Positions 1 to 32,971 of a DNA stretch of 32,971 bases are shown one piece after another. Below the pieces are notes generated by a model. The model saw nothing but the letters and a program-made list of their open reading frames with translations. It did no database searches and was not told the DNA's origin. This DNA comes from Polyangiaceae bacterium (GTDB lineage: Bacteria; Myxococcota_A; Polyangia; Polyangiales; Houyiibacteriaceae). The position numbers and the translations under genes are program-made. Positions within the stretch are counted from its first letter, which is position 1. Every line of letters starts with the position of its first letter. Where the stretch lies: positions 1 to 32,971 of the forward strand of contig JALVDI010000273.1 of NCBI GenBank assembly GCA_027009115.1, read 5' to 3'.

Positions 1-2
1 CG

Positions 3-110
3 GTCCCGCAGATCTTCATCGACGACCGCCCCTACGGCGGCTACTCCGATGTTGCCGCGCTGGACCGCCGGGGTGAGCTCGACGCCCTCCTCGGCGCCGG
101 CGAGCGCTAG
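3..110 (+). CDS. grxC: Glutaredoxin, C-terminal part (5' end outside window)
   Basis: The first 35 codons are the end of a glutaredoxin, a small thioredoxin-fold cytoplasmic protein that reduces disulfides with glutathione. The visible part has the glutathione-binding 'VPQIFID' strand with its cis-Pro, the 'GGYSDVAALDRRGELDALL' helix that closes the fold, and a short tail. The CPYC-type active site would lie upstream of the window. The length of this piece matches the C-terminal third of an 85-90 residue GrxC. The glutaredoxin family call is firm; the symbol is less certain because the catalytic motif is not visible. Confidence 0.78.
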   Translation, partial: VPQIFIDDRPYGGYSDVAALDRRGELDALLGAGER

Positions 111-129
111 CCATCCAAGGGAGATTGTC

Positions 130-240
130 ATGTCCCGAACCGAACCAGAGCCTACGCGGGGACAACAACGGCGGAGGGCGTACGAAGCGGGTCGCACAGC
201 TCGGGTAAGGCGAGCCTACGCAGTTCAGCCCTTTGGATGA
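130..240 (+). CDS. Possible 36-residue Arg-rich peptide
   Basis: A short reading frame starts at ATG 130, preceded by a very good ribosome-binding site (AAGGGAGA, 5-6 nt before the ATG) and only 19 nt after the glutaredoxin stop. The product has 36 residues, nine of them Arg (including RRR at 14-16 and RR at 27-28), no signal peptide and no membrane segment. I do not recognise it. The strong SD and its position behind glutaredoxin argue for translation. The short length and the ease of open frames in GC-rich DNA argue against. A hairpin at 251-274 follows the stop codon closely, as expected for a transcript end. Confidence 0.35.
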   Translation: MSRTEPEPTRGQQRRRAYEAGRTARVRRAYAVQPFG

Positions 241-250
241 GCAAAGGCGA

Positions 251-274
251 GAGGCGGACCCGAGGGCCCGCCTC
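251..274. terminator. Hairpin between convergent genes
   Basis: GAGGCGG (251-257) pairs with CCGCCTC (268-274), with CC/GG pairing inside the loop. There is no T-run on either side, so it is not a textbook intrinsic terminator. It sits between the ends of two convergent transcription units (glutaredoxin/small peptide on plus, proline-rich protein on minus) and could serve both directions. Confidence 0.4.
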
Positions 275-307
275 TGTGTCGAAGGGTCGACGCGAAGGCG
301 GTCGCCC

Positions 308-1492
308 TCAGAAGGCGAAGACCTCTTCGTTGCTCGCGATCTCGCCCAGGCCGGTCTCGAGGCGTCCTTGGATCTCCGTCGTCTCATCGGCGAGCGCTTT
401 GAGCGAGCTGATCTCGCGGACGTACTCGGCGAAGAGGTTCGACTGGGTCCCGAGCACGCCCATGGACTGCTGGTTGTTCACCAGGATGACGTACTCCCCG
501 CTGCTGAGGTCTCCCTCGCCTACGTACAGCTCTTTCTCGACGTTTGAGCGAGACCGCTGGCTGGGGCGAATCCTTACCTTGCCGTTCCCGTCCTCCGGGA
601 GTGAGACGAAGCCCAGGTTGCATTGGTAGCGGTCGTCGGCGACGCGAATCAGGCAGCCGATGAGGGCCGTTGCGTTCTCCATCGAGGCCGCAGAGCGGTT
701 GAGCTCTTCGCGCCGCTGCTCACCGGCGGTCATCGCCGAGAGCGCCTCGATGCGGTCCCACATCTGGTTGACGCGGTTGTAGTAGTCGAAGAGCGCGTCC
801 ACCGTGTCGGTGCGGAAGAGCTGGTAGTTCTTGCGGGCGAAGACGTTGGCCGAGAAGGGCTTCTCGAGGGCGCGCAGTGCATCGATGGCTTCGTAGTCGA
901 CGGCGGGCGGGTTGCCGGCGCTGCCCCGCGCTTTGGTCACCGCCTGATCGATGAGGCGCTGCGCCTCCGAGAGGGTGTTGCTCGCCTCGCGGACGGCGGC
1001 GTAGATGTCCTTGCCGTCGCGGACCGCCATGTTGTGAATCTTGCGGTCGTTCATGACGCTGCCCGAGAAGTAGCCCAGGAGTAGGCCCAGGAGGCCTCCC
1101 AGGCCGAGGAGCAGCGCCGTGCGACCCTTCCGTTTGCGGCCGACCTCCGCGTCGTCGACCGGCTTGTCGTCGAGGACCAGCCGGACCTCCTGCGGGCCCG
1201 CCGCCACGGGCTGCTGAGCGGCGAACGGGTCGGCTGCCGCCGGGGGCGGCGCGGACGGTTGCTTCGGCTGGGCGAAGGGCGGCGCGACGATCCCCGGCCC
1301 TCCGGACGGCGGCGGGACGACACCTGCTGGGGGCGGGACCGCACCGCCGGGGGGCTGCTGGCCGGGGGGCGGCGCGGCCGAGCCGGGCGGTGGCGCGACA
1401 GCGTCCCCTCCCTGCGGGGTGTTGGGGGCGATGGTCCGGCCCAGGCGGGCTTTCAAGTCTTTGATTTTACGGGGTTTTTTGGTCGCAGCCAT
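308..1492 (-). CDS. Proline-rich one-TM protein of unknown function
   Basis: This 394-residue protein has three parts. Residues 1-22 are basic (KKPRKIKDLKARLGR). Residues 23-100 are Pro/Ala/Gly-rich and disordered. One strong TM helix lies at about 124-145 (GRTALLLGLGGLLGLLLGYF), flanked by a KRK stop-transfer signal. A region of about 250 residues follows, mostly helical, with Cys at 280 and 291. The layout predicts a cytoplasmic N-terminus and an envelope C-terminus, resembling proline-rich envelope-spanning proteins, but I recognise no family. I chose ATG 1492 because the longer frame upstream (to 1639) reads through a repeat-like GC palindrome at 1507-1541. It lies 76 nt downstream of the lipoprotein gene and may be cotranscribed with it. 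Confidence 0.75.
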   Translation of the reverse strand: MAATKKPRKIKDLKARLGRTIAPNTPQGGDAVAPPPGSAAPPPGQQPPGGAVPPPAGVVPPPSGGPGIVAPPFAQPKQPSAPPPAAADPFAAQQPVAAGPQEVRLVLDDKPVDDAEVGRKRKGRTALLLGLGGLLGLLLGYFSGSVMNDRKIHNMAVRDGKDIYAAVREASNTLSEAQRLIDQAVTKARGSAGNPPAVDYEAIDALRALEKPFSANVFARKNYQLFRTDTVDALFDYYNRVNQMWDRIEALSAMTAGEQRREELNRSAASMENATALIGCLIRVADDRYQCNLGFVSLPEDGNGKVRIRPSQRSRSNVEKELYVGEGDLSSGEYVILVNNQQSMGVLGTQSNLFAEYVREISSLKALADETTEIQGRLETGLGEIASNEEVFAF

Positions 1493-1506
1493 GGCTCGTC
1501 TCAGGG

Positions 1507-1541
1507 CCCCTCCCCCCTTGGGTAGAGCTGGAGAGGGGGGC
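1507..1541. repeat. REP-like palindrome upstream of the proline-rich gene
   Basis: CCCCCCT (1512-1518) is the inverted complement of AGGGGGG (1534-1540), with a 15-nt loop. Composition and layout resemble the short intergenic palindromes common in GC-rich bacteria, whose spurious translations read like 'LPPSPALPKGGG'. It lies in the gap before the start at 1492 and could also fold in the leader near the purine-rich stretch before that start. I see only one copy in this window, so repeat status cannot be confirmed here. Confidence 0.35.
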
Positions 1542-1568
1542 AAAGCTATTCGCTGTGGCCGAGACGTG

Positions 1569-2081
1569 TCAAGGCGCGCGCCGGCGGCGCGGTTCGGGAG
1601 CGAGCGGACGCAGCTCTTCGAGGTGCCCCAGGAAGGCATCGATGGCTTCCTCGGCTTCGCGCTGGGCTTCGATGGCCCGCAGCAAGGCGATGTCTTCGAC
1701 GAGCCCCCGGCGCAGGAGCTCCCGGTACTCGGCGAGGGCCTGCGCGCGCGCGTCGAGGAGCGCCGCGGCCCGCTCTCGGAGCCGGCGACCGCGCTCCGTG
1801 CGCAGCTCGAGGGCGCGGAGCTCGGACGCGTGTCGTCGCGCGGCGGGCAAGGCCCCCGCTTCGAGGAGGTCGCCGGCGCGCACGGGTAGGTCGGCGGCCA
1901 GGGCCTCGTCGACCTCGTCGAGGGCGAGCAGCTCGAGATCTTCGGTCAGGGCGCGTTGCAGGAGCGCCACGTCCTCCCGCAGCTCCGGGGAGACGGGCGG
2001 CGGTTCGGTGTCCCCCGCGTCGCAGGCTCCGAGGGCGAGGGCGAGGACGAGCGCTCGGCTCGGTCCGCACACTCCGCCCAC
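1569..2081 (-). CDS. Small helical lipoprotein, unknown function
   Basis: This is a 170-residue protein if GTG 2081 is the start (GTG 2072 is an alternative three codons later). The N-terminus is a short lipoprotein signal ending in a lipobox (ALGAC, Cys about 20), so it should be anchored to the inner or outer membrane. The rest is rich in Ala, Leu, Glu and Arg and looks like long amphipathic helices or coiled coil. No catalytic motif or known domain is visible. It starts 26 nt after the alpha/beta hydrolase stop on the same strand and is probably cotranscribed with it. The start is uncertain because both GTG codons have only modest ribosome-binding sites. Confidence 0.65.
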   Translation of the reverse strand: MGGVCGPSRALVLALALGACDAGDTEPPPVSPELREDVALLQRALTEDLELLALDEVDEALAADLPVRAGDLLEAGALPAARRHASELRALELRTERGRRLRERAAALLDARAQALAEYRELLRRGLVEDIALLRAIEAQREAEEAIDAFLGHLEELRPLAPEPRRRRAP

Positions 2082-2107
2082 GGTCCTCGCTCGCTCCGCT
2101 CGCCGCG

Positions 2108-2989
2108 TCACCCGGCTCCCCAGCCGCGCTCGCGGTAGAACTTCTCGATGCGAAGGTTGACCAGCTCCGGGTATTCGATGGCCACGTAGTGCGTCCCGCC
2201 GGGGACGACGAGCAACTCGGCGCCCGGGATCCGGCGCGCCATACGTTCGGCGGCGCTGCGGGGGGTGAAGAGGTCGCGGTCCCCCGCGATCACGAGGGTG
2301 GGGACGTCGACCTCGCCGAGGTAGCGGGAGGCGTCGTGCTCGCCGAGGAGCTCCAGGATCCGCATGTAGGTCTTCATGTCGAGCTCGGCGAAGGAGCCCG
2401 CCAGCCGCTGAAAGATACTGTCGTCCAGGGTACGGGCAGCGAGGCCGAGGCGCTTGGCCCACTGGACGGTTTCGGGCATGTGGACGAGCCGGCGTGTCAC
2501 CTTCTCGGCGAGGCGAGGGAAGCTGCCGACGCCCCGGATGAGCGGGGGCAGCAGGTGGCCCATGAAGCCGAGGTTCATCACCGTGTCCCAGGGGTGGCCG
2601 GCGACGCCGTTGATGAGGACGAGGTTGGCCACGCGTTCGGGGTGCCGCCCAAAGAGCTCCAGGGCGACCTGGACGCCCATCGACCAGCCCATGAGGGAAG
2701 CTCGCTCGGCGCCGGCGGCCTCCAGGACCGTCAGGGCGTCTCGGGTGTGGTCCTCGACCCTCAGTGCGTCGGGGTTGGCCGGCGGCCCGCTCCGGTAGAG
2801 GCCGCGGTAGTCCCAGGAGATGAATCGGTAGCGGTCCTGAAAGTAACGGATCTGGTGGGACCAGGCCATCCAGCTCCCGCCCAGGCCGTTGCAGAGCAGG
2901 ATCGGCGCCCCCTCTCCGACGACATGGTACGCCAGGAGTGTTCCGTCGTAGCCGCGGACATGGTGCTCTTCGACGCTCGGGGTCTTCAT
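2108..2989 (-). CDS. Alpha/beta hydrolase
   Basis: A full-length (293 residues) soluble alpha/beta-hydrolase. The oxyanion strand 'ILLCNGLGGSW' (about 30-40) is followed by the nucleophile elbow GWSMG (Ser about 103), a cap region (about 135-215), the acid in 'AGDRDLFTP' (Asp about 237/239) and His in 'GGTHYVAIEYP' (His about 267). The catalytic triad is therefore complete. No signal peptide is present. Substrate cannot be told; esterase, lactonase or haloperoxidase-like roles are all possible. ATG 2989 is given as start; an adjacent TTG at 2992 sits 9 nt after a TATGCT box (3002-3007) and would give a leaderless mRNA. It is divergent from trpG. Confidence 0.88.
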   Translation of the reverse strand: MKTPSVEEHHVRGYDGTLLAYHVVGEGAPILLCNGLGGSWMAWSHQIRYFQDRYRFISWDYRGLYRSGPPANPDALRVEDHTRDALTVLEAAGAERASLMGWSMGVQVALELFGRHPERVANLVLINGVAGHPWDTVMNLGFMGHLLPPLIRGVGSFPRLAEKVTRRLVHMPETVQWAKRLGLAARTLDDSIFQRLAGSFAELDMKTYMRILELLGEHDASRYLGEVDVPTLVIAGDRDLFTPRSAAERMARRIPGAELLVVPGGTHYVAIEYPELVNLRIEKFYRERGWGAG

Positions 2990-3001
2990 CAACGGGGCTC
3001 T

Positions 3002-3007
3002 AGCATA
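3002..3007 (-). promoter_or_regulatory. Candidate -10 box of the alpha/beta hydrolase
   Basis: TATGCT on the minus strand ends 9 nt before TTG 2992 and 12 nt before ATG 2989. There is no Shine-Dalgarno in between. It fits the TANNNT pattern seen before several other starts in this window. Confidence 0.35.
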
Positions 3008-3008
3008 C

Positions 3009-3025
3009 CTGGGCGGGCGTCCCAG
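3009..3025. promoter_or_regulatory. Inverted repeat between divergent hydrolase and trpG promoters
   Basis: CTGGG (3009-3013) and CCCAG (3021-3025) are inverted around a 7-nt spacer. The repeat lies between the candidate -10 boxes of the two divergent genes, where a shared operator would sit. The arms are short, so chance is a real alternative. No leader-peptide attenuator with Trp codons is visible. Confidence 0.22.
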
Positions 3026-3045
3026 AGTGCGATACGTGTAGGCGC

Positions 3046-3617
<572 letters not shown>

Positions 3618-3621
<4 letters not shown>

Positions 3622-4637
3622 GCGTACGTGAAGCTCTGGTGCAGCTCATGGCCGGTCGGTGCCTCGAGGCGGCGACGATGGAGGCGGCGATGGAGGAGAT
3701 CCTCCGCGGGGAGGCGCACCCGGCCGTGCTGGGCGCCTTCGCGGTGGCCCTGCGCATGCGTGGCGAGACGAGCGTGGAGATCGCCGCGGCCGTACGGGTA
3801 CTGCGGCGGGAGAGCCGCGGCCTCGATCTCAGCGACCTCGGGGTCCCTCTGCTGGACACCTGCGGCACGGGCGGCGACGGCCTCGGCACGTTCAACATCT
3901 CGACGGTTTCGGCGATCGTCGTGGCAGCCTGCGGTGTGCGGGTGGCCAAGCACGGCAACCGGGCTGTGTCGAGCAGGGCCGGGAGCGCGGACGTCCTCGA
4001 GGCCCTCGGGGTCCGCCTGGACGTCGACGACGCGACGCTGCGGAGCTGCGCCGAGGAGGTCGGCATCGCGTTTCTCTTCGCACCGTCGCACCACGCGGCT
4101 CTTCGTCACGCGGCCGCGGTTCGCCGCGCCCTGGGTGTGCGGACCTTCTTCAACCTGCTCGGGCCCCTTGCGAACCCGGCGGGCGCCACCCATCAGCTCC
4201 TCGGCGTGTACGACCCGTCGCGGGTCGAGGCGGTCGCCGAGGTGCTCGCCGAGCTCGGGACGACCGCCGCCTGGGTGGTGCATGGTGAGGGAGGCCTCGA
4301 CGAGATCGCGCCGACGGGAGAGACCCGTGTCGCCGAGCTGGTCGACGGGCGGGTGCGCACCCGTACGGTGACGCCGGAGGACTTCGGCGTCGAGCCGGTG
4401 CCCCTCGAAGCCTTGGGTGGGGGGGACGCGCGGCGGAACGCCGAGATCGCGCGGGAGGTGCTCGACGGGGAACCCGGCCCGGCCCGCGTCGCGGTGTTGC
4501 TCAACGCCGGCGCGGCGCTCTGTGTCGCGGGCCTCGCATCGGAGCCGCGGGAAGGGGCTGCGAGAGCGGCGCAGGCGATCGATCGCGGGGACGCGCGCCG
4601 GACGTTGGAGCGGTGGATCGCCGCGACGCGCTCATGA
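3618..4637 (+). CDS. trpD: Anthranilate phosphoribosyltransferase
   Basis: TrpD joins anthranilate to PRPP, the second committed step of tryptophan synthesis, in the cytoplasm. It is 339 residues, the normal length. The N-terminal helical domain is followed by the PRPP-binding loop 'DTCGTGGDGLGTFNIST', the 'KHGNRAVSSRAGSADVLEALG' segment that binds anthranilate and diphosphate, 'NLLGPLANPA', and the Mg-binding 'GLDE' motif. All key motifs are intact. ATG 3618 overlaps the trpG stop and the gene's own stop overlaps trpC (ATGA both times), so the three genes should be translationally coupled. Confidence 0.96.
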
Positions 4638-5410
4638 GCGTGCTCGACCGGATCGTGGCGCGCACCCGGCGTGAGGTCGAGCGCCGTCGCGCGCACCGAT
4701 GGAGCGCCCCCAAGCCTGTGGAACGTGCATGTGCCGCCGTCCGCGCGCTGCGCCGCCAGGGAGGGCCCCGGGTGATGGCCGAGGTGAAGTTCCGCAGCCC
4801 GAGCGCGGGCTGGATCCGTCGCCGCGCCCCGGGCGCTGCGACCTCTATCGCGCGGGCCTACGCGGACGCGGGGGCAGCGGCGGTGAGCGTGCTGGCGGAC
4901 GCGCCGGCGTTCGGTGGCGGCGTCCTCGACGTGCGGCGGGTGGCCGCGGCGGTGGACGTGCCGGTTCTCTTCAAGGGATTCGTCGTCGACCCGCTTCAGG
5001 TCGAGGTGGCGGTGCGCGCCGGTGCGTCGATGGTGCTCCTGCTCGTCCGCGCCCTGGGGGCGTCGGAGCTCTCGATGCTCGTGGAGTGCTGCGAGGCTTT
5101 GGGGGTCGCTCCGCTGGTGGAAGCGGCGGACGAGGACGAACTCGATCGGGCGCTCGCCACCGGCGCCCCCATCGTTGGCGTGAACGCCCGCGACCTCCAC
5201 ACCTTCGAGGTCGACGAGGAGCGCGCGTGTCGTTGCCTCGCCGGCATTCCTCGCGATCGCATCGCCGTCTACATGAGTGGTGTACGCTCCGCCGCGGACC
5301 TTCGTCGCGTCGGGGAGGGGCGCCCCGACGCAGTGTTGATCGGTGAAGGGCTGATGCGTTGCGAGGATCCCGGACGAACCCTCGCGAGCTGGCTGGAGGA
5401 GACGAAGTGA
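4634..5410 (+). CDS. trpC: Indole-3-glycerol phosphate synthase, with a variant active site
   Basis: TrpC closes the indole ring of CdRP by decarboxylating cyclisation. The 258-residue TIM barrel keeps most catalytic positions of the family (Sulfolobus numbering in brackets): Glu50 [E51] and Lys52 [K53] in 'MAEVKFRSPSAG', Lys114 [K110] in 'LFKGF', Glu163 [E159] in 'LVEAAD', Asn184 [N180] in 'VNARDL', Ser215 [S211], and the phosphate loop 'LIGEGLMR'. Two positions differ. Met214 stands where the family has the conserved Glu [E210] of 'ESG', and the usual KDF is KGF. It is monofunctional, with no TrpF domain. Start ATG 4634 overlaps the trpD stop; its stop overlaps the next gene (GTGA). Confidence 0.9.
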   Translation: MSVLDRIVARTRREVERRRAHRWSAPKPVERACAAVRALRRQGGPRVMAEVKFRSPSAGWIRRRAPGAATSIARAYADAGAAAVSVLADAPAFGGGVLDVRRVAAAVDVPVLFKGFVVDPLQVEVAVRAGASMVLLLVRALGASELSMLVECCEALGVAPLVEAADEDELDRALATGAPIVGVNARDLHTFEVDEERACRCLAGIPRDRIAVYMSGVRSAADLRRVGEGRPDAVLIGEGLMRCEDPGRTLASWLEETK

Positions 5411-6465
5411 AGCGCAAGACCGTGCTCGTGACAGGAGCGGCTGGGACCGTGGGTACCTACGTGGTCGCGCTCGCGGATGCCGCGGGGTACCGGGTGATCG
5501 CGACGGACCTCCGAGCCCACACGGTCCGCGAGCCGATCCGAGGCGAGGTGCGTGCCGCGGACCTGACGGACCCTGCGGCTTTGCCGGCGCTCGTCGAAGG
5601 GTGCGATGCCGTCATCCACACCGCGGCGCTCATGGACGTGGCGGCGGAGCCCGCGGCGCTCACGGCGGTCAACACGGACGCGGTGACGCGCCTGCACGCG
5701 GCGGCGAAGGAGGCGGGGTGCGAGCGCTTCGTGCATCTGAGCGGCGCCCGGCTTTATGCCTCGCAGGGTTCGGCTCCCCTCGGGGAAGACGCTCCGCTCG
5801 CGCCGCGGGGACCCTACGGGATGTCCAAGCACGCTGCCGAAGTGTACCTGCGGGGTCAGAGCGACGGGCCCGCCTGGACCATCTTGCGGGCGGCGCCGAT
5901 CTACGGGCGCCGGGGCCGGCACTTCGCCGCATCGCTCCTCGCCGTGGGGCCGATCCTTCGGCTGACCATGCCGATCCTCCCGCGCTTCGAAGGGGGGCCG
6001 CTGGGAACCATGGTCCATGCGGAGGATGTCGCGCGGGCGCTGCTCTTCGTCTTGGAGCAGCAGGAGACCCACTTCCGTGTATTCAATGTCTCCGATGGGG
6101 ACACGCTCTCCCTCGGCGAGCGCCTGTCCATCACCTTCGACGCTTATGGGCTGCGGACCGCCGCGGTGCCCAGCGGCTTCCGCGCCTACATTCGGGTCCT
6201 GGGCAGCGAGCGGCTCGACCGCGTCCTCGACCGCGCAGGCTTGATGGGTTGGAAGGCGGTGGTCGCTCGGCACGGGCTCAAGTCGGCGCTTCGCCCGAGG
6301 TTCGACCGCGAGGTGCTCGAGCTGGTCCACGAGGACCTCGTGGTCGACGCCTCGGCCCTCCGGGGCCTCGGCTTCACCCCTCGCTTTCCGCGCTTCGCCG
6401 CCGGCTGGGCGGAGGTCTTGCGCGTGTACCAGGCGGAGCGCTGGGTGCCTCGCTACGGGGGCTGA
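5407..6465 (+). CDS. Extended SDR family NAD(P)-dependent epimerase/dehydratase
   Basis: A 352-residue Rossmann protein of the extended short-chain dehydrogenase family. It has the cofactor-binding TGAAGTVG (9-16), an Asp after strand 2 ('IATDL', favouring NAD), 'VIHTAALMDV', 'FVHLSGARLYA' and the catalytic YGMSK (Tyr137, Lys141), as in sugar-nucleotide epimerases and 3-beta-HSD-like enzymes. The C-terminal region (about 250-352) is more divergent and would set substrate specificity, which I cannot name. GTG 5407 overlaps the trpC stop, placing it in the trp operon although no tryptophan step needs such an enzyme. Confidence 0.88.
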   Translation: MKRKTVLVTGAAGTVGTYVVALADAAGYRVIATDLRAHTVREPIRGEVRAADLTDPAALPALVEGCDAVIHTAALMDVAAEPAALTAVNTDAVTRLHAAAKEAGCERFVHLSGARLYASQGSAPLGEDAPLAPRGPYGMSKHAAEVYLRGQSDGPAWTILRAAPIYGRRGRHFAASLLAVGPILRLTMPILPRFEGGPLGTMVHAEDVARALLFVLEQQETHFRVFNVSDGDTLSLGERLSITFDAYGLRTAAVPSGFRAYIRVLGSERLDRVLDRAGLMGWKAVVARHGLKSALRPRFDREVLELVHEDLVVDASALRGLGFTPRFPRFAAGWAEVLRVYQAERWVPRYGG

Positions 6466-6497
6466 GGCGAGCGGGTGCGGCGCCAGGGGGCGGCTGC

Positions 6498-6503
6498 TAG
6501 CTC
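6498..6503 (+). promoter_or_regulatory. Weak -10-like box before the lipase-like gene
   Basis: TAGCTC ends 6 nt before ATG 6510. It matches only the TA of the TANNNT pattern and is listed because of its position in a 44-nt gap with no clear SD. Confidence 0.2.
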
Positions 6504-6509
6504 TCGGGG

Positions 6510-7175
6510 ATGGACGCCTGGCGCCGAGAAGCGACGGCGGTCGCGCTGCAGGGGGCGTTGATCGCGCGCCGTTTGATCCCGCGGCGCCTGCGCCGACCGC
6601 CGGGCCCGGGCGTCGAGGCGCGGGGGTTGGTCGTTTTCGTCCATGGCCTGCTCGCTGCGGGGCCCGTCTTCGATCCGCTTCGCCGGCGGGTGGCCCGAGA
6701 GCTGGGGTTGGCCACCCTCGACATCACCTACGGACCCCACCGGCACCTCGAATCGGTCGCTGCCGAGCTCCAGGCTCGTATCGAGGAGGTCGCGGAACCG
6801 CACCAGCCGGTCGACCTGGTGGGTCATAGTCTCGGCGGGCTCATCGCGCGGTGGTACCTGCAGCAGCTCGGGGGGAGGGGCCGGCGGCTGGTCACGATCG
6901 CCACCCCCCACGCGGGTACGCCGGTCGCGCGCTGGGTGCCCGGGCCCATGGGCAGAGCTTTGCGTCCGGGGAGCCCGTGGCTGCGACGTCTTGGTGATTC
7001 GGTGGACATCCCGCACCTGGTCGTCGTGGCCGACGGCGACCGCTTGGTCCCTCCCCAGAGCGCGGCGGCGGTCCGCGATGCGCGGATCGAGCGTTTCCCG
7101 GGGCTGGGCCACAACGAGGTCCTCTACGACCCGCGTGTTCAGCAGACGGTGGTCGAGGCGCTTGCGGGCCGCTGA
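6510..7175 (+). CDS. Lipase-like alpha/beta hydrolase
   Basis: This 221-residue protein resembles PGAP1/triacylglycerol-lipase-type hydrolases. It has the oxyanion 'VVFVHGLLAAG' (41-51), nucleophile elbow GHSLGG (Ser107), 'TIATPHAGTPVA' (a lipase-typical loop after strand 6), Asp in 'VADGDRLVPP' (about 175-177) and His201 in 'GLGHNEVLYD'. The triad is complete. No signal peptide is clear; the N-terminal 35 residues are Arg-rich. The last 37 nt overlap the end of the convergent pilS gene. Substrate is unknown. Confidence 0.85.
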   Translation: MDAWRREATAVALQGALIARRLIPRRLRRPPGPGVEARGLVVFVHGLLAAGPVFDPLRRRVARELGLATLDITYGPHRHLESVAAELQARIEEVAEPHQPVDLVGHSLGGLIARWYLQQLGGRGRRLVTIATPHAGTPVARWVPGPMGRALRPGSPWLRRLGDSVDIPHLVVVADGDRLVPPQSAAAVRDARIERFPGLGHNEVLYDPRVQQTVVEALAGR

Positions 7176-8788
7176 GTCCGCGGGAGGCGTACTCGGACCT
7201 CGGCACCGCCGCCGGGGGCGTCGCCGACCTCGATGCGGCCTTCGTGTCCGTCGACGATCTGCTTGACCAGGGCGAGGCCCAGGCCGATGCCGTGGTCGCG
7301 ATTGCTGTAGAACATCTCGAAAAGGCGCTCGCGATCGGCGGCGGGGATCCCCGGTCCCTGGTCGCGCACGAGAATCGTGACTTGGTCGCGGTCGCCGTCG
7401 ATCTCAACGGTGACGACTCCCCCCAGGGGCGATGCCTGGACGGCATTCTTCAGGAGGTTCCACAAGAGCTGCCGGAGTTGGTTGGGGTCGACCTCCGCGA
7501 GCACCGGCTCGCCGGCGCGTTGCAGCTCGATCGTCACGGACCCGAGGGTGCTGTCGGTGCGGGCCACGGCGGCGAGCTCCTCGGCGAGGGCGGCCACGTC
7601 GACCTCCGTAGGTCGCGGCCGGCTCGGGCGGCTCAGGTCGAGCATGGTTGTGACGAGCTCGTTGAGCCGGTCCACCTCTTTGAGGACGATTTGGATGAGG
7701 TGCTGATCCTCTGGGCCGAGCTGGGGCAGCTCGGAGAACATTTGCACCGACCCCGAGATGGAGCCCAGCGGGTTGCGGATTTCGTGGGCGAGGGCCGCGG
7801 CGAGGCGGCCCAGAGCGGCGAGGCGTTCGGCGCGCTCGGCCTGTTCGCGGAGCGCCCGGATCTCGGTCAGGTCCTGGAAGACGAGGAGAAAGCCGTCGCC
7901 GCCCCGCAGCGGTGTGCGCGTGAACCCGACGGGGAACTCTTCGCCGTCGGGCCTCCGCGCAATCGACTCGCCGCGGCCCTCCCCCGTCGCGCCGGGGATG
8001 AGGCGCTTGACATCGGTGCCGGCGAGCGTCTCAGGGCTGGCGCCGAGCATCGCCGCACCTGCAGGGTTGACGGTTCGCACCCGTCCGCTGGCGTCCGTGG
8101 TGAGAAGGCCCGCGTTCATCGAACGGACGATGTCCTCGTTGAGGCGGGCGAGCGCGGCGGCTTCGGCCTCGGCCTCGGCGAGGCGGCCTCCCGTCTGCGA
8201 GAGGCGGTCGGCGAGACTGCCGGCGAGGAGCGCGACGAGGCCCAAGCCCACACCGTTCGAGAGCAGAGCGTAGCCGAGCTCGGAGCGCGTCGGATCGTAG
8301 GCGTGAGGCCGCTGGTCCGGCGGATGCGGAATCAAGCCGCTCGTGACCGCGTAGGCCACGGCGAGGTAGCCCAGCAGCGCGAGCCCCGCGATGGTGCGGG
8401 AGGCGGCCGGGCCGAGGGTCATCGCCGCCGCCAGGATCGGGATGCCGTAGAGCACCGTGAAGGGGCTGCCGGCAGCACCCGAAAGATAGACCAGGAAGGT
8501 CGTGGACAGCAGATCCCAGCCCACCTGTGCGTAGGCGTTGGCCTTCAGGTGCTCACCGCCGAGGAGGGCGCCGGCGAAGAGCGCCGAGGCCGCGTAGATG
8601 GCGATGGTGAGCCCGATGAGGGCGGCGGGCGTGAAACCCGAGTAGCCCGCTGTGCGCGTGTCGACCGTCAGCAGGAGGGTCCCGCCGAGCAGCAGAGTGG
8701 CGACGAGTACGCGGCCGGCGACGAGCCACTGAAGGCGCCGCCGGAGCGCCGCCTGGCCGGGGCGCGGCCCAGGGCCTGGGGCTTCCAT
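7139..8788 (-). CDS. pilS: PilS-type membrane sensor histidine kinase
   Basis: This 549-residue kinase has the PilS layout. About six TM helices lie in residues 20-195, a PAS domain at about 215-310 ('MNAGLLTTDASGRVRTVNPAG'), then HisKA with the phospho-acceptor His335 in 'LAHEIRNPLGSISGSVQ', and a HATPase domain with N box 'NLLKNAVQAS', G1 'DQGPGIP' and G2 'GIGLGLALVKQIVDGHEG'. PilS phosphorylates the NtrC-type regulator PilR, which drives sigma54-dependent pilA expression. Its position 8 nt after pilC supports the assignment. No pilR is in the window; the convergent lipase gene follows and its end overlaps pilS by 37 nt. Confidence 0.87.
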   Translation of the reverse strand: MEAPGPGPRPGQAALRRRLQWLVAGRVLVATLLLGGTLLLTVDTRTAGYSGFTPAALIGLTIAIYAASALFAGALLGGEHLKANAYAQVGWDLLSTTFLVYLSGAAGSPFTVLYGIPILAAAMTLGPAASRTIAGLALLGYLAVAYAVTSGLIPHPPDQRPHAYDPTRSELGYALLSNGVGLGLVALLAGSLADRLSQTGGRLAEAEAEAAALARLNEDIVRSMNAGLLTTDASGRVRTVNPAGAAMLGASPETLAGTDVKRLIPGATGEGRGESIARRPDGEEFPVGFTRTPLRGGDGFLLVFQDLTEIRALREQAERAERLAALGRLAAALAHEIRNPLGSISGSVQMFSELPQLGPEDQHLIQIVLKEVDRLNELVTTMLDLSRPSRPRPTEVDVAALAEELAAVARTDSTLGSVTIELQRAGEPVLAEVDPNQLRQLLWNLLKNAVQASPLGGVVTVEIDGDRDQVTILVRDQGPGIPAADRERLFEMFYSNRDHGIGLGLALVKQIVDGHEGRIEVGDAPGGGAEVRVRLPRTQRPASASTTVC

Positions 8789-8796
8789 GGAGGCCG

Positions 8797-10008
8797 TTAG
8801 TTTGCCTGGACCTTACCGGCAATCTCGAAGATCGGCATGTACATGGCGATGAGGATGACGCCGACGATGCCGCCGATGAAGACCATCATCATCGGTTCGA
8901 GCAACGAGGTGAGGGCGGCGACGGCGACGTCCACCTCGTCTTCGTAGAAGTCGGCGATCTTGTTGAGCATGGTGTCCAAGGCGCCGGTCTGCTCGCCGAC
9001 GCCGATCATCTGGACGACCATCGACGGGAACACCTTGGTCTCCATCAGAGGTTCGGCCATCGTCCGGCCTTCGCGGATGCGATCCGCCGTCTTCTGGATG
9101 GCTTCCTCGATGATCACGTTGCCGGAGGCCTGCCCCACGATGTTCATGGCGTCGAGGATGGGGACGCCCGAGCTGAGGAGGGTGCCCAAGGTGCGGGTGA
9201 AGCGCGCGACGGCGATCTTTCGGATGACCGGGCCGATCACGGGCATACCGAGGAAGAGCTTGTGCCAGAAACGCCGTCCGCTCTTGGTCCGGTAGTGGTA
9301 GGTGAGGGCGGTCACGAGGCCTGCGACGGCGAGGAAGATCCACAGAGCATTGCCCAGGAACCACTCGGAGGCGGCGATGACCATCTTCGTCAATCCGGGG
9401 AGGCTGTCCTCGCCGCCGAACTCGGCGAACATGTTCTGGAAGGCGGGGATGACCCAGGTGAGCATCACGATGATGACGACGATCGCCACGCACAACACGC
9501 CGATCGGATACACCATCGCGCCTTTGACCTGGCGCTTGAGCTTGACGCGCTTTTCGATGTAGACGGAAAGGCGCTGCAGGATGGTGTCGAGGATGCCGCC
9601 CATCTCGCCGGCGGCGACCAGGCTGACGTAGAGGTTGTCGAAGACCTTGGGGTGGCGCTTGAGCGCGTCCGAGAAGGTGCCGCCTCCCTCGACGTAGGCC
9701 TTGATGTCCTTTTGGATGGTGCGGAACTGTTTGTTGTCGCCTTGGCTCGAGAGGATCTCTAGACACTGCACGAGGGGCAGGCCCGCGTCGATCATCGTCG
9801 CGAACTGTCGGGTGAAGACCACCAGCTCCTTCTCGGAGACCGGTGAACCGAAGTTGATGTAAATCTCCTTCGGCTTCTTCTTTACCTTGACGGGGTTGAG
9901 CTGCTGGGCCCTGAGCCGAGATTGGACGAGCTCGGCCGTCTCGGCCTCCATCGTCCCTTTTCTCACCTCGCCGTTACGGCCTTTTGCTTCCCACGCCCAC
10001 TCGGCCAT
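8797..10008 (-). CDS. pilC: Type IV pilus inner-membrane platform protein
   Basis: PilC is the polytopic platform on which the PilB and PilT motors act. The 403-residue length is typical. A short N-terminal domain ('AEWAWEAKGRNGEVRKGTME', then a basic 'VKVKKKPKE' stretch) is followed by two T2SF domains (about 60-185 and 262-388), each with 'FTRQFATMIDAGLPL' or 'FTRTLGTLLSSGVPI' signatures, and three TM regions (about 168-195, 220-240, 375-395). ATG 10008 has a strong SD (GGAGG, 4-5 nt away). It has its own promoter-like sequence upstream and is followed 8 nt later by pilS. Confidence 0.95.
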   Translation of the reverse strand: MAEWAWEAKGRNGEVRKGTMEAETAELVQSRLRAQQLNPVKVKKKPKEIYINFGSPVSEKELVVFTRQFATMIDAGLPLVQCLEILSSQGDNKQFRTIQKDIKAYVEGGGTFSDALKRHPKVFDNLYVSLVAAGEMGGILDTILQRLSVYIEKRVKLKRQVKGAMVYPIGVLCVAIVVIIVMLTWVIPAFQNMFAEFGGEDSLPGLTKMVIAASEWFLGNALWIFLAVAGLVTALTYHYRTKSGRRFWHKLFLGMPVIGPVIRKIAVARFTRTLGTLLSSGVPILDAMNIVGQASGNVIIEEAIQKTADRIREGRTMAEPLMETKVFPSMVVQMIGVGEQTGALDTMLNKIADFYEDEVDVAVAALTSLLEPMMMVFIGGIVGVILIAMYMPIFEIAGKVQAN

Positions 10009-10018
10009 GCGACCTCCA

Positions 10019-10036
10019 GGTGCGCTCGAACGCACC
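10019..10036 (-). promoter_or_regulatory. Leader hairpin abutting the pilC ribosome-binding site
   Basis: GGTGCG and CGCACC form a perfect 6-bp stem with a 6-nt loop. On the mRNA it ends 1 nt before the GGAGG of pilC. It could limit or protect ribosome access; no ligand is suggested by the sequence. Confidence 0.35.
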
Positions 10037-10051
10037 CCCTCGACAACGGCT

Positions 10052-10067
10052 CCATCCTAATGGATGG
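10052..10067. promoter_or_regulatory. Inverted repeat over the pilC -10 region (operator-like)
   Basis: CCATCC-TAAT-GGATGG is a perfect 6-bp inverted repeat with a 4-nt centre. It covers the candidate -10 box (10054-10059) of pilC, so a bound protein would block transcription. No regulator for it can be named. Confidence 0.35.
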
Positions 10068-10083
10068 CAGTCCTGGCGGTCAA
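10054..10083 (-). promoter_or_regulatory. Sigma70-like promoter for pilC-pilS
   Basis: On the minus strand TTGACC (10078-10083) is followed after 18 nt by TAGGAT (10054-10059). The -35 matches five of six and the -10 four of six consensus bases. The predicted transcript start is near 10047, giving a leader of about 39 nt that includes the hairpin at 10019-10036. Confidence 0.45.
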
Positions 10084-10120
10084 AGCCGGCGCAAACTTCC
10101 AGGGGTCCGGGACGGCGGGC

Positions 10121-11794
10121 TCATCTGCGATAGGGGTTGAAGATGAGGTCGTCGGCGGCGCTCATGGTGGGGGCGGCGCTCATGGTGGGGGCGGCGCTCA
10201 TGGTGGGGGCGGCGCTCATGGTGGGGGCGGCGCTCGTCGGCTGCATGGCCGGCTCCGTGGTCGGCTCGTCGTGGCGGCGCGCGCGCTCCCCCCGGCGGCC
10301 TCGTCGGGGCCTGCGGCCTGTCCGATGCCTCGACGAACGATCGCTGGGTTCTTCGCTCCGTTCGGCTCGCTCTTCGGCGGCCTGAGCGGTCCCTGCGTTC
10401 GGCTCGGTGGGCCCCTCCTCACCGGTCTCGTCGGCGGCGGCTTCCTCCTGCGCCCCAGCGAGATCCGCGGCAGGCTCGCTCGCCATGGCCGGCGGTGGAG
10501 GTGGGTCTTGCGCGCCTCGAGCTTCGTCCGGCACCACCGTCGGCGCGGGCTGTGCCGTCGCCTCCTCGGGCGCGGGCTCCCGGCCCTCGAAGAGCACGGC
10601 GGCCGCCGCGCCCGCCAACAGCAGGGCCGCAGCCACCCCCCAGAACACGCCACGCCTCTTGGCTTCGTTCCGCCCTGACTCGGGCGCGGCCGTGAGGGTG
10701 ACGGCGTCGGGGGCCGGCCGGTGTGGGACCGAGAGGTTGGAGCGGCTTCCGTCTCGGGGGATCGGCATCGCGGCCTCGCCGATCTCGGAGTGGCCGAGGC
10801 GTTCGATCGCCGCGCGCACCCGGGCCCGCTGCTCGTCGAGCTTCTCCCCGAGTCGGTCGCGCACCTCGCCCCCGACCTGCCGAGGGGTCGCGATCCCCGG
10901 ACCGCTCATCGCCACCGCTTCGAGCGCCTCGGCGAATTCGTCCGCCGACTGGAAGCGAGCTTCCGGGTCACGGTCGAGGGCCTTGGTGAGCAGCTCGTCG
11001 AAAGGCGCGAGCTCGGGGTAGAACTCGGAAACCGACGGGATCGGTTCCTGAAGGATCTTGTTCAGCGTCGAGGCGTTGTTCTGACCGCGGAAGAGGCGCC
11101 GTCCGGTCAGGGATTCCCACAGGATGATGCCCATCGAGAACAAGTCCGAGCGCTGGTCGGCAAAGCCCGTCGAGGCCTGCTCCGGCGCCATGTAGGCCAG
11201 CTTGCCTTTGAACTGTCCGGCGCGGGTCGAGGTGAGGCGTTTCTCGGCCTTGGCGACGCCGAAGTCCGTGATGCGGCCGATGCCGTCCACGCCGACCATG
11301 ATGTTGTGCGGCGAGACGTCGCGGTGGACGAGGTGCAGCGGCTCCCCCTGCTCATCGCACAGGCGGTGTGCCGCTCCAAGGCCCCCGAGAGCATCCAGGA
11401 CCACGCGAACCGTGACGGGGATGTCCAAGCGCGCGCCGGCGCGGGCGGCGGCGGTGAGCAGCGCGCCGAGGTGGTCCCCCTCGATGTACTCCATCACGAG
11501 GAAGAAGCCGTCGCCTTCGGTGTCGCTGATGTCCAGTGTCGGTACGACGTTCGGGTGTCGGATCCGGGCAGCGAGGCGTGCCTCGTCCAAGAACATCGAG
11601 ATGAACTCTTCTTCGTAGGCGAGGTGCGGGTGCAGCACCTTGATCGCCACGAGCCGCTCGAATCCTGCGACGCCGCGGGCGCGCGCCACGTACACGGCGG
11701 CCATCCCGCCGGAGGCGAGCTGTGTGAGCACTTCGTAACGGCCGAGCTGCCGGCCGGCCATGTTGCGGGCGAGGTCTTGCGCCGCGGCTGTCAA
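10121..11794 (-). CDS. Transmembrane Hanks-type Ser/Thr protein kinase
   Basis: This is a 557-residue kinase. The domain (about 20-290) has the glycine loop 'LASGGMAAVY', Lys52 in VAIKVL, a catalytic loop 'HRDVSPHNIMV' (Asp159), DFG (177-179) and MAPEQAS, so it should be active. A linker leads to one TM helix (about 382-402), then a predicted periplasmic tail rich in Pro, Ala, Glu and Arg. The tail ends in four copies of a 6-residue repeat (SAAPTM) and the terminus 'IFNPYRR'. The start is TTG 11794, chosen because GGAGG lies 7 nt before it and it overlaps the upstream stop (TTGA); ATG 11761 has no SD. Substrates are unknown. Its place between pilT and pilC suggests, but does not prove, a link to pili. 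Confidence 0.9.
   Translation of the reverse strand: MTAAAQDLARNMAGRQLGRYEVLTQLASGGMAAVYVARARGVAGFERLVAIKVLHPHLAYEEEFISMFLDEARLAARIRHPNVVPTLDISDTEGDGFFLVMEYIEGDHLGALLTAAARAGARLDIPVTVRVVLDALGGLGAAHRLCDEQGEPLHLVHRDVSPHNIMVGVDGIGRITDFGVAKAEKRLTSTRAGQFKGKLAYMAPEQASTGFADQRSDLFSMGIILWESLTGRRLFRGQNNASTLNKILQEPIPSVSEFYPELAPFDELLTKALDRDPEARFQSADEFAEALEAVAMSGPGIATPRQVGGEVRDRLGEKLDEQRARVRAAIERLGHSEIGEAAMPIPRDGSRSNLSVPHRPAPDAVTLTAAPESGRNEAKRRGVFWGVAAALLLAGAAAAVLFEGREPAPEEATAQPAPTVVPDEARGAQDPPPPPAMASEPAADLAGAQEEAAADETGEEGPTEPNAGTAQAAEERAERSEEPSDRSSRHRTGRRPRRGRRGERARRHDEPTTEPAMQPTSAAPTMSAAPTMSAAPTMSAAPTMSAADDLIFNPYRR
10155..10235 (-). repeat. 18-bp tandem repeat in the kinase tail
   Basis: Four near-perfect 18-bp units start at 10161, 10179, 10197 and 10215 and encode SAAPTM hexapeptides. 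Codon use is the same in every copy, so the array expanded recently at the DNA level. Confidence 0.92.
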
Positions 11795-12783
11795 AACGAG
11801 CCCTCCAGCGCGAGGCCGGCTCCGGCCGGGCCCACGCCGAGGGAGGGGCGGAGGCGTCCGCGCGCTTCGGCTGAGTCCTCGCGGCCACCCCAGTCGGTGA
11901 AGATCGCTGCGAGCAGTGTGACGGTGGCCAGGCCCGCGGTCACACCGATGAGGGCGTTGGTTCGCTTCTCGGCTCGCTGTCCTTCGTCGAGGAGGGACGA
12001 GGCCCGCGGGAAGTCGAGCGCCCCCATGGTGCGCTCCTCACGGGCCGCCGTCTCGTAGTCGTCGTTGATCGCCAGGGTGTCGAGGCCCGACCAGATCAGC
12101 AGGGCCCCGGCGCCCGCGGTGAGCACGAGGGAGGTCACGAAGAGGGCGGGGCGAATGCCGCCGCGCTCGGGTTCGGTGGGGGGCACCGGGGTAGGACTGG
12201 GCTCCTCGTCCAAACCTTGGTCGTCTTCGGGCGGCGGGAGCGCCGGTCCCTCGGGCCGTTCGAAGCGGAGCGTGCGTTGCTCCCCGGCGCTGCCGGTCAT
12301 CGTTTGGGTGCGCGTGCCGTTGTCGAAGACCGCGCCGACCGTCACTTCGCGGCCTGGCTCGACGAAGAATGCAGGGTGGGCCATCAGCGCCCCGTCGAGC
12401 TCCACGGTGCATTCGGCGTCGCAGGTGACCTCGACGTAGACGAAGCGCTCGCGGGCCTCGTCGACGACTTGCTGCGCCTCGTCGACTTCTGGGGCGTCGG
12501 GCCATTTGCCGATGAGCCGCAGCGCGAGGGTGCCGGCCCGGAGCTCGTTGCCGGCTCGCCGATGGGCGCGGATGGCCTGAAGCACCACCGGTGCGGCGGG
12601 GACCAAGTTGTTGGCCATCTCAAACCAGCGCGCGGCGGCGGGGTAGTCCCCCTCGAGGTAGGCGGCAGACCCGCGGTCGAAGGCATCGGCGGCTGCCTGA
12701 CGATCACTCGCCGACTGCGCCGCGGCGGACGCAGTCAGGATGGTCGCCGCCGCGACGACCCCGAGCCTACTCAGGCGAGACAT
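11791..12783 (-). CDS. TPR/PEGA-like envelope protein with two TM segments
   Basis: This 330-residue protein has a cleavable signal peptide (about 1-23, ending ASAAAQS). A TPR-like helical region follows (30-115: 'AFDRGSAAYLEGDYPAAARWFEMAN'), then a PEGA-like beta domain (116-175) starting 'VEVTCDAECTVELDG', whose Cys121/Cys125 may form a disulfide. An acidic Pro-rich linker and two TM helices (about 211-232 and 276-296) come next, and the C-terminus is 'LRPSLGVGPAGAGLALEGSF'. Proteins of this design are frequent beside Ser/Thr kinases in Myxococcota; the role is unknown. Its stop overlaps the kinase start (TTGA), implying translational coupling and related function. ATG 12783 is chosen because the signal peptide begins there. 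Confidence 0.8.
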   Translation of the reverse strand: MSRLSRLGVVAAATILTASAAAQSASDRQAAADAFDRGSAAYLEGDYPAAARWFEMANNLVPAAPVVLQAIRAHRRAGNELRAGTLALRLIGKWPDAPEVDEAQQVVDEARERFVYVEVTCDAECTVELDGALMAHPAFFVEPGREVTVGAVFDNGTRTQTMTGSAGEQRTLRFERPEGPALPPPEDDQGLDEEPSPTPVPPTEPERGGIRPALFVTSLVLTAGAGALLIWSGLDTLAINDDYETAAREERTMGALDFPRASSLLDEGQRAEKRTNALIGVTAGLATVTLLAAIFTDWGGREDSAEARGRLRPSLGVGPAGAGLALEGSF

Positions 12784-13007
12784 GAACCCAAATCCCCGAA
12801 ACGAATCAGAAATAGAATGGCGCTTGCGCGACGTCGGCGTCAAGGCCGGCGGGGCCAGCAGCCCGCCTCAACACCTCTTCGTGCAGCTCGGGGCCGAGGA
12901 CACCGTCCTCCGCGACGCATCGTGCTTTGAAATCCTCAAGATTCTCACGCCAGGCAGCATCCAGGGGCTCTCTCGCGACCGCGATCCATCCACGGGGGGG
13001 CGGACTG
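12784..13007. other. Intergenic region between pilT and the TPR/PEGA gene
   Basis: A 224-nt gap on a minus-strand block. Near the downstream gene the minus strand has TTGACG (12838-12843) and the AT-rich stretch CATTCTATTTCTGATT (about 12802-12819). The spacing to the best -10-like hexamer (20 nt) is poor. A promoter for the TPR/PEGA-kinase pair is likely here, but I cannot place it. No clear terminator follows pilT. Confidence 0.4.
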
Positions 13008-14132
13008 CTAGCGGCCGCGGGGCCGGCGTTGCCCGCCGCCGGCGTGGGATTGGTTCTCGATCATCTGCTGGAGCTCCGCCGGCTCGGGGGAGCGCCCGAG
13101 GGCCTCATCGAGGGCGATCACCCCTTGTCGGTAGAGCTTGTAGAGCGCCTGGTTCATCGTCTGCATGCCGCTTTGACCCTGGCCCGTCTGCATCAGGCCG
13201 TAGATCTGGTGGATCTTGTTCTCGCGGATGAGGTTTCGGATGGCGTAGTTCGGGATCATCACCTCCGCGGCCATGGCGCGCCCGGGGCCGTCGGCCCGAG
13301 GCAGCAGCATCTGGGTGACGACCGCCTGCAGAACAAAGCTGAGCTGGGCGCGGATCTGCGGCTGTTGATGGGGCGGGAACACATCGATGACGCGGTTGAT
13401 CGACTGGACGGCGCTGTTCGTGTGGAGCGTGGCGAAGACCAGGTGCCCCGTCTCGGAGATGGTCATGGCGGCCTCGATGGTCTCGAGGTCGCGCATCTCC
13501 CCGACGAGGACGACGTCGGGGTCCTGTCGAAGCACGTACTTGAGCGCGCCCTTGAACGAGGCCGTGTCGGCGCCGACCTCCCGTTGGTTGACGACGCAGA
13601 GCTTGTTCATGTGGAGGTACTCGATCGGGTCCTCCACGGTCATGATGTGCTGGCGCCGTTCGGAGTTGATCCGGTCGATCATCGCCGCAAGCGTTGTCGA
13701 CTTACCGGAGCCGGTGGGACCGGTGACGAGCACGAGCCCACGGGGGAGGGTGCAGAGGTCGCGCACGACGGGAGGCACGTTCAGCTCCTCGAGTGTCCGG
13801 ATCTTGAAGGGGATGGCGCGAAACGCGCCGGCGACGGCGCCGCGCTGCATGAACACGTTGGCGCGGAAGCGGGACAGCCCCTTGACACCGAAGCTGAAGT
13901 CGAGCTCGTTGTGCTTTTCGAACTTGATCTTCTGCTCCTCGGTCATGACCTCGTAGCAGAGATACTTCGTCTCGACGGGGCCGAGGGGAGGGGTCCGTAG
14001 CTGCACGAGGGAGCCGTCGATGCGCAGCTGAGGTGGCGTTCCGGTGGTGACGTGGAGGTCGGACGCACCTCGCTGAATCATCACCTGGAGGAGCTGCCGA
14101 AGGCTGATACGAGGGCGTTCGTCCTGGTGCAT
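13008..14132 (-). CDS. pilT: Type IV pilus retraction ATPase
   Basis: PilT is the hexameric cytoplasmic motor that depolymerises pili. The 374-residue product has the N-terminal PAS-like domain, Walker A GPTGSGKST (138-146), an Asp box 'TVEDPIEYLH', Walker B 'DPDVVLVGEMRD' with catalytic Glu212, a His box 'GHLVFATLHT', and the retraction-specific AIRNLIRE (297-304), which separates PilT from PilB. ATG 14132 is preferred over GTG 14147 because a TATCCT box ends 6 nt upstream, fitting the leaderless pattern; neither has an SD. It follows the FAD-protein gene by 30 nt. No pilB is in the window. Confidence 0.96.
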   Translation of the reverse strand: MHQDERPRISLRQLLQVMIQRGASDLHVTTGTPPQLRIDGSLVQLRTPPLGPVETKYLCYEVMTEEQKIKFEKHNELDFSFGVKGLSRFRANVFMQRGAVAGAFRAIPFKIRTLEELNVPPVVRDLCTLPRGLVLVTGPTGSGKSTTLAAMIDRINSERRQHIMTVEDPIEYLHMNKLCVVNQREVGADTASFKGALKYVLRQDPDVVLVGEMRDLETIEAAMTISETGHLVFATLHTNSAVQSINRVIDVFPPHQQPQIRAQLSFVLQAVVTQMLLPRADGPGRAMAAEVMIPNYAIRNLIRENKIHQIYGLMQTGQGQSGMQTMNQALYKLYRQGVIALDEALGRSPEPAELQQMIENQSHAGGGQRRPRGR

Positions 14133-14138
14133 GGAGCG

Positions 14139-14144
14139 AGGATA
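14139..14144 (-). promoter_or_regulatory. Candidate -10 box of pilT
   Basis: TATCCT on the minus strand ends 6 nt before ATG 14132. No SD is present. It would let pilT be transcribed separately from the purM-purN-FAD genes. Confidence 0.38.
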
Positions 14145-14162
14145 CACCGGGCGCGGCCACGC

Positions 14163-15698
14163 TCAGATCTCGATCTTCGTCCACAGGCCGCGTCGCATCC
14201 ATTCCTTGCGCCGGTCCGATCGGGTGACCAGCCGCGCCGTCGACCAGGCCGTGAGGAACGCGCCTTCGTCGCCGAGACCGGGCGCCACGTGCGGGGAGCA
14301 GAGGAGCAGCCGGCGGATCGGGGTGCGAATGGGGAATGCGAAGACCCCGAGGGTGCCGCGGACCGGGTAGCCGTAGAGCGCCTCCATCGTCGCGGGGCCC
14401 CGCGACCAAGGCTCGTCGGGGGCGATGATCGTCCCGGCGCGGAGATCGTGCACTTCGACACCGTCGTGCGGCGAGTCCACCAGGTGGATGTGTCGATCGA
14501 TGAAGGGCGCGAGCTCACCCAAGGCCGCAAGCAGTCGCTGCCGCATGCTCGCCACGTACCCGGGGATTTCCTCGACGCCGCGGCGCGGGAGGAGTGCCTC
14601 GAGGGTCATCGTCCTCAGGCCGTCCGGCCCTTGCGGTGCGATGTCGACGCGCAGGGCGGAGTCGCTGCCGGCGGAGAGACGCCCCGGGTCGCGCACGTAG
14701 AAGACGTCGCGGGCCATGCCTTCGGGGACACCTTCGGCGTCGACGAGCACGTTGAGCGTGTAGCGAAACCAGCGCGGTGTGGGCTCCCCGAGGCGCTCGA
14801 AGAGGTCGGCGAGGGCACCGCGCTCGGGGAGCAGGCGGAGGAGCGAGTCCAGCTCGCGGGCGTGGGCGACGAAGCTGCATCCCACCTCTTCGCCGGAGCC
14901 CGCCAAGCGCAGCCCCACGACGGCGCCGCGCCGGACGAGGAGTCTGTCGGCGCTCTCTCGGGGGCGGACCTCGCCGCTGTAGGTGGCGATCCGGTCCAGG
15001 AGAGCCTGGTGCAGCCATCCGGCACCCCCGTCGAGCTTCACGGCGTGACACCAGGCCCAGTAGAGGCGGGTGAGCGCGAGGGGCACCGGGGGGTCGGCGG
15101 TCATCCCTGAGGAGAAAAGGGCCGGCGCTGTCACGACGGTGCGAAAGGGGTGAGCCTCCGGGAACTCCTCGAAGGGGTCGAGGGCGCTGCCGTCGCGTCC
15201 GAAAGGTTGATGGGCGGTAGCGCGCGCGACCTCGCGACGTTCCAAGAAGGTCTCCGGTGGCCAGAGGAGGTCGCGCTCGAAGGCCCGGTCGAGGGCGGCC
15301 GCGTGGCGTTCGCAGGCGCGTCCGAAGTCCTCGACGGCTCGCTTGACCGTCGGGAACTCGCGCGCGATCTCGCGCTGGAGGGCGTCCGGTTCGAGGGCGA
15401 ACTCAAAGCGGTGCCCCGGCAAGACGACCTGGAAGGCAGGATCGATGGCTACGCTTCGCCGGCGGAAGGATGGATGCAGCGCGAGCTCCGAGAGGGTGCG
15501 CCTTGCGACAGGGCTGTGGGTCGCCAGGAACGAGTGCGCGCGCCGTGGCCACAGGCGGCCCGCGGCTCGGTAGGTCGGAGGTTGCGCGCCCTGCCCCAAG
15601 ACCAGGACACGGAAGCCGCGCCGAGCCAGCAGTGCGGCGGCGAGGAGCGCCTCGAAGCCCGTGCCGAGGAAGACGACATCGTAGAAGCGGCGCGTCAC
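14163..15698 (-). CDS. FAD-dependent oxidoreductase-like protein
   Basis: This 511-residue protein starts with a dinucleotide-binding fold, 'VVFLGTGFEALLAAALLARR' (about 8-27), in the GxGxxA form used for FAD in phytoene-desaturase and amine-oxidase-like enzymes. The 'GFRVLVL' strand follows. A second FAD-contact segment may lie near the C-terminus ('CSPHVAPGLGDEGAFLTAWSTARLV'). No signal peptide or TM helix is clear. I cannot assign a substrate; the middle matches no family I recognise. GTG 15698 overlaps the purN stop (GTGA), with GGAG just upstream, and pilT follows after 30 nt. The link to purine synthesis or pili is unclear. Confidence 0.75.
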   Translation of the reverse strand: MTRRFYDVVFLGTGFEALLAAALLARRGFRVLVLGQGAQPPTYRAAGRLWPRRAHSFLATHSPVARRTLSELALHPSFRRRSVAIDPAFQVVLPGHRFEFALEPDALQREIAREFPTVKRAVEDFGRACERHAAALDRAFERDLLWPPETFLERREVARATAHQPFGRDGSALDPFEEFPEAHPFRTVVTAPALFSSGMTADPPVPLALTRLYWAWCHAVKLDGGAGWLHQALLDRIATYSGEVRPRESADRLLVRRGAVVGLRLAGSGEEVGCSFVAHARELDSLLRLLPERGALADLFERLGEPTPRWFRYTLNVLVDAEGVPEGMARDVFYVRDPGRLSAGSDSALRVDIAPQGPDGLRTMTLEALLPRRGVEEIPGYVASMRQRLLAALGELAPFIDRHIHLVDSPHDGVEVHDLRAGTIIAPDEPWSRGPATMEALYGYPVRGTLGVFAFPIRTPIRRLLLCSPHVAPGLGDEGAFLTAWSTARLVTRSDRRKEWMRRGLWTKIEI

Positions 15699-16330
15699 TC
15701 GAGCTCCGGCGCGAAGAGCGGGCGGTCCGGGTAGGAGGCGTCGAGCCAGGTTCCGGACGGGAGGGCCAGCGTGCCCGAGGCCACGGCTCCCACGACCGCC
15801 GGAAGCAGGCGATGCTCGGCTCGCCGGATGCGCTCGTGGAGCGTAGCGACGTCGTCGTCCGCGGCTACGGGCACTGCCGCCTGCGCGAGGATGGGGCCGG
15901 TGTCGACGCCTTCGTCGACCAGGTGAACCGTGCAGCCCGTGATCGCGACGCCGGCGGCGAGGGCCTGCTCGGGGGCGCGCGCGCCAGGAAACGCCGGCAG
16001 CAGCGACGGGTGCACGTTGAGGATGCGGCGCCGAAAGCGCCCGACGAACGAGGGCGCAAGGACACGCATGAAGCCCGCGAGGACGACGAGGTCAGGGGCG
16101 TATGCCTGCACGGCGTCGGCGAGCTCCGCGCTCCAGGCGTCGCGATCGCCCCGGCGGAACGGGACTGTCGCGGTGGCAATGCCGCGATCGGCGGCACGCT
16201 CGAGGGCGGGCGCTGGGCGATCGGCCAGGACGGCGACGACCGTGGCGGCGCAGCGGCCGGCGTCGATGGCGTCGAGAAGGGCGGCGAGGTTGCTCCCGCG
16301 GCCGGAGACGAGCACCACCAAGCGGGTCAT
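15695..16330 (-). CDS. purN: Phosphoribosylglycinamide formyltransferase
   Basis: PurN transfers a formyl group from 10-formyl-THF to GAR, the third step of IMP synthesis. The 211-residue length is normal. It has the phosphate-binding 'SGRGSNL' (9-15) and 'ILNVHPSLLPAFPG' with catalytic Asn105 and His107. The third catalytic residue is Asp143 in 'DEGVDTGPI'. ATG 16330 overlaps the purM stop (ATGA). The reading frame stays open far upstream inside purM, but the family N-terminus (MTRLVVLVSG) fixes the start. Confidence 0.96.
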   Translation of the reverse strand: MTRLVVLVSGRGSNLAALLDAIDAGRCAATVVAVLADRPAPALERAADRGIATATVPFRRGDRDAWSAELADAVQAYAPDLVVLAGFMRVLAPSFVGRFRRRILNVHPSLLPAFPGARAPEQALAAGVAITGCTVHLVDEGVDTGPILAQAAVPVAADDDVATLHERIRRAEHRLLPAVVGAVASGTLALPSGTWLDASYPDRPLFAPELE

Positions 16331-17376
16331 GGCGCGTACCGGACCCGGGCCTCGCCCTGCGCGTCGCTTCGCTCGATGCGTCCCACGTAGAAGACACGCT
16401 CGCCGGTCGCAGCGGCCGCCTCGCGTACCTGCGCGACGGCGTCGGGGGCGACGACGAGGGCGAAGCCGACGCCGAGGTTGAAGGTGCGCCGCAGCTCGGC
16501 TTCCTCGATGGGCGCGGCGTCCCGCAGGAGCCGGAAGATGGGAGGCTCGGGCCAGCGTCCGTCGACAAAGGCCCCGAGACCTGCGGGGAGGACGCGCGGG
16601 AGGTTGCCGACGAGGCCACCGCCGGTGACGTGGCAGAGCGCGTGGACTCCGCCGGCGGCGAGCGCGGCGAGCGCGGCTTTCACGTAGATGCGTGTCGGCG
16701 TCAACAGGGCGTCCCCGAGGGGGGTGTCGAGTCCTGGGGGCGTGCTGCGGAGGTCGAGGCCGGCGTGGTCGAGGAGCGCCTGCCGGGCCAAGGAATAGCC
16801 GTTGGAGTGCAGGCCGGAGGACGCGAGCCCCAAGACCACGTCGCCCTCGTCCACGGCGGCGCCGTCGAGGATTGCGGAACGGTCCACGACGCCCACGGCG
16901 AACCCCGCGAGGTCGTACTCGCCCGCCGCGTAGAAGCCGGGCAGCTCGGCGGTCTCGCCGCCGAGGAGCGCGCAGGACGCCTGGCGGCACCCTTCGGCGA
17001 TGCCCTCGACGACGGCGCTGGCTTGCTCGACGTCGAGGGCTCCGGTGGCGAAGTAGTCCAGGAAGAAAAGCGGCGTGGCGCCCACGGTGACGATGTCGTT
17101 GACGCACATCGCCACCAGGTCGACTCCGACGGTGCGGTGTTGGTCGAGGGCGAAGGCGAGCTTTAGCTTCGTACCGACGCCGTCGGTGCCGGCGACCAAA
17201 ACGGGCTCTTGCATGCCGCCCGGGAGCGCGCAGAGGCCCGCGAAGCCGCCTACGCCTCCGAGGACGAAGGGGGTGCGCGTGGACGCGGCGAGAGGCCGGA
17301 TGCGGTCGACGAGCCGTTCGCCCGCGTCGATGTCCACTCCCGCTCGTTTGTAGGTCAGGCCCTCGTCGCCGCTCAT
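16327..17376 (-). CDS. purM: Phosphoribosylformylglycinamidine cyclo-ligase (AIR synthetase)
   Basis: PurM makes AIR from FGAM with ATP, step five of IMP synthesis. The 349-residue protein has the family N-terminus 'LTYKRAGVDIDAG', the ATP-binding 'LVAGTDGVGTKLKLAF', 'MCVNDIVTVGATPLFFLDYFA', 'ALLGGETAELPGFY', 'LASSGLHSNGYSLAR' and 'HVTGGGLVGNLPRVLP'. All are intact. ATG 17376 has no SD; TAGCTT lies 9 nt upstream. It heads the purM-purN-FAD block. Confidence 0.97.
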   Translation of the reverse strand: MSGDEGLTYKRAGVDIDAGERLVDRIRPLAASTRTPFVLGGVGGFAGLCALPGGMQEPVLVAGTDGVGTKLKLAFALDQHRTVGVDLVAMCVNDIVTVGATPLFFLDYFATGALDVEQASAVVEGIAEGCRQASCALLGGETAELPGFYAAGEYDLAGFAVGVVDRSAILDGAAVDEGDVVLGLASSGLHSNGYSLARQALLDHAGLDLRSTPPGLDTPLGDALLTPTRIYVKAALAALAAGGVHALCHVTGGGLVGNLPRVLPAGLGAFVDGRWPEPPIFRLLRDAAPIEEAELRRTFNLGVGFALVVAPDAVAQVREAAAATGERVFYVGRIERSDAQGEARVRYAP

Positions 17377-17385
17377 CGCCGCGCG

Positions 17386-17391
17386 AAGCTA
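17386..17391 (-). promoter_or_regulatory. Candidate -10 box of purM
   Basis: TAGCTT on the minus strand ends 9 nt before ATG 17376, with no SD between. No PUR-box or riboswitch is visible in the 79-nt gap to the next gene. Confidence 0.33.
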
Positions 17392-17455
17392 CCGGCCCGC
17401 GGGCTAGGGGGCAAACCCACCTCGGTGCGCCCGGCGCCGCCGCCTCTGCCGGTCG

Positions 17456-18619
17456 TCAGTAGGGGTTGGCGGTGGTGAAGCCCGCCGACATGCGCGTGGC
17501 TCTCATGGTGGGTCGCATCCTGGGCTGCGGGCGGCGGGTGCCGGAGCGCATCGAGGGGCGGCTCGTCATCGAGGGGCGGCTCGTCATCGAGGGGCGGCTC
17601 GTCATCGTCGAGGCGACCCGCGAGGGCGTGGAGCGCGCCGGCGCGGGCTCCATTGCGACCGGCGGTGGAGGCAGCGGTTCGAGCTCCACCACCTCCGACC
17701 AGGCCTCGGAGTACACCAGGCGGACCTCCCGAGCACGGTAACCTTCGGCACTCGCCCGCAGCACGTGGGCGCTCCCATCGGCGACCACCTCCCGGAACAG
17801 CGGGTTGCCCACTCGGACGCCGTCGAGCTCGAGGCGTGCGCCGATCGGGACGGTGCGCGCCTGAATGCGGATCGTGGGAGGCGGTGCGGCCTCTTGCGCG
17901 GGCTCCGTTGCCGGATCGGGCGTCTCCGAGGGGTGAGCCGCGGCGAGTTCTTCGGGCGTGGCGGGTTCGGCCCGCCTCTGGGGCTCCGCGGGCGCTTCGC
18001 GCGGGGGCTCCTCCCTGCTGTCGTCCCTCTCCTCGGCCACTGACGAGACGGCGGCTTCGGCGGGAGGCGGGCTGTCGCCGGTCACGAAGCTGACGACCAC
18101 CCCAACGATGGCCACGAGGAAGACGGCGGCGACGGCGACGATCTTCTTCGTCGAGTTGGCCGCACCGGGGAGCGTGGTGGGCTCGTCCTCGGCGACGGCG
18201 ACCACGGGGCCGTGCTCGCCGCTCTCCGGGAGTGCCGCGGGGTCGTCGCTCTCCTCGTCGCCGCCCGGGTCGGGAGCCGCCGCCGGCTCCGGGGGCGCCC
18301 ACGAGGTGGCGTCACCCCAGCTGGGCCGAAAGGCTTCGGCGAAGCTCTCGGCCTCGACCGCGCTGAGCCTGCCGGCGGACCAGTCGCGATCGTCGTCCTC
18401 CTGGGGCACGGAATTCGCCTTCGCATCCGAGACGGTGCCGGTGCCGGCGGCGTCTTTCGATGCGCCGTTGGCGTTGGCGGTGCCCTCTGAAGCGGCGTCG
18501 GTCGTGGCGCGCTCCGGCGCGTTCTCCGAGGCGTTGGCGGGCGCAGACTCGGACGCATCCGCGGCGGCCTCTGGGGAGGGCGTCTCGCCCTTGGTCTCAC
18601 TTGGCGCCGGCTGCTCCAT
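17456..18619 (-). CDS. One-TM PEGA-domain protein with repeat tail
   Basis: This 387-residue protein has a long acidic, Ala/Ser/Glu-rich N-terminal part (1-158, cytoplasmic by topology), with 'DWSAGRLSAVEAESFAEAF' its only conserved-looking segment. One TM helix follows (160-179, preceded by KK), then a Pro/Glu linker. A PEGA domain spans 249-316 ('PIGARLELDGVRVGNPLF', 'HVLRASAEGYRAREVRL'). The low-complexity tail has three copies of MTSRPS and the terminus 'TTANPY'. PEGA domains usually bind envelope surfaces; function here is unknown. The ATG 18619 start lacks a close SD; AAGGAGG lies 21 nt upstream (18641-18647), further than normal. The tail resembles that of the kinase at 10121-11794. 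Confidence 0.82.
   Translation of the reverse strand: MEQPAPSETKGETPSPEAAADASESAPANASENAPERATTDAASEGTANANGASKDAAGTGTVSDAKANSVPQEDDDRDWSAGRLSAVEAESFAEAFRPSWGDATSWAPPEPAAAPDPGGDEESDDPAALPESGEHGPVVAVAEDEPTTLPGAANSTKKIVAVAAVFLVAIVGVVVSFVTGDSPPPAEAAVSSVAEERDDSREEPPREAPAEPQRRAEPATPEELAAAHPSETPDPATEPAQEAAPPPTIRIQARTVPIGARLELDGVRVGNPLFREVVADGSAHVLRASAEGYRAREVRLVYSEAWSEVVELEPLPPPPVAMEPAPARSTPSRVASTMTSRPSMTSRPSMTSRPSMRSGTRRPQPRMRPTMRATRMSAGFTTANPY
17550..17603 (-). repeat. 18-bp tandem repeat in the PEGA protein tail
   Basis: Three identical 18-bp units (17550-17567, 17568-17585, 17586-17603) encode MTSRPS hexapeptides. Period and register parallel the SAAPTM array in the kinase gene, but the DNA sequence is different. 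Confidence 0.92.
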
Positions 18620-18905
18620 GATGCGGCGCCAGGTTAACACCCTCCTTGGCACGGGACCAGGAGCGTGGGGGCTCCCCCGACGACGCCGTCAGGGCCACGC
18701 ACCCCCTCGGGTTGCGTTCGCGCGAGCAGTCCGTTGAAGTACGGGCCGTGATGGATCGCGGTCGCGAGGATGCCCCCGCGCGGTGATGCCGCCGGGCGAG
18801 GATGTCGGCAGAGTTTTCAAGGCGCGGTGCGCCCGACAGGGGCGTGTTTTCCATGAGGCGCGCGGAAAGGCGACGAACGCCGGTCGCTGGTCCGTGGGGG
18901 GCGCC
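18620..18905. other. Divergent intergenic region (PEGA protein / amidase)
   Basis: This 286-nt gap separates divergent genes and should hold both promoters. On the minus strand AAGGAGG (18641-18647) and TAACCT (11 nt before ATG 18619) lie just upstream of the PEGA gene. A GC-rich inverted repeat GGAGC/GCTCC (18660-18664 / 18671-18675) is present. I see no convincing -35/-10 pair for the amidase. Short open frames on both strands here look like chance. Confidence 0.4.
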
Positions 18906-20390
18906 GTGACGAGGGCAGGGGGTCCGAGGATCACGGGAAGCCGCCGGTGGAGGTTTGCCGGGGCTTTGGGGGTTCTCCTGCTCGCCTGCGGGGCTGGCGG
19001 AGAGGAGCGGACCGAGCGGACCCGGTTCGAGGAGGACGCCCTCGCAGCCCGCGGCAGCCCCGCGGGGATCGCTGCGGCGGAGCGCTGGGCTCGGGAGGCG
19101 GAGCGAACCGGAGACGGATTGGGCGCCCTGCAGGCGAGGCAGCTCCTCGAAGAGGCCGCCGACGACCCGGAGCTCGGGTGCGCGGCGAAGATCAGCCTGG
19201 CGCGCCTCCAGCCTTCCCCCCGGGAGCGCTACCTGGCCGCCTACCGAGCGTCACGGCAGGGCTGCGCGGATGCCCGCGAGCTGCTGAGGGAGCTCGCCGA
19301 CCAGCGGCCTCCGGCCGGGGACCTCGCCGCGATCGACCGCGCGCTCGGGCTGACCGCCGCGTCGAGCTGTCGCCTGCTGCGGCTCGCGACCTTCGGAGCC
19401 GGAAGCTCCGGGGTGCGCGCGGTGGCCTATCTCGAAGGCGACTGCCCGATGGAGGCGCCGGCGCAGCGAGGTGCGCGCTTCGAGGCGCGTATCGAGGGGC
19501 TCGAGGCCGATCCGAGTGTTCCGCGCTCCTTCGAGGTCGGGGAGGGCGGCTTGCGTCGCCTTTCGTGGTCCGCCGAGGGCATCGAGGCCGAGCTGGCGGA
19601 GGGCGCGCAGGCGCACGCCTACCAGCTCCCGGATCGGCTCATCGTGGACGTGGCCACCGAGCGCTCCCTCGACGAGGCGGCGGCCGATCGGCGGCAGGTC
19701 GTCGTGATCGATCCGGGACACGGCGGGGTCGAGCACGGGGCTCTCTTCGAGGGTCTCGAGGAGGCGGACCTGGTGCTCGACATCGCCCTTCGGATCGAGC
19801 GCATTCTGCGGCGGCGCCTCCCCGCTAGCCGTGTGGTGCTCACTCGCCGCCGCGACGAGGTCGTGAGCCTCGAGCAACGTACCGCTCTGGCCAACGCGGT
19901 GGATGCCGACGTCTTCGTTTCGATTCACCTCAACGCGGCCGACGAGCCCGTAGCCAAGGGAGGCGTCACGACCTTCGTGCTCGACGCCTCCGACGACGCG
20001 CAGGCGGTCCGCCTGGCGGCGCGCGAGAACGGTACACGGCCCGCGCAGGTCACGGGGATTCAGCGGCTCATCGCGCGGCTACACCGCCGAGAGCAGGTGC
20101 CCCGTTCGCGCCGGCTCGCCACCCTCATCCACGAAGAGACCCTGGCGGCGGGGCGGCGGGAGTACCCGGGGCTGGCCGACCGAGGGGTCCGCAGCGCCCT
20201 CTTCTATGTGCTCGTCGGCGCCCGCATGCCGGCGGTCCTCCTGGAGGCATCGTTCTTGACGAAGCCCGAGGACGCGGCGGCGCTTCGACGCTCTGCGTAC
20301 CGCGAGGCTCTGGCGGCAGGGGTGGCTCAGGGCGTCGTGCGCTACGTCGCCGAGCCGGCGGATCCTCCCGCACTCCTCGATGCACCCTGA
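18906..20390 (+). CDS. N-acetylmuramoyl-L-alanine amidase, lipoprotein
   Basis: This enzyme cleaves the amide bond between MurNAc and the peptide stem. The 494-residue protein starts with a basic lipoprotein signal (lipobox LLAC, Cys28). A helical TPR-like region and a beta-rich AMIN-like region (about 150-255) follow, then an Amidase_3 catalytic domain (264-480). Zn ligands are His272 in DPGHGG, Glu285/286 and His341 in 'SIHLNA'; the catalytic Glu is Glu447 in 'AVLLEASFLT'. The site is complete. Lipid anchoring would keep it at the membrane, unlike the soluble AmiA/B/C. GTG 18906 is chosen because the signal peptide begins there; earlier in-frame starts at 18783 and 18894 would add non-signal residues. 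Confidence 0.9.
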   Translation: MTRAGGPRITGSRRWRFAGALGVLLLACGAGGEERTERTRFEEDALAARGSPAGIAAAERWAREAERTGDGLGALQARQLLEEAADDPELGCAAKISLARLQPSPRERYLAAYRASRQGCADARELLRELADQRPPAGDLAAIDRALGLTAASSCRLLRLATFGAGSSGVRAVAYLEGDCPMEAPAQRGARFEARIEGLEADPSVPRSFEVGEGGLRRLSWSAEGIEAELAEGAQAHAYQLPDRLIVDVATERSLDEAAADRRQVVVIDPGHGGVEHGALFEGLEEADLVLDIALRIERILRRRLPASRVVLTRRRDEVVSLEQRTALANAVDADVFVSIHLNAADEPVAKGGVTTFVLDASDDAQAVRLAARENGTRPAQVTGIQRLIARLHRREQVPRSRRLATLIHEETLAAGRREYPGLADRGVRSALFYVLVGARMPAVLLEASFLTKPEDAAALRRSAYREALAAGVAQGVVRYVAEPADPPALLDAP

Positions 20391-20424
20391 GGTCGACGCT
20401 TGCGGGCCCCGGGCCCGGCGCTCA

Positions 20425-20430
20425 TAGTCT
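20425..20430 (+). promoter_or_regulatory. Candidate -10 box of glnD
   Basis: TAGTCT ends 7 nt before GTG 20438. There is no SD. The 47-nt gap after the amidase also holds a GGGCCC-C-GGGCCC palindrome. Confidence 0.35.
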
Positions 20431-20437
20431 GGCCGCC

Positions 20438-23116
20438 GTGCAGGAGGCGTCGCACATCGACCTGCGAGGGCTGGCTCCAGGCCTCTCTGCCACCTGCGCA
20501 GACTACCTCGCGAGCTATCGCGGGAGCTTCGAGGCCGCGGTGCGTCGCGGTGAGCCGGGGGTTGCGACCTCGCGGCGTTTCGCCAGCGTTCTCGACGGGC
20601 TGCTCAGCGCGCTCTTCTGCGCGGCGAACGCGGCGGCCGGCACAGGCCGGGGAGGCCGAGTTGCGCTCGTCGGCGTCGGCGGTTACGGCCGCGGCATCGT
20701 CGGGCTCCACAGCGACGTGGACCTGCTCTTTCTTTGCGACGACCCCAGCGACGAGCGGGTGCGTCGCGTCGCCGAGGGGCTGCTCTATCCCCTGTGGGAT
20801 CTCGGCGTCGACATCGGGCACGTCGTGCGGGGGGTCGACGAGACTTTGCGGTTGGCACGGGAGGACCTGCGGACGACCACCACGCTCCTCGATTTTCGAA
20901 GGGTCGCCGGGGACGAGTCGATCGTCGCCGACCTCCAACGCGGGGCGCGCGTGCAGGTCTTCGATCCGCACCTGCGCGCCTTCCTCGACATGCTCGAGCG
21001 CGACACCGAGGAGCGGCATGAGCGCTTCGGTGACTCGCTCTACTTGCTCGAGCCCGAGGTGAAGTTGGGGCGCGGTGGGCTGCGGGATCTCGACGTGGCG
21101 GCATGGGCGGCGCGGGCTCGTTGGGGGGTGCGGGGGGGCGACCCTTTCGTCCGCACCGGGGCGCTGCTGCGCCGGGAGCACGAGGACCTCGAGACCGCTC
21201 GCGAGTTCCTCTGGCGCGTCCGCAACTACCTCCACCTGAAAGCGCGTCGCCCCCAAGATCGGCTGACCTTCGCGGACCAGGAGGAGATCGCCGTCGAGCT
21301 AGGTTTCGTCGACGGCATCGTCTTGGCCGTCGAGCAGTTCATGCAGGCGTACTACCGCCACGCCCGCGTCGTGGCGCAGACCGCTGAGCGCCTGCTCGAT
21401 CGTGCGCGCCCGCCGCGGCGCCGTGGCCCGGCGACGCAGCACGACCTCGGCGATGGAACGGCGATCTTCGACGAGCGGGTCACCTTTGTCAGCTGCGAGC
21501 GCCTGGCAGCTGAGCCAAGCCTCGCGTTGCGTCTCTACCGGAAGGTGCTGACCACCCAACGAGCACCGTATCCCTATGCACGGGACGCGGTCGTGCGGGC
21601 CGCGATCGATGAGCCCTGGCGCGAGCGGCTTCGCTCCTCGGAGGAGGCGCAGCGGCTCTTCCTCGATCTCTTGTGCACGGCCCGGTCGGCGCCGGTACGC
21701 CGCGGCTCGTTGCTCGACGAACTGCACGAAGTCGGTCTGACTGTGGCGATGGTCCCCGAACTGGAGCCGCTTTTGGGGCGCGTCCATCACGACGTCTACC
21801 ACGTCTACACCGTAGACGTTCACGTGGTGCGCTCCGTCGACCGTCTGCGCGAGTTGTTCTCGGGTCGGAGAGTGCGCGAGCTGCCGCACGCCAGCCGCCT
21901 CGCCGCCGAGGCGCCGAGGCGCCAACCTCTCTTCCTGGCAACCTTTCTTCACGCCCTGGGGAAGGTGCACGGGGGCGACCGCCCTGAGCGTGGAGCAGCG
22001 ATGGCGCGCCCCGTCGCCGAACGTCTTGGCCTCTCGCGGCTCGATGCGGACCATGTCGCCTGGCTCATTGCTGAGCAGAAGAGCCTCTACCACTGGGCGA
22101 CGCGCCGCGATACGAGCGACCCGGAGGTGCTCCAGGAGCTGGCGCAGCGTGTCGAGTCGCCCGACCGTCTGCGCGATCTCTATCTGCTTACGGTCGCGAC
22201 CCTCTCGACGACCAACCCGACGGCGCTCACCGCATGGAAGGCCCGGATGCTCGAGGATCTCTACGTCGGGCTGCTCGCCACACTCGAAGACGGTGGGGCG
22301 GGGAGCGCGGGGCGGGCGCGCCGCATCCGCGAGGAGGTTCGGGTGGGGTTCGTGGGCGACAAAGGACGGGCGGACCTCGAAGAGTTCCTCGAGCGGGTGC
22401 CCGAGCGCTACCTTCTGGCCAACCCGGTCGACGTGGTCCGGCGGCATGCGCGCATCTACCGCGATGCGGATGCGCCGTTGACGCTCTGCGCCGGGCCGGC
22501 CCCGAGCGAGGAGCTCATGGAACTGGTGGTCCTGACCGCGGATCGGCCGGGGCTCCTCGCCGATGTCGCGGCGGCGTTCGCGGCCAACCGTGTGGGGGTC
22601 GTCGACGCTCAGATCTATACCCTCGGGGACCAGGCGTTCGACGTGTTCTTGCTGCGCCGGGAGGGGCGCGCGGCGCGGGGTTCGACGGAACGCTCCCCGG
22701 CCCCCGATCCAGCGGCGTTGGAGCGTTTGGAGGCCGATCTGCGGGCCCGCCTCGCTGGGGAGGTGAGCGTCGAGGAGCTGCTGGCGCGCGCCCCAAGGGG
22801 GCCCTCGTGGGCTCGTCGTCACAGCCCCGAGGTGCCGACGGAGGTTTCCGTGGACAACGAAGCCTCGCCGCGATTTACGGTAGTCGACGTGTTCACCCGC
22901 GACCGCGTGGGCGTGCTGCAGGTCATCGCTCAGACGCTTCATGAGCAGGGCCTGACGATCGCCCTGTCGAAGGTGAACACGGAGGGGGAGCGCGTGGCCG
23001 ATGTGTTCTATGTTCAAGACGCCGACGGGGGGAAGGTGCGGGACCCAGAGCGGTTGAAGACGCTCCAAGAGGCCCTATGCGCCCGCCTTGGGCGGCTGCC
23101 TGTGGAGCGCTCGTGA
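20438..23116 (+). CDS. glnD: PII uridylyltransferase with a degenerate HD domain
   Basis: GlnD uridylylates PII proteins at low glutamine through an N-terminal nucleotidyltransferase, and removes UMP at high glutamine through an HD domain. Length (892) and order are normal. The transferase motif 'GGYGRGIVGLHSDVDLLFL' (81-99) keeps Asp93 and Asp95, and the GlnD linker follows. The HD region (about 440-600) starts well with 'RVHHDVYHVYTVDVHVV'. Then the HD dyad is His505-Ala506, the next His position reads 'AEQKSLY' (546-547 Glu-Gln), and the last Asp ('TVAD') is Thr588. Two ACT domains close the protein (about 694-740 and 815-865). The start is GTG 20438; the stop overlaps the next gene (GTGA). 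Uridylylation is expected; removal of UMP is doubtful. Confidence 0.94.
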   Translation: MQEASHIDLRGLAPGLSATCADYLASYRGSFEAAVRRGEPGVATSRRFASVLDGLLSALFCAANAAAGTGRGGRVALVGVGGYGRGIVGLHSDVDLLFLCDDPSDERVRRVAEGLLYPLWDLGVDIGHVVRGVDETLRLAREDLRTTTTLLDFRRVAGDESIVADLQRGARVQVFDPHLRAFLDMLERDTEERHERFGDSLYLLEPEVKLGRGGLRDLDVAAWAARARWGVRGGDPFVRTGALLRREHEDLETAREFLWRVRNYLHLKARRPQDRLTFADQEEIAVELGFVDGIVLAVEQFMQAYYRHARVVAQTAERLLDRARPPRRRGPATQHDLGDGTAIFDERVTFVSCERLAAEPSLALRLYRKVLTTQRAPYPYARDAVVRAAIDEPWRERLRSSEEAQRLFLDLLCTARSAPVRRGSLLDELHEVGLTVAMVPELEPLLGRVHHDVYHVYTVDVHVVRSVDRLRELFSGRRVRELPHASRLAAEAPRRQPLFLATFLHALGKVHGGDRPERGAAMARPVAERLGLSRLDADHVAWLIAEQKSLYHWATRRDTSDPEVLQELAQRVESPDRLRDLYLLTVATLSTTNPTALTAWKARMLEDLYVGLLATLEDGGAGSAGRARRIREEVRVGFVGDKGRADLEEFLERVPERYLLANPVDVVRRHARIYRDADAPLTLCAGPAPSEELMELVVLTADRPGLLADVAAAFAANRVGVVDAQIYTLGDQAFDVFLLRREGRAARGSTERSPAPDPAALERLEADLRARLAGEVSVEELLARAPRGPSWARRHSPEVPTEVSVDNEASPRFTVVDVFTRDRVGVLQVIAQTLHEQGLTIALSKVNTEGERVADVFYVQDADGGKVRDPERLKTLQEALCARLGRLPVERS

Positions 23117-24123
23117 GGGCGATCGGCCTCGTCGCGGCGTTGGCGCTGCTCGGGTGCCCGCGGCAGGGCCCCTCGGGCGAGCCTCGCTCCGCTGCTGACG
23201 AAGACATCACCTTCCCCGAGGAGGCCGAGGCTGCGCCCCGCCATCCGGCCAGCGAGACCGTCGCTCGAGGCGAGGCGGCTCTGGCGGGCGGGGATCTGCC
23301 GGCGGCCGAGCGCCTGTTTCGGCAGGCCGTGCGCGAGGCCCCTGCGGACCCGCGCGCTCAGCTCGATCTCGGTCTGGTCCTCGAGCTGAGGGACGACGAC
23401 GAGGGCGCCGAGGCGGCCTACCGTGCGGCTCTCGCAGCCGATCCGGAGTTCCCGCAGGCGCTCAACAACCTGGGCCTTCTGCTCCGCGACCGGGGGCGGG
23501 CTTCGGAGGCCGTCCCACTGCTTCGCCGCGCCGTGGCCATCGCACCGAACCTGGGGGAAGGCTGGCTCAACCTGGCGATGGCCCTCGAGGAAACCGGCGA
23601 CGACACTGGCGCCCGCGAGGCCTACGCGCGGGCCGTGCGGCTGCGATCCGACGACGGTATCGCGCGGGCCAACTTCGGCCAGCTCCTGCTGCGCCTCGGC
23701 GAGAACGACCGGGCGGCGCTGGAGCTGCGGCGGGCTCTCTCCCTAGCGCGGGACGACCCGGCGGCGCTCCAGGCCATTGGCAACGGGTTGCGGCGCGCGG
23801 GGCAGGCGCAGGCCGCAGTCCGCGCCCTTACGCTGGCGATCGAAGCCCGCGGCGAACCGACGCCGGCGCTCCTGAGCGAGCTGGCGCTGGCTCGACTGGC
23901 GAGCGGCGACCGGGTCTCCGCCAGGGCTGCTCTCGAGCAAGCCCTCAGTCTCGACGAGCGCTACGCCACGGCGCATACGCTCCTTGGTAGTGTGCTCGCA
24001 GCGGAGGGCGACTACCGGGCGGCGGTACGCCACTTCGAGCGCTACCTTGCCCTCGAGCCCGACGGCCCGCAGGCCGAGAGCACTCGCCGGAAGTTGGAGA
24101 TGGCGCGGCGCGCAGCGCGCTGA
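23113..24123 (+). CDS. TPR-repeat lipoprotein
   Basis: This 336-residue protein has a short lipoprotein signal (MRAIGLVAALALLGC, Cys15), an acidic linker, and about eight tetratricopeptide repeats from residue 50 to 330 ('ALNNLGLLLRDRGRASEAVPLLRRAVAIAP' is one, given here by its consensus positions W/L-G-Y/A-P). TPR solenoids bind proteins; in Myxococcota such lipoproteins often serve envelope machines, including pilus assembly, but nothing here identifies the partner. GTG 23113 overlaps the glnD stop and has GGAG 6 nt upstream, so the two are probably coupled. It ends 8 nt from the convergent small lipoprotein gene. Confidence 0.88.
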   Translation: MRAIGLVAALALLGCPRQGPSGEPRSAADEDITFPEEAEAAPRHPASETVARGEAALAGGDLPAAERLFRQAVREAPADPRAQLDLGLVLELRDDDEGAEAAYRAALAADPEFPQALNNLGLLLRDRGRASEAVPLLRRAVAIAPNLGEGWLNLAMALEETGDDTGAREAYARAVRLRSDDGIARANFGQLLLRLGENDRAALELRRALSLARDDPAALQAIGNGLRRAGQAQAAVRALTLAIEARGEPTPALLSELALARLASGDRVSARAALEQALSLDERYATAHTLLGSVLAAEGDYRAAVRHFERYLALEPDGPQAESTRRKLEMARRAAR

Positions 24124-24131
24124 CCCTCGCC

Positions 24132-24749
24132 TCAGTTCGAAGCTTCCTCGCCGCCGCTCGTCTCCGCGACGATCGACTCCAGCCCCCACCGGAAGGGCAC
24201 ACGGTTGATGCTGAAGGCCACGCGCTCGCTCGTGGTCGTCACACGCCCCTGGTTGGGGAAGCAGACGACGCCGCCGCCGACGGCCTGGTAGAAGGTCGCT
24301 GGGACGTAGCGCGTCTCGTAGCGGGGGCGCTCTTCCCAGCGGTTGCACTGCCCTGAGTTCGAATCGCGGTTGACGCACTCGGTCACGGTGCCGGCCTGGT
24401 ACTGCTGGGGGACCGTACCCTGATACGTCGAGATCTCGGGCTGGCGGACCTCCATGACCTGCGCGTCACGGTACCAGTGACCATCGGCCTGCATCGCCAG
24501 GGCCTGGCTGGCGAGCGAGGCGTCCGGCGGCGTGTTCGCCTGTCGCAGCGAGAACGTGACATCGAAGCAGACGCGGTCCGGGTCGAGGGTCACCAGGGTG
24601 GCCTGCCATCCGTCGCGCCGTTCGATGGTGTTCGGCTGGTCGACGACCCCGGCCTGGAGCGGGTTACGGATGATCACGTCCATGCGCTTCGAACAACCGA
24701 TCGAGGCGAGGGACATCAAGAGGAGCAGGCAAGGAAAGGTTTTCGACAT
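24132..24749 (-). CDS. Small lipoprotein with conserved-looking cysteines, unknown function
   Basis: This 205-residue protein has a clear lipoprotein signal (lipobox SIGC, Cys19). The mature part is beta-rich with four further Cys ('DRVCFDV', 'ECVNRDSNSGQC', 'VVCFPNQG') that could form two disulfides, which fits a periplasmic or outer-membrane location. No TM helix or enzyme motif is visible and I recognise no family. ATG 24749 has a good SD (GGAGA, 6-7 nt). It lies 83 nt downstream of rlmE and may have its own promoter, or be read from the rplC-rlmE transcript. Base composition is slightly lower in GC than its neighbours. Confidence 0.8.
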   Translation of the reverse strand: MSKTFPCLLLLMSLASIGCSKRMDVIIRNPLQAGVVDQPNTIERRDGWQATLVTLDPDRVCFDVTFSLRQANTPPDASLASQALAMQADGHWYRDAQVMEVRQPEISTYQGTVPQQYQAGTVTECVNRDSNSGQCNRWEERPRYETRYVPATFYQAVGGGVVCFPNQGRVTTTSERVAFSINRVPFRWGLESIVAETSGGEEASN

Positions 24750-24832
24750 GGGGATTCTCCGGCCTCGAGTAGTACGTACGCTGTGCCGTGGGACGATCTT
24801 GCCGGGGAGCGTATTCGACGGTTCGGGTTCGG

Positions 24833-25417
24833 TCAGGGTGGCGGTGGCGGCCGGTGGCGCAGTCCCACCAGGAAGATCTCGTAGGATTCGCCTCGGACCG
24901 CTTCGGGGCGAAGGATACGCACTTTGCCGAAGAGCAGGCGCATGGCGGCGCGCGCCTCGTCGAGCTCGGGCCCTTGGAAGAGCTTGGCGACGAAGGAGCC
25001 GCCGGGGGCGAGGGTCTGCCGCGCGATGTCGAGGGCCGTCATGACCAGCTCGTAGCTGCGGTACTGGTCGGCGGCGCGCTGCCCCGAGGTCTTGGGAGCC
25101 ATGTCGCTGAGGACGACATCGAAGGGGCCGCCGAGGGCGCCGATGTCGCGGGCGTCGCCCTGGCGGATCTCGACGTTCGGCGGCGGCGCGATCTGGAGCT
25201 CCTGGAGGTCGATCGCCAGGACGTGGCCGCCGGGGCCCACGCGCTCCGCGGCGTAGAGGGTCCAAGACCCCGGGGCGGCTCCGAGGTCGAGCACCCGCTG
25301 GCCGCGGCGGAGGAGCTGGGTTCGGCGGTCGATCTCCTGTAGCTTGTAAACGGAACGCGCCGGGAAGCCCTCCCGGCGCGCTCGTTTGCCGAAGCGGTCC
25401 TGGCGGCGCCGTCCCAC
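24833..25417 (-). CDS. rlmE: 23S rRNA 2'-O-methyltransferase (RrmJ/FtsJ family)
   Basis: RlmE methylates the 2'-OH of U2552 in the A-loop of 23S rRNA during late 50S assembly. The 194-residue product has the complete K-D-K-E tetrad: Lys25 in 'SVYKL', Asp105 in 'LSDMAP', Lys145 in 'AKLFQG' and Glu180 in 'SYEIFLVG'. The SAM motif is 'VLDLGAAPGSW' (42-52). It ends in a poly-Pro run. GTG 25417 is 15 nt downstream of rplC, so the ribosomal protein and the rRNA modification enzyme share a transcript. Confidence 0.93.
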   Translation of the reverse strand: MGRRRQDRFGKRARREGFPARSVYKLQEIDRRTQLLRRGQRVLDLGAAPGSWTLYAAERVGPGGHVLAIDLQELQIAPPPNVEIRQGDARDIGALGGPFDVVLSDMAPKTSGQRAADQYRSYELVMTALDIARQTLAPGGSFVAKLFQGPELDEARAAMRLLFGKVRILRPEAVRGESYEIFLVGLRHRPPPPP

Positions 25418-25432
25418 GCGCCCGCCCGCGGC

Positions 25433-26095
25433 TCAGGCCGAGGCCTGCTTCTTCTTGGCCGCGCTGCGCAGCAACACCACCGAGCCACGGGCGCCCGGCA
25501 CGCTCCCCTGCAGGAGGAGGAGCCCCTCGTCGGCCATGACCTTGGCGACCTTCAGGTTGAGCACGGTGACGGTCTTGTTGCCGTGCTGGCCAGCCATCTT
25601 CTTGCCTTTGAAGACGCGGCCTGGGGTCATGTTCATGCCGATGGAGCCGCCATGGCGCTGGTACTCGTGGGCACCGTGGGTGGCTTTGTAGCCCGCGAAG
25701 TTGTGGCGCTTCATGACGCCGGTGTAGCCGCGGCCCTTGCTGGTGCCCTGGACGTCCACGAACATCCCATCCCGGAAGACCTCCGGGGCCGAGAGCTTTT
25801 GTCCGACCTCGTACTTCTCCACGACTTCCGGCGGGAGCCGCAGCTCGCGCACGACCTCGGGCACCTCGATGCCGAGCTTGGCGTAGAGGCCCGCTTCGGG
25901 CTTGCGGACCGACTTGGCGCGCTTGGCGCCGAAGCCGATGCGCAGGGCGCTGTAGCCGTGCTTTTCGGGGGTGCGCTTGCCGACGACGACGCAGGGGCCG
26001 ACCTCGACCACGGTGACGCGCTGCACTTCGCCGTCATCCGTGAAAATCTGAGTGTTACCAAGCTTTTTGCCAAGCAGGCCGAGATTCGTGTTCAT
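25433..26095 (-). CDS. rplC: 50S ribosomal protein L3
   Basis: L3 binds 23S rRNA early in 50S assembly and reaches towards the peptidyl-transferase centre. The 220-residue protein has the normal L3 barrel start 'GLLGKKLGNTQIF' and the long loop 'GTSKGRGYTGVMKRHNF...GMNMTPGRVFKGKKMAGQHGN'. Position 156 is Met where Escherichia coli has the PrmB-methylated Gln150. ATG 26095 has a strong SD (GGAGAG). The gene is unusual in lying outside the S10 operon: tatD is upstream and rlmE downstream, with no rpsJ or rplD nearby. Whether this is the only L3 gene cannot be seen here. Confidence 0.96.
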   Translation of the reverse strand: MNTNLGLLGKKLGNTQIFTDDGEVQRVTVVEVGPCVVVGKRTPEKHGYSALRIGFGAKRAKSVRKPEAGLYAKLGIEVPEVVRELRLPPEVVEKYEVGQKLSAPEVFRDGMFVDVQGTSKGRGYTGVMKRHNFAGYKATHGAHEYQRHGGSIGMNMTPGRVFKGKKMAGQHGNKTVTVLNLKVAKVMADEGLLLLQGSVPGARGSVVLLRSAAKKKQASA

Positions 26096-26109
26096 GGTGT
26101 CTCTCCACG

Positions 26110-26126
26110 GCCCGATCAGCACGGGC
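26110..26126 (-). promoter_or_regulatory. Small hairpin in the rplC leader
   Basis: GCCCG and CGGGC pair with a 7-nt loop in the short leader of rplC, 14 nt before the start codon and upstream of the SD. It is too small to call a known ribosomal-protein autoregulatory element. Confidence 0.25.
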
Positions 26127-26138
26127 GGAGGGGTGCGT

Positions 26139-26166
26139 AGGTTAGGGGAGAGCCGTCGTCGGTCAA
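26139..26166 (-). promoter_or_regulatory. Sigma70-like promoter for rplC-rlmE
   Basis: TTGACC (26161-26166) is followed after 16 nt by TAACCT (26139-26144) on the minus strand. The -35 overlaps the tatD stop codon. The predicted start of transcription is near 26132, giving a leader of about 37 nt. Confidence 0.42.
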
Positions 26167-26990
26167 GGCGAATTTGGGCGCTTCGGAGGCGCGCTTTCGG
26201 GCGGGGAAAGGCGGAAGACGCGGCAGGCGTTCAGGGTCGTCGTCCACCGGAGCTCATCCGGGTCGTCGCCGCGGAGCGCTGCCACGAAGTCGGCGGTATG
26301 CGCTACGAAGCTCGGCTCGTTGCGCCGGCCCCGTTTGGGGATCGGCGCCAGATAGGGGGCGTCGGTCTCGACGAGGAGGGCGTCGGCGGGCTGGGCCTTG
26401 GCCGCCGCCTGAATGGCCTCGGCCTTCTTGAAGGTGACGATCCCGCTGAAGCTCGAGACGAAGCCGAGATCGAGAGCGGCGGCGGCGAAGGCCGGCGTCT
26501 CGCTGAAGCAGTGAATGATGCCGCCGACCTCTGCGGCGCGCTCCTCGCGGAGGATGCGCAAGGTGTCCTCAGCGGCGTCGCGGGTGTGGACCACGATGGG
26601 TTTGCGGACCTGCCGCGCGAGGGCGATCTGCCGCCGGAAGACCTCTTGTTGCTCTTGTCGGGGGCTGTGGTCGTAGTAGTAGTCCAGCCCCATCTCGCCG
26701 ATGGCGACGACTTCGGGCTCCCTCGCGATACGCTCGACGGCCTCGAACAGACCCGGCTCGGCCGCGACCGCTGCGGCGTCGTGCGGGTGGACGCCGATGG
26801 TGGTGACGATCCAGTCGGCATGCGCGCGGGCGATGTTCAGGGCGCTCTCGACGCTGGCCAGTTCGCGGGCACAGCCGATGGTCGCCATGCGCCAGACGCC
26901 CGCCTCGTGAGCTCGGGCCAGCACGTCGTCGAGGTCGTCGCACAGTCGCCCGTGGTCGAGGTGGCAGTGGGTGTCGAAGAGGGGGGTCAT
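26163..26990 (-). CDS. tatD: TatD-family metal-dependent deoxyribonuclease
   Basis: This 275-residue TIM-barrel protein belongs to the TatD/YcfH family of metal-dependent hydrolases (3'-exonuclease activity on DNA is known for some members). Metal ligands are intact: His8 and His10 in 'DTHCHLD', Glu99 in 'IGEMGLDYYY', His135 in 'VVHTRDA', His160 in 'IHCFSE' and Asp210 in 'ETDAPYLAP'. Its neighbourhood downstream of holB and metG is the common bacterial arrangement for YcfH-type members. ATG 26990 overlaps the stop of the HEAT-repeat gene (ATGA). Confidence 0.93.
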   Translation of the reverse strand: MTPLFDTHCHLDHGRLCDDLDDVLARAHEAGVWRMATIGCARELASVESALNIARAHADWIVTTIGVHPHDAAAVAAEPGLFEAVERIAREPEVVAIGEMGLDYYYDHSPRQEQQEVFRRQIALARQVRKPIVVHTRDAAEDTLRILREERAAEVGGIIHCFSETPAFAAAALDLGFVSSFSGIVTFKKAEAIQAAAKAQPADALLVETDAPYLAPIPKRGRRNEPSFVAHTADFVAALRGDDPDELRWTTTLNACRVFRLSPPESAPPKRPNSP

Positions 26991-28018
26991 GCGGCGGCTC
27001 CGCGGGGCGGTGGTTCGAGGTCCCCGAAGCGACGCCGCAGCTCTTCCAGGGCGGATCGGGCGTGGGCATCCACCGTGGCCAGTCGCCGGAGGGCGTCGGC
27101 GAGGACCCGAGGGTCGGTGCCTCGGAGGCGGCGGGTCAGCCGCGCGAGGGTGGGGACGAGGCGCGCGAGGCGCAGCTCTCCGGCGGCGCTGACGGCGTAG
27201 TCTCGCCCGTCGGCGCGCCACGCCCGCAGCACGGCCTCCAAGGCCGCCTCCCCGCGCTCGTCGCCGCGCTGCGCGAGGGCCTTGCCGGCGGCGGCGCGAA
27301 CGAGCAGGGGCGTGAAGAAGCCGTCGGCGAGGGCAGCGAGCGCGGCGAGGCCACGGTCCGTTGCGACGGGGCCAAGGGCCGTGGCCGCCTCCAGGGCGAA
27401 CCCGCGGTCGCGCAGGCCGCCGATGAGGACGGGTTCGGACCGGGCGTCGCCGAGCGCAGCGAGGGCCAGGGCGGCGGACCGGGCGAGCTTCCTTCGGGTC
27501 AAGGCCTCCGCAAGGGCGTCCGCTGCCGCGTAGGCTTCGAGGTCGCCCAGGGCGAGGATCGCGGCGCGGGCGACCTGGGGTTCGGGGTCGTCGATGAGCG
27601 CGGGCAGCCGCTGGGCGGCGACCTCGGGGCGGCGCTCGCTGAGCCCGCGGACTGCCTGGAAGCGCATCTCGGGGCGGGCGTCGGCGAGCAGTCCGTCCAG
27701 CCAAGCAGGCTCCGGGTCGAGGGTCGCCGCGGCGCGGACGGCCGCTTGCCGGACGGCGAGGTGGGCGTCGTCGAAGCGGGCGCGAAGGAGCTCCAGGTCG
27801 TCCGGCGTCCCAATTCGCGCCAGCCCGTCGATGGCGAGCTCGCGGATGGGGCCCAGGCGATCGTCCACCAGACGCCTCAGGGCTGTGCGAGCTCGCTCTT
27901 CTTGCCCCGGCGGGCAGTCCGCGAGGCGCTCGGCGGCCGCGGCCCGGAAGCGATCGGTCGCGCTGCTGGAGTCACGCAGCGCCGCGTCGAAGGTCGGCGG
28001 CAGCGGCGGCAGGAACAT
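26987..28018 (-). CDS. HEAT-repeat protein
   Basis: This 343-residue protein is built of about eight HEAT-type helical repeats of roughly 30 residues from residue 45 to the end (for example 'GPIRELAIDGLARIGTPDDLELL' spans one helix pair). HEAT solenoids are scaffolds; some family members are phycocyanobilin lyase-like, but nothing supports that here. No signal peptide or TM helix is seen. ATG 28018 is chosen over a TTG further upstream; TACCCC lies 6 nt before it and there is no SD. It sits between metG (52 nt gap) and tatD (4-nt overlap), so it belongs to the holB-metG-tatD block. Confidence 0.85.
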   Translation of the reverse strand: MFLPPLPPTFDAALRDSSSATDRFRAAAAERLADCPPGQEERARTALRRLVDDRLGPIRELAIDGLARIGTPDDLELLRARFDDAHLAVRQAAVRAAATLDPEPAWLDGLLADARPEMRFQAVRGLSERRPEVAAQRLPALIDDPEPQVARAAILALGDLEAYAAADALAEALTRRKLARSAALALAALGDARSEPVLIGGLRDRGFALEAATALGPVATDRGLAALAALADGFFTPLLVRAAAGKALAQRGDERGEAALEAVLRAWRADGRDYAVSAAGELRLARLVPTLARLTRRLRGTDPRVLADALRRLATVDAHARSALEELRRRFGDLEPPPRGAAA

Positions 28019-28070
28019 GGGCGAGGGGTAGCACCTGGGGGGGCCGGGTGCGACCTCCAAGCTCGGGCGC

Positions 28071-30068
28071 TCAGGAGACCCGGGTGCCCGGGGCGATCGC
28101 CTTGTCCAGACTCAGGACGGACAGGCCGTGCTCCGTGTCGCTGGCGGCCAGGACCATCCCCTCCGAGGTCAGGCCCATGATCTTTCTGGGCGCGAGGTTC
28201 GCGACGACCACGACCCGTTGGCCTACGAGCGCCTCCGGGGCGTAGTGTGGCCGGATCCCCGCGAGGATCTGTCGCGGCCCGGGCTCCCCGAGGTCGACGC
28301 TGAGCTTGACGAGCTTGTCGCTCTTGGGCACCGCCTCGGCCGCGAGGATCAGCCCGACCTTCAGCTCCACGTCCAGGAAGCGGTCGAAGGGGATCGTGCC
28401 CTCCTTCGGCGGCTCGTTCGTCGACTTCTGCTTCGACTTCTTGGCCGGGGCCCCTGGAGCGGCTGCGCCGGCCGTCCCAACCCCAAGGCGCGCCAGGAGG
28501 GCCTTCTCCTGCTTGGCGTCGATGCGAGGGAAGAGGGGCTCTCCAGGCGCCGTCGGGGTGCCCGGTGTCAGCTCGCCCCAGGCCGCCGGCCAGGCATCCC
28601 GGCCTTCCTCGGGTTCGAGGGGCCCGAGCCCGAGCTGCGCGCGGAGAGCAACGCTCTTGGCGGGCATGAAGGGCGCGATCAGGACGCTCAGCCAGCGCAG
28701 CGATTCGAGCACCGTGTAGGCGACCTGGCCGAGGCGCTCCGTCTTTCCTTCCTTGGCCAGCGCCCACGGCGCCGTCTGGTCCACGTAGCGGTTCGCCGCG
28801 GCCACCAGCTCCCAGACGGCGTCGAGGCTTCGGTGTGGGGCGATCGCGTCGAGGTGCCGCGCGCTCTCCTGCGCGGCCTTTTGGGCCGCCGCGATGAGGG
28901 CTTCGTCTTCCGGCTCGCGGTTCGCCGGCGTCGGCACGAGGCCGCCGAAGCTCCGGCGGACGATGCTGCGGACCATCCGGTTGAGGAGGTTGCCCAGGCC
29001 GTTGGCCAGCTCGCCGTTGTAGCGGGCCAGGAGGTTGCGGTGCGCGAAGTCGCCGTCTTGCCCGAAGCCCACTTCACGCATCAGGTAGTAGCGCAGCACG
29101 TCGGCGCCGAAGGCCTCGACGAGGGGCCCTGGGGGGATGAAGTTCCCGCTGCGCTTGCTCATCTTCTCGCCATTGATGGTCAGCCAGCCGTGGGCCCAGA
29201 TCTGTGTCGGCGGTGCGATGCCGGCGCTCAGCAAGAAGGCCGGCCAGTACACCGCATGGAAGCGCAGAATGTCCTTGCCGACGATGTGCACGACCTCGGC
29301 GTTGGGCGCCCAGAAGCGGTCGAAGAGCTCCGATTCGCCCGGCGCGGCGGGGCCGCCGAGGGCGCTGATGTAGTTTGTCAGCGCGTCGAGCCACACGTAG
29401 ATGACGTGGGCGTCGTTTCCAGGCACCGGGATGCCCCACCGGAAGCTCGTGCGCGAGATCGACAGATCCTGGAGGCCCTCCCGAACGAACGCTTTCACCT
29501 CGTTGAAGCGCCCCTCGGGCTGCACGAAGGTCGGGTTCTTTTCGTAGAAATCGAGGAGCGGCTGGGTGTACTTCGACAGGCGGAAGAAATAGCTCTCTTC
29601 CTGTTTGCGCTCGACCTTGCGCTTCGCCTTTTCCTCGTCGCTCATGTCGCGGTACTCGAGCTCGGTGATGTAGGCCTCGTCGGCGACCGCGTACCAACCT
29701 TCGTAGCTGCCGAGGTAGATGTCGCCCCGGGCTTCGAGGATCTTCCAGAGATCGGCGACCTTGCGTTCGTGGCGCGGTTCGGTCGTCCGGATGTAGTCGT
29801 CGAAGGAGCAGTCGAGCTCTTCGAAGGCCTGCCGGAAGGGGGGCGACATCTCATCGACGAAGGCCTGGGGATCCTTTCCCAGCTCCTTGGCGCGGTCTTC
29901 GATCTTCTGGCCGTGCTCGTCGGTGCCCGTCAGGAAGCGTGTCGGTCGTCCGCGAAGCCGGGCGTAGCGCGCCAGCACGTCGGCGGCCACGGTGGAGTAG
30001 GCGTGGCCGATGTGGGGACGATCGTTGACGTAGTAGATCGGTGTGGTGACGTAGAAGCTCTTGTTCAT
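28071..30068 (-). CDS. metG: Methionyl-tRNA synthetase
   Basis: MetG charges tRNA-Met. The 665-residue class I enzyme has HIGH (19-22), the connective domain, KMSKR (302-306), the anticodon-binding helical domain, and a C-terminal EMAP/Trbp111-type tRNA-binding domain (559-665) used for dimerisation. That domain is joined by a flexible Ala/Pro/Lys linker (about 530-558). The connective domain reads 'EGWYAVADEAYITE', so the zinc-knuckle Cys pairs are absent and this is a zinc-free form. ATG 30068 follows holB by 20 nt with a modest purine-rich SD. Confidence 0.97.
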   Translation of the reverse strand: MNKSFYVTTPIYYVNDRPHIGHAYSTVAADVLARYARLRGRPTRFLTGTDEHGQKIEDRAKELGKDPQAFVDEMSPPFRQAFEELDCSFDDYIRTTEPRHERKVADLWKILEARGDIYLGSYEGWYAVADEAYITELEYRDMSDEEKAKRKVERKQEESYFFRLSKYTQPLLDFYEKNPTFVQPEGRFNEVKAFVREGLQDLSISRTSFRWGIPVPGNDAHVIYVWLDALTNYISALGGPAAPGESELFDRFWAPNAEVVHIVGKDILRFHAVYWPAFLLSAGIAPPTQIWAHGWLTINGEKMSKRSGNFIPPGPLVEAFGADVLRYYLMREVGFGQDGDFAHRNLLARYNGELANGLGNLLNRMVRSIVRRSFGGLVPTPANREPEDEALIAAAQKAAQESARHLDAIAPHRSLDAVWELVAAANRYVDQTAPWALAKEGKTERLGQVAYTVLESLRWLSVLIAPFMPAKSVALRAQLGLGPLEPEEGRDAWPAAWGELTPGTPTAPGEPLFPRIDAKQEKALLARLGVGTAGAAAPGAPAKKSKQKSTNEPPKEGTIPFDRFLDVELKVGLILAAEAVPKSDKLVKLSVDLGEPGPRQILAGIRPHYAPEALVGQRVVVVANLAPRKIMGLTSEGMVLAASDTEHGLSVLSLDKAIAPGTRVS

Positions 30069-30088
30069 CGTTCGTTCCAGGGCGTCGC

Positions 30089-31063
30089 TCAGGTCGCGCG
30101 CATTCGATGCAGCAGGGCGTCCATCGCCATCTGACGCTGCGCGTTCGCCTCGAGGTCCATCAGCGTTCGCTGGATGAGCGCGACGCGCTCCGACGCCGCA
30201 CCTGGCGATAGACGCGCGGCGCGGCGTCGGATGATCTCGGCGCGGTGGCGGAAGCGCAGGTGGTCGTCGGGCAGCCCCGCGGCGCTCACGGCCACGTCCC
30301 GGTAAAAGAGCCCGAGGGCGTCGAGGGCCAGGACCGGGTCGTCGTGGCGCGCCAGCTCTTCGGCGGCCAGGACGAGAGCGCCGGGCCGGTTGCCTCCGAC
30401 GGCGTCGTCGATGCGCAGCGCGAGCTCCAGCAGGCGCTCTGCGGCGCCTTCTTCGCAATGGCGGAGGGCCACGTCGGCGCGCCCGTCGGCCAGGGCGATG
30501 GCGGCGTCCCGGAGCTCCTCGGGGACCTCGCGCTCGGCGAGGATCTCGGCGAGTACTTCGGGAGGGAGGCGCCCGAAGCGCAGCCGCTGGCAGCGCGAGC
30601 GGATGGTCGGGAGCAGCCGATCCGGGCGTTCGCTCAGCAGCAGGAAGGTTACGCCTGGTTTCGGCTCCTCGAGGGTCTTGAGCAGCGCGTTGGCGCTCTC
30701 GGCGTGGTGCTGCGGGAAGCTCACCTCCGCTTCGGGGAAGATCAAGAACGCCCGGTTCGCTTCGAAGGGCGCGAAGTCCGCATAGGGCAAGATCTCCTCG
30801 CGCAGTTTCTCGACCTTGATATTGCGGTGCCCGTCGTCGCGGGGCCGAAAGATGCGGACATCGGGGTGCGTGCCGTGGTCGATGCGGCCGGCGGCTGCGG
30901 GACCGAGCACGGTCTTGGCGAGCGCGATGGCCGTGCGCTCCTTGCCCACCCCGCTCGGTCCTTCAAAAAGGTAGGCACCGGCCAGACGGTCCTGGGCGAC
31001 CGCGCGCCGGAGCACATCGACGGGCACGTCCTGTGCGCGCACCTCGTCCAGGGGGTCCCTCAC
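30089..31063 (-). CDS. holB: DNA polymerase III delta' subunit
   Basis: Delta' is the stator of the clamp loader that places the beta clamp on DNA. The 324-residue protein has the AAA+ N-terminal 'AYLFEGPSGVGKERTA' (P-loop 35-42), the 'NALLKTLEEPKPGVTFLLLSE' segment (125-145), the SRC motif of 'LPTIRSRCQRLRF' (156-158) that completes the neighbouring ATPase site, and a helical C-terminal collar domain. It lacks the zinc Cys cluster, as in many non-gamma clamp-loader delta' proteins. GTG 31063 overlaps the TetR-regulator stop (GTGA); metG follows after 20 nt. Confidence 0.93.
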   Translation of the reverse strand: MRDPLDEVRAQDVPVDVLRRAVAQDRLAGAYLFEGPSGVGKERTAIALAKTVLGPAAAGRIDHGTHPDVRIFRPRDDGHRNIKVEKLREEILPYADFAPFEANRAFLIFPEAEVSFPQHHAESANALLKTLEEPKPGVTFLLLSERPDRLLPTIRSRCQRLRFGRLPPEVLAEILAEREVPEELRDAAIALADGRADVALRHCEEGAAERLLELALRIDDAVGGNRPGALVLAAEELARHDDPVLALDALGLFYRDVAVSAAGLPDDHLRFRHRAEIIRRRAARLSPGAASERVALIQRTLMDLEANAQRQMAMDALLHRMRAT

Positions 31064-31659
31064 GACCGAACCTGGAGAAGGCTCGCGGCCATCGTTTCGA
31101 TCGCGGTCACGACGTCGTCGGGGGTGAGCGCGTCCGGATCCACGAAGGCCTGCATGACCAATCCGTCGAGCAAACCGATGACGATTCGGGGGAGCATTCG
31201 CTCGTCGATCTTTGAGGCGAGCCCTGCGGCTTCGAGCTGCGGCAGGAGGTATTCGCTGATCTGGGTCGCCGCGCGTTCGTAAAAGCTCGCGAGCTGGGGG
31301 CGGAGCTTCTCGTCGTAGAGGGCCTGCGCCAGGAGGTCGGCGACGACGAGCGCCTCGTCGGTGCGGTTGGCTCGGACCTCCCACAGGGTTTCGAGGGACT
31401 TGCGGAGCGACACGAAGGGCTGGGTGCTGTCTCCCCAGGCTTCGATGGTGCGCGCCTGAACCGCATCGCAGGCCGTCTTGAGGACGACCTGGATCAGCGC
31501 CTCCTTGGTCGGGAAGTGGTAGTGGACCGCTCCCTTGCTCATTCCGGCTTCGCGCGCGATGTCCATCAGGCTCGTGCGGGCGTAGCCTTGCCGCGCCAGA
31601 ACGCGGATGGCCGCTTGCACGATCTGTCCGGCGCTGATCTCGGATTTCTTGTAGCGCAT
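31060..31659 (-). CDS. TetR-family transcriptional regulator
   Basis: This 199-residue regulator has the TetR helix-turn-helix at about 12-58 ('IVQAAIRVLARQGYARTSLM', then 'IAREAGMSKGAVHYHFPTKEAL') and a helical ligand-binding domain with a C-terminal 'RIVIGLLDGLVMQAFVDPDA' segment as in BetI/AcrR-like proteins. The ligand is unknown. It is translationally coupled to holB (GTGA), so it sits where tmk is often found. No inverted repeat operator stands out in the 36-nt gap upstream. ATG 31659 has no strong SD. Confidence 0.92.
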   Translation of the reverse strand: MRYKKSEISAGQIVQAAIRVLARQGYARTSLMDIAREAGMSKGAVHYHFPTKEALIQVVLKTACDAVQARTIEAWGDSTQPFVSLRKSLETLWEVRANRTDEALVVADLLAQALYDEKLRPQLASFYERAATQISEYLLPQLEAAGLASKIDERMLPRIVIGLLDGLVMQAFVDPDALTPDDVVTAIETMAASLLQVRS

Positions 31660-31695
31660 CCGGCCGCGCGACCATGCCGCTTCGGCGCCTGAGCG

Positions 31696-32736
31696 TCAAT
31701 CGTGCCGGGTGGGGGGCGGGAGCGTGGCATCGGCGGGGCTTCGGATCACCGCGGCTCCGAGGGTGGTCGCCTGCGGCGCCGGGGTCCTCGGTCCGCTCCG
31801 CGCTTCGTAGGCACGTAGCCACAGCCGCCCCTCGTGCTCGCCGTCGCCGACGACTTCGAGGACCGACGAAGCGGCCTCGGGTCCGCCGCAGCGGACGAGG
31901 CCGGCGAGGAAGCGCCCTTCGGTGAGGTCTTCGACGACTCGAATGCCGTTCCAGGTGACGGAGGCGCGCCCGAGCCCGAGACCGACTGCGACCCACGGGA
32001 CGCAGCCGGTCGAAGGCGCTTTGGGGGCGGCGATCGCGCGGGGGCCCGTGGCCGGTGCGAGGGACTCGGCGACCAACTCCGGGGAGGCCTGCCATCCCAC
32101 CTTGGCCAGCAGCGCTTCCGCCTCGGCGTGGGCGAGGGCCACCTCCACGGGCAGTGCGAGGCGCCGCAGGGCGGCTGCGGTCAGGCCTGGCATTTGGTAG
32201 CGTCGCGTGAGCACCTCGCCGGTACCAAAGAAGCGCACAGCGGCGTCCCCGCAGCCGCCAATGCTCATCGCCAGGGGGGTGGCGGAGGGCATCGGACGCT
32301 CGCCTTCCACGCTCCCGTCGGAGAGGTGTCCTCCGAGCGTGGCTGCGGCCACCACGACCCCGCATCCTTCTTCGCTCGCGCCGAGGGTGGCGGTCAGGGG
32401 CAGCGGGGCGGGCTGCGACCAGTCGTCCATGGGTTGGTAGCCGCGCGCGACGAGCTCCTGGTGCAGACGCAGGGCCGCGTCGTCGGGGGTGCTGGGCACT
32501 GGAGCGTCCGGCGGGTCCGCAACGCGGTCACGCCAGCCCAGCGTCTGGAGTGCGGCGTTCGCGCCGGGGAATGCTTCGTGGGAGAACGGCGCGGGCGAAG
32601 GGGCGGTCCTCTCGGTGCCGGTCCACACGAGGAGCAAGAGCGCGGCGAGGGTCGCCGCAGCGAGGGACGCACCGATCGCGAGCCCGACGCCTCGGTCTCG
32701 GAGTTGCTCGTTGCCGTCCTGTTCGCCGCGTGCCAT
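31696..32736 (-). CDS. Membrane-anchored protein of unknown function
   Basis: This 346-residue protein has one N-terminal TM helix (about 17-38: 'VGLAIGASLAAATLAALLLLVW') after a charged start, which predicts a cytoplasmic stub and a periplasmic body. The body has Cys in 'EEGCGVVVAAATLGG', 'SIGGCGDAAVRFFG', 'STGCVPWVAVGLG' and 'LVRCGGPEAASS', four in all, suggesting two disulfides and duplicated beta modules. I recognise no family. ATG 32736 has no SD; TAAGAT ends 8 nt upstream. It is divergent from the malQ-like gene and 36 nt upstream of the TetR gene on the same strand. Confidence 0.8.
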   Translation of the reverse strand: MARGEQDGNEQLRDRGVGLAIGASLAAATLAALLLLVWTGTERTAPSPAPFSHEAFPGANAALQTLGWRDRVADPPDAPVPSTPDDAALRLHQELVARGYQPMDDWSQPAPLPLTATLGASEEGCGVVVAAATLGGHLSDGSVEGERPMPSATPLAMSIGGCGDAAVRFFGTGEVLTRRYQMPGLTAAALRRLALPVEVALAHAEAEALLAKVGWQASPELVAESLAPATGPRAIAAPKAPSTGCVPWVAVGLGLGRASVTWNGIRVVEDLTEGRFLAGLVRCGGPEAASSVLEVVGDGEHEGRLWLRAYEARSGPRTPAPQATTLGAAVIRSPADATLPPPTRHD

Positions 32737-32744
32737 GGGCGGCT

Positions 32745-32750
32745 ATCTTA
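32745..32750 (-). promoter_or_regulatory. Candidate -10 box of the membrane-anchored protein
   Basis: TAAGAT, four of six bases matching TATAAT, ends 8 nt before ATG 32736. Transcription would begin at or next to the start codon. This is the best of the leaderless candidates in the window. Confidence 0.42.
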
Positions 32751-32815
32751 CGCGACGCGACGGTCGTCTTCCGGAACGGGTGGACGGGCCGCGCGAGATC
32801 TCCTAGGTGCGCGCC

Positions 32816-32971
32816 ATGGACGCCTTGGAAGCCCTCGCCCGCACGCGCGGCATCGAGCCGGAGCTCATCGACGGCCTGGGGCAGCACCGCCGAGCTTCGC
32901 CGGATTCCTTGCTGGCGATCCTCCGGGCCCTCGGCGAGCCGGTGGAGCGGCCGGAGGATGCCTGGGACGCG
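32816..32971 (+). CDS. malQ: 4-alpha-glucanotransferase-like, N-terminal part (runs off window)
   Basis: The 52 visible codons match the N-terminal helix pair of the MalQ/GH77 family: 'LARTRGIEPELIDGLGQHR' followed by 'SPDSLLAILRALGEPVERPE'. This is the pattern 'GIEPEY.D.WG..R..S.ETL.ALL.ALG' of bacterial amylomaltases. These enzymes move glucan chains between maltodextrins and glycogen. The catalytic barrel lies beyond the window, so the call rests on the N-terminus only. ATG 32816 has AGGTG 6-7 nt upstream; a GTG three codons earlier is possible. Confidence 0.65.
   Translation, partial: MDALEALARTRGIEPELIDGLGQHRRASPDSLLAILRALGEPVERPEDAWDA

Follow-up and report, generated by a model that had tools for sequence, protein, structure and literature searches.

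The window analysed here (the whole 32,971-nucleotide stretch, from a genome referred to as G000) contains a gene, glnD, whose reading frame is unbroken over 892 codons. The product gives a full-length match to TIGR01693 (619.5 bits against a curated cutoff of 519.4, residues 35-884), which places it among the GlnD proteins, and is 46-70% identical to the GlnDs of most relatives (36% at the lowest). The features discussed below are as follows.

20438..23116, + strand: glnD, 892 aa, GTG start; [protein-PII] uridylyltransferase with a degenerate HD domain (TIGR01693, PF08335, ACT)
20672..20731, + strand: nucleotidyltransferase motif GVGGYGRG...SDVD, intact (codons; residue alignment)
20714-20716, + strand: Asp93, GAC (codon read from the window)
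20720-20722, + strand: Asp95, GAC (codon read from the window)
21002..21394, + strand: GlnD_UR_UTase domain, PF08335 (125.8 bits and 121.5 bits in two profile searches)
21725..22273, + strand: HD domain, residues 430-612, degenerate (alignment; weak Pfam HD score; predicted helical fold)
21821-21823, + strand: His462, CAC, first HD ligand, retained (alignment, codon)
21950-21952, + strand: His505, CAC, dyad His, retained (alignment, codon)
21953-21955, + strand: Ala506, GCC, in place of the dyad Asp, ligand lost (alignment, codon)
21980..21982, + strand: Arg515, CGC, replacing the GGDH His; ligand lost (alignment, codon)
22073-22075, + strand: Glu546, GAG (codon)
22076..22078, + strand: Gln547, CAG, replacing the EEH/RQH-motif His; ligand lost (alignment, codon)
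22199..22201, + strand: Thr588, ACC, replacing the final TVAD Asp; ligand lost (alignment, codon)
22508..23092, + strand: conserved C-terminal pair of ACT domains, at about residues 691-770 and 800-885 (Pfam ACT)

Elsewhere in the window, a minus-strand stretch (7139-14147) encodes a PilS-like histidine kinase, proteins of the type II secretion F and E families and a protein kinase, and resembles type IV pilus genes.

Both ends of the protein carry what is expected of a GlnD. The GG...DxD nucleotidyltransferase motif is present, and its residues G81, G84, R85, D93 and D95 are invariant in an alignment of 44 sequences, in agreement with the intact transferase aspartates reported in the initial annotation. 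The C-terminal ACT pair is likewise present, with 95-97% of the conserved ACT columns retained across the family of the window genome (f1, 34 genomes), whose members are uncultured organisms related to myxobacteria. The HD domain between them gives 13.6 bits with Pfam HD (PF01966), below the gathering cutoff of 22, which is a weak test on its own, as no intact GlnD HD domain was scored for reference.

GlnD HD domains share the ligand pattern H ... HD ... H ... H ... D. The corresponding columns were placed by alignment to GlnD of E. coli K-12 (L062, from NC_000913) and to many relatives; the set is complete in the E. coli protein and 58 further relatives, and the HD motifs of two alphaproteobacterial GlnDs (L325, L326) are intact. 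The window protein departs from this bifunctional UTase/UR set, keeping two of the six ligands (His462 and His505) and having lost four (D506A, H515R, H547Q and D588T). All three losses originally noted, at positions 506, 547 and 588, are thus real at the level of both codons and alignment; that list was incomplete, having overlooked H515R.

The comparison of HD sites covered Myxococcota, E. coli and the two Alphaproteobacteria. In all 34 genomes of f1 the GlnD lacks at least one Asp ligand, whereas the sister families have intact sites, so the losses are indeed shared by a clade, a point that the initial annotation had proposed to check by alignment. Since independently assembled f1 genomes share them, neither chance nor assembly error accounts for these losses. 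D588 is lost in every f1 genome readable at that site (33 of 33) and D506 in 32 of 34, being retained in genus g8; H515 is lost in most f1 genomes, and H547 throughout except in G007, G014, G009 and G029. Two intermediate states are seen: D588 is the sole clear loss in g8, and the fourth His is kept in G009 and G029. This graded pattern suggests, as far as present-day sequences can tell, that D588 was lost first. HD sites are intact in the sister families of the order (f3 to f8, f11 and f12), and elsewhere in the phylum the dyad and the last Asp are kept in all 38 GlnD HD regions readable in frame (out of 40 taken), with one His possibly absent from two of the sample (L274 and L287). In a tree built without the HD columns, the f1 GlnDs sit among their nearest intact relatives. 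This tree does not resolve them as one clade, but a topology test does not reject such a clade either (log-likelihood difference 6.8, p-AU 0.34), and a single ancestral ligand loss in f1 is possible.

Degenerate GlnDs are also found elsewhere in the order. In family f9 (L143, L147, L148 and L199-L204), GlnD lacks at least four and up to all six ligands, with the first His replaced by Gln in most members, and the five included in the tree form one clade (support 100/100); this damage is independent of that in f1. Among the six f9 genomes with a degenerate GlnD, three have only this copy, and the other three have one or two GlnDs besides it. Three of these additional GlnDs were read (L040, L042 and L174); all are intact and group among Polyangiaceae-type GlnDs, which suggests that they may have been acquired, a pattern resembling replacement by acquisition. 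A very divergent, single-copy GlnD from family f2 (L055, genome G034) keeps the HD dyad, while the other four ligand positions have been lost (Q-HD-V-R-I). In family f10, G042:C174:12620-13597 (L061) is a GlnD fragment with an internal TGA, a possible pseudogene.

The degenerate domain bears the marks of continued, albeit weaker, constraint. Within f1, 82% of the non-ligand HD columns conserved in intact GlnDs are retained, against 0-17% for the four lost-ligand columns and 97% for the transferase columns; the commonest replacements are Ser or Ala for D506, Gln for H547 and Ile or Val for D588. The transferase lies equally far from a common outgroup in f1 and in near intact relatives (0.92 in both), whereas the HD distance is 0.78 in f1 against 0.58. 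The HD/transferase distance ratio is 1.59 within f1 against 0.64 in intact relatives, corresponding to an HD domain that, relative to the transferase, evolves some 2.5 times faster. Part of this excess is explained by a slow transferase, because the ACT/transferase ratio is likewise raised in f1 (1.98 against 1.06); the HD/ACT ratio goes from 0.60 in intact relatives to 0.79 in f1. Median dN/dS between close pairs (which are non-independent) is 0.068 for the HD domain and 0.040 for the transferase, values indicating that constraint on the HD domain is relaxed yet persists as purifying selection. AlphaFold2 predicts the window GlnD with a mean pLDDT of 87.1 and a pTM of 0.82, including confidently predicted HD helices. 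A PDB sequence search at E 0.001 gave no match to this GlnD, and Foldseek gave matches of low TM-score to GlnE and to a tRNA-processing enzyme.

In the surrounding pathway, PII is encoded by a single gene of the window genome (G000:C486), and its T-loop GGKREVYRGSAYVVDF contains Tyr51 and thus provides the expected substrate; this glnB lies upstream of a glutamine synthetase gene (glnA) with the adenylylation-type stretch KDLYALSPEE. The window genome encodes GlnE, as do most f1 genera. No GlnE was detected in any of the 19 genomes of g2 (G001, G012 and G017-G033) or in either genome of g6 (G005 and G013), where a synthetase of the glnB-linked (adenylylation-type) class was also not found beside glnB. 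GlnD and PII persist in these two genera without the classical target (glnB itself being undetected in G021 and G025), and PII modification there would have to act on other targets. Loss of GlnE was considered as a cause of the HD-site loss and rejected, as GlnE is undetected in g2 and g6 only and is kept in the window genome and other genera. Loss of AmtB, considered as a reason for dispensing with fast removal, was rejected as well, AmtB being detected in 31 of the 34 f1 genomes and not detected in G000, G013 and G014; the missing AmtB of G000 may be a draft gap.

Taken together, these observations make it likely that the window GlnD is a glutamine-gated, one-way PII uridylyltransferase carrying a structural pseudo-HD domain. 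From its motifs we infer a working transferase, glutamine gating and no UMP removal. The N-terminal domain would uridylylate PII at Tyr51 when glutamine is low, with the two ACT domains gating the reaction; the HD domain, presumably unable to bind metals, would not remove UMP and would persist to link the transferase to the ACT domains in a structural or regulatory capacity. Clearance of PII-UMP would then fall to growth dilution, PII turnover or some other hydrolase. Removal is probably absent because the site has lost both Asp ligands and two of its four His ligands, ligand loss is clade-wide, no new conserved metal-binding residue is seen in the alignment and the transferase motif is invariant. 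The original proposal that this GlnD adds UMP and probably cannot remove it is therefore well supported by sequence, as a predicted activity. The accompanying suggestion that the domain has become a pure glutamine sensor finds no support, the two conserved ACT domains, which are the usual seat of glutamine sensing, having been kept.

The alternative that survives best, which we nevertheless regard as unlikely, is that UMP is still removed enzymatically, though by a different protein (for example a phosphodiesterase or a stand-alone HD hydrolase), leaving GlnD functionally split. An eraser beyond detection is plausible because PII-UMP lingering after the return of nitrogen would be physiologically costly, and the three f9 genomes that hold extra GlnDs next to a degenerate one, with three such copies reading intact, could be taken in the same sense. 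The initial annotation had proposed looking for a second HD-type protein, and the search yielded only widespread CCA-type HD proteins and no specific replacement. With a profile of intact GlnD HD domains, the high-scoring match in the f1 genomes tested was GlnD alone, the next matches being CCA-type HD proteins with weak scores; beyond GlnD, no GlnD-like HD protein was thus found in f1. One stand-alone HD protein of about 309 aa (G000:C638:507-1433, L295) has all ligands present, no nucleotidyltransferase head and a weak match to the GlnD HD profiles. Its closest resemblance is to the HD portion of CCA-adding enzymes (TIGR02692, 155 bits, below the cutoff). It occurs across most of the order whatever the state of GlnD, and was not found in the four f3 genomes. 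Since this distribution does not track the loss of the GlnD site, a CCA-type HD protein was rejected as a specific replacement eraser, and G000:C638 is at best a weak candidate. A second GlnD was not found in the window genome (a draft of 5.4 Mb in 702 contigs, 94.6% complete), where the other PF08335 match (C512) was rejected as a GlnD, being GlnE; given the draft state, a second enzyme could be missing from the assembly.

It is improbable that the transferase domain itself removes UMP by running in reverse with phosphate or pyrophosphate, in the way that the nucleotidyltransferase fold of GlnE serves both directions on glutamine synthetase. In favour of this idea, the removing half of GlnE is phosphorolytic, and among solved structures GlnE domains (1v4a and 3k7d) come closest in fold to the transferase part. 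However, the two activities have separate sites in characterised GlnD (PMC3480911), and the transferase sequence shows no change hinting at a new activity. We find it quite improbable that the protein as a whole is decaying and has ceased to modify PII: the lack of detectable GlnE throughout g2 and g6 does point to a cascade eroding there, but GlnD is retained in 34 of 34 f1 genomes with an invariant transferase motif and very low dN/dS, and PII retains Tyr51. Finally, it is highly improbable that the HD domain still binds metal through substitute residues and still removes UMP, for although His462, His505 and their neighbours H451, D452, D460, R557, D558 and D561 do not vary among the aligned members, the flanking invariants are common to intact GlnDs and hence not new ligands, and the replacements are variable (Ala/Ser/Gly; Gln/Arg/Tyr; Ile/Val/Thr) and for the most part not ligands, so that the supply of ligands by neighbouring residues, named at the outset as what would overturn the prediction, is not borne out by the alignment. 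The invariant first His and dyad His could reflect leftover binding.

Returning to a one-way uridylyltransferase as the preferred reading, a broader evolutionary proposition can be put forward tentatively, at a little under even chances: f1 would have turned a reversible PII cycle into a one-way, glutamine-gated tag without a dedicated eraser, keeping the dead HD domain as a scaffold, while f9 would have lost the site separately, some of its members having an additional intact GlnD. The PII/GlnD system is a model of bicyclic covalent signalling cascades, and its reversibility is assumed; the purpose of PII modification has already been raised as a question in a review (PMC4285133). A clade apparently without an eraser makes the need for reversibility, a non-catalytic role of the HD domain and the means of resetting PII testable, and the intermediates (g8; G009 and G029) offer a ready graded series.

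In GlnD of R. rubrum the HD domain removes UMP and the N-terminal domain transfers it (PMC3480911), and the same division of labour between HD removal and N-terminal transfer holds for characterised GlnDs (PMC4285133). The window protein resembles the bifunctional enzymes of E. coli and R. rubrum in its domain order (nucleotidyltransferase, GlnD_UR_UTase, HD and two ACT domains), in its transferase motif and in full-length similarity; unlike them, it lacks four of the six HD metal ligands, and UMP removal is not expected of it. By sequence it is thus assigned to GlnD and falls outside the bifunctional class at the ligand set. The openly licensed papers searched yielded no description of a naturally occurring GlnD whose HD site is dead. 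The actinobacterial GlnD/GlnK systems (S. coelicolor and C. glutamicum) likewise depart from the E. coli cycle: GlnD there adenylylates PII, differing from the uridylylating GlnD (PMC4285133), and GlnK of C. glutamicum is described as controlled by proteolysis and membrane sequestration besides modification (Strosser 2004, as cited in PMC4285133). A further likeness is to the pseudoenzyme domains of bifunctional regulators (for a general review of pseudoenzymes see PMC10211241), in which one catalytic half is lost and the fold is kept, as appears to be the case for the window GlnD.
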